IMG/VR virus record: IMGVR_UViG_3300033148_002128
Coordinates: 1 to 42,854 of that record
Source: a virus
Reading direction: 5' to 3' (one strand)
Length of the DNA stretch: 42,854 nt
The notes under the pieces are model-generated. The model searched no databases, was not told the origin of the DNA, and worked only from the letters and a program-made list of their open reading frames with translations. A program made the position numbers and the translations under genes. Positions 1 through 42,854 of the stretch are shown piece after piece. Positions within the stretch are counted from its first letter, which is position 1; every line of letters starts with the position of its first letter.

Positions 1-114
1 AAAATAATCACAGGCGAAGTATCTAAACCCATCGGCAGCATGAGATGCCCAATTATGTAAAGGCTTATCTGAATACACCTTTAGTTTAGTGTCAAACTTT
101 CTCTCATATGCAGC
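1..114. repeat. Left copy of 114-bp terminal overlap
   Basis: These 114 bases are identical to 42741-42854. The overlap lies inside the coding part of the large terminase gene, whose frame continues cleanly across it. That fits the overlap left when a circular or circularly permuted genome is assembled, rather than a physiological direct terminal repeat, though the sequence alone cannot exclude the latter. Confidence 0.97.
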
Positions 115-1263
115 GAGAGCTTTAATCCCCTGCTCACATTTAACTCGGTCAAACCAGCACTTGGGAATTATTTGCCGCACAGCATGTATATCCTCTGCAA
201 CATTCTTAGACCGAGGCATGATCTCGATATCTTCTAAGCCACATTCCCGAAGAAATTCAGTCCTTGTACGCCCTGTTGAAAGCTCGTGATGCTCGGCATC
301 GTGTGGTAATTTGTGAGCGGAGTACCTGTAAGGTTTTGCATCAATCTGCTCCACATACCATTCCAGACCCTTTCCGTGTTCTTCCAAATAATCGATAACA
401 TGTATTTCCCTTCCTATTTCTTGAACAAACCAGATACTAGTAGAATCATTAAAGCCGAGATCCCAATAAGTAACAACAGGCACATGGCTATCATATGGTA
501 CCCCTGTAATACGCCCTTCACGTCTAGCTTCGTCAATATATCGTTGATAGTATTTCCCACTGGGGGCAGCGTTGAAATCACACAAGAACTCCTGTCTAAA
601 GGCTTCATCGGACATTGTTGCCCGAAGCATTTTTAATTCGTCGGCACCAATAATCCCAGTAGTCTCTGCAGACTCGAGAGTAGTGAACCAATCATCAGGA
701 TTAGATAGTGCATAATCGTAGATATCCTTAAAAGCATTCTCACCTTTAGGAGTCCCAATAATTACTTCCCAACCCTTTCTATCTGAGATAGTAGGTAATA
801 AAACCTTATCTCTAACATCAGGATGCATATCTGCATACTCATCTAGTGCATATCCATCAAAGTATAGACCCCTCATAGCATCAAAGTTCTCAGCACCGAA
901 GAGATATATTTTACATATGCCTCTTGGATGTGGGAAAGATGCTCGGAGTTTCTGCTCATTGAACTTAACTCCAGGTATATCTCTTAAGTAATCCTTTAGA
1001 TATTGCCAGGCTATGTTCTCAACCTGAGCCCTAGTAGTGGCAACATATCCAAATTGCGGATTAGTTAATGGCTCTCCAGTAAGAGGACACATAGCATCGA
1101 ACTTAATCGCCTTATTAAGAAGGTGATTAATAGTCCAAACTGTCTTACCACCACGACGATGGAAGACTAATACGTTATGTCGCTTAGCTTGGATATGAGC
1201 TTTCGCTTGCCAATCCCTGGGCACATAACCTGTATGTATCTTCTTAACTTTTGGAGCTGCCAT
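1..1263 (-). CDS. terL: Terminase large subunit, N-terminal part (continues at 42854)
   Basis: DNA-packaging motor ATPase and headful/terminal nuclease; it acts on the portal of the empty procapsid. ATG at 1261-1263 begins MAAPKVKKI. A Walker A-like HRRGGKT lies at residues 35-41 and a Walker B YALDEY with D141-E142. An RNase H-like nuclease motif YWDLGFNDST has its first Asp at residue 268. The frame is still open at base 1 and resumes at 42740, giving 447 residues in total, normal for a podovirus TerL. It abuts the 1264-1488 gene without a gap and is the fourth gene of the leftward late operon. The small-subunit candidate is not adjacent but lies at 6423-6872. Confidence 0.93.
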   Translation of the reverse strand, partial: MAAPKVKKIHTGYVPRDWQAKAHIQAKRHNVLVFHRRGGKTVWTINHLLNKAIKFDAMCPLTGEPLTNPQFGYVATTRAQVENIAWQYLKDYLRDIPGVKFNEQKLRASFPHPRGICKIYLFGAENFDAMRGLYFDGYALDEYADMHPDVRDKVLLPTISDRKGWEVIIGTPKGENAFKDIYDYALSNPDDWFTTLESAETTGIIGADELKMLRATMSDEAFRQEFLCDFNAAPSGKYYQRYIDEARREGRITGVPYDSHVPVVTYWDLGFNDSTSIWFVQEIGREIHVIDYLEEHGKGLEWYVEQIDAKPYRYSAHKLPHDAEHHELSTGRTRTEFLRECGLEDIEIMPRSKNVAEDIHAVRQIIPKCWFDRVKCEQGIKALAAYERKFDTKLKVYSDKPLHNWASHAADGFRYFACDYF

Positions 1264-1488
1264 CTATCCTCTTATTTCTTCTATTACTTTTTCAAGAACC
1301 TCACAGCGCCTAACTACTTTACTATATGCTTCATGTGCGTCTACCAGTCTCGCTTGGTTTATCCTCTCGTTCTCCGTGTATATTTGAATATTACGGAGAT
1401 GGACAACATCCTCTCTAATGTTGTAGTAAATAGAAACGGCAAGGAGTAACAAGAGGGTTAATGTGATAACTACCTCAATAGATATCAC
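1264..1488 (-). CDS. Small membrane protein, N-terminal TM plus coiled coil
   Basis: 74 residues starting at GTG (1488), whose GTGA overlaps the TGA of the preceding gene; a GAGGA ribosome site sits about 7 nt upstream. Residues 3-21 form one strongly hydrophobic helix (VVITLTLLLLLAV), followed by a charged segment with heptad-like spacing. N-terminal TM plus soluble coiled coil is the topology of inner-membrane spanins and of some phage membrane effectors, but no specific family is recognised. It ends directly against terL in the late operon. An i-spanin role is possible and unproven. Confidence 0.72.
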   Translation of the reverse strand: MISIEVVITLTLLLLLAVSIYYNIREDVVHLRNIQIYTENERINQARLVDAHEAYSKVVRRCEVLEKVIEEIRG

Positions 1489-1802
1489 AGTACGTCCTCT
1501 TCAAGACCTAGTTCTTTAATAACTTTATCCTGCATCTTAGCTTTCTTCTTTACGTTACCGAGTTTGAGTTTAAGTTCTGATGCTACTACTCTTAACTCTT
1601 GTGGCTCCATAGCTCTGATCATAGGAATAGTAAGTTCACGACTCTCGTTTACTACTACTGTTACTATATCTTCCTTGATACTTGGCTCGGACTTCGGCTC
1701 TGGTTTCTTTACTGTAGGACTTTCCACTGATTTTGATTTCTCTGGATAAGTCATGTTCACCATCGATCCCCCTGGACCGATTACTCTTCTTACTCTTGCC
1801 AT
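1485..1802 (-). CDS. Hypothetical late-operon protein, acidic C-terminal tail
   Basis: 105 residues with a very good ribosome site (AAGGAG, 7 nt before ATG 1802). Residues 20-45 are rich in Pro, Ser, Lys and Glu and look disordered; residues 60-100 are helical and charged. The protein ends GLEEDVL, similar to the acidic, Leu-ended tails seen on several replication proteins here. It overlaps the upstream 86-residue gene by 167 nt in another frame, which is unusual. No family recognised; a small virion or packaging accessory is only a guess from its place just upstream of terL. Confidence 0.65.
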   Translation of the reverse strand: MARVRRVIGPGGSMVNMTYPEKSKSVESPTVKKPEPKSEPSIKEDIVTVVVNESRELTIPMIRAMEPQELRVVASELKLKLGNVKKKAKMQDKVIKELGLEEDVL

Positions 1803-1896
1803 CTGATTTCTCCTTCAATTGTTTCTGTAAGGTTACTACTTCTTTCTCTAATTTGTCTAATCTATCTAATATCTCTTTGAACATCTGCATATACAT
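1636..1896 (-). CDS. Small coiled-coil protein, first gene of late operon
   Basis: 86 residues if started at ATG 1896; ATGs at 1890 and 1884 are alternatives, and the one at 1890 has the best-spaced GGA upstream. Residues 6-30 form a clear amphipathic heptad helix (ILDRLDKLEKEV...), then comes a Lys/Ser/Arg-rich tail. The tail lies entirely over the start of the 1485-1802 gene in a different frame. Either both are real, making a deep overlap, or this frame is functional only in its coiled-coil half. Function unknown. Confidence 0.5.
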   Translation of the reverse strand: MYMQMFKEILDRLDKLEKEVVTLQKQLKEKSDGKSKKSNRSRGIDGEHDLSREIKISGKSYSKETRAEVRAKYQGRYSNSSSKRES

Positions 1897-1935
1897 CCAT
1901 ATTTCATCCGAATAACATCCACATATAAATTGTAC

Positions 1936-1964
1936 TTGACTCTATAATATAATGGAACTAATAT
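1936..1964 (+). promoter_or_regulatory. Candidate rightward sigma70 promoter
   Basis: TTGACT (1936-1941), a 17-nt spacer and TAATAT (1959-1964). The -35 matches five of six consensus bases and the -10 four of six. It would transcribe toward the first 88-nt repeat. Confidence 0.4.
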
Positions 1965-2056
1965 ATTCTCAGTCCTATAGTCCTCGGGAATTCAAACATG
2001 CAGGCCCTCGAAACCCTCAGTTCAGAATAGTAAATAATTAATAACACGATACGCAA

Positions 2057-2084
2057 TTTAGATCGTAGTTTTACTTTATATAAT
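2057..2084 (+). promoter_or_regulatory. Candidate rightward promoter just before repeat copy A
   Basis: TTTAGA (2057-2062), a 16-nt spacer and a perfect TATAAT (2079-2084). Transcription would begin near 2091, about 17 nt before the 88-nt repeat, so the repeat would be at the 5' end of the transcript. Confidence 0.42.
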
Positions 2085-2107
2085 ATGTATAAGTAAAAAT
2101 ACTAAAT

Positions 2108-2195
2108 TGTCATTTGTATTGTGTTATTTGCTATTTTGAACTGAAAAGGTTCTTACCTTTTTAATATACAGTAGGAGTGACTACATCTTACACAA
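2108..2195 (+). ncRNA. 88-nt duplicated structured element, copy A
   Basis: Matches 7640-7727 at 78 of 88 positions with no gaps. Proposed fold: an outer stem TTGTGT (2119-2124) with ACACAA (2190-2195); an inner hairpin AAAAGG-TTCTTA-CCTTTT; and a weak GTAG-GAGTGA-CTAC hairpin. The ten differences fall in linkers and loops or at the edge of the outer stem. Reading it as protein gives a stop within the shared frame and changes mostly at codon positions 1 and 2, so conservation is at nucleotide level. The strand is inferred from copy B, which lies just upstream of the helicase gene. Confidence 0.6.
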
Positions 2196-2309
2196 TGTGA
2201 ATAATATTTATTTAAATGATAAATTCTATAAAAGTGTATTTTTATAGGGGAGAGTTGTAAAGAGATTTTGTTTAGATACTCTAGAATTAGAAAAACTCTC
2301 ATACGTCTA

Positions 2310-2350
2310 CCCTCCCCTCCCCCCAGAACTAGTTGGGGGTCCCCACCCCC
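2310..2350. other. C-run/G-run element with G-quadruplex potential
   Basis: The plus strand reads CCC, CCCC and CCCCCC separated by single T, then the 8-bp palindrome AACTAGTT, then GGGGG, CCCC and CCCCC. The minus strand therefore carries five runs of three or more G, enough for a quadruplex, and the plus strand can also form a CCCCC/GGGGG hairpin. Such runs are striking in a genome this A+T-rich. Confidence 0.6.
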
Positions 2351-2565
2351 ATCAATGCACTATCACTGCCTCTTACCCACATAATCAAAACGTATGTCAT
2401 ATGTAAATGAATATATTAATACCTGATAGCTATGGGCTAACCTTACATTATGACATATAGATGTATACAAATGGGTGAGGTAGAACCTCTAGGGAGCATA
2501 CATGTGGGGCTAAATTTAGGCACCAAATGAGGAGGAATGAGGAGGTATGATTAGAGATATGTATA

Positions 2566-2720
2566 AGTGTAAGCTATAGGTATACACTACTAGTAAGCTA
2601 ATAGATTACACTAAGTAGTCGAATAGTTTACACTCCCTTAATAAGTTTGATTAACCTAATAAGTGTTTGAGTACTCAAACAAATGTTCGATATCTCAAAT
2701 TTTTACGATAGTTTACACCT
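2566..2720. repeat. TACACT iteron-like repeats
   Basis: TACACT occurs at 2583-2588, 2607-2612 and 2629-2634, with a variant TACACC at 2714-2719 and an inverted copy AGTGTA at 2566-2571. The first three direct copies are 24 and 22 bp apart, about two helical turns, so they would face the same side of the helix. Initiator or repressor binding sites are possible. Confidence 0.42.
2665..2699. promoter_or_regulatory. Two operator-like palindromes
   Basis: GTTTGAGTACTCAAAC (2665-2680) is a perfect 16-bp palindrome. A related site TTCGA-TATC-TCAAA (2686-2699) has its centre exactly 20 bp away. The shared form is TTYGA-N4-TCAAA. Two sites two helical turns apart fit a dimeric regulator; the HTH protein at 4962-5327 is the obvious candidate (inference). 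Confidence 0.5.
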
Positions 2721-2753
2721 TAGCTAATAACACCACCCTGTAAATAATACTCG

Positions 2754-2818
2754 ATAACAAATAACATCGAATAAAGTGTCAACCAATAGTTGACAGGCAC
2801 CAGTTTTTCCCGTACTTT
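2754..2818. promoter_or_regulatory. Divergent promoter candidate on a TGTCAAC/GTTGACA dyad
   Basis: TGTCAAC (2777-2783) and GTTGACA (2789-2795) form a perfect inverted repeat around CAATA. Each arm contains a consensus -35 box TTGACA. Rightward: 17-nt spacer to TACTTT (2813-2818). Leftward: 17-nt spacer to TGTTAT (complement of 2754-2759). The rightward one would serve the gene at 2870 with a short leader. The dyad could equally be an operator. Confidence 0.42.
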
Positions 2819-2869
2819 CGTTACAAGTTAACTAATTAGTAGCTAACTAACACTAAAAAAGGACATAAA

Positions 2870-3094
2870 ATGAGTGATAACTACAATGGTTGGAGTAACT
2901 ACGAGACTTGGAACGTAGCTCTATGGATAGGTAATGATGAAAGTCTCTATAATATTGCTAAAGACTGTAATAATTATGACAGTTTTAGGGATATAGTAAT
3001 GGGCTTCGAGAGTTCTACTCCAGATAAAGTTAGATACAATGATGATAGATTAGATACTAGGGAGCTAGATACTATGGTCGGTGAAATAGAATGA
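2870..3094 (+). CDS. Small conserved early protein, 'NYETWNV' type
   Basis: 74 residues, preceded by AAAAAAGGAC a few bases before the ATG. The N-terminal segment NGWSNYETWNVALWIGNDE matches a Trp-rich small domain often seen in phages and plasmids; a DUF7249 assignment is from memory and unchecked. The rest is acidic. Biochemical role unknown. It is the first gene of the early block, just downstream of the palindromic control region, and its stop overlaps the next start as ATGA, so the block is translationally coupled. A host-takeover role is a guess from position. Confidence 0.85.
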   Translation: MSDNYNGWSNYETWNVALWIGNDESLYNIAKDCNNYDSFRDIVMGFESSTPDKVRYNDDRLDTRELDTMVGEIE

Positions 3095-3444
3095 ATATAT
3101 TAAGTAATGGAATACCAATGTCATTCGATGAAATTGATCGTTATGACTTACCTATTGACCACCCACAAGAGGTCATTGGGTGTTTATTGTTACAAGTAAT
3201 TGAGTTAGATGAATTAGGGGAGTCTTACGATGAATTACAAGATAAGTCTGATGATTGGGAAGAAAAGCACGATAACGAGCAAGAAAGAGCAGATATTGCA
3301 GTCGATAGAGCTGATGAACTACAGAAAGAACTAGATGATTGCGAGTCTAGGCAAGATTCTTTACAGGATATGTTAGACGAAACTAAAGACAAACTACTAC
3401 TAGTAGAGGCTAGAATAACAGAACTGGAGTTATTAAATGGATAG
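3091..3444 (+). CDS. Acidic coiled-coil early protein
   Basis: 117 residues with an ATGA overlap with the upstream gene. From about residue 45 to 115 the sequence is a long, very acidic helix with regular Leu/Ala spacing (ADELQKELDD, LQDMLDETKDKLLLVEARITELELL), so it probably forms a coiled-coil dimer. The N-terminal third is a short mixed domain. No catalytic motif or known family seen. The strong negative charge could let it mimic DNA or bind basic proteins, which is speculation. Confidence 0.8.
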   Translation: MNILSNGIPMSFDEIDRYDLPIDHPQEVIGCLLLQVIELDELGESYDELQDKSDDWEEKHDNEQERADIAVDRADELQKELDDCESRQDSLQDMLDETKDKLLLVEARITELELLNG

Positions 3445-3562
3445 GGAAGAGCTAGTAATTGAATTATTAAAATTGTGGTCAGATATCTATGAACTGGCTA
3501 TTGATGAACAACAACTAGATAAATTACACGAAATGCAAGTGTTGTTATGGGATAACAAATGA
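3437..3562 (+). CDS. 41-residue early protein
   Basis: ATG at 3437 lies inside the last codons of the previous gene (8-nt overlap), and its own stop overlaps the next start as ATGA. The product is a short, acidic, Leu-rich amphipathic helix (EELVIELLKLWSDIYELA). No family recognised. The chain of start-stop overlaps is the best evidence that it is translated. Confidence 0.6.
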   Translation: MDREELVIELLKLWSDIYELAIDEQQLDKLHEMQVLLWDNK

Positions 3563-3690
3563 TTGATAAAGAAGAAATCGAGCCCGATTACCACGATGAT
3601 TTTCTATGGATACCAGAGAGTCAAAGAGATACTAAGCAAGTCAATATTGACGATGTGTTAAGAAGGATAGAAGAAAATGAGAGTAACTAG
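3559..3690 (+). CDS. 43-residue early protein
   Basis: Begins in an ATGA overlap with the 41-residue gene and ends 14 nt inside the next one. Acidic, with a DYHDDFLWIPESQ segment and a helical C-terminus. No family recognised; kept because the start-stop coupling is continuous on both sides. Confidence 0.58.
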   Translation: MIDKEEIEPDYHDDFLWIPESQRDTKQVNIDDVLRRIEENESN

Positions 3691-3886
3691 AAAAGAAGTA
3701 GACTTTAAACCTATCACCATTACCTTAGAGACTAAAGAAGAAGCCGATTATATTTGGCATCTACTAAATGTGGGAGATCCTTTCAAGGATTACTCGGAGC
3801 AAGAGAAAGCGGAGAAACTAGATGAGAAAGTTGGTGGTGAGATATTCAATGTCTTTGACGAAATATTTAACGTGCGTAAGGGGTAA
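3677..3886 (+). CDS. Hypothetical early protein, 69 aa
   Basis: The sequence opens with a beta-like segment (FKPITITLETKEEADYIWHLLN) reminiscent of small phage proteins with an 'ITLET.EEA..L...L' core, then a Lys/Glu helix and an FNVFDEIFNV repeat at the end. No function can be assigned. The start overlaps the upstream gene, and the small membrane peptide gene starts 3 nt after the stop. Confidence 0.75.
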   Translation: MRVTRKEVDFKPITITLETKEEADYIWHLLNVGDPFKDYSEQEKAEKLDEKVGGEIFNVFDEIFNVRKG

Positions 3887-3888
3887 TT

Positions 3889-3993
3889 ATGGAAATATTA
3901 GAACCACTACTATTAACACCTAATGATTTTATGATTTATTCAGTAACTTTCTTTGTTATTACTGGGCTACTTGCCCTTTGTTTCAGTAGATAA
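3889..3993 (+). CDS. 34-residue membrane peptide
   Basis: ATG at 3889 after the run AAGGGG. Short polar N-terminus, then one hydrophobic helix of about 19 residues (MIYSVTFFVITGLLALCF) and Ser-Arg at the end. Probably a single-pass inner-membrane peptide. It closes the first early cluster, directly before a long hairpin. Small early membrane peptides in phages often act on host envelope functions or superinfection; nothing more specific can be said. Confidence 0.6.
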   Translation: MEILEPLLLTPNDFMIYSVTFFVITGLLALCFSR

Positions 3994-4003
3994 TAGCATT
4001 ATC

Positions 4004-4043
4004 GAACCTACTAACAAAAGTCGCTGTTTTTGTTAGTAGGTTC
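4004..4043 (+). terminator. Long perfect hairpin, probable terminator
   Basis: GAACCTACTAACAAAA (4004-4019) pairs perfectly with TTTTGTTAGTAGGTTC (4028-4043), a 16-bp stem with an 8-nt loop. There is only a short pyrimidine stretch after it (TCTTAA), so it may be a weak terminator or an RNase III-type processing site between the first early genes and the HNH gene. Confidence 0.6.
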
Positions 4044-4051
4044 TCTTAATG

Positions 4052-4066
4052 TTGTGATTTTCACAA
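4052..4066. promoter_or_regulatory. TTGTGA-TTT-TCACAA inverted repeat
   Basis: A perfect 6-3-6 inverted repeat ends 24 bp before the HNH gene start. Spacing and position suit either an operator or a small RNA hairpin controlling that gene. Confidence 0.4.
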
Positions 4067-4090
4067 TATGACTCTAAGAAAGGAAGGATT

Positions 4091-4741
4091 ATGGAAATAT
4101 GGAAGGATTTCCCTAGATTTGAGGGTTTATACCAGTTATCCGATAAAGGCCGTGTTAGGTCTTTAGATAGAAGGATAAAAGGTACTAACTGTATGGGTAA
4201 AAACTACAATTATATGCATAGAGGTAAGGTGTTAAAGCCTATTCTCACTGAAGGTCATCCACATTGCTCACTTAGTGTGAAGGGTAAACCATCAAATTTT
4301 ACGATTAGAGTACACGTATTAAAGAACTTCGGTACCTATGACAGCAAGCTGAGAATTAGACATATCGATGGTGACAAGCTTAATTGTGCTATTGATAATC
4401 TAGAGCAACACAGTGATAAAACTAAATGTAGTTTAGATTTACCTCATATTTGTAATAGAAATTGTGGGGCCATAGCTAAGACAGTAGACGAAGCCATGGA
4501 AATTTTCCCTAATTTTTTACTAGAAGGTAAAAGATACTATAGAGGTAATTGCCTAGAATGTAGAAATAATGAAGAGAAACTACGTATGAGAACTAGGGTT
4601 AAGGATAAGAGATATAAAAGAGCTTGTCTAAAACCAGAGAAATTTAACAGTTGTTATGACTGTGGCAATGTACAAATGAAAACTAAGAAAACATGTACTG
4701 AGTGTGAAAGCACTGAGTTAACGCAATTTGAGGAGGTGTGA
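4091..4741 (+). CDS. HNH homing endonuclease with NUMOD4 and zinc-binding tail
   Basis: 216 residues with a strong AAGGAAGGA ribosome site. Residues 2-30 (EIWKDFPRFEGLYQLSDKGR) are a NUMOD4 DNA-recognition segment. The HNH-type core follows around residues 75-115, with IRHIDGDKLN and IDNLE. The C-terminal half has paired cysteines (CRGNC, CYDCGN, CTEC) that look like zinc knuckles, not present in the other HNH genes of the replication operon. Expected to nick or cut DNA and promote its own spread. It is the only HNH gene in the early block and is coupled to the next gene by a 4-nt overlap. Confidence 0.85.
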   Translation: MEIWKDFPRFEGLYQLSDKGRVRSLDRRIKGTNCMGKNYNYMHRGKVLKPILTEGHPHCSLSVKGKPSNFTIRVHVLKNFGTYDSKLRIRHIDGDKLNCAIDNLEQHSDKTKCSLDLPHICNRNCGAIAKTVDEAMEIFPNFLLEGKRYYRGNCLECRNNEEKLRMRTRVKDKRYKRACLKPEKFNSCYDCGNVQMKTKKTCTECESTELTQFEEV

Positions 4742-4965
4742 TGATAATTACTGCTACAGGTACAAAAATTAGATATTACATTAGAGAAGGGTATGAAAAT
4801 ACTGTTAATGAGATTATCAATCAAAGACAAGAAGAGGTTAATAAACTTTTAAAAGAGAGAGATGATAAAATAGAAATGCTTAAGAAAGCTTTAAATAAAG
4901 TAGCTGATAGGGCTTGTGAGCCTTGTTGTCTTTATGCAGATGAAGCTTTAGAGGAGTTAGAATGA
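4738..4965 (+). CDS. Small coiled-coil protein with Cys pair
   Basis: 75 residues starting in a 4-nt overlap with the HNH gene. Residues 25-55 are a charged helix (RQEEVNKLLKERDDKIEMLKKALNKV) typical of coiled coils; CEPCC near the C-terminus could bind metal. No family recognised. Its stop overlaps the HTH gene start as ATGA. Confidence 0.7.
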   Translation: MMIITATGTKIRYYIREGYENTVNEIINQRQEEVNKLLKERDDKIEMLKKALNKVADRACEPCCLYADEALEELE

Positions 4966-5327
4966 CTGATAAGAAAAACCCGTCACCTTATGAGATACAA
5001 GAGCTTAGTCCTCGTCTTGGTAATAAACTTAGGTTTGCTGTGTGGCTAGAAAGATACGACATAAATATGTCCAAACTAGCTGATGAGATGGGTATCTCTC
5101 GTCAGTATCTATATGATTTAAAGCATGAAAGAAAGAACTGTAGTCTAGCAATAGCACTGTGTATTTTTTACATGAGTGGTGGACTGGTATCTATGTTCTC
5201 ACTATTAAAAGATGGTGAGGCACTCGAGCAAGACTTGCGTCCATGGATTCGTGACACAAATACGTTAAATAGATCAAAGATCTCGAGGGGGAACCAGCTT
5301 ACACGCTACCACCTTCGCCGTCTTTAG
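4962..5327 (+). CDS. Cro/C1-type helix-turn-helix protein
   Basis: 121 residues. A helix-turn-helix lies at about residues 33-62 (INMSKLADEMGISRQYLYDLKHER), with the Ala-Asp-x-x-Gly-Ile-Ser-Arg turn of the XRE/Cro family. A hydrophobic segment (AIALCIFYMSGGLVSMFSLL) follows and a basic tail ends the protein. Likely a DNA-binding regulator and the only repressor candidate in the genome; the palindromes at 2665-2699 are plausible sites. Last gene of the early block; its end lies 2 bp from the converging zincin gene. Confidence 0.75.
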   Translation: MTDKKNPSPYEIQELSPRLGNKLRFAVWLERYDINMSKLADEMGISRQYLYDLKHERKNCSLAIALCIFYMSGGLVSMFSLLKDGEALEQDLRPWIRDTNTLNRSKISRGNQLTRYHLRRL

Positions 5328-5329
5328 AG

Positions 5330-5623
5330 TTATTTCCTTTTAAATCTTAAGTTGAATGTCTCTACTAGAAAAGTGGAGACATTTTCAGCAATAACCTCTT
5401 CTAGTTCTGTTGATACATCTGATTGCCTAACTCCTGTTCTATTACATATAGCGTGGATTAACTCATGTAGTAGTACTTGCATCTCACAATTAACGAGAGT
5501 TATTTGCGACTTCTTAGGTTCATACAATCCTTCTAAATCGTTCCCATCATCATCCTTAAGCTCTTTAGAAAGTTTTATGGTTACGGTCTTACCGAAAACA
5601 TCTATAGATTTAGGAGGTTTCAT
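5330..5623 (-). CDS. Mini zinc metallopeptidase-like protein (HELIH)
   Basis: 97 residues. HELIH at 53-57 is a gluzincin-type HExxH zinc site, and the ELEEVIAE helix at 73-80 supplies a candidate third Glu ligand. Small single-domain HExxH proteins are common in phages (SprT/IrrE-like fold), but their substrates are generally unknown. Translation is coupled to the upstream phosphoesterase by an ATGA overlap. Candidate roles are processing of a phage protein or attack on a host regulator; neither is shown here. Confidence 0.75.
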   Translation of the reverse strand: MKPPKSIDVFGKTVTIKLSKELKDDDGNDLEGLYEPKKSQITLVNCEMQVLLHELIHAICNRTGVRQSDVSTELEEVIAENVSTFLVETFNLRFKRK

Positions 5624-6387
5624 ATCTTCTCCCTGAAATCATAATAATTATCTCCCCAAGTAGCAGTATGTCCGTTTAGGTGTATTTGGTGTATGTGAAA
5701 TTCATCGTCATTTATTATATCGGCGATTATACAGGCTTTCTGCCATTGTTCATGGCCCTTCATAAAGGCATAGACTAAATTATCATAAGCATTAATATTT
5801 CCCAACCAACCGCTAAACCATGCGTGATATATCTCTCCAGACCCACCAGTAGCACAGCTATGTTGAACCCTGTGAGTACAGGCATAAATGTAGCTAACAT
5901 CCATTTTCTTTAGTAGTGACGTTCTGGCACCATTTACTCCATATGAAGGTGGAGAGTGGACTACTTTTAATTTATTATTTAATGAGTAAGGTATCTGATA
6001 GGGTAGCCAATCTATATTTAAGGATTCTAAGCCTAGTTGCTTCTCTAATCTTAATATATTCCAAAACAATGGACATTTATCCATTACGAATCGATCTAAT
6101 CTATGTTCGTGATTGCCGTACTGCATCAATATCTTAATGTCTGGGAAGGCTTTTCTTAGTTTGGTGAGGAAATCTTTACCTGCTTGAAGCTCACTTTCTA
6201 GTGTTTCTTTAATATCAGGGTGTTTGGGGCCATGAGAATTTAATGTGTAGAAGTCCAGTATATCCCCATTTAATACTAGCTCATCTATCTTAGCATCTTT
6301 AAAGATATTCAATGCCAGTGCTATAGCTTTGTCATCTTGATAAGGGATATGAAGGTCGTTTATTATTCCAACTCGCCAGGTACTCAT
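5620..6387 (-). CDS. Calcineurin-like metallophosphoesterase
   Basis: 255 residues from ATG 6387; a TTG one codon upstream is an alternative, but AAGGA is better placed for the ATG. Motifs of the two-metal phosphoesterase fold are clear: D11-x-H13, G41-D42, GNHE at 91-94, VVH at 142-144 and a late TH (171-172). Such phage enzymes are usually DNA exonuclease or phosphodiesterase-like, or remove phosphates from nucleotides; the substrate cannot be read from sequence. Lies in the leftward island between the small terminase and the zincin. Confidence 0.88.
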   Translation of the reverse strand: MSTWRVGIINDLHIPYQDDKAIALALNIFKDAKIDELVLNGDILDFYTLNSHGPKHPDIKETLESELQAGKDFLTKLRKAFPDIKILMQYGNHEHRLDRFVMDKCPLFWNILRLEKQLGLESLNIDWLPYQIPYSLNNKLKVVHSPPSYGVNGARTSLLKKMDVSYIYACTHRVQHSCATGGSGEIYHAWFSGWLGNINAYDNLVYAFMKGHEQWQKACIIADIINDDEFHIHQIHLNGHTATWGDNYYDFREKI

Positions 6388-6422
6388 CAAACATCCTTGT
6401 TATATGATTAATTATGTCTATT

Positions 6423-6872
6423 CTACAGTAAGTCGCTATCGTCCTCAATAACTTTCGACTCTACTTCTATAGGTAAATTAGCCTCTAATTCATCTAAACT
6501 ATCAGGAACTCCAGTAGCTATTTGGAATACTACGTTACCTTCACTCTCTATAATTTGTTTATCTTGGTAAACTTCGTTGTGTTGATTCTTTAGTAGGAAG
6601 GTTAAAGTAGAGCTATTACCTTTAGTCTCTCCCGTAGCCTGATCTATTGCCATATCTTCCATAGCACCTAAGTTCATTGACTGACCTATCTCTACAGCTT
6701 CCTTAAAATCCTCATGCTCCCCCATCCATTTCTCTACTTTCTTAGTAGTAACACCTACGGAACCTGCGAAACTAGCTATGCTCTTCCCTGTTTTAAGGTG
6801 GTTTAGTACCTTAAGTATGAATTTATCAGTATATCCTCCCTTATAAGGCATGATCGGTTCTCTAAACTCCAT
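6423..6872 (-). CDS. Terminase small subunit-like HTH protein
   Basis: 149 residues. The N-terminal half is a helix-turn-helix (IASFAGSVGVTTKKVEKWMGEHEDF) followed by a helical segment AVEIGQSMNLGAMEDMAI and FLLKN, the arrangement of phage small terminases that recognise packaging DNA. The C-terminal third is acidic and ends EDDSDLL, the tail motif shared with several replication proteins. Its start overlaps the upstream nuclease stop by one base (TAATG). It sits far from terL, on a separate island, which is unusual; a general DNA-binding regulator is the alternative. Confidence 0.62.
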   Translation of the reverse strand: MEFREPIMPYKGGYTDKFILKVLNHLKTGKSIASFAGSVGVTTKKVEKWMGEHEDFKEAVEIGQSMNLGAMEDMAIDQATGETKGNSSTLTFLLKNQHNEVYQDKQIIESEGNVVFQIATGVPDSLDELEANLPIEVESKVIEDDSDLL

Positions 6873-7327
6873 TATAGTAATTCCTCTGCTTCTAGTTCAC
6901 TTCTCATCTTCTCAGTATATTTAACTCTAATCTCTCTAAGATCCATTGCATTTTTATCGTCAACATACCCTACAGCGAACTGCATAAAGTCTATAAAATC
7001 CGTAAAATCCATAGTTATCAATAAAGGTTTACCATTCTTCTTATGAACTACGGTTGGAGTTGTACCATCTCGCCTGGAGTCTGTACGTGCTTGCTCCATA
7101 GCATTATTTATATTTAGATTCTCTACAGCTTTAGCTTCAAAGTTAAAGGGTAAATCAGTATGTATGTCATGAGAGAATAGACCGTCGAATTGTACAGCTC
7201 TACGTGCTTCAAAACCTCTATCTTTAAGTATATTAGCTATACGCCTCTCCATAACCTTCCCCTTATTACGAGAAGCTTTACCTATCTGGGAACGTGTCCT
7301 TTTCTTCTTACCTACTAATTCCGTCAT
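6872..7327 (-). CDS. PD-(D/E)XK nuclease, Holliday-junction-resolvase-like
   Basis: 151 residues with AGGAG upstream of ATG 7327. Candidate catalytic residues follow the Hjc/PD-(D/E)XK order: E27 in helix VMERRIANILKDRGF, D54 in SHDIH, and E64-x-K66 in FNFEAK. The N-terminus is very basic (KKKRTRSQ..K), suiting DNA binding. Likely cuts branched DNA during replication or before packaging, consistent with being the first gene of an island that also holds a small-terminase-like gene. It ends EAEELL, a weaker version of the shared acidic-Leu tail. Confidence 0.75.
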   Translation of the reverse strand: MTELVGKKKRTRSQIGKASRNKGKVMERRIANILKDRGFEARRAVQFDGLFSHDIHTDLPFNFEAKAVENLNINNAMEQARTDSRRDGTTPTVVHKKNGKPLLITMDFTDFIDFMQFAVGYVDDKNAMDLREIRVKYTEKMRSELEAEELL

Positions 7328-7349
7328 CCTTACTCCTATCTTAAGTTAG

Positions 7350-7378
7350 ATTATATATCTTCTTGACTTTAAAGTAAA
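7350..7378 (-). promoter_or_regulatory. Promoter of the leftward nuclease/TerS island
   Basis: On the minus strand: TTTACT (complement of 7373-7378), a 17-nt spacer and a perfect TATAAT (complement of 7350-7355). The start codon at 7327 lies 22 bp beyond the -10, so the leader is short. Confidence 0.62.
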
Positions 7379-7458
7379 ATTGAGCAATATTCATTAAGTG
7401 GGAGTCCTTACCCACATTCTTTATATTTGCACATGTAAAGACCTTTTTTAGAGTTGAT

Positions 7459-7490
7459 AAAGCCTCCTTAATTGGAGGCTTTGTTATTTC
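7459..7490 (+). terminator. Strong hairpin terminator
   Basis: AAAGCCTCC (7459-7467), loop TTAATT, GGAGGCTTT (7474-7482), then GTTATTTC. A 9-bp perfect stem with U-rich flank. It insulates the divergent island and replication operon; any rightward transcript that starts upstream of it would make a short RNA. Confidence 0.72.
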
Positions 7491-7493
7491 TCC

Positions 7494-7523
7494 TTGACAC
7501 TTCATTAAAAAATAAACTAACCT
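7494..7523 (+). promoter_or_regulatory. Weak candidate promoter of replication operon
   Basis: Consensus -35 TTGACA (7494-7499) lies right after the terminator; the -10 is poor (TAACCT at 7518-7523, 18-nt spacer), and a better TACAAT at 7529 is too far. The same arrangement of TTGACA then an A-rich ribosome site occurs before the gene at 2870. Confidence 0.33.
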
Positions 7524-7548
7524 AGCCCTACAATAAAAAAGGGACTAC

Positions 7549-7713
7549 ATGAACATTAATTCTAATTCGACATTCAACCACCAAGTACCAGTTTTAAATA
7601 AAACTTCAAGTACGTGTATAGAATCAAGAAAAGAAGTAATGTCATTTGTATTGTGTAAAGTGCTAATTCGAAATGAAAAGGTTCCTACCTTTTTAATATT
7701 CAGTAGGAGTTAA
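7549..7713 (+). CDS. 54-residue ORF overlapping repeat copy B
   Basis: ATG at 7549 has a good ribosome site (AAAAAAGGGA, 5 nt upstream). The first half is Asn/Ser/Thr-rich, and the second half is encoded by the 88-nt repeat. In copy A the same frame is interrupted by TGA, and substitutions do not favour third positions, so the repeat is not conserved for this peptide. It may be a leader peptide whose translation affects folding of the RNA element ahead of the helicase gene, or chance. Confidence 0.4.
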   Translation: MNINSNSTFNHQVPVLNKTSSTCIESRKEVMSFVLCKVLIRNEKVPTFLIFSRS

Positions 7714-7727
7714 TACATCTTACACAA
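7640..7727 (+). ncRNA. 88-nt duplicated structured element, copy B
   Basis: Same length as 2108-2195 and identical at 78 of 88 positions. Here the outer stem is a perfect 8 bp: TTGTGTAA (7651-7658) with TTACACAA (7720-7727). The inner hairpin AAAAGG-TTCCTA-CCTTTT is intact. The closing strand ends 31 bases before the helicase start codon, so the element would be in the helicase 5' leader and could control its translation or transcript end (inference). Confidence 0.62.
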
Positions 7728-7758
7728 ACGATTCCTGATAATTTTTTAGAGGGTAGTA

Positions 7759-9285
7759 ATGGAAGAATACTTAGAACTTTTTAATGAGAAGGATATTACC
7801 TCTCGTGGGCAAAGATTAAACATCGACGGAGTTGAGTTTACGTTATCTACATTTAGGAAGGAAATATTCAATATACTGGATATGGACTCTAAAGTAGTAA
7901 CAGATCTTCTATTTATGGAGAAGAAGGATTCTAGTAAGTTTAACACTGTGACTAAGAGTATCTTCCAGGCCATAAAGAATGAGCTTAAACCATCTAGAGA
8001 AACAGGATTAGAGAATAGCGAGTGCCTACAGAACTTAACTCCAGTAACTAGTATGAGAGAAGATACTATAATGCTAATAGATGAAGCTACCCAGTTTGTT
8101 ACTGAGGTAAACTATAAATCTTGGCTTAGAACCTTGTCTATGGATGTTAGGAAGATTGTAATTACTGAACCTATACCTATGGCAGAGTTTTTCTACGACC
8201 CCTACAATCCAGATATAAAGATCTTAACCAAGGATACTCTAAGTGGGGAGATGGTATTCATTAATACCTATGTTAAGCCTTACTGGATGAAAGGCGCTGA
8301 AGCTAGTGATAAGTGTCCAGAGGTATTGTCTACCTTTATGAAGCATTTGTTACCTAATAGCGAACAAAGAAAATACTGCTTACAATGGATGGCCGAAGCC
8401 GTATTCGGCAGGAATGAGACATACCTAGTATTAAATGGAGATAAAGGTGTCGGGAAGAACACTATTTATGAGATATTAAAGGCAGTGATTGCCCCCAGGT
8501 ATTCAGTCACAGCTCCAGCTTCGTTAACCACTAGTCATTTTAACAGTGTCTTAATGAATAAAAGGCTCATTCTTTTAGATGAGTACAAGATAACTAGAAG
8601 TAATCACCTATTCTTAAAGAAAATCATTAATAAGAATCAAACTATTGAGAGAAAAGGGCAAGATGCCGATACAGAAATGGAGACTTTTAACAGCTTTATG
8701 GTTTTCCATAATTCTGTATCTGATATGTATGTCGAAAAGGATGATAGAAGGTTCTCAGTATTAGATTTAACACATAAGAATCTAACTGAGATATGGACTC
8801 CAGATTATATACATGAACTTATGATTGACCTAAATGATCCCAAATCTGAGATCATTAAAGAGATAGGCCAGTACTTAATGCATATAAGTAAAGAAGAATT
8901 TAATACAGTTACTCCTTTTAAAGGAGAAAAATTCCATGAGATCGTAGAATATCATATGCCTACTTGGCTACAAATAGTAGTGGCGATGGTCGAGAATGGG
9001 GAAGTTAAGAATGGTGTTATCTCTTTCAAGAAAGAAATAGAGAAGAGATTATCTAATGAGATGATGGGTAAGAAGAAGATCCAGTGGAGAAAATCTACGC
9101 TGCAGAAGACTCTTAAAGAATATCGATATAGGGACCGATTAGTATTAGGAGAGATTACTTCTAACGGAACTGGTAGGGCCTTACAATTAGAGATAAATAA
9201 AGATCTATTAGAAGAATTTGGATATGAAGAAAATACTGAAGATGACTTTGGTTTACTAGAAGAGGAAAGTGGGAGCTTATTATGA
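7759..9285 (+). CDS. SF3-type replicative helicase (D5/DUF5906-like)
   Basis: 508 residues; AGAGGG 5 nt before ATG. The ATPase core has Walker A GDKGVGKNT (227-235), Walker B ILLDE (271-275), a sensor Asn in VFHNS (318) and an Arg-finger candidate DDRRF (328-332). This is the superfamily 3 layout of phage helicase or primase-helicase proteins. No primase motif is evident in residues 1-150. The tail is strongly acidic and ends EESGSLL, similar to other replication proteins here. First large gene of the replication operon, just after the 88-nt RNA-like element; its stop overlaps the next start (ATGA). Confidence 0.85.
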   Translation: MEEYLELFNEKDITSRGQRLNIDGVEFTLSTFRKEIFNILDMDSKVVTDLLFMEKKDSSKFNTVTKSIFQAIKNELKPSRETGLENSECLQNLTPVTSMREDTIMLIDEATQFVTEVNYKSWLRTLSMDVRKIVITEPIPMAEFFYDPYNPDIKILTKDTLSGEMVFINTYVKPYWMKGAEASDKCPEVLSTFMKHLLPNSEQRKYCLQWMAEAVFGRNETYLVLNGDKGVGKNTIYEILKAVIAPRYSVTAPASLTTSHFNSVLMNKRLILLDEYKITRSNHLFLKKIINKNQTIERKGQDADTEMETFNSFMVFHNSVSDMYVEKDDRRFSVLDLTHKNLTEIWTPDYIHELMIDLNDPKSEIIKEIGQYLMHISKEEFNTVTPFKGEKFHEIVEYHMPTWLQIVVAMVENGEVKNGVISFKKEIEKRLSNEMMGKKKIQWRKSTLQKTLKEYRYRDRLVLGEITSNGTGRALQLEINKDLLEEFGYEENTEDDFGLLEEESGSLL

Positions 9286-9512
9286 ATAGATTCTTTTACA
9301 TAACCTACACGTGGGAAGAAGGTAATAGGAAGGGTTACGGAGACTTTATAAACACCAGCGAAATGATAATGATCGGGAATTTAAAGAAGCATGTGGCGGA
9401 AGTTGCTAAATGCAGTATGGGTGTGGTCGCTTTAACTATACTAGAGATAACTCAAGCGGAATATGAATATAACGTAGAAGAGTTCAAGGTAAGATGCGGG
9501 GAAGTAAAATGA
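9282..9512 (+). CDS. Hypothetical protein, 76 aa
   Basis: Coupled to the helicase by an ATGA overlap and to the next gene by another. It opens with an aromatic beta-like stretch (FFYITYTWEEGNRKGYGDF) and continues with a short helix. No known family. Position suggests a helicase or replication accessory, which is inference only. Confidence 0.75.
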   Translation: MNRFFYITYTWEEGNRKGYGDFINTSEMIMIGNLKKHVAEVAKCSMGVVALTILEITQAEYEYNVEEFKVRCGEVK

Positions 9513-9820
9513 ATAGTAAGGACAGAAACGAGTGCAGAGATAATATTTTAGATGTCATTGAGGCATTAAGAACTAACGTGCCAGAAGTATCTTTTGAGGT
9601 TAAAGCTTTAAAGTTCGGAGAAGATAACTACCATGTAGAAGTTATAGCTGCTAAGAAGTTTAAAGCTGGCTATGGGTTTAGAGTTAAGAGAGATCAGGAA
9701 CTATTTACTATGAGTTATGGTAAGTTAATGATTTCAACTAGAATATTTAACATGGCCAGGAAGCTTGGAGTACAGCAAATAGAAGAACTACATAAAAGTT
9801 ATATTAATGAAATTGCGTGA
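9509..9820 (+). CDS. Hypothetical protein, 103 aa
   Basis: ATG at 9509 was chosen over the in-frame ATG at 9494 because it overlaps the previous stop as ATGA and has GGGGAAG about 5 nt upstream. An acidic N-terminal helix is followed by beta-rich segments with many Lys (FEVKALKFGEDNYHVEVIAAKK). No motif recognised. It overlaps the next gene by 14 nt. Confidence 0.75.
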   Translation: MNSKDRNECRDNILDVIEALRTNVPEVSFEVKALKFGEDNYHVEVIAAKKFKAGYGFRVKRDQELFTMSYGKLMISTRIFNMARKLGVQQIEELHKSYINEIA

Positions 9821-10004
9821 GATACTAGAGAATCTAGATCCAGACATCACTTCTTTTAAAGTGGGTAAGAGTCTAGGAATCTATTCTGTAGAGACTTCTA
9901 CTAACTATGGTGCTTTGAATACTACTAAGTACTCGAACATAGCTCAGTTAGAAGAACATATAGAAGATTTAATTGTAGAGAAGGACGACAGCGATTTGCT
10001 ATAG
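9807..10004 (+). CDS. 65-residue protein with DDSDLL tail
   Basis: A small acidic protein: N-terminal helix (LREILENLDPDI), a short beta-like centre with Thr/Asn/Tyr, then an acidic helix ending EKDDSDLL. The last six residues are identical to those of the small-terminase-like protein at 6423, although the rest is not visibly related. This is the clearest pair supporting a shared C-terminal docking motif. Function unknown. Confidence 0.75.
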   Translation: MKLREILENLDPDITSFKVGKSLGIYSVETSTNYGALNTTKYSNIAQLEEHIEDLIVEKDDSDLL

Positions 10005-10012
10005 GAGTGTAT

Positions 10013-10192
10013 ATGTTAACATTATCAGCATTAATATTATTAATACAAATTGAATCAAGAGAGATTTGCGATAGTTTACTAGTTAGGCAGGACGCATGTT
10101 TCGAAGCTGTCTTTGAGTGCGCCAGCGATGGAGAGACTATCCCATGGTGCTTTAAGATGTATATGAGTAACGAGAGATGGTGGAAGAAATAA
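10013..10192 (+). CDS. Small Cys-rich protein, possible export signal
   Basis: ATG 10013 with TAGGAG 5 nt upstream is preferred to the GTG at 10007. 59 residues: a hydrophobic N-terminal stretch (LTLSALILLIQI) without a basic lead residue, then four Cys and an aromatic/basic end (NERWWKK). It may be membrane-anchored or secreted with disulfides, but the signal is weak. No family recognised. Confidence 0.6.
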   Translation: MLTLSALILLIQIESREICDSLLVRQDACFEAVFECASDGETIPWCFKMYMSNERWWKK

Positions 10193-10229
10193 GCAGAACA
10201 TATGATTCTACGGAATTAAGGAGATATAA

Positions 10230-10556
10230 ATGAATACACAAGCAGGTGAAGAGTGCGCACTCGAAAGACAAAGAAGAAGAATATCTGACGCCAATAATGC
10301 CATAGATTTTATGAAGCACCTTGGCGGCAATGAGCTTTTCTTTAATCCATACAAGGAGTCCGTTATAAGGCTCGAGGGTTTTGTAAGCGGGAACATTTCT
10401 TACGAGAGTGCCGTCGAATACCATAACCACCAACAGGACATAAAAAAGCAAAACAAAAACAGAGCCAAGTTGGTAACTCCGAAAGATGCCGAGATAGCGG
10501 AGCTTAAGAGAAAGGTTGAAATGTATGAATCGGCCACAGTAAATAAACAGAACTAA
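10230..10556 (+). CDS. Hypothetical protein of inserted cassette, 108 aa
   Basis: AAGGAG lies 7 nt before ATG. The sequence is hydrophilic and largely helical (RQRRRISDANNAIDFMKHLGG; late helix IAELKRKVEMYE). Codon choice differs from the surrounding replication genes: CTT/CTC for Leu and GGC/GCC are common, whereas neighbours favour TTA/CTA. It starts a five-gene stretch (10230-12185) containing two HNH genes and may have arrived with them. Function unknown. Confidence 0.72.
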   Translation: MNTQAGEECALERQRRRISDANNAIDFMKHLGGNELFFNPYKESVIRLEGFVSGNISYESAVEYHNHQQDIKKQNKNRAKLVTPKDAEIAELKRKVEMYESATVNKQN

Positions 10557-10572
10557 TAAGTAAGAGGATTTT

Positions 10573-11067
10573 ATGAGCAACCTAAAAGAGGTGGACGGGT
10601 TCGATGGCAGGTATTTAATATCTGAGTGCGGAGTCGTAATAAGCCTTTGTGGTAATCTTCCGCGTGAACTAAAAACTCGTATTATGCCTCTTGGTTATGT
10701 TGTCGTTGGGCTTCATAGAAAGAAACAAATAGGAAAAATTGTTCACAGACTTGTTGCTGAAGCGTTTATTCCAAATCCAAAAGGGTCGCCAGATGTAAAC
10801 CATATTGACGGAAACAAACTAAATAATAATGTTTCCAACCTTGAATGGTGTAGCAGATCTGACAATATAAGACACGCACACCGTAATGGCTTAATGAACC
10901 ATCGTGGATCTAAAAACCCACTGGCCGTTATTAATGAAGATATCGCACGACAGATAAAGGTAAAAATTTCAAATAAAGAAAGAGACTGCGACATAGCGAG
11001 ACATTTTAAAGTAGGTTATTGGATAGTAGGCGACATTAAAAGAAAGAAAACGTGGATTAATGTATAA
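10573..11067 (+). CDS. HNH homing endonuclease
   Basis: 164 residues with AGAGGA before ATG. N-terminal NUMOD4-like segment (VDGFDGRYLISECGVVISL), then the HNH core with VHRLVAEAF (first His), VNHIDGNKLNNNVSNLEW, and a C-terminal helix-turn-helix (CDIARHFKVGYWIVGDIKR) for DNA contact. Expected to make a site-specific nick or break in related phages lacking the gene. Codon use resembles the 10230 gene and the 11652 HNH gene rather than the polymerase. Confidence 0.88.
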   Translation: MSNLKEVDGFDGRYLISECGVVISLCGNLPRELKTRIMPLGYVVVGLHRKKQIGKIVHRLVAEAFIPNPKGSPDVNHIDGNKLNNNVSNLEWCSRSDNIRHAHRNGLMNHRGSKNPLAVINEDIARQIKVKISNKERDCDIARHFKVGYWIVGDIKRKKTWINV

Positions 11068-11102
11068 AAATCCGCAAACTAACAAGTACCAAGGATTTTT
11101 AA

Positions 11103-11393
11103 ATGATTAAATACAAGAGCGAAAAATACGAACTGGAATTTGAAAATGTGGATGACTTGAACAATTTTCTTGATCGTCGAGAAGATGTTTTTACAGAGAA
11201 TGACTTTACTAATATAGGGATCTTCATTCAGAATATGGCAAAGAGAGAAGGTGGAAATTACTGCAGCAGGCCCTTTCATAAACTCGGGTCATTCTTAGTT
11301 GTAATGGGAATGAAAGAGTGGGTAAAAAAGAAAAGAATCGATTGGGATGGTCTTCACAAAGAGGCAGAATCATATATAGATAAACAGAATTAA
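11103..11393 (+). CDS. Hypothetical cassette protein, 96 aa
   Basis: Mixed alpha/beta sequence with an acidic first half (YELEFENVDDLNNFLDRRED) and a basic, Trp-containing second half (GMKEWVKKKRIDWDGL). Ends DKQN; the first cassette gene ends NKQN. No domain recognised. Located between two HNH genes; it could be cargo carried along with them. Confidence 0.7.
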   Translation: MIKYKSEKYELEFENVDDLNNFLDRREDVFTENDFTNIGIFIQNMAKREGGNYCSRPFHKLGSFLVVMGMKEWVKKKRIDWDGLHKEAESYIDKQN

Positions 11394-11417
11394 CAATACC
11401 CTAGAAAAGGATGAGAT

Positions 11418-11630
11418 ATGAGTGCATATAAAGCAGCGGTAGACCAAAATATAATGTTACGAAAAAAGATCGAGAAGTTCAAAACCCTTCAGTCTGATAT
11501 AGATGAAATTTTGGGCGACACTGATTCCACAAGTCTAGATGTTGATGACCCAGATTTTGAGGACACGCTAAAAGAAGAGGACCCTCTTACGTGGGTGCAT
11601 TATCAATTAGTGAAAATTATAAGTAGTTGA
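11418..11630 (+). CDS. Hypothetical acidic cassette protein, 70 aa
   Basis: AAAGGA precedes the ATG. N-terminal coiled-coil-like helix (NIMLRKKIEKFKTLQSDIDEIL) followed by a very acidic loop (DVDDPDFEDTLKEEDP) and a short hydrophobic end. No family recognised. Confidence 0.65.
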   Translation: MSAYKAAVDQNIMLRKKIEKFKTLQSDIDEILGDTDSTSLDVDDPDFEDTLKEEDPLTWVHYQLVKIISS

Positions 11631-11651
11631 GGATAGTAAGCGGATTTATAT

Positions 11652-12185
11652 ATGGAAAACTGGAAAGATATTGATAATTATAAGGGCCTATACAGAGTTA
11701 GTGACACTGGCAGGGTTTACAGTGTCCGAAGAAAATTAATGCTTAGGCCTGGCGTCGTAGGGATCGGGTATAAACAAGTTGTGTTAAAAGTGCGCGGCAA
11801 CAATAAACAGTACAAGGTTCACAGGCTCGTAGCTCTTGCTTTTTGCGAAAAATCACCAGGGTGTAACATTATTAATCACCTTAATGGTGACAAATTAAAT
11901 AATTATGCATCCAACCTTGAGTGGACAACACATAGTGGCAACATGCTTCATGCAATGGAAACAGGATTAAATAACAACCGTGGAGAAAATTGCAATCTTA
12001 GTAAATTTAAAAAGGAGAAGATATTGAAGATAAAACAAATGATTAAAAACGGACACAGAAATATAGACATAGCTCGAAAGTGTGAGGTTAGCGACGGTGT
12101 TGTTAGCAGTATTAAGACAGGCAAGACATGGAGATGGTTAAAAATCCTTGAAACAGGAAATACCCCAGAAAAGAAGGAGGGTTAA
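11652..12185 (+). CDS. HNH homing endonuclease
   Basis: 177 residues. NUMOD4 segment MENWKDIDNYKGLYRVSD, HNH core VHRLVALAF plus INHLNGDKLNNYASNLEW, and C-terminal helix-turn-helix IDIARKCEVSDGVVSSIKTGKTW. Ribosome site is weak. Ends the cassette of differing codon use. The final codons overlap an AAGGAGG ribosome site that serves the next small gene. Confidence 0.88.
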   Translation: MENWKDIDNYKGLYRVSDTGRVYSVRRKLMLRPGVVGIGYKQVVLKVRGNNKQYKVHRLVALAFCEKSPGCNIINHLNGDKLNNYASNLEWTTHSGNMLHAMETGLNNNRGENCNLSKFKKEKILKIKQMIKNGHRNIDIARKCEVSDGVVSSIKTGKTWRWLKILETGNTPEKKEG

Positions 12186-12311
12186 GTGCAGGATTACATA
12201 GAATATTTAGAGAGTTTATTAAAAGAGTGCTTGCCACATGTGGAAGAACAAGCTAGATTGTGTGTGGATTCGGAAGAACTCCTAGTTAAAGTAAAAGAAA
12301 TATTAAAGTAG
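12186..12311 (+). CDS. 41-residue acidic protein
   Basis: GTG start at 12186, directly after the HNH stop, with a near-perfect AAGGAGG 6 nt upstream. The product is a single amphipathic acidic helix (YIEYLESLLKECLPHVEEQ ... EELLVKVKEILK). Codon use returns to the backbone type, so this may mark the right edge of the inserted cassette. Function unknown. Confidence 0.62.
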   Translation: MQDYIEYLESLLKECLPHVEEQARLCVDSEELLVKVKEILK

Positions 12312-12333
12312 AAAAGTATAAGGTAATGTGCAA

Positions 12334-14376
12334 ATGAAACAACGCTATGCAACGATAGATTTTGAATACACTGATGTGTCTGAGGAGAAACTACGACTAG
12401 TTTGTTGTTCTCTACAGTGGGGAGATACTCTAGAAGAGTACTGGTTATTGAACAACCCGGAAGCTGTTAGAAACCTACAAGAAACTCTAGGTTGCCTAGA
12501 CATAGAAGGTTATATCTTCTTAGCCCATGCAGCTTCGGCAGAGGCAAGTTCTCTTATCTCTATGGGTTTAGATGCTACAAAGTTTAAATGGATTTGCACA
12601 AGGGCCGAATTTTTGTGCCTTTCCAACCACAACCACGATTTGATGTACGGTACCCACCTAGTTAACGGTAGGATTAAGACTCTTTACCCTCCAAAGCCCA
12701 AATGGCAACAGACAGAAGAAGATAAGAAACGTAAGTCTGGAGGGAAGTTGACTCATTCATTAGCTCAACTAGTGTTTAAGATGCTAGGTAAGCAGATAGA
12801 TACTGAACATAAAACTAAGATGAGAGATATAATAATCTCTGGTGACGAAGACCTTATAGAAGAGAATAGAAAAGCTATTCAAGACTACTGTTCTTCAGAT
12901 ATTAAATACCTACTACCTTGTTTTAGAAAGATAGTAGGGCATTACAAAGAATTATTAACTAAAGAAGATTTTAAATTACTTAAGGGTGACATGCTTCTCC
13001 GTGGTAGAGCTATGGCTGATACCGCTAAGATGGAGAGATTTGGATATCCTATAGCATTTAATAATTTAAGAAACTTTGCACTACAACTTCAAGACATTAT
13101 GAATGAGTGTGCAGAGGATATAAATAGACAGTTTCCAGATATGAACGTATTCGTAATGAATAAGTCAGGCCCTTCAAAGGGATCATATACTATGAAACAA
13201 GCTCCGATTAAGGAGTGGATAGCAACTTTACCTTATGCTGATAACTGGGTATTGACCGATAAGAAAGCATATTCTTTAAGCTTAGATGCTTTTCAGAAGT
13301 TCTTTAACTTTAGCCATAACTATCCAGAGGGTAACTTCGGGGCTCAAATACTCAGATACTTAGTACTTAAGCAGAGTGTATTTGGATTCTCGCCTAATAA
13401 GAAAGGTAAGAATTTTTGGGATGCTGTAGGTAAAGATAAGAGAGTTAGACCTTATCTTAATCCTTATGGAAGTCAGTCGGCTAGGTTTCAACCTCCGAGT
13501 ACTACATTCTTATTTTTGAAAAGTGCCTGGTATCGAAGTTTGTGTGTTCCAAGAAAAGGGAAAATGATAGTAGGTATCGACTATAAGTCAGAGGAGTTTT
13601 TAATTTCCGGTCTATGGGCAAGAGATATGGCCATGATAGAAGCCTATAAGTCTGGAGATGTGTACATGGCTTATGCAATGGACGCTGGAATGGCACCAGT
13701 CGGAGCTACTAAAGCTACTCACGGATTAATAAGAGATGCGGCAAAACCTGCTGTACTTGGAATATCTTACTTGATGACTAAATATGGTCTAAGTATCGAT
13801 ATGACTAATAAACTAGGTAGAGAAGTAGATGAAGACGAAGCTCAAGAGTTTATTGATTCTTTCAATGAGGCATACCATGTACACTATGATGCTGTTCAAG
13901 ACTTCCTAGAGGATTTCTCAGATGCTGGTTACTTGAGACTAGGTGACGGATGGTGTTTTTTTGGGGACCAAGAGAACTTTAGATCTGTTGCTAACACTCC
14001 AAAGCAGGGAGCAGGGTCTTGTATCTTAAGAAAAGCTATACAACTATCTCACGATAAAGGTTTAGATATATGTTTCCCTTTACACGATGCGTTATACTTT
14101 GAAGTGGATCTTAACGATTGGGAAGCCGTTAATACCGCTGTTGAATGTATGAAGGAAGCCTTTGTACACTATTACAAAGGTACTGACATGGAGAAATATG
14201 CAGAGCTTATCATGGTAGATGTAGAAGCTTGGAGTCCAGAGCTAGATAAAAAAACTATAAACTTATCCGATGGCCAAGAGGTATCTGTAGAGTCTATACA
14301 TATAGATCCTAGAGGGAAGAAGGAATATGATAAATTCAGTAAATATTTTAAGAAAGCGGGATGGATGCTTTTATGA
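12334..14376 (+). CDS. Family A DNA polymerase with 3'-5' exonuclease domain
   Basis: 680 residues from ATG 12334; AAGGT 9 nt upstream suits this better than the in-frame GTG at 12328. Exonuclease motifs: D9-x-E11 and YCSSD near 186-190. Polymerase motif A IVGIDYKSEEF (Asp 416), motif B R467-x3-K471 ... LGISY, motif C HDA (584-586). Two departures from E. coli Pol I: Leu where Phe762 would be, and Ala in place of Glu883 after the catalytic Asp. This should be the replicative enzyme. An HNH gene begins within its stop codon. No 5'-nuclease domain. Confidence 0.93.
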   Translation: MKQRYATIDFEYTDVSEEKLRLVCCSLQWGDTLEEYWLLNNPEAVRNLQETLGCLDIEGYIFLAHAASAEASSLISMGLDATKFKWICTRAEFLCLSNHNHDLMYGTHLVNGRIKTLYPPKPKWQQTEEDKKRKSGGKLTHSLAQLVFKMLGKQIDTEHKTKMRDIIISGDEDLIEENRKAIQDYCSSDIKYLLPCFRKIVGHYKELLTKEDFKLLKGDMLLRGRAMADTAKMERFGYPIAFNNLRNFALQLQDIMNECAEDINRQFPDMNVFVMNKSGPSKGSYTMKQAPIKEWIATLPYADNWVLTDKKAYSLSLDAFQKFFNFSHNYPEGNFGAQILRYLVLKQSVFGFSPNKKGKNFWDAVGKDKRVRPYLNPYGSQSARFQPPSTTFLFLKSAWYRSLCVPRKGKMIVGIDYKSEEFLISGLWARDMAMIEAYKSGDVYMAYAMDAGMAPVGATKATHGLIRDAAKPAVLGISYLMTKYGLSIDMTNKLGREVDEDEAQEFIDSFNEAYHVHYDAVQDFLEDFSDAGYLRLGDGWCFFGDQENFRSVANTPKQGAGSCILRKAIQLSHDKGLDICFPLHDALYFEVDLNDWEAVNTAVECMKEAFVHYYKGTDMEKYAELIMVDVEAWSPELDKKTINLSDGQEVSVESIHIDPRGKKEYDKFSKYFKKAGWMLL

Positions 14377-14933
14377 TAGAGGTATGGAAAGACATACCGA
14401 ACTACGAAGGGCTGTATCAAGCTAGTAATAAGGGCAGGATTAAGTCTTTAAGCTATAGGTATCATACTGGTAGGAGATGGTTTACGAAGAAGGGGAAGAT
14501 ACTCACCTTTAATAATCCTTCTAGTAATGGATATTATATGGTCTGCCTGTCCAAAAATAGTGTTAGGGAATATGGGACAGTACATAGGTTTATAGGGTTA
14601 GCTTTCTTAGACCTTTCTGAAGGTAAAGTGGTTAACCATATTGATGGAAACAAATTAAATAACCACCTTACTAATCTGGAAGCTTGTACTAATAGCGAGA
14701 ACATACTACATGCAATCCGTATGGGCTTCCATAAGAGAAAACACGGGCCTAATAAGAATATAGATATTGTAAAAGAGATAAAGACTTGGCTAGAGGAAGG
14801 TTTTAAACCAGGGGAAATAGAGAAAGTATATTCTCTGACTGCCAGGAGTATAAGAGGTATAAGAGCTGGCCATAATTGGTCTGAAGTAAATAGTTATAAC
14901 GTAGAGGCAGAGCCTCAAAGGAGCAAAGCATGA
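14373..14933 (+). CDS. HNH homing endonuclease fused to polymerase stop
   Basis: 186 residues from ATG 14373, which overlaps the polymerase TGA; an in-frame ATG at 14361 is possible but the NUMOD4 start MIEVWKDIPNYEGLYQASNK fits 14373. HNH core VHRFIGLAF and VNHIDGNKLNNHLTNLEA; C-terminal helix-turn-helix (PGEIEKVYSLTARSIRGIR). Sits between polymerase and SSB-like genes, with a 4-nt overlap into the latter, so insertion has kept translation coupling intact. Confidence 0.88.
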   Translation: MIEVWKDIPNYEGLYQASNKGRIKSLSYRYHTGRRWFTKKGKILTFNNPSSNGYYMVCLSKNSVREYGTVHRFIGLAFLDLSEGKVVNHIDGNKLNNHLTNLEACTNSENILHAIRMGFHKRKHGPNKNIDIVKEIKTWLEEGFKPGEIEKVYSLTARSIRGIRAGHNWSEVNSYNVEAEPQRSKA

Positions 14934-15334
14934 AGTTTAAGTTTAAAAAAGTTAGAGGGGAGAGAGTGTACAAGGCTTGGAAATCTTGGGAAATTGGAGA
15001 TTTTATCGTCGGTACCTATAAGGAACTGGGCGAGGACAAATTTGGAAACCCGAATTACATTTTAGAGGTTATCGAGTCTTCACTAGAGGAAGCAGTAGAA
15101 GGTAAAGATTTCTGCCTAAATTCTAATGGTTCATTGAACTATAAGATGGAAGGTGTTGAAGTAGGTGTTGTACTGAGAATTGAGTATGAAGGTGAAACAC
15201 TTCTTGAGAAAGGAAGTTTTGTAGGGAAGACATGTCACACAGTATCTTTAGAAGTTGCTGATGGCGGAGAAATGGCGGTTAATGAAGCTGACCTACCAGA
15301 AGAAGATGCCTCTGGCGAAGATTACGAGTTATAG
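14930..15334 (+). CDS. Single-stranded-DNA-binding-like protein
   Basis: 134 residues. The N-terminal part (KAWKSWEIGDFIVGTYKELG..KFGNPNYILEV) has the beta-rich 'W..GD.V.G.Y...DKFG.PNY' pattern found in phage OB-fold replication proteins, and the C-terminus is acidic (PEEDASGEDYEL) as in SSBs whose tails recruit partners. Location between polymerase and exonuclease supports an SSB role. Assignment is by pattern and context, not a clear family match. Confidence 0.6.
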   Translation: MKFKFKKVRGERVYKAWKSWEIGDFIVGTYKELGEDKFGNPNYILEVIESSLEEAVEGKDFCLNSNGSLNYKMEGVEVGVVLRIEYEGETLLEKGSFVGKTCHTVSLEVADGGEMAVNEADLPEEDASGEDYEL

Positions 15335-15460
15335 ATGACGAAAGATATAGATTGGGATACTAAAATCCTAAAGGACGACTACCCAGAATGTAGTAATGTA
15401 GGGTTATCTTACGAAGAATTGTATCAGGCTTTTAAAGAAAGATTAAGAGAAGAGGATTAA
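15335..15460 (+). CDS. 41-residue acidic protein
   Basis: ATG directly follows the SSB-like stop, and its stop is 1 nt before the exonuclease start. Sequence is acidic and helical (DWDTKILKDDYPE, YEELYQAFKERLREED). No function assigned; tight packing in the operon is the main support. Confidence 0.6.
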   Translation: MTKDIDWDTKILKDDYPECSNVGLSYEELYQAFKERLREED

Positions 15461-15461
15461 G

Positions 15462-16376
15462 ATGGCAGAAATCAAACTAGAAGGGCTAGTATATGACCTC
15501 CCTGATGAGGAGTACCATAAGGTACTTTCTCCGGAGGAAGCTTCTTTCTCCTCTTCCCAATTTAAAGATGCATTGAAAGACATTGAGTATTTCTATGGTA
15601 AGTATATTACGAAAGAAATCGTAGAGAAGATTTCTAGTAATACTCAGAATAACTTCGATATTGGACATGCCTATCACGGTTTAACTTTAGAACCCCAGTT
15701 GTTTGATAAGCAATTTGCGATCTATCCGGGCCCTGTTAAGCGTGGAGCTGCTTACGAGAAGTTCGTAAAAGATAATGCAACTAAGAAGATCCTAAGTGAT
15801 AAGCAGAAAATTACAGCTCAGTTTATTGCTGATGCTGCTAATAAGAACTTAGTTTCTAAAAAGCTTAGATCTATTGGAGAAGCAGAAGTATCTTGTTTTG
15901 TAGAACTTCATGGTATGAAAGTTAAAGTTCGTGCCGATTGGATTAGATTCGAAGACACGTACTGTGCTGAAACTGGAGAACTAATAGAAGAATCTTTCAT
16001 ACTTGATATGAAGTCTACTACTGGTAATCCAAAAGACCAGAAGAAGATCAAGAAAACTATCTCTGATAGAGACTATGATCTTTCAGCAGCTCTATACTTA
16101 GATGCTTTCAACAAGTACCTTAGTGATAACAATCTTCCTTTGATCAAACAATGGAAGTTCTGCTTTGACTCTAAGGATCTCGGAACGTCTAAAGTATGGA
16201 CAGCCACTGAAGATATGCTCAGAGTAGGTAGAGCTAAGTATATGGAAGGGCTGAGACTTATTAAAAAATACCGATCACTTGGATGGGATTTCCAAGACGA
16301 AGACTCTATGATTGATGTAGAAGCTTGGACTAAGAGTGAATGGATACCAACAGAAACAGATGGCGACTTGCTATAA
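15462..16376 (+). CDS. RecE-like PD-(D/E)XK exonuclease
   Basis: 304 residues. The N-terminal SSSQFKDALKDIEYFYGKYI and IGHAYHGLTLEP (His 69) match the DUF3799/RecE-like family. Catalytic residues: Glu in GEAEVSC (about 140-142), D159 in RADW, D182-x-K184 in ILDMKST, followed by the Y-D-L-S-A-A-L-Y-L helix. Likely a double-strand 5'-3' exonuclease for recombination or host DNA breakdown. No obvious Erf/RecT-type annealase is adjacent. Ends TETDGDLL, one of the shared C-terminal tails. Confidence 0.85.
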   Translation: MAEIKLEGLVYDLPDEEYHKVLSPEEASFSSSQFKDALKDIEYFYGKYITKEIVEKISSNTQNNFDIGHAYHGLTLEPQLFDKQFAIYPGPVKRGAAYEKFVKDNATKKILSDKQKITAQFIADAANKNLVSKKLRSIGEAEVSCFVELHGMKVKVRADWIRFEDTYCAETGELIEESFILDMKSTTGNPKDQKKIKKTISDRDYDLSAALYLDAFNKYLSDNNLPLIKQWKFCFDSKDLGTSKVWTATEDMLRVGRAKYMEGLRLIKKYRSLGWDFQDEDSMIDVEAWTKSEWIPTETDGDLL

Positions 16377-16393
16377 ATAATTAAGGAGAAGAC

Positions 16394-16939
16394 ATGATCA
16401 CACTAATTAAGTACGGAGTAACTAAAAACCTAGGCGACTACAACTCAGAGAGAATAGATGCCGAATATCAACTATCAGATACTGACTGCCCTAACAAAGC
16501 TATGGCTAACCTAAAGCATTTCGTTAATACTGGATGTGTTGTAAAAGCTAATGAGCCATCACCAAAGACTACTACAGAAACTAAAGTAGATGAGGATGTT
16601 AAACTTCCAGAAACTCCAGTTAAGACTGAAGAAGAGAAGAAGCCAGCTCAGAAAGTCACTAAGAAAGCCGCTAAGAAGACTACTAAGAAAGCTACTGGTA
16701 AGAAGGTAACTCCTAAAGCTAACATCGTTTATTCCAGGGATGAGAAGACTCATAAAGACGAACTCTCAAAGATCTTATCTGAAGAATTTCCAAATTGGAA
16801 AACGGAATTACTAGCTCAAGCTAAAGCATTATCTGGTAAACTAGTAGGTACAGATATCTATAGTTTTAAAGGTGAACTTCTTGATAGCTTTAAAGAAGCT
16901 GTGACAGAGGGAATGACATGTGACGCTAGTGACCTCTAA
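16394..16939 (+). CDS. DNA-associated protein with Lys/Ala-rich linker
   Basis: 181 residues with AAGGAG upstream. The N-terminal domain (ITLIKYGVTKNLGDYNSERIDAEYQL) is a small domain of a type I recall from other phage replication operons. Residues 55-115 are low complexity, Lys/Thr/Ala-rich (KKAAKKTTKKATGKK), like histone H1-type DNA-binding tails. A helical C-terminal domain ends TCDASDL, related to the shared tail. Probably binds DNA together with the upstream exonuclease; exact role unknown. The next HNH gene starts 20 nt before its stop. Confidence 0.72.
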   Translation: MITLIKYGVTKNLGDYNSERIDAEYQLSDTDCPNKAMANLKHFVNTGCVVKANEPSPKTTTETKVDEDVKLPETPVKTEEEKKPAQKVTKKAAKKTTKKATGKKVTPKANIVYSRDEKTHKDELSKILSEEFPNWKTELLAQAKALSGKLVGTDIYSFKGELLDSFKEAVTEGMTCDASDL

Positions 16940-17405
16940 CGAGATCTGGAAAGACATTAAAGAATATGAAGGGCTCTACCGTGTAAGTAATCACGGTAAA
17001 GTCTTCTCTATGCGTAAAACCAGACTTCTAAAGATAGGGTTTGGTAGGATATACGGAAATGTCGAACTTAGACATAATGGAACTAGGAAAAGAATAGCTG
17101 TGCACAGATTAGTAGCTATGCATTTTGTAGAAAACCCACGATCTTTGAATATGGTTAACCATTTAGATGAGGACAAGACCAATAACATACACTCTAACTT
17201 AGAGTGGGTTACTCCAAAGGAGAATACTAGGCACTCTTGGAGATTAAACCCTCTAAGGTTTAAATATAAAAGATCCCTAACCGACGACCAAGCTAGAGAT
17301 GTGAAGTATTCTAAGAAAACCTACAACCAACTTGCAGAAGAATACAGTATAGATAAGAAAACAATATGGGCTATAAGGAAAGGTACAACCTACAAGGAAT
17401 TATGA
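16920..17405 (+). CDS. HNH homing endonuclease
   Basis: 161 residues from GTG 16920, with GAGGG 8 nt upstream; GTG 16929 is an alternative. NUMOD4 segment EIWKDIKEYEGLYRVSNHGK, HNH core VHRLVAMHF and VNHLDEDKTNNIHSNLEW (Glu replaces the usual Gly before Asp-Lys), C-terminal helix-turn-helix YNQLAEEYSIDKKTIWAIRKG. Its TGA overlaps the helicase ATG, so it is inserted exactly between coupled replication genes. Confidence 0.88.
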   Translation: MTLVTSNEIWKDIKEYEGLYRVSNHGKVFSMRKTRLLKIGFGRIYGNVELRHNGTRKRIAVHRLVAMHFVENPRSLNMVNHLDEDKTNNIHSNLEWVTPKENTRHSWRLNPLRFKYKRSLTDDQARDVKYSKKTYNQLAEEYSIDKKTIWAIRKGTTYKEL

Positions 17406-18682
17406 GTAAGAAACTTAAAGACCATTTTACTAAAGGGTATTACCCCTATGTTAAACAGGTGGAAGCCGTTAAATTTATGCTTAAACATAATTACTGTATT
17501 CTAAATGGGAAACCTGGATGTGGTAAAACTTTAATGGCAACTGCCGTGATGGTCTTATCTGGTGGGAAGACAGTATGTGTTGTACCTTCTTTCCTTAAGA
17601 TAAACTGGCAAAATGAAATAGGGAAATATTGCAACGCTAAAGTTAAAGTGTTCAATAAGGGAGAAGATTATGACGATACCAATACTGATTGGGATGTGGC
17701 TGTTATCAGCTATCACTTTATATCAAGAGCCGAGCAGCTCTTTAAACAGGCCAGTAACTACGTCTTCGACGAAGCACATTACCTGTGTAGCATCGAAGCA
17801 ATTAGGACACAAGCAGCGCACGAAGTTGTTGAGAAATACAAACCAGAGAGGTTACTTTTACTCAGTGGAACACCGATTAAAAGTAACGTGTCCCAATTCT
17901 ATAGCCTTCTAATACTCTGCTCTTACAATCCAAAGGATACTAGTGGAGTAGATGTGAGAATATCTTATCCAGACTTCTGGGGATTCCAGAATACATTCCA
18001 GTATAAGAAAGAGTTTAAGGTAGGTCGTAGGAGAATTATAAAGTTTGAAGGTACCAGGAACGTACCAGAATTGAAGAGATTACTACATCATAAGATGTTC
18101 ACTTTAAAACTAGATGACGTTGCAGAGATACCTGCAGCTCAACATATAGATGTAATGGTATCTAATCTAGAGATATTTAAGGAAGAAGATCTGTGCATGG
18201 GAAGTTCAGATCATGTGGCCAGGAGAAAAGCTAAGGCCGCATTAACCAAAGCAAAATATACTAAGGAGTACGTGAATGAAATACTCAATAATGGTGGCGC
18301 AGATCGTGTTTTTGTGTTTACTGATCATATCAAGTCTGCGGTGGAAATCAGCCGTGGAATCAAAGCCAGCGGATACATTGATGGGTCTACACCTACAGAT
18401 AAGAGAATTAGAATTATCCAAGACTTTATTGATGGTAAACTTACTTGTGTGGTTAGTACTATTCTGGCTTCAAATACTGGTCACACAATCGTAGAATGCT
18501 GTGACATGGTGTTCAACGACCTTAACTGGTTAGAGTCTGAGAACAATCAGGCACGTAAAAGGATCTTCCGTATTGGACAGACTAGGAAATGTAGGTTTCA
18601 CTATATGTTACATGGGCAGATGGATAAATTATTAAAGAAGAATATACAGAAGAACATAGCTAACTTAGAGGGGATAGTCTAG
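17402..18682 (+). CDS. SNF2-type superfamily 2 helicase
   Basis: 426 residues from ATG 17402 (ATGA overlap; the longer frame from 17366 reads back into the HNH gene). Motif I GKPGCGKT (36-43), motif Ia VVPSFLKINW, motif II DEAH (123-126), motif III LLSGTP (about 153-157), and C-terminal motif VI QARKRIFRIGQ as in SNF2-family proteins. Such phage helicases remodel DNA-protein complexes or branch-migrate during replication and recombination. The RIGQ end is typical of SNF2 translocases rather than strand-separating helicases. Confidence 0.88.
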   Translation: MSKKLKDHFTKGYYPYVKQVEAVKFMLKHNYCILNGKPGCGKTLMATAVMVLSGGKTVCVVPSFLKINWQNEIGKYCNAKVKVFNKGEDYDDTNTDWDVAVISYHFISRAEQLFKQASNYVFDEAHYLCSIEAIRTQAAHEVVEKYKPERLLLLSGTPIKSNVSQFYSLLILCSYNPKDTSGVDVRISYPDFWGFQNTFQYKKEFKVGRRRIIKFEGTRNVPELKRLLHHKMFTLKLDDVAEIPAAQHIDVMVSNLEIFKEEDLCMGSSDHVARRKAKAALTKAKYTKEYVNEILNNGGADRVFVFTDHIKSAVEISRGIKASGYIDGSTPTDKRIRIIQDFIDGKLTCVVSTILASNTGHTIVECCDMVFNDLNWLESENNQARKRIFRIGQTRKCRFHYMLHGQMDKLLKKNIQKNIANLEGIV

Positions 18683-18683
18683 C

Positions 18684-19166
18684 ATGGAGACATGGAAGGA
18701 AATAGAAGATACGTATTATGAGGTAAGCAATAACGGAAGAGTTAAATCTAACTCATCAAGACCCTGCATACTTAAATTGAGGAATGATAAATACGGGTAT
18801 AAAAGAGTAACTCTTCATAGAGGTAGCGTCTTAGCCACCGTGTTGATACACAGACTAGTGGCCTCACACCACATACCGAACCCTGATGGGAAGCCCTGTG
18901 TTAACCATATAGATGGAGATAAAGCCAATAATTACGTCAGTAATTTAGAGTGGTGCACGCATAGTGAGAATACGATACACTCAATAAAGATAGGGACTAC
19001 TCCAAATAGAGAAGGAGTAAATAACGGGAGAGCTACCCTTACCGCTGATGAAGTGAAAAGAATAAGAGCCTCGAACAGAAGTATTAAGGCTTTGTCCCTG
19101 AGGTTCAAAGTTAGTTACGGTATTATATACAGAATAAAAAACAACATAACTTATAAGGAGATTTAA
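18684..19166 (+). CDS. HNH homing endonuclease
   Basis: 160 residues; starts 1 nt after the helicase stop. Short NUMOD4 segment METWKEIEDTYYEVSNNGR, HNH core LIHRLVASHH and VNHIDGDKANNYVSNLEW, C-terminal helix-turn-helix IKALSLRFKVSYGIIYRIK. Its TAA overlaps the next ATG (TAATG). Together with the gene at 16920 it brackets the helicase on both sides. Confidence 0.88.
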   Translation: METWKEIEDTYYEVSNNGRVKSNSSRPCILKLRNDKYGYKRVTLHRGSVLATVLIHRLVASHHIPNPDGKPCVNHIDGDKANNYVSNLEWCTHSENTIHSIKIGTTPNREGVNNGRATLTADEVKRIRASNRSIKALSLRFKVSYGIIYRIKNNITYKEI

Positions 19167-19609
19167 TGAAAGAAGTAGAGAGAATTAATTCAGAGAAAGC
19201 TAAGAGGGAATTTGCTAGTAGAAAGCAACAGCAGGATGATCATATCGAAGAGATGTTCGGAGATATGAGAAGAAGGGAAGTAGAGATATCTAACACCTTC
19301 ACTAACTATTCAGTGTTAAATTTCGTATTAACCTTACATGACTTTAAACACCTACAAGGGATGGATGTACTTAATGGGATTCAGAAGATGATGTTAGTTC
19401 ATTACAATGAGTTCGAGAAGAAGGTCAAGAAGATGGAAGCAGCTCTAGGTAGTGAAGCTATGAAGAGATTAGATATCGATACTGATAATCTCTACCCTAC
19501 TGAGTACTGTACTAGAGGTCTTCAAGAAGTACAGAGAGCTGCTCAAGCTAGAGCTAAAGCTGGTAAGTATGGACTGAAGATAGTTAAACCTAAGAAGATA
19601 ATAACATGA
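19166..19609 (+). CDS. Hypothetical protein, 147 aa
   Basis: Largely helical and charged: a Lys/Gln-rich N-terminal helix, a central hydrophobic segment (YSVLNFVLTLHDFKHLQGMDVL), then a coiled-coil-like stretch and a basic C-terminus (YGLKIVKPKKI). No family recognised. Coupled to the endolysin gene by a 4-nt overlap. Confidence 0.75.
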   Translation: MKEVERINSEKAKREFASRKQQQDDHIEEMFGDMRRREVEISNTFTNYSVLNFVLTLHDFKHLQGMDVLNGIQKMMLVHYNEFEKKVKKMEAALGSEAMKRLDIDTDNLYPTEYCTRGLQEVQRAAQARAKAGKYGLKIVKPKKIIT

Positions 19610-20010
19610 TAGAAGAGTACTTGAACCTAGTTCATAAAGGGAGAGCAATGGAAGCTTTATTTCATAAATCATATCCAGAGAAGATATCTAAACACCTACA
19701 TACCAATGAATATGGATGTAAGTGTGATAGTCGCTGCGACGCTAACCTAATAAACACTAGGTTGGTAGGGGCTTATGAAGCTACTAGGGCTGAGTTCGGT
19801 ATGCCGATTATGGTGACTAGTGGATTCAGATGTACGTATCACAACATGGTTGTTAATGGTGTCAATAGATCTAAACATACTAGAGGCCTGGCCATAGATA
19901 TTACACACAGAGAATTAGAATTATTAGAAAAGATTGCCAGGAAACATTTCGATAAAGTAATACTTTATAAAGATAAGTCTTTCCTTCACTGCTCGATGAG
20001 TGTAGAATAG
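19606..20010 (+). CDS. M15-family peptidase, endolysin
   Basis: 134 residues. The zinc site of the VanY/M15 peptidases is present: H91 and D98 in SKHTRGLAIDI and H128 in FLHCSM, preceded by TSGFRC. A Cys-rich CKCDSRC lies near 38-44. Would cleave peptidoglycan cross-links at lysis. It has no signal peptide, so it needs the holin, which lies on the opposite strand at 20795-21019. It ends the rightward operon, although endolysins are usually in late operons. Confidence 0.88.
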   Translation: MIEEYLNLVHKGRAMEALFHKSYPEKISKHLHTNEYGCKCDSRCDANLINTRLVGAYEATRAEFGMPIMVTSGFRCTYHNMVVNGVNRSKHTRGLAIDITHRELELLEKIARKHFDKVILYKDKSFLHCSMSVE

Positions 20011-20071
20011 CCCTTCTTAAGGATCGTCTGGGCGGCAATAGTGCTAATCTGGATAGTGTGTTGAAAGGGCT
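20009..20071 (+). other. Long-range stem at end of replication operon
   Basis: AGCCCTT (20009-20015), overlapping the endolysin stop, can pair with AAGGGCT (20065-20071) around a relatively G-rich 49-nt interior. It could be part of the 3' end structure of the rightward transcript. No family recognised. Confidence 0.35.
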
Positions 20072-20080
20072 TTAAGATAA

Positions 20081-20105
20081 TAAGGGAGTCTTCGTGACTC
20101 CCTTA
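20081..20105. terminator. Bidirectional terminator between converging operons
   Basis: TAAGGGAGTC (20081-20090), loop TTCGT, GACTCCCTTA (20096-20105): a 10-bp perfect stem. The leftward side is followed by TTATCTT, so it should work best for the late operon; it also blocks the rightward transcript. Confidence 0.75.
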
Positions 20106-20153
20106 ATTACAAGATCATAAAATTAAGTAACTCATCCTAAGTGACTGTTACTA

Positions 20154-20462
20154 TTATCTTACCTTTAATCTCATAACTCTTTCAAACAATTTGTTAATAG
20201 ACTTCCTATCATCTTCTGACAGGTTAACCTTATCAATGGCAGTCTTCAGTTCAGCTATGTTGTCTGCGTCAAAACAGGTGAACTTATCGAATGCTGGTTG
20301 ATTACACTTAACTGTTACGTTGTTGAAGTCTACTAGTTGTTGCTTCTTTGAATCACCGACCCAAGGCTTTGGAACCCAATCGAAGTCTTGCTGACAAGAA
20401 CTACACGCTACTAGTAAGGAAATCACGCATACGTTGAGCCCTGACTTGAGGATCTTTTTCAC
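20154..20462 (-). CDS. Outer-membrane lipoprotein, possible o-spanin
   Basis: 102 residues. MKKILKSGLNVCVISLLVACSSC is a classic lipoprotein signal with lipobox LVAC; the mature protein would start at Cys 20. The mature part contains WVPKPWVGDS, two further Cys, and a helical end. It overlaps the upstream small gene by 62 nt, an arrangement reminiscent of Rz/Rz1 pairs, and it is the last gene of the late operon beside other lysis-type genes. The lipoprotein assignment is solid; the spanin role is inferred. Confidence 0.78.
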   Translation of the reverse strand: MKKILKSGLNVCVISLLVACSSCQQDFDWVPKPWVGDSKKQQLVDFNNVTVKCNQPAFDKFTCFDADNIAELKTAIDKVNLSEDDRKSINKLFERVMRLKVR

Positions 20463-20589
20463 TGACTATCTCCTTAGCTTCTTCTTTATTTTCTTTAGCC
20501 TTCTTCTTCCATTTAAAATGATCCGCAACAGCCTTCTTGACTGCTGCGAATATTTCTTGAATCATAATCTTAACGATTATATCTAGCAT
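20401..20589 (-). CDS. Small membrane-associated protein, possible i-spanin
   Basis: 62 residues. N-terminal hydrophobic/amphipathic helix (MLDIIVKIMIQEIFAAVKKAV) and a charged helical rest (KWKKKAKENKEEAKEIV). Its stop lies inside the lipoprotein gene. Short for an inner spanin but with fitting topology and position. It starts at the last base of the previous gene's stop codon. Confidence 0.55.
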   Translation of the reverse strand: MLDIIVKIMIQEIFAAVKKAVADHFKWKKKAKENKEEAKEIVSEKDPQVRAQRMRDFLTSSV

Positions 20590-20777
20590 TACTTACCTTT
20601 TTTCTTCATCCAAAGATCTACTGCTTCATCAGGGATCTCAGCAATATCAATCCAAAGGCTAATAGAAATACCAGCTAGTGGTTGTCCATCTTTGTTTGGA
20701 TCTACTTCAAACGATTTAGAGATAAGTAACTTACCATCTTTAACGTCAATAATTTTAGCTTCTGCTTGCTCTGTCAT
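20589..20777 (-). CDS. Hypothetical protein, 62 aa
   Basis: AGGAGG-type ribosome site before ATG 20777. The sequence begins acidic (MTEQAEAKIIDVKDGKLLI) with beta-like alternation and ends WMKKKGK. No transmembrane helix or signal peptide. Between the holin and spanin candidates; function unknown. Confidence 0.7.
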   Translation of the reverse strand: MTEQAEAKIIDVKDGKLLISKSFEVDPNKDGQPLAGISISLWIDIAEIPDEAVDLWMKKKGK

Positions 20778-20794
20778 ACTTCCTCCTAAGGAAA

Positions 20795-21019
20795 TTAGCC
20801 TATTAAGGCCATTAGTTTCTTCTTAATATATCCTCCGAGTGCTACAAATACAAATGTGACTGCGGGGACTACTATCTTAAACTTAGCTTCTAAAGAAACT
20901 AAACGAGTATCCACTTTATGGATAGTCTCGTTTATCTCAACCTTCATGGCCATACTCTCTAACTTATAGTCAGTAAGGTCTTGTTGTATCTTATCTAGTT
21001 TCTTTAAAACCTGTTCCAT
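20795..21019 (-). CDS. Holin-like protein (XhlA-type topology)
   Basis: 74 residues. Residues 1-48 are a charged coiled coil (VLKKLDKIQQDLTDYKLE ... VDTRLVSLEAKF), followed by one transmembrane helix at about 49-67 (IVVPAVTFVFVALGGYI) and a short basic tail. Coiled coil plus C-terminal TM is the layout of XhlA-type holin-associated proteins and single-TM holins. Would let the M15 endolysin reach the wall. Assignment rests on topology and neighbours. Confidence 0.68.
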   Translation of the reverse strand: MEQVLKKLDKIQQDLTDYKLESMAMKVEINETIHKVDTRLVSLEAKFKIVVPAVTFVFVALGGYIKKKLMALIG

Positions 21020-21028
21020 TATTTACCC

Positions 21029-21589
21029 TTATTCAGCTACTAAATACTCTACGAATAGAACTAATTTACCTGCAGTCTGAGCAGCAGTAGCTACTGTAGC
21101 AGTAAGTTCACACTCAGCACCTAGAATACCAGCTGCACCCGTACCATCAAAAGTAGCGAAAGCTTGTTGGATACCATCAACTAGGACACCGTCAGCATTA
21201 CCTGTGATATCAGCAGCAGAAAAGATATTGTTAGCAGTCTCACAATGTAAAGCTACTGTACCAGCACCACCATCTACGAATTGAGTTATAGTATAAAACC
21301 AAGATCTTACCATGATTGCATTAGCTGGAATGATAACACCAAGTGCATGAGCAGCAGTTGTACCACCGTCAATAGCAACATCATACGTTGCTCTAGCGAT
21401 ACGCTTTTGCATTGATCCATCAGACCCTAATGCTTCTGAACTAGCTCTACCCGAAGCATTACCGATAACCATAGATTTCTCTGATAGCTTCATGATCTTT
21501 TGATCAAGTAGTAATTCATCTTTAGGTTGAAATGGTGATTGTACAGCAAGTGCTGTAAGTGTGAATAAAATTGCGATTAAAAATTTCAT
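21029..21589 (-). CDS. Exported decoration-like beta protein
   Basis: 186 residues. MKFLIAILFTLTALAVQS is a Sec signal peptide with a likely cut after ALA (residue 15). The mature part is Ala/Gly/Thr-rich and beta-like (ATYDVAIDGGTTAAHALGVIIPANAIM ... LVLFVEYLVAE). Its pattern of 'LG..IPA..I', a central Gly-rich section and a 'G.L....EY..A' end resembles the cytoplasmic decoration-like protein at 37122. Last but four in the late operon. A virion surface or fibre-tip component that is exported is one reading. Confidence 0.75.
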   Translation of the reverse strand: MKFLIAILFTLTALAVQSPFQPKDELLLDQKIMKLSEKSMVIGNASGRASSEALGSDGSMQKRIARATYDVAIDGGTTAAHALGVIIPANAIMVRSWFYTITQFVDGGAGTVALHCETANNIFSAADITGNADGVLVDGIQQAFATFDGTGAAGILGAECELTATVATAAQTAGKLVLFVEYLVAE

Positions 21590-21636
21590 GATCCCTCCAA
21601 GGATTATTGTTTATATAAGTTTATCACTTACTATTG

Positions 21637-22197
21637 TTAAGGCAAGCTCTCAATGTGGGCATCTTTTAGTGCTTGTAATTCAGAACAGTTATCCTCTGGC
21701 GCATAGACTACTCCTGCCTCAGTTAAGTACAGTCTATTATTATCTACGCATTGTTTCTCATTTACAATGGGAGTAAGTATTGCACAGTCATCAGAGGGTG
21801 AATACGAAATAGCTACTGAGTCCAGGTATGATTTGTGACTAGCTACACAATTTCTCTCTTTCATTGTAGATTTGTAGAGGTTTCTAAGGGATTTAGCAGA
21901 AGATCCTTCTGAGAAAGAGATAGATTCTTGGCTTAGAAGCCCTTCATATTTAACTCTACCTGTCTCTTCCTTACGTGCTTTAACAAATACCTCGTTGATA
22001 AGGACAGAGTTAAGAGACTTGATCTTCTTCTTCATCTTAGATTTAAAGTCTGCTAGACATTCTTCCTCTAGTTCTGGGAATAAAGCACAGTGACTTGAAG
22101 AGACTGTCTTTATTTTGTTGATTACAGCATTGGCAATCCTTGATTGTGATCCTGCTAATACGTTCATTGTGATTAAAAGTGTAATTAAAATTTTCAT
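21637..22197 (-). CDS. Exported protein with duplicated Cys module
   Basis: 186 residues. Signal peptide MKILITLLITMNVLAGSQS with cleavage after VLA. The C-terminal half carries two tandem units of about 32 residues with the pattern C...YL....[VI].Y.P.D[DN]C (NCVASHKSYLDS... and QCVDNNRLYLTE...), each able to form a disulfide outside the cytoplasm. The N-terminal half is helical, with two more Cys. No family recognised. Directly downstream of the fibre gene. Confidence 0.78.
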   Translation of the reverse strand: MKILITLLITMNVLAGSQSRIANAVINKIKTVSSSHCALFPELEEECLADFKSKMKKKIKSLNSVLINEVFVKARKEETGRVKYEGLLSQESISFSEGSSAKSLRNLYKSTMKERNCVASHKSYLDSVAISYSPSDDCAILTPIVNEKQCVDNNRLYLTEAGVVYAPEDNCSELQALKDAHIESLP

Positions 22198-22228
22198 TCT
22201 TTATTCTCCTAGTAGTTATCATTTAAGT

Positions 22229-25200
22229 TTATCTGTGTTTTTCTATTACCAATATTATGTTGTTATCATCTGCAGGGGATGATGCCCTACTGTAACCTGT
22301 AGCAAAAGCAGCCGTTGCTGTGGCCCTATACTCTATAACAGTTTCTTTATGGAATGTTACTGGCTTTGAGTTCATAATAGAACTACTTACCGCATATGCT
22401 GCTGCTGAGCCAGAGAAGGCGTATGATCCATAGTCAACAATAACAGAATCAGTGACATTATAGATTGTAGAGTATACTGTATTCGATTGAATAGTAGCTA
22501 ATGATCCTCTAAATACATACTTACCAGCTGGTAAAGTTATCTGATTGGAGTTAAGAGAAGAGAAGCTATCTCCCTCTACGGTATCTAATGGTAATACTTT
22601 CGTCCCAGCAATAGAGGCTACATTGGCAGCTGCATGTTTATATTTAACAACTTGTATTGGAGCCATATTCCTCAAGAAGTAGCCTTTAGGGGCTTTATAG
22701 TCTGCGCCTTGGCGTTGGACAACTATAGAGAAATCCTTATCAAAGAAAGCAATACCGTCATTTTTAATATGTACCTCAACCCCGGAAGAGGTTGGTGCTA
22801 CCGTAGCAGTTGACACACCTGTAACATCGGACGGTATCTCAGCCTCGATCTCCATTGCCGGAGTCACTGCAAAAAACCCGGACTTAAAAACTATATCAAC
22901 TTTTCCTAGAGCAGTCCTCGTAACACTCTCGATAAAAGGAGCCGACTCACTCGTAATGGTAGCCGTTCCGTTGTTCGCAATCCTTGCAGAGTAAACATTC
23001 TCCACTTCATTAGTTACAGGGACGCTGTAAATAGGATTAACCGCTATCTTAGACATCGTAAATATAGATCTATTCTCTGTACCAGCTGAGATTTTATTGG
23101 TGTGGCACCTAACAATATCCCCTTTGTTTAAGTACCCTTGCCAAGAAGCTTCCCCTTCAAAAGAGGCCCCACCCGTTATTTGTACTGACAATCTATCGTC
23201 AGTATTAATTGTATGGATACTAGCTGTGAGCTGTGTAGAATTTAAAGTAAGACCGAGCATTGCTGCTGTAGAGAAGTTATCCGTATAACTGATAGCATAC
23301 GTCCCACTTTCATTTACTGTGAATGATGCTCCGTCTGTTGCAGAATCAGTATAAGTTATTGCAGTACCTAAAGTAGTGCCTACTTGAGTTAGCCATCTTC
23401 TAATTGCTGTATTGATAGATCCGTAACCGTTACCAGTATGGAGTCGTACCATTGAATCGACATCACTGTGTCCGTCAGAGAAAATTACGTTGGCACTGGA
23501 GGCGGTTGCTGTTATAGAGACACCCTGCATAGCTGCGTTTGTGGAAAATGCTCTACCAGCAATAGCATGTACTACTAAAGTATCTCCTACATCCATAGGC
23601 CCTGAATATGTGGTACTTTGTCCTTGGCTTGCAGTGTCCTGGGTAGCAGTAGCTACAGCTTTTTCCTCGGATAAGTTCTGTATAGGGTTATCCATCTCAG
23701 TAGCTGTGGGATTCTTTGAAACCCCAAAGAAAGTAGCTGTGGTAAACTCATTTCTGTGCGTAATAACTACATTACATTTAGCCGTAGCTGTAAATATTAG
23801 TCCATTAGTGGAATCATTAGTTATTGTACCTAATCCAGATAGTGTATTCTCTGTAACTGTTCCAAAATAGGGAATTGCAGTATTTGAGCTAGACATACCT
23901 AAAGAGTCACTAGCTCTATAGCTCTCACTAATAACACTTTCAATAGTTGGAAGAGGATCAGTAATTACTTTTACATTATCCCACTCAGCGACAGCCCCAT
24001 TTACAGCTACATTAATATAGAATAAATATCTGTAGTGAGTTACTGAAGTCGAACTTAACTTAAAATTTAGTTTAGCTAGTGTAGCTTCAGTAGCTTTAGG
24101 TAGAGAGATCTCAGCTAGGTCAGTATATGAAATACCATCCGTACTCTCCTCAATCTTTAAAGATACATCTCCAGCATTTCCATCATAGAGCCAATCAAAA
24201 TGTATTCCTAATAATTGGTAATCTTTCTTAGCTAAACTAGTGATTGCATCTCTAGTGATAGTACCAGTACCGTCGCCAGTAGTTACTGTAAACTTCCCAG
24301 ACTGATGCCCATCAATAGGAGTAGTAGTCTCATTAACTACTGCATTAGTGAGTCCTGCTTCTGTATAAATAGAGCTAGGAGTAGCGACTTTAAATTCGTC
24401 AAACAATCTTAGTTCTGATTCTTTTCTAGCTATGTGAGTTCCATCAGCATCAGTGATAGAAACTCTTTCAGCATCTACATCTAAATACTTAACAGCAGCA
24501 GCATTATCTGCTACCTGAAATAGTGTAGTAGCTATAGGTGTTGAATTATCTAACACAGCTCTAGTACCTACTGAAGTACTTAGCACCATATCTCCACTTG
24601 GAGAGTTATCATAAATACTTTGTAATGTGTTATCAGCTCCAGTGGCCCCACCAGACACACCTTCACCGAATTTATCAGCTGGTATAAATAGTGCATCGGC
24701 CTCTAAATTTAAGTCCCCAGCTCCACCTCTTGCGAATAGGTATCCTCTAAGGACAACATTAACCAGTTCCGAGGGGAAGAAAACATCTTCACTTAGGAAA
24801 CTCTGTCTTGCGCTGTTTTTTGAATTGTAAACTTCTCTACCGTAAGCGATGAAAGTAGATCCATCTATGGCCATATAGACTCTCTTAACAGACCACTGGT
24901 TAGTCGCCACTGAACCTAAAGTACCATCCCCGTCATCATAACTGCCTGGAGTAATATCGGTAGTCGGAGCTTCAGTTGTCGGACTACCGGCACCGTTATC
25001 ATAGTAAGCGATGAATGTTACGGGGTCCGCTGCTGCTTGATCCACGTGAGAAGGATCTTTAATAGAGACTGATACGTTGGATCCAAACTTATAAAGCTTC
25101 CCAGCATTTTTCTTTATCTTTAAATCTGAGGCAGCTGTTGCCTCGTATACGTTACCTTCCTCATTAATCATACCTATTGCATGAGATAGATCCAATAATT

Positions 25201-26533
25201 GATTAAGAGGAGAAGTTAAAGAAACATGAGTTTCAGTTAGGGCATTGGCCGCTACTATCGCCCCAGAAGGGTGAATAATAACACCAATTAATATGTTGTC
25301 CCTCTCCTCGGTATGATTGTACGGAAGGTTCTGTTGGATAACAGCACCAGTATCATCTATGGCCACATAAGTTACTGCTTGCCCTAAGTTAGTTACTAAT
25401 ACATTTGTATTCCCTGACCAAGCTACCTCAGTGATAACAGGGTCAGTGGGGTCTACAGAGTAGTCAACAACAAGACCAGCACCATCAGTTACAGAGAAGT
25501 GAGTACCATCTACGAACCCTAAGATACCACCAGTTTGAACACCTGTGGATCCAAGACCTCCACCACCCACGGCTTTAAGTTCTCCGTCAATAATCTGGTA
25601 CATCTTCTTAGTATCTGTAGCAAAACACATCTGACCATTAGCCGCTGTAGCAGCATAAGTAGTTAGGTTAGCTTCTGTATCTTGTTTAACATCTGATCTA
25701 ACAGGAGTTACTATTTCTGAACTTGTGAAAAGACCGTCGGGTATGACTGTGTTACCAGTACCATTGGCATCTAGATTTATATCCCCGTTCACATCAGTGG
25801 AGATTATTGAATTAAGATCTATATTAATGTTATCTACGCTGAGATCAGTGGTTACTAAGACACCACCTGTACCGTCACCGTTTAAAGTAAGATCCCCATT
25901 TAAATCTGAAGCTACTATAGAATTACCGTCAATTTGTACATTATCTACATCGAGCTGAGTAATCCCACTCATAGCATCTGTATCTGAGATAACTACATTA
26001 GACGATTGGACATCATCCCCAGTAGTACCATCCCATCTCATCAATGTTTCATCGATTACAGAACCAGCTGTCAATCGATTGATATCATCCGATAACTCAT
26101 CCCAGTATCCTAAAGCTAAATCAGTAGCGAATAGAGCTGCATCAGAAGTGTGAGCAAAATTACACCTATAAACTTTAAAGGTCGAACCCTCTACTATAAT
26201 GGCTCCTATTCCGTACCCAGTATTTACATCCCAGAGAGGGTGATCTGAACCACCACCACCGATTGTAGCCCAAGCACCGCCAGCGAATACTTGAAGGCTA
26301 TTAGTATCTGTATTATATACCTGCAATCCCTCTGCTGGAGATGCAATGGCATTCATTTGTATTGTAGTTAACCTCGGTATTAGATACCCTTTTGTAGTTG
26401 TCTCTACTTGGAACATAGCACTCGCATGAGGAGTTACCCTATTACCAATGATGTAAGGTCCATCCTTATGGATGAACTTACCGAAGGTAAGCTGGGTGAG
26501 TGTAAGTAATAGTAGCAATCTTAATATGTTCAT
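22229..26533 (-). CDS. Giant tail fibre/adhesin with signal peptide
   Basis: 1434 residues. The N-terminus MNILRLLLLLTLTQLTFG is a Sec-type signal. Residues 35-100 (GYLIPRLTT.QMNAI..PAEGLQVYNTDT) match surface-protein repeats common in Bdellovibrionota and Bacteroidota. Two copies of a 'VDN[IV].ID.NSI..[ST]D.NGD[LI].L...GTG' repeat follow (about 190-265). The C-terminal half has two or three jelly-roll, C1q-like domains, including the last 140 residues. Position after internal virion and collagen-like genes and size indicate the receptor-binding fibre. The signal peptide is unexpected for a virion protein. Confidence 0.82.
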   Translation of the reverse strand: MNILRLLLLLTLTQLTFGKFIHKDGPYIIGNRVTPHASAMFQVETTTKGYLIPRLTTIQMNAIASPAEGLQVYNTDTNSLQVFAGGAWATIGGGGSDHPLWDVNTGYGIGAIIVEGSTFKVYRCNFAHTSDAALFATDLALGYWDELSDDINRLTAGSVIDETLMRWDGTTGDDVQSSNVVISDTDAMSGITQLDVDNVQIDGNSIVASDLNGDLTLNGDGTGGVLVTTDLSVDNINIDLNSIISTDVNGDINLDANGTGNTVIPDGLFTSSEIVTPVRSDVKQDTEANLTTYAATAANGQMCFATDTKKMYQIIDGELKAVGGGGLGSTGVQTGGILGFVDGTHFSVTDGAGLVVDYSVDPTDPVITEVAWSGNTNVLVTNLGQAVTYVAIDDTGAVIQQNLPYNHTEERDNILIGVIIHPSGAIVAANALTETHVSLTSPLNQLLDLSHAIGMINEEGNVYEATAASDLKIKKNAGKLYKFGSNVSVSIKDPSHVDQAAADPVTFIAYYDNGAGSPTTEAPTTDITPGSYDDGDGTLGSVATNQWSVKRVYMAIDGSTFIAYGREVYNSKNSARQSFLSEDVFFPSELVNVVLRGYLFARGGAGDLNLEADALFIPADKFGEGVSGGATGADNTLQSIYDNSPSGDMVLSTSVGTRAVLDNSTPIATTLFQVADNAAAVKYLDVDAERVSITDADGTHIARKESELRLFDEFKVATPSSIYTEAGLTNAVVNETTTPIDGHQSGKFTVTTGDGTGTITRDAITSLAKKDYQLLGIHFDWLYDGNAGDVSLKIEESTDGISYTDLAEISLPKATEATLAKLNFKLSSTSVTHYRYLFYINVAVNGAVAEWDNVKVITDPLPTIESVISESYRASDSLGMSSSNTAIPYFGTVTENTLSGLGTITNDSTNGLIFTATAKCNVVITHRNEFTTATFFGVSKNPTATEMDNPIQNLSEEKAVATATQDTASQGQSTTYSGPMDVGDTLVVHAIAGRAFSTNAAMQGVSITATASSANVIFSDGHSDVDSMVRLHTGNGYGSINTAIRRWLTQVGTTLGTAITYTDSATDGASFTVNESGTYAISYTDNFSTAAMLGLTLNSTQLTASIHTINTDDRLSVQITGGASFEGEASWQGYLNKGDIVRCHTNKISAGTENRSIFTMSKIAVNPIYSVPVTNEVENVYSARIANNGTATITSESAPFIESVTRTALGKVDIVFKSGFFAVTPAMEIEAEIPSDVTGVSTATVAPTSSGVEVHIKNDGIAFFDKDFSIVVQRQGADYKAPKGYFLRNMAPIQVVKYKHAAANVASIAGTKVLPLDTVEGDSFSSLNSNQITLPAGKYVFRGSLATIQSNTVYSTIYNVTDSVIVDYGSYAFSGSAAAYAVSSSIMNSKPVTFHKETVIEYRATATAAFATGYSRASSPADDNNIILVIEKHR

Positions 26534-26541
26534 TTTATCTC

Positions 26542-27459
26542 CTAAAAGAAATTACTTGTTTCTTGCATTACAAATTTGAGTGTCGAATCGCCAGAGTAGT
26601 TACCTCCAACCATATTATCAGACGTATAGTAAACCTGTGCAGAGTAAACTCCACCGCCTTCATCAGTCGTTACAACTGTGAAATCTACTCCATCCATATC
26701 TCCAGCTAGTACTACAGTAGAATCCCTACCTAGTATCCAAGTACTTGTTGATTTAATGAAGTGAAGCTCTAGGTAAGATACTGTAAATCTCTCTTCAGCA
26801 TCGTCCTTTCTATACATTTCTATTCTAATCCTAGCTGATTTAGCTCCAGAACTATATAGTTCTAGTACATTACCACCGCCATTTGGTCCGTAATCAGCAC
26901 CAACAATAGCTTCAGCAACAGCTACATTATTCTCTAATGGCTGTTGCCCAGTAATGAAATTCAAACTTAAAGCATTTTGAAGTACTACTATGTCTGCTTC
27001 TGTCTCATCAACCCTATTAGATATAGGAGTTATAGTTGCTGCCTTTAAAGCAGTATCATAAGTAGCTATATTTACATCGAAGTTTTGTTTGGTTCTAAGA
27101 GGAGTCATACCTTTAGTATTATTTACTCCTGCTTCCGCCTCTCCCTGTGATGCGATTGCAGAGAATATCCCGTCAGCACCCTCACCACCAGAAGGACCAT
27201 CGTCACCTTTAGCTCCTGTATCACCAGTATCTCCCTTGGCACCCTTAGCGCCCTCGGCTCCAGTAATACCTTTTACTGTACACTCTTCCCATAACCCATT
27301 ACCGAAATCGGTAGTGAATGACAGGGATTTATGATTAGCAGTCGCTCTGAAGAACTTCTTATGGAATTGAACATTAATCTCTGGGTCATTACTCGTATAA
27401 ATTAACTGTTTCTCCAGATAATCCGTGTCTGTATCCCAATCTACTACTATTGCTGTCAT
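26542..27459 (-). CDS. Collagen-like tail protein
   Basis: 305 residues. Residues 65-96 are Gly-X-Y collagen repeats (GITGAEGAKGAKGDTGDTGA...), typical of trimeric phage fibre shafts. The N-terminal part resembles fibre attachment regions, and the C-terminal half is beta-rich (SYLELHFIKSTSTWILG) and may be a small knob. Sits between the internal virion genes and the large fibre, so it probably joins or accompanies the fibre. Product lacks a signal peptide, unlike the fibre next to it. Confidence 0.78.
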   Translation of the reverse strand: MTAIVVDWDTDTDYLEKQLIYTSNDPEINVQFHKKFFRATANHKSLSFTTDFGNGLWEECTVKGITGAEGAKGAKGDTGDTGAKGDDGPSGGEGADGIFSAIASQGEAEAGVNNTKGMTPLRTKQNFDVNIATYDTALKAATITPISNRVDETEADIVVLQNALSLNFITGQQPLENNVAVAEAIVGADYGPNGGGNVLELYSSGAKSARIRIEMYRKDDAEERFTVSYLELHFIKSTSTWILGRDSTVVLAGDMDGVDFTVVTTDEGGGVYSAQVYYTSDNMVGGNYSGDSTLKFVMQETSNFF

Positions 27460-27461
27460 TA

Positions 27462-29777
27462 TTACCTCAGTCTTTCCGCTTCGTTTATTATATGACCTTT
27501 AATACCTTGAATCAACCAAAGATTTCTTCCTGGTAATAAATCTGAATGTCTTTCTAATAAGTCAGGGATGTTGTCTATTTTTGCTCTATTATCCATTTTT
27601 CTATTTACGCTTAAATCATTCCCAAACTGATACTTTAATTCTTCGTAAGCAGCTTTAGGTATGTCTTTTAGCAGTGCTTTAGGTGTAGGTACGAAGACCC
27701 CAAGCTCACCTTTGGTTGCTATACTCATGGCCGCATCAGCAAAGATTCCACCTACAGCAGTATTTGCTACAGCTTTCTTGAATCTCTTTAACTCTAGCTC
27801 TCCAGTAAAAGGATTGTAGTCTGAGTTATCCTTATTCTCCCACTGATCTCTTAGATACTGCTGACCATAATTGAATGTCAGCATTGCTAGTGCCACTTTG
27901 GCTATACTCATGGTTGAATTTAGGGTTATCTTTCCGTCTTTAGGGTTAAGATATCTTGTAGATTTCTCCCAAGTGTTACCTACAGTCAGTAAGGAAGTCT
28001 TTAATTCTGACACTATCCCTACTAATTGCCGAACTGGGTCGTCCTTTGGCAGATGTTTCTTAGTAATTAGTGCTTCTCTAACTCCCATTGTAGGAACTGA
28101 GTCAGCTACTTTCCCATTAATATACGAACCTAGCTTAGTGAATAAATCTCTAGCAACTTTCTCATCTAATCCACTAGAGAATATCTTACTTAAATCTAAG
28201 TATTCTCCTTTCTCGTATATGTTACGTAAGTTTTTTAAGTCTCCGTCAGTAAGACCCATAACAGATCTTGCCGTTTTCTGGACTTCATTTAACTTAGTAT
28301 CGAATATGTTGTTGTTTAGTACTCTAAGGTGAGCGTCTTGTGCCATACCTTTTGTAACCTGTGTTAGAGGTTTGGCCAGAGAAATAGTCCCATATATATC
28401 CGCCATCTTACCCATAGAACCTAGAGTAAACCCTTCGGTCATATCTAAGAACTCTTTCTGTATATCGTTCAGTAATACTACTGAGAAATCCGTAGCGTCT
28501 TTCTGTAAGGCTTTAGGTAGATTCTTTATGAAATCCCCAAGTACAGTAAAGGAATCTCCTACTACTGACCTACCTCCAGCCGTTTGGACTGATAGTAGTG
28601 TCATCGGAATATCTTGAGTTACTGCCCAACCTACGTTACCTAAGTATCTTAATACGTTGTAGGTCTTCATTATCTGTTGACCCTTGAAGGTTTTAGCTAG
28701 TGTACTAGTAGGATCTTTAAATCTGTGACCTTGACCTCTATAGTACGCCATTGCTTCATTAGCTTTATTTATGTGGATCTTCTTAGCATCCCCCATAGAA
28801 TCCTCTACGAAAGACTTTACGTCATTAAACCCCTTAAGTGGATTGTCCCCAAATACTCGAGTCAAGGATTCTTTAGTGGCAGAAGTCTTAATACTTCTCA
28901 TTAACCCTTCATATAGGTTATTGTATCCGTACATCTTATTGTACTCAAAAGCCGCATCTCCATTGACGAACTTAAGTGTCTTCTCACCGCCCATAAAGGC
29001 ACCTAGAGGAGTATCTCCCTTAGTGAAATCCTCGAAAGTCTTCACATATTTAGCGAAGAAAGCTTTACGACCCTTTAGTGTAGCGAGTCTAGGATCATCT
29101 GAGATGAACATATCTGCAGCATCTTCTATCCACTGAGCTTCATTTCCTATTATCTTATCGGGATTATGCATGTTGGATACAAGTCTCTCAGAGTTAAATA
29201 ACACTGTAGACCCTGCTCCCTGCTCTTTCCCTATAAGAAAACTATTTAATTTATTTATTGCATCTGTAGAATTTTGAATAATCTTAGAAGACTTTGATAC
29301 ATAATTTGGATCTCTAGCTCTACCTAGATATTCATTCCATACAGCTTTTTGTAATTGTTCATCTATTAATGTCTCAAATAGGCCATTAGTTTTAAGTAAT
29401 GAGTTGAATTGAGACATATTCTCTGCCATCGATAGCTGTATATAGTTCTCTACATTGTGAACTGAATTAGCTAAAGGCTTCTTAGACGGGTATAGTAAGC
29501 TTGTCAGAGCTTCATCAGCAGTAACAAACTTAGAGTTCTCAACTATAAAGTCTACATTCTTCTTAAGTCTGACTACATTATTTACAATAGATTTCTGCTT
29601 TCTAAGTGCAGTAATCTCCGCATCTGTAACGGCTTTAGATAATTGTTTCTTATATTCTTTAGCGTTGAAAGCGTATTTATTCTTTAAGCTCTCCACGTAG
29701 CTATCTATCTCTTTAAGCTCTGCATCGTTGAACTTATCCCCATATACCTCTTTTAATTTATCTATGCACTTACTCAT
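27462..29777 (-). CDS. Large internal virion/DNA-ejection protein
   Basis: 771 residues, mostly helical and charged (KYAFNAKEYKKQLSKAVTDAEITALRKQ...). Hydrophobic stretches near 590-625 (MSIAKVALAMLTFNYG) and 650-665 could insert in a membrane. No enzymatic motif seen. Its place between the collagen-like protein and two further internal-type proteins, and its size, match the T7 gp15/gp16 group, which is ejected to form a channel for DNA. Overlaps the next gene upstream by 1 nt. Confidence 0.68.
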   Translation of the reverse strand: MSKCIDKLKEVYGDKFNDAELKEIDSYVESLKNKYAFNAKEYKKQLSKAVTDAEITALRKQKSIVNNVVRLKKNVDFIVENSKFVTADEALTSLLYPSKKPLANSVHNVENYIQLSMAENMSQFNSLLKTNGLFETLIDEQLQKAVWNEYLGRARDPNYVSKSSKIIQNSTDAINKLNSFLIGKEQGAGSTVLFNSERLVSNMHNPDKIIGNEAQWIEDAADMFISDDPRLATLKGRKAFFAKYVKTFEDFTKGDTPLGAFMGGEKTLKFVNGDAAFEYNKMYGYNNLYEGLMRSIKTSATKESLTRVFGDNPLKGFNDVKSFVEDSMGDAKKIHINKANEAMAYYRGQGHRFKDPTSTLAKTFKGQQIMKTYNVLRYLGNVGWAVTQDIPMTLLSVQTAGGRSVVGDSFTVLGDFIKNLPKALQKDATDFSVVLLNDIQKEFLDMTEGFTLGSMGKMADIYGTISLAKPLTQVTKGMAQDAHLRVLNNNIFDTKLNEVQKTARSVMGLTDGDLKNLRNIYEKGEYLDLSKIFSSGLDEKVARDLFTKLGSYINGKVADSVPTMGVREALITKKHLPKDDPVRQLVGIVSELKTSLLTVGNTWEKSTRYLNPKDGKITLNSTMSIAKVALAMLTFNYGQQYLRDQWENKDNSDYNPFTGELELKRFKKAVANTAVGGIFADAAMSIATKGELGVFVPTPKALLKDIPKAAYEELKYQFGNDLSVNRKMDNRAKIDNIPDLLERHSDLLPGRNLWLIQGIKGHIINEAERLR

Positions 29778-31444
29778 TATAACCTCTGACAGAACTCAGT
29801 AGCTTTAACTACTTCTCTGCTCAATTCTGGATTAATCTTATTTAGTGATTCTGGTATAGAGTCTATCTGAGATAGCGATTCAATGTCTAGATCTATATCC
29901 TGCTTTAGAAGGGTAGTCTCTGCTGGGACTTCGTATTTTACTTCCATCCCATCTAGTTCTTTGTATACTTCTGGAGAGTAGAATACGTCCGACTCTGCAC
30001 TATGAAGGTACTCTATCTCTTCCTTTGCAAGATCTTCGTATTTACTTAAATCTTCTTTAGATAGATCTCTAAGGTTTTGGTCATCAACACCTTTCATTGT
30101 GAACTTATCTTTATCGAATACATGAACTCCAAAGTCACTATCAGTGCCTCTGAACGAACCTTCAGTATCTTTAATGTTGAATTTATATCCGTCAAAACCT
30201 AGTTCTTTAACTACATTCTGAATAGCTTCTGCTAATTCTGGCTTCTCAGCTTTAGTTGCTGTTTCATTAACGGCTTCTATTATATCTCTAAGAGTGGCAT
30301 CTTTAGTTAAAGACTCTACTTTCTTAGCTAATTTATCGTCTATTTCTTTTATTTTACCTACTATACTCTCTTTAAGAATATCGCTAGGCTTGGCATCCAC
30401 CTCTAGTAAACTAGTCTTAGTTAAGTCTAGCTCGAGTATCTGACCTTTCTCACCTTCTAGTATTGAAGTTGCTTCCTTTACTGCGAACTCTCTATTAGTT
30501 ACAGCTATTACACCCTCTCCAAGATTAGACTCAAAAGAGGATTGTGTTTTATTATTAAACGTCCGATTAGAACTTCTGTGAGCTGCATAGGTCTTCCCAG
30601 AATACTCAAATTTCTGAGCATCTTTTACTTCAAACTCTAGTCTAGGAGTATTTCCAAATCTCTCCTCATCTAAAGCTCTACCTAGGTGGCTAGACGGCTT
30701 CTTACCGTTCTCAAAAGCATTTAAGTCGTCGGCAGCGAATCTCTTAGTCCTACTAGGATTCTGAAATGCCTTACCAAATCCATCTATAAGTCCCGCAAAT
30801 AATGCAGAATACATAATATTATCGTAGGCTTCTTCTTGTGAAAGAGTCTCACCATTTAATTGTTTGGCCATAGATAGAAGAGGATTCTCAAAAGCTGCAG
30901 CGGCCATGGCATTTACACCAACCGTTTTAGCTACCGATCCCACTCCCGTCTCGAAGAACTTAGCAGCACTACCTGTCAGTGCTAAATTTCTCACCCCTGG
31001 GAGTGCTGCGAATCTGGAGCCCAATGCTAATGTTAGAGCTTCAGCCCCCATATATATCGGCATATCGACTATATTTCCAGCTAGTCCTCCGAGGAGTCTA
31101 GCTGATGTAGAGTCTACACTTTGTTGTATATATTCATTCTTAATAGCTTTATCTGTCTTTGCTTTAGTCAGTATATTCTCTATCATAGTGCCTGGGAGAT
31201 CGGGATCCAAACCCATTTCTCTCATCTTATCTTCTGGGAAATGTTGTCTAGAGAGTTGTCTAGCTGTCTGAGTAAATGCATATCTAGCAAAGTTACCCAT
31301 AATAGTATCAGTAATAGAAGTCTCTAACTGACTTGAAGCTGCTTCAGCCCATGAGAAAGATGGCGTAACTCCAGTAATAGCGTCATATCTACTAGGTAGA
31401 GTCTCTGGATTTTGAAATACATCAAACCGATTTAACTCTGCCAT
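29777..31444 (-). CDS. Internal virion protein with ART-like region
   Basis: 555 residues. The first 230 residues have small, Ala/Gly-rich, partly hydrophobic helices (LLGGLAGNIVDMPIYMGAEALTLALG). Residues 285-450 follow the pattern of ADP-ribosyltransferase-like domains in phage polyvalent/MuF-type proteins: YAAHRSS near the start, GEGVIAVTNREFAVKEATS, a G-x-ILELDL strand, LGFDGYKF and a final FGVHVFDKDKF (compare 'GYDG...YVVFDP.KI'). An injected enzyme acting on host proteins is plausible; catalytic competence is not proven. Confidence 0.6.
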   Translation of the reverse strand: MAELNRFDVFQNPETLPSRYDAITGVTPSFSWAEAASSQLETSITDTIMGNFARYAFTQTARQLSRQHFPEDKMREMGLDPDLPGTMIENILTKAKTDKAIKNEYIQQSVDSTSARLLGGLAGNIVDMPIYMGAEALTLALGSRFAALPGVRNLALTGSAAKFFETGVGSVAKTVGVNAMAAAAFENPLLSMAKQLNGETLSQEEAYDNIMYSALFAGLIDGFGKAFQNPSRTKRFAADDLNAFENGKKPSSHLGRALDEERFGNTPRLEFEVKDAQKFEYSGKTYAAHRSSNRTFNNKTQSSFESNLGEGVIAVTNREFAVKEATSILEGEKGQILELDLTKTSLLEVDAKPSDILKESIVGKIKEIDDKLAKKVESLTKDATLRDIIEAVNETATKAEKPELAEAIQNVVKELGFDGYKFNIKDTEGSFRGTDSDFGVHVFDKDKFTMKGVDDQNLRDLSKEDLSKYEDLAKEEIEYLHSAESDVFYSPEVYKELDGMEVKYEVPAETTLLKQDIDLDIESLSQIDSIPESLNKINPELSREVVKATEFCQRL

Positions 31445-34035
31445 TAGAAGAATCTCCCGAAGAACCCTTTAGACTCATCTACTACACCTGGAATACCTTT
31501 AAGGCTTTCCAAGGGTAGCTCTAAAATTCTCTTATCTGTATCCATAACAGGCTCCGACCATTGCCCATTCTTATCTTTAATTCTAAATATTAACCTATCT
31601 CCATCTGGAATAGGGGCTATTTGTACATTACCTTTATTCAAGAACTCAAAGAAAGTATTCTTTATCTCTTGTTTGCTCTTACCTAAAGTAACTAAATCTG
31701 GAATATACCTAGAGAAATCTATCTTAACATCTGGAAATTGTTTGAATAAGTTATCTCCGTCTGAGAAATATCTCATTGATCCATCAGCTATATCCTCACT
31801 AACTCCACTTCTCTGTAGTTCACTTTTATAAAAAACTCCTGCATTTGACCCTTGATCGAACGAATGGAAGTTAGCTGTAAATAGCTCTTTAGATGCTTGA
31901 TCTATAGCATCTCTGCCTCCACCTAGCATCATAGCTCTACCTGCAACCATAGTTACATAGTTGTTAGCTTGTTTCTCAAACTCAGATGTATTTGTTTTAG
32001 CTTTAAGTGACTTAAGGTATGGTGCCAGTTTGGACCTAGACATTCTCCTAACAGTAGCTTCAGATGAATCTGGGCTAATGTCAGAGAAGTTTTTCTTTAT
32101 TGTGTTGTAGTTAGATATTACATCTAGTCCAAGTGCTTGAGCCTTAAGACCTTCTGCAGTCTGGGGGAACATAGCTGTCTCGGCTACTCCGGGGTTTAAC
32201 CCTCCCTTCCCTCTCATTTCAGTAATAAGACCGTAATATTTTTCTTGATGAATACTTCTTAAGTCTTGCAATTTCTCTGCCAACTGTGTCTTCCCAATAA
32301 ATCCAGATTCTGGCTTTAATTGCTCATTCATCGTAGATGATAGTTGAGATAAGTACGAAGATTTATACGGAGTCTGCATGAACTTAGGGACTCCGAGCTG
32401 ATCTTGTCTCGAGGATACTATTTGCTCAGCTCTACCTAGTGCCGATCTGGCACCAGCTATATCTCCATTTGCCTCTAGTTGTAGGAAGTTATTGAACTCC
32501 CTATCTGCTTGAGGGTCATTAGCGTAAGTGTATTCTGACTTCATAGAAGCTCTAGCTCTTTGCATCTCATGCGCAGCCAGCGTTGACTTAGCAGCTCTCC
32601 CTGCTCTCTTAGCGAACAATGGGTCTTTAGCTATGGCTCCAGCTCCGAGGGATTCTAGCACCTTTTCTGTGCTTCCCACGAGGCTATCTATTCTATTTAA
32701 AGCCGTACTGTTGTTAGCCCATACATTGGAATCATTAACTTCTCCCTGCACTACCGCTATGGCCAAGGCTTCTTTTTGATTATTCTTAGTAGTTTCATCT
32801 CTCCCAGAGTTGTCTATTCTTGCAAATAAACCCTCTAATACTTGAGAATCCGCATGACCGGCTACTCCAGGTCTATATCTCATCTTATCTGAGGTAGTAT
32901 CTGAGAAAGCAGCTTTTGCATTACTTATATCTGAGTCTAATTTCTTATTTGAAACTTTCTTGTTGGCATCCATTTTTCTAAGGATATCCAACATATGTCT
33001 TTTCTTATCCGCTGGAGTTATGAACCTAGACAGTTTCTCTGTCTCTGGCACTACTCCAGTTATGTCTATTGGCTTATCGAAGTTTATAATCTGCTCATCT
33101 GCTACTACAAAAGTCTGTCCAGATTCTGGATCAAACCCTGTAATCTTTGGCTCTACACCCTTCCTTCTTATTAGGATATCTCCGTCTGCAGTTACCTTCA
33201 TCTTATCGATATCTGACTCTGGTACCCCTAGAACACCAGATAGAACTTTCTTTGCCTCCCCAGCGAACTCTTCATCTTCGAATAGTACTGGCGCATCTAG
33301 TTCTCTTATTGCATTTTTTACTTGATTATTGAATTTAATTGAAGATTCGAAGAATGAATTGGCAAATGATGCCGATCCGTTCTCATATATACCTCTAGCT
33401 TCGTTGTCTGTGTATATACCTCTAGCTACTCCAGAGGTTACATTACTACGTAAATCGGAAGACTTACCTTCTGCCATTGACTTGAGACTACCTCCAGTAG
33501 ACTCTAATAATTTAGCATCTACTCCTAATAACTCTTTAGACCCAGTAGAAATAGCCTTATTTGTATCAGCTATAGTAGTTACTTTTAACTCTCTGGCTTG
33601 GAATAATTCTGCTGCCATTAAAGATTGTTGTTTAGCTGATGCATCCTTTCTAGAATATGCTTGAGATGCCATGTCAGTAGGTGAACCCCCTTTTACACCT
33701 TCATCAAAATCGTCTTCCCATTTCTTCATAGAATCTAAATAAGAGGTCCCGTCTTTCAAGAGTCCCGTCTTAGCATCCATTTCAGATTGAAAGTTTCTAG
33801 CTACTTCTTGTCTGGCCAACGATTTATCGTCTTTCCACGCTCGAGAGAAATTCTCTGCTTGGTCTACTTTCTGCTGTAATAGGAATTTATTAGCTAGATC
33901 TGCACCTTGTTGACCGATATTACTTATAGTTTTAGCTACAATACCAGCTCCAGAGGTATCTATACCTCCCGATTGCACTCTTTGATCTATAGTCCCTTGA
34001 GTAGATCTCAAGTTAAATGAGCTTATTTTTGGCAT
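31444..34035 (-). CDS. Internal virion protein, 863 aa
   Basis: Mostly helical, rich in Ala, Lys, Ser and Asp. The N-terminal 60 residues (FNLRSTQGTIDQRVQSGGID...IGQQGADLANKFLLQQKVDQA) resemble the start of T7 gp15-like internal core proteins. No enzymatic motif seen; no transglycosylase signature could be found. Part of the block 34503-27462 that by order (gp14-, gp15-, gp16-like) should make the ejection apparatus. Confidence 0.66.
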   Translation of the reverse strand: MPKISSFNLRSTQGTIDQRVQSGGIDTSGAGIVAKTISNIGQQGADLANKFLLQQKVDQAENFSRAWKDDKSLARQEVARNFQSEMDAKTGLLKDGTSYLDSMKKWEDDFDEGVKGGSPTDMASQAYSRKDASAKQQSLMAAELFQARELKVTTIADTNKAISTGSKELLGVDAKLLESTGGSLKSMAEGKSSDLRSNVTSGVARGIYTDNEARGIYENGSASFANSFFESSIKFNNQVKNAIRELDAPVLFEDEEFAGEAKKVLSGVLGVPESDIDKMKVTADGDILIRRKGVEPKITGFDPESGQTFVVADEQIINFDKPIDITGVVPETEKLSRFITPADKKRHMLDILRKMDANKKVSNKKLDSDISNAKAAFSDTTSDKMRYRPGVAGHADSQVLEGLFARIDNSGRDETTKNNQKEALAIAVVQGEVNDSNVWANNSTALNRIDSLVGSTEKVLESLGAGAIAKDPLFAKRAGRAAKSTLAAHEMQRARASMKSEYTYANDPQADREFNNFLQLEANGDIAGARSALGRAEQIVSSRQDQLGVPKFMQTPYKSSYLSQLSSTMNEQLKPESGFIGKTQLAEKLQDLRSIHQEKYYGLITEMRGKGGLNPGVAETAMFPQTAEGLKAQALGLDVISNYNTIKKNFSDISPDSSEATVRRMSRSKLAPYLKSLKAKTNTSEFEKQANNYVTMVAGRAMMLGGGRDAIDQASKELFTANFHSFDQGSNAGVFYKSELQRSGVSEDIADGSMRYFSDGDNLFKQFPDVKIDFSRYIPDLVTLGKSKQEIKNTFFEFLNKGNVQIAPIPDGDRLIFRIKDKNGQWSEPVMDTDKRILELPLESLKGIPGVVDESKGFFGRFF

Positions 34036-34044
34036 CTATATCTC

Positions 34045-34503
34045 CTATGGCGTTACGCCACCTTTCCCTGGTTTAACTTCTGCGGTCTTAGCTAACCCAA
34101 AACCTAGTGTAGCTAGTGATCCCAAGAATCCTGCTGTCTCTATCTGCTCTGCTGAACCTATTTGAGATTCTGCACCGATTCTAATCATGTTGGCTTCCCA
34201 CTCAGCAGCTCTATTATTTCTATCTATCTGCTTTGCTGTGCTTTCCACTGTGTTTCTAATTAAAGCTCTACTGGCTTCACCACCAGCTAGCCCCGATCCA
34301 GCTACTTGAGCAGCTTGAGTACCTTGATGGACTAAAGCACTCTCCATAAGGAGTTCATTATTAACTTGATTTCTAGAAAGAACTTCATTTGCTTTTAGAA
34401 AGGATAAATGAGCTTGTTGCTTCTTAGCTTCTGCTTGAGCTTTAGAGGACTTATATTGTCCGTAAGCTGCTACTAATGTAGATCCTATAGCTAGTGCTGC
34501 CAT
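34045..34503 (-). CDS. Internal virion protein, gp14-like
   Basis: 152 residues. Starts with a hydrophobic Ala/Gly segment (LAIGSTLVAAYGQY), then Lys/Ala-rich helix with Gln (SSKAQAEAKKQQAHLSFLKANEVL), a glycine-rich centre (GSGLAGGEASRALIRNT) and a second hydrophobic patch near the end. Size, composition and place after the nozzle gene match T7 gp14-like proteins that insert in the outer membrane at DNA ejection. Starts at the last base of the nozzle stop codon. Confidence 0.7.
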   Translation of the reverse strand: MAALAIGSTLVAAYGQYKSSKAQAEAKKQQAHLSFLKANEVLSRNQVNNELLMESALVHQGTQAAQVAGSGLAGGEASRALIRNTVESTAKQIDRNNRAAEWEANMIRIGAESQIGSAEQIETAGFLGSLATLGFGLAKTAEVKPGKGGVTP

Positions 34504-36521
34504 TATCCTACCTCTCCAGTTCCTCTAGATGATATACCTAATAATATTATAGGATGTATCGATGTGTTTTCAACTATTATAGTATGGTCTATTTCAGGTG
34601 AGCCGTCTACACTAACTTCCTTTACACCAGTAAAGTCTGCGCCATAAGTCACATCCTCTAGACTAGTCTCTGAAGTCCCTACACTTATACTACCATTTGC
34701 TTTATATAGACGTATCCCGACCTTATCCACTCTATTTAGAGCTATTTGAGCATCCCCTATTGGAGAGCCTTGCTGTATAGGTGTTGTCTCTATTCTAGCT
34801 TTGGGTAGGATAGCTTCAGTAAACTGAGTCGCTACAAAATCTGGAGATGTTACATAGTAAGTTCCATTTATGAATGTAGCATGGCCAGAAGCAAGGATTA
34901 GAATAAGATCTACATAATCTTCAGCAACACTGCTATATACCTTTATAGTAGTAGTTCCAGGTACAAAAACACCTGGATCGTATCTAGAAGGTAGAGAGTA
35001 GTCATCTCCGTCTATATCCACGAAGTAAAGTCTATCCACACCTATTAGATTGGAATCGGTTGTTGTGATACCTTCTCGGTAAAATAACAGTAGTGAATCC
35101 TTAAATTGACTCCTCATTAGTAGTACTGGCAGCCCGTTATAGTCTATTAAACCTGATATATCGTTGAAATCTATGTTTATAGATGCCCATCCTAATACCC
35201 CAGATGATTGATCTATAGATATTACTTTCAGCCCATTGGCATTTATATATATTCTTTTACCAGAATAATCGTAAGTCATTCTAGTTATATTACTAACATC
35301 TGGACCTAATATCCCTATATTCCTAGTAACATATCCTCCATTCTCCTCAGAGAACGACATTTCTCTAACTACCTTTCCACCTCTTTCTACGAAATAAGTA
35401 GAGGATTGAGCCCTAAAGGCTAGTCCTACTGCATGACTTCCGTATTTAGATACTGATCTAACTCGAGTAGTGGCTACTGTAAATATACCGTCTGATCCGT
35501 CCACTATGAACTCTTCAGTAGAAGTACCCATAGCTATATATCTCTCTGGCAAAAGCCACAATATAGGAGATACCTCAGTAGTAGAAGGTACTACGTCGAA
35601 TGCATTCTGATCCGATACGACCTCTCCTATTATCGGTAATGACATTCTCGCTAGGTTAAATACTACTGATGCCCACATAGAATCTATATTTGTATCTGTA
35701 TTAGCGAATAATAATCTCTCCTCGAAGAAAGAAGTTACTTTAGGCCAGTTACCATCATACCAAGCTGGGATACTATTAAGTTCGTAATTCCCATTAGCAG
35801 CGGCAGCTCCAACAGCTGCCACTGTCACGACTTTAGCCGAAGTAAATGCAGTTATTTTATATAGATAATCTACTGAACCAGATCCCAGTATTAGATAACT
35901 TCCTATCATACCAGATGTAAAAGTATCTTCTATGGCTATTACTGTGTTGCCGCCCAAAAGCTCTAGGTAGTTATCTAAGTTCCTATTCACTACAAAAGGA
36001 GTGGCAAGTGCTACTCTCTCCGCTGCCGATAGACTTGGGTTACCGTATTTCTCAGCATAGTCCCTGTATGTTATTATGTTGAAATCGTGAGTTCCCGTTT
36101 TCTCTATTACTATAGGCTGTACTGCCCCATCTAAACTGGTGAGGAAGGTGAATTTATTTATTGTTATACTAGTACCGAATACAAAATCAGCCCAGTAAGT
36201 TATATTATCTGTTACGTTTATAGAGACATCACTCATAGTGAAACTCTCACTTGATCCGTCTTGCTGTATTCTTCTTATTACAGCAGAACTACTCTCTATA
36301 GCGAAGGCATATATGTCTAGGAATGTGAATAAATACCCATTATCCGACCTTCCAGCCCAATTGGACCCCATACATTGAGTAAGTCCACCCTCTGTATTCA
36401 CTATGAAGTTGGTTACTTCCTTACCAGAATTAAAGTATTCTTTAATATCTGTTCTTCCTAGAAGTCTTGGATTTAATTCCCCATTAGAGAAACTGTATTG
36501 TGTGTATAGGAACTTGGCCAT
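34503..36521 (-). CDS. Tail nozzle protein (tail tubular B-like)
   Basis: 672 residues. The N-terminus FSNGELNPRLLGRTDIKEYFNSGKEVTNFIV...GGLTQ..G contains the widespread '[FG].GE[LV]SP.L.GR.DL..Y..G...L.NF.V...GG..RR.G' signature of podovirus nozzle proteins; the rest is beta-propeller-like. It forms the distal end of the short tail. The first base of the gene overlaps the end of the adaptor gene. Confidence 0.88.
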   Translation of the reverse strand: MAKFLYTQYSFSNGELNPRLLGRTDIKEYFNSGKEVTNFIVNTEGGLTQCMGSNWAGRSDNGYLFTFLDIYAFAIESSSAVIRRIQQDGSSESFTMSDVSINVTDNITYWADFVFGTSITINKFTFLTSLDGAVQPIVIEKTGTHDFNIITYRDYAEKYGNPSLSAAERVALATPFVVNRNLDNYLELLGGNTVIAIEDTFTSGMIGSYLILGSGSVDYLYKITAFTSAKVVTVAAVGAAAANGNYELNSIPAWYDGNWPKVTSFFEERLLFANTDTNIDSMWASVVFNLARMSLPIIGEVVSDQNAFDVVPSTTEVSPILWLLPERYIAMGTSTEEFIVDGSDGIFTVATTRVRSVSKYGSHAVGLAFRAQSSTYFVERGGKVVREMSFSEENGGYVTRNIGILGPDVSNITRMTYDYSGKRIYINANGLKVISIDQSSGVLGWASINIDFNDISGLIDYNGLPVLLMRSQFKDSLLLFYREGITTTDSNLIGVDRLYFVDIDGDDYSLPSRYDPGVFVPGTTTIKVYSSVAEDYVDLILILASGHATFINGTYYVTSPDFVATQFTEAILPKARIETTPIQQGSPIGDAQIALNRVDKVGIRLYKANGSISVGTSETSLEDVTYGADFTGVKEVSVDGSPEIDHTIIVENTSIHPIILLGISSRGTGEVG

Positions 36522-37072
36522 TATAACCTCGAGTCAAGAAATGTATCTATTTCGTAGCTAATAGGAGTTGATCCCATAGCGTTTAAGGATCCCGCTCTAC
36601 TTACTATTAATTCAGCTTCGGCAAATAAAGCCCCTTGTAGTGCATTGTTTTGAGTTAGAGAATATGCCATCTCTGAAGCTAGTACTAAGTACCAAGCCTT
36701 ATTGAAATTAGGAGTACGTTTTACGTTCTCATCTATCTCATATATGTATTTAATAAGTAATGTCTCTGTATTTGCTAGGATCTTACCACCCTCTACATAA
36801 TACTCTTCATCGTTATATTCTGAAACTATTTTAAGGTGATCTGCTGGGAGATCGAATTCGTGCGTGTACTCGAATGCTGGAGTACCTGATGAGGTTAAAG
36901 TAGCTCTCTTAAGAGCAAAGTCCCAAGGAGTCATTTCTAGAGTGTACTTTCTAGTACTCTCTAAGAAATCACTGGCAAGTTTTGCCCTTTTGTTGTTATC
37001 ACTCAAGGAGGCAATACGCTCCACACCTAGTCGCCCTAAAGCATTGTTTACGATTTCTAAGTCTGTTAGCAT
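36521..37072 (-). CDS. Tail adaptor (tail tubular A-like, gp11-like)
   Basis: 183 residues. MLTDLEIVNNALGRLGVERIASLSDNNKRA and ...TRKYTLEMTPWDFALKRATL are the hallmarks of the gp11/gatekeeper family ('A.N.AL..LG...I.S..D....A......Y...R...L...PW.FA..R'). Ring below the portal, linking head to nozzle. AGGAGGTGATATG shows a strong ribosome site. Follows the decoration-like gene and precedes the nozzle, the usual order. Confidence 0.9.
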   Translation of the reverse strand: MLTDLEIVNNALGRLGVERIASLSDNNKRAKLASDFLESTRKYTLEMTPWDFALKRATLTSSGTPAFEYTHEFDLPADHLKIVSEYNDEEYYVEGGKILANTETLLIKYIYEIDENVKRTPNFNKAWYLVLASEMAYSLTQNNALQGALFAEAELIVSRAGSLNAMGSTPISYEIDTFLDSRL

Positions 37073-37121
37073 ATCACCTCCGAGAAGATAGCAGAAACCT
37101 CACTAGGAGGGTTTTCTTTAA

Positions 37122-37580
37122 TTAAGCGTTTACATATTCAATCTCAAAAGAAATTACTCCGTCAAGTACGTTACCGTCCATTACTTCAGTACAAGTAAGG
37201 AAGATTTGTGTAGCTTCAGCGAATTTCTTATGAATCCCTACAGTAGCAGCTTCAGCATACTGAAGAGCAGCTTGTCCACCACCATTAGCAGCTAGAACAA
37301 ATGCATTAGGATCTTCAGCGTCTACACTGTTAGCTTTATGCCCTAGAGAGAAAATCCCTGTAGCACCTAAAGACTTGTCGATCTTAACTTTAGCAGCAGT
37401 AACGATTGAGTCAGCTGGGATATCTAAACCTAGAATCTCATCTCCAACCTGTGCAGCATAACCTAGTGTATAGAAATCAATCACTAGTCTTTTCTTACCT
37501 GCAATTTGACCCATCTCAACTTTCTCAGCTGGTTTGTTTATTCTTGCAAGCGTGTAGTTATCAGCGTTTTTAACAGCCAT
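37122..37580 (-). CDS. Head decoration-like protein
   Basis: 152 residues with a near-ideal AAGGAG site. Ala/Gly-rich, beta-like; LVIDFYTLGYAAQVGDEILGLDIPADSIVTAAKVKID and VISFEIEYVNA resemble phage head fibre/decoration proteins encoded just after the major capsid gene. Its outline is shared by the exported protein at 21029-21589. Probably binds the capsid surface. Assignment by position and fold pattern. Confidence 0.66.
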   Translation of the reverse strand: MAVKNADNYTLARINKPAEKVEMGQIAGKKRLVIDFYTLGYAAQVGDEILGLDIPADSIVTAAKVKIDKSLGATGIFSLGHKANSVDAEDPNAFVLAANGGGQAALQYAEAATVGIHKKFAEATQIFLTCTEVMDGNVLDGVISFEIEYVNA

Positions 37581-37617
37581 TTTTTACTCCTTGACTCCAT
37601 TCCTGGCAGTCATTAAG

Positions 37618-37637
37618 GGGGCTCACACTGGAGCCCC
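37618..37637 (-). terminator. Hairpin after the capsid gene
   Basis: GGGGCTC-ACACTG-GAGCCCC (plus strand), a 7-bp G+C-only-core stem 9 bases beyond the capsid stop, flanked by TTAAT on the downstream side and no long U-run. Either a partial terminator that sets capsid dosage or an RNA end-stabiliser. Confidence 0.55.
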
Positions 37638-37645
37638 ATAATTAA

Positions 37646-38602
37646 TTAAAGTTCTTTACAGATTACTTCAACAACTTGAACTTCTTCCATTCTTGAAGAA
37701 CCCATAGTCAGTGATCCGTATACTTGATTAGCAAAATGCTTATCTTTTCTTTCGTCGATACGACCCATAACTTCTTTCCCTAATGCACAAAGTACAGCAG
37801 AGTTAGCAGTAAAAGCAACACAACGTCTACCTTCAGCAGCAGTTACAGTACCAGAAGTAGCCCCTGGAAGCGTAGCTCCAGTATCTTTATCATAGTAATG
37901 ATCAGCAGAAAGGAATGGTAGTAATTCAGTAGACTCAAACTTGAATCCCATGAATGTATCAGCTTCACCATCAACTAGAGCTTTAACAGAGTTAAAGTCT
38001 GAAGATGTAACTTCTGTTGAACCTAAAAGGTCATCAGCTTGTTGAGCAGCATAAGCGAAAATTACCTTTTCACCTTTCTTGATTGCTTCTTCTTGCTTAA
38101 ATTTCTTTCTTACAGCTCTAAGAGTCTTAATGTTAAGACCAGTACCTATAAGTAGAGTACCGTCATGAGCTGCAATTTTTTGAGAATCTGGAAGAGGAAC
38201 AACATCTGTACCTTTCTTTCCACCATAAGCATTCCCTAAAAGACCTTCGATAACAACCTCATCGATATTTCTACCGAGGGCCATTGCGATTGCTTTAGCA
38301 TACTCATTCTCTGGATCCATGATTGTTCTGATTTTATCTTCTTTATCAACTAAATCCGCATCATAGAAGTCTTCCATAGTAACCATACGTCTACTATGAG
38401 GAGTATCAGAGAATACGATGTCAGAATGTCTTCCTTCTTTTCTCTTTACTGATCTCTTTCCAATTCTGTCCCAAAATGCAGACTCAGCCGCTTGGCTTTC
38501 CATTCTACAGTATTGTCTAAGTCTTGAACCTTCTTGTTGTGCTAAGTGCATTACGTTTGATGAAAACTGATCCACCATTGACGTAGTAATTTGTTGTGAC
38601 AT
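37646..38602 (-). CDS. Major capsid protein
   Basis: 318 residues, AGGAG well placed. The sequence, including MVTMEDFYDADLVDKEDKIRTIMDPENEYAKAIAMALGRNIDEVVIEGLLGNA, fits the phage capsid family often labelled Phage_capsid_2, with an HK97-type fold. Forms the icosahedral shell. It has its own promoter and leader and follows a terminator, so it is transcribed separately at high level. Confidence 0.9.
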   Translation of the reverse strand: MSQQITTSMVDQFSSNVMHLAQQEGSRLRQYCRMESQAAESAFWDRIGKRSVKRKEGRHSDIVFSDTPHSRRMVTMEDFYDADLVDKEDKIRTIMDPENEYAKAIAMALGRNIDEVVIEGLLGNAYGGKKGTDVVPLPDSQKIAAHDGTLLIGTGLNIKTLRAVRKKFKQEEAIKKGEKVIFAYAAQQADDLLGSTEVTSSDFNSVKALVDGEADTFMGFKFESTELLPFLSADHYYDKDTGATLPGATSGTVTAAEGRRCVAFTANSAVLCALGKEVMGRIDERKDKHFANQVYGSLTMGSSRMEEVQVVEVICKEL

Positions 38603-38648
38603 ATAAATCTCCTAATGTTCACGTTAATATAAATTTCTTTGTCGATGT

Positions 38649-38707
38649 GGTTATCCCGATGGGGCCTATCTGGTTTTCATCTTTAAGGGGCCTGAACAGG
38701 TTATCCC
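38649..38707 (-). promoter_or_regulatory. Mirrored repeats in the capsid mRNA leader
   Basis: In the leader transcript the order is GGGATAACC (38707-38699), AGGCCCC (38693-38687), AGGCCCC (38667-38661), GGGATAACC (38657-38649). Each GGG/CCC pair can form a small hairpin with its neighbour. Ends 46 bases before the capsid start codon. Candidate RNA regulatory or stabilising structure. Confidence 0.5.
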
Positions 38708-38724
38708 ATGAAGTACGTAATTTC

Positions 38725-38754
38725 ATTGTAATGGTAAGTAGTTGTTCGTGTCAA
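38725..38754 (-). promoter_or_regulatory. Strong sigma70 promoter of the capsid gene
   Basis: On the minus strand: perfect TTGACA (complement of 38749-38754), 18-nt spacer, TACAAT (complement of 38725-38730, 5 of 6). The best promoter match seen in the window, starting about 115 bases before the capsid ATG and immediately downstream of a terminator. Confidence 0.78.
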
Positions 38755-38756
38755 AT

Positions 38757-38788
38757 AAAAAAACCACCCTATATAGGATGGCTTTTTT
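38757..38788. terminator. Intrinsic terminator before the capsid gene
   Basis: Minus strand: six A, then GCCATCC ... GGGTGG, then seven T. Stem extends about 13 bp counting the A/T arms. A symmetric A/T-flanked hairpin able to stop transcription both ways. It separates scaffold from capsid and lies just before the capsid promoter. Confidence 0.82.
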
Positions 38789-38864
38789 GAGAGACAATTT
38801 TAACACGAAGGTTAAATTTAAACACACACAATTATATTGTAAGGTTAATAATTCCCCGTGTCCA

Positions 38865-39779
38865 CTATCTTCCTTCTTTCATTTTAAATAACTTACCTAC
38901 TTTAGCTACTACATCTGCATGGGATGGGTGGCTCTTATTCCAATAGGCTCCTTTTCTGTCGCCCATGATCTCATTAATCTCAATATCAGCATCTGCTGGA
39001 GACAATGCGCCATCACTAGGTTTACCTTGGAATCCATCTTCCTTGAACAATTTCTGTCCAATAGCAGCTAATGCTTTAATTACTGCTGGGTTTGACCCGA
39101 TTCTAGGATCGGCAAATACTGCTTTAATAGCTTCATCATTAACTACTTCGTTAAGAACTCGAGTCGCAATAGCTACATTAGGCTCATATGCTTGACCCCA
39201 TTCAGTCTTTAATCCTTCTAGGTCAGACTTAATAGACTCTGCAGTAACACTAGCAGCATTATCTAGATCAGAATTAGCATTACCTTCCATCATCTCTACT
39301 AGCTTCTGTGCTTGAGCTAATGGCATACGGTTTTCTCTTGCGAAAGTCTTTAGTGCCGTTACTCTATCCTCAGACAGTTTGGACTCTTCTGCCCTATTTA
39401 ATGTGTAATCTACTTCATTTGGCTTGTATCCTAGCTTCTCATAGAAAGCATCTAGCTCTTCTGGACTAGAGTTCTCTGTAGGAAGTACAGCTTTATTCAT
39501 ACCTACTTGCTTTTGTCCGTGAACATAAGACTTCATTAGGTTACTGTAGTTAATCTCCCCACTCTCTCTATCCACAAACCCTTTTAATGAGGGCTCTTCT
39601 CTCAGAGTTTCGTCCATCCCTTCTGGGAATTTAACTTGTAATTCCCCATAAATAGACTCTATTGCTGCGGCTCCTCCATCTGGAATAATCTCTGGTCCTG
39701 GCTCTGGAGCCCCTCCAGACAATGCTGAAGCTGGTTCGCCTTCTAATAATAAGTTCTCAAATCCGAATCTAAATTTCAA
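38865..39779 (-). CDS. Capsid assembly scaffold protein
   Basis: 304 residues, acidic, helical. N-terminal low-complexity part rich in Gly, Pro and Glu; centre and C-terminal region helical with charge alternation; the last residues are basic (KLFKMKEGR), typical of scaffolds that bind the capsid inner surface by a positive C-terminal helix. Position between portal and capsid genes is the standard scaffold position. Overlaps the Bbp19-like gene by 11 nt. Confidence 0.82.
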   Translation of the reverse strand: MKFRFGFENLLLEGEPASALSGGAPEPGPEIIPDGGAAAIESIYGELQVKFPEGMDETLREEPSLKGFVDRESGEINYSNLMKSYVHGQKQVGMNKAVLPTENSSPEELDAFYEKLGYKPNEVDYTLNRAEESKLSEDRVTALKTFARENRMPLAQAQKLVEMMEGNANSDLDNAASVTAESIKSDLEGLKTEWGQAYEPNVAIATRVLNEVVNDEAIKAVFADPRIGSNPAVIKALAAIGQKLFKEDGFQGKPSDGALSPADADIEINEIMGDRKGAYWNKSHPSHADVVAKVGKLFKMKEGR

Positions 39780-40050
39780 AATAATTCTCCTGGTCTTTCT
39801 GTTTCTGCTCTAATATTTCCACATAAGCTTCTGGACTTACGTTTAGTTGTTCTAATATCCTGTGTACGATAGATTTAGCACCGTCATTGTAGGCCATACC
39901 TATTACTGTTGGATTCTTATAATCTACTGAAGGTCCCAAAAGACCTACCGAATCTATAAGATCGAACAATACAGCTCTCCCCTCTTCCGAGGAGAACGTC
40001 TTATCGTATGCAACTTTTATTTTCTTAGCTTTTTTACCCAGTAGATCCAT
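39769..40050 (-). CDS. Bbp19-like head protein
   Basis: 93 residues. The core DKTFSSEEGRAVLFDLIDSVG...NPTVIGMAYNDGAKSIVHRILEQLN follows the Bbp19-type pattern ('F....GR.VL.DL......FN.G.RS.V..IL..L'). These small proteins are encoded beside the portal in many podoviruses; their exact job in head assembly is unclear. Overlaps the portal end by 17 nt. Confidence 0.75.
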   Translation of the reverse strand: MDLLGKKAKKIKVAYDKTFSSEEGRAVLFDLIDSVGLLGPSVDYKNPTVIGMAYNDGAKSIVHRILEQLNVSPEAYVEILEQKQKDQENYFEI

Positions 40051-41683
40051 TCTCTGCTTCCTCTAGTTTCTTGATAGTGTCAGCTTCTTGATTCTGACTT
40101 TCAGCTTGTTGTTGCTGAGCTATCTGTTGTTGTCTCTGCTCTCTTATCTTCTTAACGTCCGACTCGCTTCTCATCAAGTCAGGACTAACATTGTATATCT
40201 TAAAGTTACGTCTTAGCAACTTATCACCATCAATTAAATCCATTACTTCTGGCTGGCTTCCAACAACAAAAGCTGTTGAATTGATAGCTCTAACCACGTT
40301 CTCAGACTGAGTAATTAACTGAGCTTGAGCAATAGTAGACCTATATTCAATCTCTAGGTCGAAATCCCCGCCCTTAGCATCTACAAACTCTTGTAGTTTA
40401 TCTGGCATCTCATCATAGATCCCTGCTTGTCCGAGTACATGTACTGTTCTATTGATAGTTGGTTTGAGTAGCTCTGTATCCATACGACCAAGTTGAGGTC
40501 CCATGAATCTGATCTGCTCATCTCTTCTCTGTAGAGTCTCAGTAGCAGTCATTCTATCTTGAAGAGGAGTTACTAACTTATCTAACATGAAGTGTTTCTT
40601 AATCATGTTATGCACTTGCTCGAGAATATCTAATCCAACTTGAGGATTCCCACCTGTAAATAGTGGTTCCATTCTGTCTTTAGACCCTGATCGGTAGTAA
40701 TTAACTCCAAAAGGTTTAATCTGTGGAGGAGTTAAGAATCCATTGTCAGGTATCTGCATAGGTGGAGCTATTGCTAGTTGAGCCCCTTGGATAGTTACTT
40801 TCTTCATAGCATTGGCCATCTTAATATCTGCCAATGTCTTCATAGCTGGAGATCTTCCGTAAGTCTCTACGTTAATCTTAGACCAACGAGGAGTAGCATA
40901 AGGCCATACTTCGAATCCAGACTTTCTTAAATACTTACCATTCTCCTTAAGAACATGTGTAGAAGCTATAGGGAAAGCTTTATTCCCGATCTCGCCTTTC
41001 ATTTCAGCAGCAGATCTCTTTGCTACCTGGTGAATTATACTAAACTTCTTATTGGGATTAGATCTAATCTCATCTTGGATCCAACCTAGAGTATCCTTAT
41101 CCATACTCTCTTCGAACTCTTGCATTACTTGACGACCATCGAACTCGTATTCACGAGATACGAAGTCTATAATACCTCTATTGTTCTCTCTCAAAACTAA
41201 CTCATAGATAGGTTCAGAATAGTATCTAACCCCTGTCTCTTCGTCGGCTTCAATTCTAAGGCTTGCAGTCCCTATCGAACCTAAATCTAAATATACTTCA
41301 TGAATCTCAGTCTGAAAATTAGACTGATTCATTGCTTTAATTGTCTTTAATGTTGAATCAAATAACCACTTAGCTACTTTCTCGTCTTCATCTAGTTTGG
41401 CATCTCCTGTAGATAGTCCGAACCAGATAATACTAGGATTAGTAAGCATGCCATGAAGAGCTGCAGCAAGATCATCATTAGCTGCAATTGCTTCTGTATC
41501 GAATAAAGTATTCGTGACTTTCTCGCCTTTAGTATGTTGTCCATATACATTATCTTTTCTAGGTACCACATACCTAGCGACTTGATCCCAATGGGAATCC
41601 CATGTAGTTCTATCGTTCTTTAGTTGATTATGTAGTTTAACGAGGGCCATGCCTCCACTATCATTGGTTACTACTTGTGACAT
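40034..41683 (-). CDS. Portal (head-to-tail connector) protein
   Basis: 549 residues. The N-terminus ALVKLHNQLKNDRTTWDSHWDQVARYVVPR and LHGMLTNPSIIWFGLSTGD match the T7 gp8-type connector family (head-tail connector, 'W..IA.Y..P'). The C-terminal tail is Gln-rich (QQQQIAQQQQ-like run) and charged. Dodecameric ring at one vertex through which DNA is packed and ejected. Length is usual for this family. Confidence 0.9.
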   Translation of the reverse strand: MSQVVTNDSGGMALVKLHNQLKNDRTTWDSHWDQVARYVVPRKDNVYGQHTKGEKVTNTLFDTEAIAANDDLAAALHGMLTNPSIIWFGLSTGDAKLDEDEKVAKWLFDSTLKTIKAMNQSNFQTEIHEVYLDLGSIGTASLRIEADEETGVRYYSEPIYELVLRENNRGIIDFVSREYEFDGRQVMQEFEESMDKDTLGWIQDEIRSNPNKKFSIIHQVAKRSAAEMKGEIGNKAFPIASTHVLKENGKYLRKSGFEVWPYATPRWSKINVETYGRSPAMKTLADIKMANAMKKVTIQGAQLAIAPPMQIPDNGFLTPPQIKPFGVNYYRSGSKDRMEPLFTGGNPQVGLDILEQVHNMIKKHFMLDKLVTPLQDRMTATETLQRRDEQIRFMGPQLGRMDTELLKPTINRTVHVLGQAGIYDEMPDKLQEFVDAKGGDFDLEIEYRSTIAQAQLITQSENVVRAINSTAFVVGSQPEVMDLIDGDKLLRRNFKIYNVSPDLMRSESDVKKIREQRQQQIAQQQQAESQNQEADTIKKLEEAENGSTG

Positions 41684-41825
41684 TAAGTACCCCTATTTTG
41701 CTTATTAGTTCAGATGTATTATCTTGTAATGTTGGATTAGAAGCAAGTACAGAAGTAGTTAAAGCTTTAATTCTCTTTAACTCCTCTCTCTGTTTCTTGG
41801 TAGCTTCCTCATTAAGTATTGCCAT
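41661..41825 (-). CDS. 54-residue protein before portal
   Basis: ATG at 41825 follows the upstream stop by 3 bases; the gene overlaps the portal start by 23 nt. A helical N-terminal half (EEATKKQREELKRIKALTTSVLA) and Ser/Asn/Thr-rich end. No clear ribosome site, so translation may be coupled to the preceding gene. No family recognised. Confidence 0.6.
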   Translation of the reverse strand: MAILNEEATKKQREELKRIKALTTSVLASNPTLQDNTSELISKIGVLNVTSSNQ

Positions 41826-41828
41826 TTT

Positions 41829-42158
41829 CTAGGCCAATACTGAAGTAAGTGAAGGTATAGTCGATACAGTACCCCCAACTAAAGTGGATCCACCAGTTTG
41901 CTCTCTAGATGTCAAAGCACTTTCACTTCTAGCTTTAAGTCTCTCACGTAGAGCATCTAACTCTCTACCGAGACCTTCTCTCAAATCGAAAGCCTTAACC
42001 TGTGTATCTACTTTAGCTATAGTGGGCTTCCCCTCTTCCGAAAGACCTGGCAATGTCTGACCTGCTTTTATGTCAACCATCATAGATGGCTTCATTCTAC
42101 CGAAATGCTCCATCTGACTCTGCAGACGTTTCTCTTGTTCTGATTCTGATCTAGCCAT
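41829..42158 (-). CDS. Hypothetical head-region protein, 109 aa
   Basis: Charged helical N-terminus (SESEQEKRLQSQMEHFGRM), a central loop with Pro/Gly and a helix REGLGRELDALRERLKARSES, then a Ser/Thr/Gly-rich tail. Similar short proteins sit between terminase and portal in other podoviruses, but I cannot name a family. Possibly a head or packaging accessory. Confidence 0.7.
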   Translation of the reverse strand: MARSESEQEKRLQSQMEHFGRMKPSMMVDIKAGQTLPGLSEEGKPTIAKVDTQVKAFDLREGLGRELDALRERLKARSESALTSREQTGGSTLVGGTVSTIPSLTSVLA

Positions 42159-42194
42159 AATTACTCCATTTTACCAATCTATTCTATCATATTC

Positions 42195-42647
42195 TTAATC
42201 TAGAATACTAGCAAGTTTTTTATCTCTCTGCCTCTTTCTGTACTCCCTACCCCCAACTATACTCTTACAACTCTTACTACAGAACTTGGTCCTCTCTGGC
42301 TGCAAGGTTGTGTAGTCAGATCCGCAGTGGGTGCATTTAGCTGGTACTCTTTTCTTCTTCTTCCATGTGTACTTCCTTATACGATCTAAGTGGGCTTTAT
42401 TTTCATCAGATCCGTAGTACTTATTCTTCTTTGCATGTAGGGAGGCGTGTTTAGACCAAGACATACACTCAAGGTTATCTATATCGTTATCAGCCCTATC
42501 GTGATTTTTATGGTGGATAACATGGCCGTCTGGTATGTCTCCGTTAAAGCTAGCCCATATATGCCTGTGTATCAGACCATTTGGGTGGTGGCATGAATAA
42601 TACCCATCCCTATTTTCATAGTATTTCCTACCGTTAAATTCCTGCAT
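42195..42647 (-). CDS. HNH endonuclease with zinc finger, next to terminase
   Basis: 150 residues; GGAG is close before ATG 42647. HNH_3-type core: RHIWASFNGDIPDGHVIHHK (first His and HH), NDIDNLECM. The tail contains a four-Cys site (CTHCGSDY ... CSKSC) and basic residues for DNA contact. No NUMOD4 segment, so it is a different subtype from the other six HNH proteins. Lies 12 bp after terL, a frequent homing site. Confidence 0.88.
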   Translation of the reverse strand: MQEFNGRKYYENRDGYYSCHHPNGLIHRHIWASFNGDIPDGHVIHHKNHDRADNDIDNLECMSWSKHASLHAKKNKYYGSDENKAHLDRIRKYTWKKKKRVPAKCTHCGSDYTTLQPERTKFCSKSCKSIVGGREYRKRQRDKKLASILD

Positions 42648-42659
42648 AATATCTCCGAT

Positions 42660-42854
42660 TTAAAATTCGAATATATCGTAACCCGAGTCGGCAGCAACTG
42701 GCAAGTCACTATATCCTTGACGCCCAGAGCCAAAGCCTGGAAAATAATCACAGGCGAAGTATCTAAACCCATCGGCAGCATGAGATGCCCAATTATGTAA
42801 AGGCTTATCTGAATACACCTTTAGTTTAGTGTCAAACTTTCTCTCATATGCAGC
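42660..42854 (-). CDS. terL: Terminase large subunit, C-terminal part
   Basis: This is the 3' end of the gene that starts at 1263. It includes the 114-bp overlap and then adds the tail PGFGSGRQGYSDLPVAADSG and a few more residues, ending DIFEF before a TAA stop (42660-42662). An HNH endonuclease gene begins 12 bp downstream, a typical position for a homing endonuclease next to a conserved target gene. The long Gly/Asp-rich, aromatic-ended tail may be the portal- or head-docking segment; that role is inferred from where terminase tails usually act. Confidence 0.9.
   Translation of the reverse strand, partial: AAYERKFDTKLKVYSDKPLHNWASHAADGFRYFACDYFPGFGSGRQGYSDLPVAADSGYDIFEF
42741..42854. repeat. 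Right copy of 114-bp terminal overlap
   Basis: Exact copy of 1-114. Removing one copy gives a circle of 42740 bp. From the start codon at 1263 through the join to the stop at 42660-42662 there are 448 codons in one frame, which is strong internal evidence that the join is correct. Confidence 0.97.

Follow-up and report, generated by a model that had tools for sequence, protein, structure and literature searches.

In phages of the lambda type two RNA sites per genome, the nut sites, are located in the early leaders, each consisting of a hairpin with a short unpaired stretch just before it; phage T7 has several similar long imperfect hairpins, the RNase III sites, in its intergenic leaders, and in the P4 system of ori, crr and the alpha helicase-primase the cis sites are short repeated decamers. 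In phage HK022 two similar structured antitermination RNAs, putL and putR, each roughly 70 nt long and made of two stem-loops, lie in the early leaders of the PL and PR operons, one just downstream of the promoter and the other about 270 nt downstream of the start site, in transcripts made by the host RNA polymerase (PMC9378689).

The DNA analyzed here (the window, 42,854 nt) is a complete-looking 42.9-kb contig of an uncultured phage of a podovirus-like family, in which genes for a portal-type head-tail adaptor, tail, terminase, exonuclease, DNA polymerase and helicases were recognized. Two near-identical 88-base stretches, hereafter copies A and B (Table 1), stand in front of two of its gene groups and represent a real duplication: 78 of the 88 bases are identical without any gap (E = 2.7e-28 within the genome, ~5e-26 in a self-BLAST of the whole window), the likeness ends at the edges of the 88 nt, beyond which the flanks are dissimilar, and the pair is the sole strong non-coding repeat in the window besides a 114-nt overlap of the contig ends. 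No full related sequence other than these two was found in the phage genome. The coordinates, equal length and identity given in the initial annotation proved exact, as did the 31-nt spacing between the end of B and the helicase ATG.

Copy A is found in the control region separating a leftward block with the large terminase from a rightward early block whose first ORF of >60 aa begins at 2870 and which also encodes a weakly recognized Cro/C1-like HTH protein (4962–5327, E 0.014). Copy B separates a leftward block, containing the small terminase and a RusA-like resolvase, from the rightward replication block. The two copies have the same orientation, each matching that of the block downstream, and both occupy junctions between leftward packaging and rightward genes; the gene order at both junctions is common to a relative, G004.

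Table 1. Coordinates of the features discussed (positions in the window; hairpins, stems and terminators are predictions)
Feature	Position	Strand	Remarks
Candidate rightward promoter TTGACT-17-TAATAT	1936..1964	+	Same spacing in sister contig L003
Partial inverted copy (C) of the element 5′ half; 5′ arm of long inverted repeat	2017..2060	-	Inverted repeats I2, I3; beats 1000/1000 shuffles
TATAAT, promoter of the initial annotation	2079..2084	+	In the loop of the long inverted repeat
Long inverted repeat, 3′ arm, overlapping the 5′ half of A	2102..2144	+	53 predicted pairs; 5 G-U (+) vs 1 (-)
Copy A of the 88-nt element	2108..2195	+	Direct repeat 78/88; divergent control region, leftward late/rightward early genes
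Alternative long helix of A, 5′ strand	2109..2124	+	Pairs with 2166–2181 when A is folded alone; 3/15 pairs broken in B
H1 in copy A	2142..2163	+	9 pairs, loop UCUU; predicted fold
Alternative long helix of A, 3′ strand	2166..2181	+	Pairs with 2109–2124
Strong terminator-like hairpin, early rightward block	4004..4043	+	Predicted; downstream of A
Strong terminator-like hairpin between early block and copy B	7455..7486	+	Predicted; downstream of A
54-aa ORF in frame through copy B	7549..7713	+	No family match; a conserved protein is improbable
Copy B of the 88-nt element	7640..7727	+	Direct repeat 78/88; ends 31 nt before helicase ATG
Outer stem of B, 5′ arm (TTGTGTAA)	7651..7658	+	Predicted P = 0.92
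H1 in copy B	7674..7695	+	9 pairs, loop UCCU; predicted fold
Outer stem of B, 3′ arm (TTACACAA)	7720..7727	+	Predicted; pairs with 7651–7658
Helicase/primase-like gene	7759..9285	+	PHROG 1156 DNA primase, E 6e-19; downstream of B

Among the systems mentioned above, HK022 put would offer the closest working analogy for the 88-nt element. Its two similar copies lie upstream of two rightward blocks and may thereby fall within leaders. Nevertheless, B is predicted to form one long hairpin and A another, and the only predicted structure common to both is an inner hairpin (H1; AAAAGGU/ACCUUUU, element positions 35–43/48–56, 9 pairs), two adjacent stem-loops of the put type being absent from the predicted folds of A and B; furthermore, both copies face the same way and there is no Rfam match (none at the gathering level in the window, and none of the plus strand of A or B at E up to 5). 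Finally, unlike put, copy B is followed by no strong plus-strand terminator before the end of its block, so that antitermination by B would have no obvious target. As to lambda nut, the sequence TGCTATTTT preceding H1 in copy A is faintly boxA-like (6–7 of 9 positions by eye, poorer in B), but H1 does not resemble boxB and an N-like protein was not identified here. Long predicted hairpins in putative leaders are reminiscent of the T7 RNase III sites, which are however more numerous than the two full related sequences of this phage. As in P4, a small genome with a single helicase/primase protein contains a pair of related putative cis sites separated by several kb, but the 88-nt element has no iterons.

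The sequence has not been kept as protein, as initially claimed. In the frame that is open through copy B, the successive differences between the copies fall on codon positions 1, 3, 1, 1, 1, 2, 2, 2, 1 and 3, so that eight of the ten affect positions 1 or 2, and the same frame is interrupted by a TGA in copy A; no family match was found for the 54-aa ORF. This pattern led us to reject a duplicated protein segment or small gene.

The sequences of the TTGTGT/ACACAA arms and of the AAAAGG/CCTTTT hairpin are indeed present in both copies and the outer arms of B do extend to 8 bp. The ten differences are confined to linkers, loops and the edge of the outer stem, the two stems named in the initial annotation being otherwise spared; with 24 stem positions picked post hoc (hypergeometric P = 0.034), this sparing is weak evidence for the stems.

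Folding of the plus-strand RNA is better than expected by chance in both copies, reaching -22.8 kcal/mol in A (z -3.66) and -20.2 kcal/mol in B (z -3.31) and beating 200 of 200 dinucleotide shuffles in either case, whereas the minus-strand RNA folds more weakly (z -0.70 and -2.75, respectively). Likewise, compared with all 88-nt windows of the genome after correction for GC, A is among the best 0.5% and B among the best 1.8% for the plus strand; the corresponding minus-strand figures are 29% and 6.7%. The predicted folds themselves are different. Copy A, taken alone, pairs element positions 2–17 with 59–74, while copy B pairs positions 12–19 with 81–88 and forms additional inner helices. The outer stem is favored in B by about 4 kcal/mol and the hairpin that contains it is stable in three longer transcript contexts; in A the same stem has a pair probability of 0.000 and would yield -15.3 instead of -22.8 kcal/mol, a cost of 7.5. 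Thus, of the two stem-loops presented initially as conserved, the inner one is predicted in both copies and the outer one in B only. Some pairs of the A fold are broken in B and vice versa, and a comparison of these two sequences gives no compensatory change, a weak consensus fold and zero covariation. The suggestion that the element is a phage RNA is supported by the plus-strand z scores and by the absence of a coding signal, but its specific two-stem model is opposed by the different folds, by the outer stem that A is not predicted to form and by the lack of compensation. When the same ten changes were placed at random, an equally stable fold was obtained in 1.5–11% of the trials (5–24% with H1 protected), so that selection for keeping the structure is only suggested.

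Copy A has an additional property, missed in the initial annotation, in that a long inverted repeat, imperfect and with its other arm upstream, has its 3′ arm in the 5′ half of this copy. The local alignment of the arms scores 32, the maximum in 1000 shuffles being 26, and the plus-strand RNA of 2015–2146 is predicted to fold at -46.2 kcal/mol (z about -10) compared to -30.5 kcal/mol (z about -5) for the minus strand. The hairpin is much stronger as plus-strand RNA because the transition mismatches become G-U pairs on that strand. Copy B has no such inverted partner that could be found. As a consequence of the overlap with the inverted repeat, the predicted fold of A depends on where the transcript starts and, in fact, it shifts with the transcript ends chosen.

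The premise that copy A lies behind a TATAAT promoter was not upheld: promoter-like sites are not enriched (27 in the sequence vs 24.6 in shuffles) and, this TATAAT being also located in the loop of the inverted repeat, it does not count as promoter evidence. A candidate located further upstream (Table 1) is kept in the sister contig L003, although the sequence past the predicted start aligns poorly. Inside the element itself no good pair of hexamers for a shared promoter was seen by eye.

A terminase search yielded a family of related contigs, but neither in these, including the members with readable equivalent regions, nor in other phages did BLAST, profile searches, Smith–Waterman alignments with shuffles or covariance models detect homologues of the element, and exact element patterns found none in viral contigs. 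Covariance models of both alternative folds, applied to ~730 kb of related loci, recovered only the two copies of the window, between which no pair covaries. Seven matches to the core hairpin pattern in bacterial and archaeal genomes were discarded, since they cover just the ~20-nt core and look like chance. The closest relative, L003 (terminase 96% identical), aligns up to about 1975 and its contig ends just before copy A; just past 1975 the control region becomes nearly unalignable, whereas the neighboring DNA is 81–89% identical. The element is absent from the control regions of G004, and no strongly structured leader precedes the helicase in the two relatives inspected for it (best z -2.3 and -2.4). 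Searches with the helicase, the polymerase and the concatenated early genes returned few, distant or no relatives, and the Bdellovibrionota genomes, considered as a lead to the host, gave only weak polymerase matches. The G004 palindrome TAACACAATGTGTTA was rejected as a shared operator: the window matches exactly only its CACAATGTG portion, at the end of A, and the score of the complete 15-mer in the window does not exceed that in shuffles.

Taken together, these data make us favor, with a probability of about 45%, the view that the 88 nt represent a duplicated RNA leader module, acting in cis and specific to this lineage, because of its strand-specific folding, its non-coding divergence and its location at the heads of two blocks of the same direction. 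The duplication, the non-coding nature, the positions of the copies and the better-than-shuffled plus-strand folding are established; that the element is transcribed, that it functions at the RNA level and whether it does so by antitermination or by processing is what we infer. Rightward transcription would cross the element at the start of the early block (A) and, from the helicase gene on, of the replication block (B), and the nascent plus-strand leader RNA would form a stable hairpin capped, or followed, by the shared H1. In the case of B this hairpin would coincide with the 88-nt element; in A the longer hairpin would take up the 5′ half of the element together with the upstream arm, provided that the transcript starts from the candidate promoter. 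Such hairpins would in all likelihood decide what becomes of the transcript, either by taking the host RNA polymerase past downstream terminators, strong plus-strand candidates for which follow A, or by acting as processing or stability structures. The latter role appears at least as likely as the former, given that neither the put-type fold nor any recognized sequence or model match was obtained and that B has no strong terminator downstream. A leader switch with two sites, one of the initial proposals, is possible insofar as the strand 12–17 is predicted to have two mutually exclusive partners; that the module is a new phage RNA switch in which this strand pairs with 59–64 or 83–88, the copies having diverged toward opposite partners and a single signal thus having contrary effects on the early and the replication transcripts, appears highly improbable. 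In support of the other proposal, a trans-acting pair, nothing was found. The element is therefore presented as a well-defined, unproven candidate for a leader RNA. If its copies are leader RNAs, a small phage with no recognized RNA polymerase gene, of a lineage remote from lambda, would be another case, next to HK022 with its put sites, in which a recurring RNA structure labels particular transcripts, and the repeat would provide a compact test system in which nearly the same sequence is placed in two contexts and has two predicted folds.

Could the signal reside in the DNA instead? The element might be a duplicated control module containing operator, promoter or origin sites for a phage protein, for instance the HTH protein or the helicase, with an 18-bp dyad (AAAAGGT-N4-ACCTTTT) and inverted TAACACAAT-like arms as putative sites, the main rival explanation, which we regard as possible though somewhat doubtful. 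The position of both copies at junctions of opposed gene blocks would suit such a module; A and B both carry the dyad as a perfect 7-4-7 palindrome, for which the genome has no other mismatch-free site, the 5′ half of the element is present three times, once inverted, and the early block does encode an HTH-like protein, weak as its recognition is. Moreover, the same control region of the relatives contains lineage-specific palindromes or iterons (two copies of TAACACAATGTGTTA in L006, GTTAAC iterons in L010, a 30-nt inverted repeat in L004), and the CACAATGTG that ends copy A recurs in the G004 palindromes, but copy B lacks it. One or two operator sites, on the other hand, would need far less than identity across all 88 nt, a strand-specific fold advantage is unexpected for DNA sites, and copy A folded with DNA parameters is no better than its shuffles (z -0.75).

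The RNA leader module must also be weighed against the premise that the copies are the product of a recent duplication or gene conversion with little or no conserved function, their folding being in part a by-product of the inverted repeat of A. We consider this unlikely, since unusually stable plus-strand folds are retained in both copies and these occupy equivalent regulatory positions rather than random places; yet the examined family members lack the element, the control region turns over rapidly, as the alignment with the sister contig indicates, the substitutions are unclustered (p = 0.66) and pairs have been lost reciprocally. Also in line with a recent duplication, two distant podoviruses, Venkman and P26218, contain unrelated duplicated intergenic stretches of their own (71 and 57 nt, respectively), so that duplicated control modules are not unusual.

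The control region, which lies between the leftward large-terminase block and the rightward early block and holds copy A of the 88-nt repeat, carries an imperfect long inverted repeat that takes in the 5′ half of this copy and whose loop contains TATAAT; 53 pairs are predicted for the plus strand, with a z of about −10. The same AT-rich region harbors a perfect palindrome that is a candidate operator, and a very GC-rich patch (CCCTCCCCTCCCCCC...GGGGGTCCCCACCCCC) predicted to form a strong hairpin and possibly a G-quadruplex on the minus strand. Two strong plus-strand hairpins (z down to −9), one following the other and ending in a terminator-like tail, lie in the interval that separates copy B from the leftward small-terminase block.

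The counterpart control region of the relative G004 displays a 47-nt tandem repeat bearing perfect palindromes TAACACAATGTGTTA and three TGATAGATAAAATCTATCA-like palindromes, and in another relative GTTAAC-rich tandem iterons are located upstream of the terminase gene. The distant podoviruses Venkman and P26218 possess duplicated intergenic stretches of their own, in one set of which CTCTAGA is repeated.

Coordinates of the features in the window and in the compared loci
Feature	Locus	Positions
Inverted repeat	window	2017-2144
GC-rich patch	window	2309-2351
Palindrome TGTTTGAGTACTCAAACA, 18 bp	window	2664-2681
Hairpin pair	window	7398-7486
DNA polymerase	window	12328-14376
HNH-type endonuclease-like genes	window	4091-4741, 10573-11067, 11652-12185, 14361-14933, 16920-17405, 18684-19166
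Contig-end overlap	window	1-114, 42741-42854
G004 repeats and palindromes	L006	9141-9234, 8602-8634, 9270-9334
Tandem iterons	L010	96-190
Venkman duplicated stretch, 71 nt	L046	6328-6398, 38110-38179
P26218 duplicated stretch, 57 nt	L044	96-151, 13263-13319

The contig ends overlap exactly over 114 nt within the large-terminase gene, indicating that the contig is circular in the assembly and that this gene spans its ends. The nearest annotated phage relative of the DNA polymerase (28%) belongs to a phage of Silvanigrella aquatica, a likeness that gives a hint of the host group. Scattered across the rightward blocks are six mutually related HNH-type endonuclease-like genes, this assignment being confirmed by PHROG for one and relying, for the other five, on mutual similarity and matches to a single HNH-like gene of the compared locus L036.

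Follow-up and report, generated by a model that had tools for sequence, protein, structure and literature searches.

A twin-module RNA element between the promoter and the capsid gene in the leaders of many phages

In the Q-dependent late antitermination systems of phages lambda, 21 and 82, the late promoter is followed at once by a promoter-proximal signal. The capsid gene of phage T7 lies in a unit of its own, consisting of the phi10 promoter, gene 10 and Tphi. In phage HK022, the antiterminator put RNA (putL/putR) forms two stem–loops just downstream of the PL promoter, a bulge contacts the beta' zinc-binding domain, and stem I contains a four-base bulge, C26-G29 (PMC9378689). For the abundant pelagiphage-like podoviruses, little is known about how a phage that lacks an RNA polymerase of its own drives its long late operon. 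Here, computation shows a two-module RNA element in capsid leaders, together with how it covaries, where it lies relative to promoter and capsid gene, and how widely it occurs.

The capsid transcription unit of the window

The window, that is, the whole stretch of DNA analyzed here, is a 42.85-kb virus record with genes mainly on the plus strand up to about 20.0 kb and on the minus strand from 42.6 down to 20.2 kb. At 5330-7327, within the otherwise plus-strand half, lies a block of reading frames on the minus strand. Identity of the capsid protein to those of cultured phages does not exceed 43%, the nearest being those of pelagiphages. The features of the capsid region are collected in Table 1.

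Table 1. Features at and around the capsid gene of the window (T1 and T2, first and second module; R1, covariance model described in the text)
Feature	Position	Strand	Basis or details
Portal-type protein	40034-41683	minus	
Protease/scaffold-like protein	38865-39779	minus	
Intrinsic terminator, predicted to stop read-through from upstream head genes	38757-38788	minus	16-nt arms, 38757-38772 and 38773-38788; MFE -15.5 kcal/mol, z -4.9, 0 of 200 shuffles equal
-35 hexamer TTGACA	38749-38754	minus	Sequence; spacing to T1 kept in relatives
-10 hexamer TACAAT	38725-38730	minus	Predicted start near 38718
Two-module RNA element, whole	38640-38710	minus	Matched by R1 at 51.4 bits (E 1.8e-8); window itself among the 20 seed rows
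Module T1, GGG-AUAA-CCU(GUUC)AGG-[C]-CCC	38687-38707	minus	Sequence, comparison
Module T2, GG-[C]-CCC(AUC)GGG-AUAA-CC	38649-38666	minus	Circular permutation of T1; equivalent registers exist
Ribosome binding site AGGAG	38609-38613	minus	Sequence
Major capsid protein gene	37646-38602	minus	PHROG 3437, E 2.2e-69
G+C hairpin 3' of the capsid stop, without U tract	37618-37637	minus	Folding; MFE -13.2, z -3.4

The first-pass annotation had placed an intrinsic terminator before the capsid gene and a TTGACA-18-TACAAT promoter directly after it, and both were confirmed. The terminator arms form a stable stem with a T run, upstream of the promoter. The promoter hexamers, which are 18 nt apart and thus within the 16-18 nt of sigma70 promoters, score 11/12, and the site is among the two best of 31 promoter-like sites in the region 30000-42854. 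Since this is a chance number of sites (32.4 expected), the promoter is credible because its place is conserved among relatives, not because such sites are scarce. The window contains no match to Pfam PF00940, the model of single-subunit (T7-type) RNA polymerases, hence the host RNA polymerase is the likely reader of this putatively high-output unit, as had been proposed. A match to PF00940 was absent from all 22 records searched, most of them bearing the module, while the three positive controls (T7, HTVC011P and P-SSP7) were all detected; the missing phage polymerase may reflect kinship only.

Architecture and covariation of the twin module

The mirrored repeats that had been noticed in the leader are present: GGGATAACC occurs at 38707-38699 and 38657-38649, and AGGCCCC at 38693-38687 and 38667-38661, in the order A-B-B-A. 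At the DNA level these are direct repeats, and the mirroring resides in their order and in the RNA pairing. The comparison with the leaders of relatives showed that both module places contain G-C pairs (GG/CC) with a four-base bulge on the G side, which is AUAA, ACAA, ACUA, AUUA, AGUA, GCAA or GUAG, roughly R-N-W-R. The C side usually has one unpaired pyrimidine, and the second helix, X/X', is of variable sequence. The module can be written as GG-RNWR-X...X'-[Y]-CC, which is a 4x1 internal loop; GGGATAACC holds GG, the bulge and X, while AGGCCCC holds X' and CC. The hairpin loop closes X in T1 and the CC/GG helix in T2, so that T2 is a circularly permuted T1, which explains the A-B-B-A order in the window. 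Order and permutation vary among leaders, with T1+T2 in the window, T2+T2 in Baldr, and T1+T1 in ZP6, L127, L130 and L138. The leader of Vibrio phage QH contains GAGG-GUAG-CGGA(AGCC)UCCG-[U]-CCUC and GAG-[U]-CCG(GAAA)CGG-GUAG-CUC.

Further conserved sequences accompany the modules in some leaders. A short word (CACCGAAAA or TTTCGA-like; ACATCGACAAAG in the window) is located just 3' of T2 in many of them, for example L008, L025, L029, L035 and L218, and it may be part of the element. In marine loci such as L362, L366, L376 and L392, T1 and T2 are separated by a long conserved sequence (AAGCTTGTG...CAAGCGGAGTAGCTGCCC..AAGCAGTAGCA); it resembles two further hairpins, one of which is possibly a third module.

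Single-sequence folding of the window leader gave a z value of +0.42, which is no better than shuffles. T1 of the window alone folds into the proposed form at -4.1 kcal/mol, also not better than shuffles, and the outer hairpins are short and weak. For this reason the structure was tested by comparison. The MFE fold of the Vibrio phage CKB-S2 leader consists exactly of the T1 and T2 hairpins (z -3.6, 0 of 200 shuffles equal). Covariation was counted in 20 of 26 anchored leaders, the other six being left out because of long insertions; the sequences were aligned by MAFFT without structure, and the structure was read by eye. Paired cells amounted to 78.5%, compared to 65.1 +- 1.8 in shuffled alignments, a percentage that is biased upward because the structure was picked while viewing the same sequences. 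The stronger part of the evidence is provided by cells in which both sides changed, together with the slide control: 35 such cells were counted versus 13.5 +- 3.3 in shuffles, none of the 500 shuffles reached this number, and slid controls gave at most 10. In a model-fitted alignment there were 62 both-side changes versus 26.0 +- 4.6. Hence, covariation across related phages, which the first-pass annotation had named as a check, is strong, and its description of the leader as structured is supported by the relatives but not by the leader's own folding. These data indicate that the two-module RNA element is almost certainly real.

The folding of the window leader, taken alone, could also be expected of an ordinary promoter followed by chance repeats with nothing special about them; this is contradicted by the covariation and by the recurrence of the element, and is extremely unlikely. 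A DNA-level explanation would be that GGATAAT serves as a -10-like word, which induces a promoter-proximal sigma70-dependent pause for a Q-like factor. This word, similar to TATAAT, follows the predicted start at a short distance, and the putL bulge also contains a -10-like stretch (PMC9378689). However, the last-position T and second-position A of the -10 sequence are not conserved (GGATAACC, GGGCAATC, GGGTAGC), the base pairs covary as RNA, and T2 repeats the motif far downstream, which makes such a pause site very unlikely.

Occurrence among phages and capsid families

A covariance model, R1, was built from the 20 aligned leaders and searched against both strands of the window and 80 loci (504 kb). 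It gave 40 matches at E <= 1, all of them just upstream of a capsid gene and none elsewhere. Twenty of these come from the seed itself; the others comprise close duplicates, either of a seed row or of one another, plus roughly ten distinct leaders (L060, L069, L072, L077, L078, L067, L062, L025, L029 and L035) with E from 1.6e-4 to 0.5. There was no R1 match in 41 of the 81 sources, some of which hold no leader while others are too distant. In seven whole IMG/VR records the best match was located before the capsid gene, and all others had E of 0.06 or weaker. Each genome showed the element a single time, always in front of a capsid or scaffold gene and never ahead of an early operon. Among 27 stretches of named phages there were four matches, with E of 0.2 or weaker, those in capsid leaders being CKB-S2 (L216) and one of two in L202. 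In 33 loci picked from pattern scans R1 gave 12 matches at E <= 5, of which three were below 0.01 (L217, L405 and L288). Because R1 is narrow, distant leaders were assigned by reading them directly, by pattern scans and by covariation of the outer stem.

The pattern GGATAACCGNAAGGCC was scanned in IMG/VR (at least 120 rows) and pooled with its GGG form in GTDB genomes (20 stretches), which after removal of near-duplicates gave at least 77 distinct contexts, 18 of them from bacterial genomes. Among the matches listed, a gene recognized by a capsid HMM, which was built from these same phages, follows at 17-165 nt in 35 of 59 viral contexts and in none of the 18 genome contexts. The outer stem is outside the search pattern; in the 35 capsid-associated contexts among the matches listed it was Watson-Crick at 79 of 105 positions, versus a shuffled mean of 36.4 (maximum 55 in 2000 shuffles); the remaining 42 contexts gave 38 of 126. 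Other patterns were also found directly before such a capsid gene: GGGATAACCNNNNGGCCC in 10 of 89 contexts (at 59-111 nt), GGGATAATCCNNNNGGACCC in three of five and AGACCCNNNNGGGATAATCT in two of ten. The remaining pattern matches, mostly within reading frames, look like chance.

Genes of five capsid PHROG groups were found downstream of the module, four groups being represented by one or two examples each. The cases from other capsid families are single examples: L138, where a gene in the scaffold position is preceded by two modules of the T1 type (capsid PHROG 371/133), L130, with two modules (PHROG 9953), L304 (PHROG 212), L384, whose protein start is like that of L304, and L398 (PHROG 1357). 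Of 15 isolate leaders that were read, four (QH, 69E27.1, CKB-S2 and Baldr) contain a convincing module pair. In MW202510 and ZP6 the pair was recognized partly by eye, the automatic finder giving one of the two modules, and in HTVC010P, Hodr and MEP301 (the last by reading, without the automatic finder) the module is weak or doubtful. None was seen in the leaders of 1.182.O, 1.138.O, YeP5, Pf-WMP3, an Acinetobacter record and ZCVPP1. The module is also absent from the capsid leaders of T7, HTVC011P and P-SSP7, while epsilon15, BPP-1 and Vibrio phage 1.021.C, which belong to other capsid families, have almost no room before the capsid gene and are uninformative. The automatic finder detected at least two modules in 42 of 67 capsid leaders and in 201 of 1293 random 250-nt windows; because it is this permissive, single cases seen by eye are weak alone. 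The hosts range from Pelagibacter to Vibrio. The same module pair before the capsid genes of many very different phages points to a shared RNA control element. In several capsid genes (at L001, upstream of 861, L069, L072, L210, 1465, and L213, 1462) an apparent short hydrophobic N-terminal extension (MKLLN..., MKLNAI..., MKMSLIA...) precedes the aligned capsid start, which was not seen in the capsid gene of the window.

At the gathering score, Rfam 15 gave no matches in the window or in 11 loci, and a permissive search of the region gave only sub-threshold terminator-like matches. No account of such a capsid-leader RNA was found in the open-access literature covered by the search. The word capsid does not occur in the main texts of PMC2864571 and PMC8040213. 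Hence, the capsid-leader twin-module RNA is apparently previously undescribed.

Neighboring signals and possible partners

The proposal that the capsid gene has its own promoter unit gained support from the relatives. A sigma70 promoter scoring at least 9/12, with the -10 hexamer starting within 60 nt before T1, was found in 24 of 32 leaders; the median distance was 23 nt, which places T1 about 17 nt past the end of this hexamer. In 23 leaders the distance was 12-36 nt, compared to 1.1 expected from shuffles. Among 67 leaders, a terminator precedes the promoter in 11: it is often directly upstream, as in the window, L004, L030, L053, L057, L058, L059, L062 and L067, and weaker in L069 and L072. 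In 15 other leaders the DNA around the -10 hexamer and spacer is complementary to the early leader, with at most 2 of 60 shuffles as strong. The complementary strand is absent from the promoter's own RNA, because it lies upstream of the transcription start, and we read it as an anti-T1 that would mask the module in read-through RNA. An upstream complement to T1 would have no purpose unless T1 has to act in transcripts of its own promoter. In 14 of the 15 the complementary arm covers 5-15 nt of T1, although some overlap is expected by chance since the space searched for the right arm includes T1; a better argument is the strength of pairing, which reaches 15 nt in L020. Terminator and anti-T1 never occurred together among the 67 leaders (p 0.047, ignoring kinship), which is only suggestive of their being alternatives, because two of the 11 terminators (L069 and L072) are weak or far upstream. 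The inverted repeat over the capsid promoter is of variable spacing (L002, L003, L012-L023, L029, L049 and L064), which disfavors a DNA operator. In Vibrio phage QH (L210) a perfect 14-nt inverted repeat (GTGTTCTCCCTATG...CATAGGGAGAACAC) flanks the -10 hexamer without touching T1, as an exception to the anti-T1 arrangement.

The distance of the element is constrained not only relative to the promoter but also relative to the start codon, as the end of the T2 anchor is 29-50 nt from the aligned start codon in 25 of 26 leaders. The exception is L001, with 102 nt, where an in-frame upstream ATG would shorten the distance to about 40. This placement could be explained by binding of a phage- or host-encoded regulator of capsid translation or timing, as a dimer or as two monomers, to the modules. 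The specific conserved internal loop in two copies and the restriction to capsid or scaffold genes would agree with such a regulator, while the module is outside the ribosome site, T1 is tied to the promoter, and masking in favor of the own promoter is of no clear use to a repressor site. Because the capsid PHROG groups behind the module differ, the capsid protein itself is an unlikely partner, and its autoregulation is likewise unlikely. Overall, a regulator site is a possible but somewhat unlikely explanation. CsrA-type GGA sites were rejected on general knowledge, as the GUAG and GCAA bulges lose GGA, and so was GNRA tetraloop docking between the modules, as the loops of the close group are often not GNRA.

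The G+C hairpin after the capsid stop, to which a punctuating role had been ascribed, does exist, but its tail (CTTAATGA) contains no U tract, and it is probably not a terminator. Many relatives also carry a G+C hairpin 5-26 nt past the capsid stop, in most cases lacking a complete U tract, which makes termination at this site doubtful. Its recurrence in this form, and the location of the element at the 5' end of the message, would fit a stability cassette, in which the 5' modules block 5'-end-dependent decay and the 3' hairpin blocks 3' exonucleases, resulting in a long-lived capsid message. On the other hand, plain hairpins would suffice for this purpose, with no need of a conserved RNWR bulge, the outer hairpins of the window are poorly suited to it, being short and weak, and many leaders' capsid genes have no hairpin within 110 nt of the stop. 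We consider the stability cassette unlikely.

The reading that we prefer, with a probability of about 0.4, is by analogy with put that the partner is elongating host RNA polymerase, modified by the nascent RNA in a way that works like put without being its homologue. The leader RNA would carry the 4x1 internal-loop module twice, with T1 near the 5' end and T2 about 45 nt before the start codon, and would be made intact when transcription begins at its own sigma70 promoter. In the window the terminator would end read-through from upstream; many relatives would instead have T1 masked by the predicted complementary stretch. The modules would be recognized by something other than the capsid protein: the nascent T1+T2 RNA would bind a host polymerase that has just left the promoter, and the bound polymerase would resist pausing and termination along the long structural operon, as with HK022 put RNA. 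We infer that the element functions only when transcribed from its own promoter, that it is recognized in trans, that the polymerase is its partner, and that antitermination is the outcome. A polymerase partner could explain the tie of the element to its promoter, and the spacing between the promoter and T1 would suit an element that belongs to the transcription complex. A conserved host machine would also best explain the twin internal loop, its place first in the transcript, the insulation, the several capsid families, the varied hosts and the lack of a phage polymerase. Against a polymerase partner, put serves early operons while this element is found only before capsid or scaffold genes, the conserved distance of T2 from the start codon fits translation or stability too, put has no sequence likeness to the element, and the hairpins of the window are not beyond shuffles.

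Still more tentatively, the element could represent a widespread class of RNA-only factors, composed of two permuted modules, that modify bacterial RNA polymerase or some other conserved machine of the host; they would be active only in transcripts from the late capsid promoter, masked by anti-T1 in read-through RNA, and used by phages of several capsid families without their own polymerase. Because cultured phages of Vibrio, Alteromonas and Pelagibacter carry such a short, specific RNA before their capsid genes, the question of how the late operon is driven can be addressed in vitro. The element might also offer new access to the transcription or translation machinery of bacteria, and it might serve to recognize capsid genes in metagenomes.

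The evidence is of the same kind as for published candidate structured RNAs (PMC2864571 and PMC8040213), namely covariation and a conserved place before a class of genes. With HK022 put (PMC9378689), the element shares two predicted, covarying stem–loops in nascent RNA near a promoter, a four-base bulge, and its nature as a phage element serving host polymerase. It differs in that its two modules are circular permutations of one another, where put has stem I, stem II and a triplex, and in its location in capsid leaders only, while put is found in early operons, at two promoters. HK022 putL, located in L201 by the segments quoted in PMC9378689, contains neither the GG-RNWR module nor an R1 match, hence kinship by sequence was rejected; the put core described there (A3-C72, the triplex, A9-G35 and U28) is not found in the present element. 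As in the gene 10 unit of T7, the capsid gene of the window has a promoter of its own and a structure past its stop, but the promoter is of the sigma70 type, there is no single-subunit polymerase with its cognate promoter, and the window is without a Tphi-like U-tract terminator. The arrangement also resembles the Q systems of lambda, 21 and 82, where a promoter-proximal signal immediately follows the late promoter, with the difference that the signal here is a covarying RNA pair.
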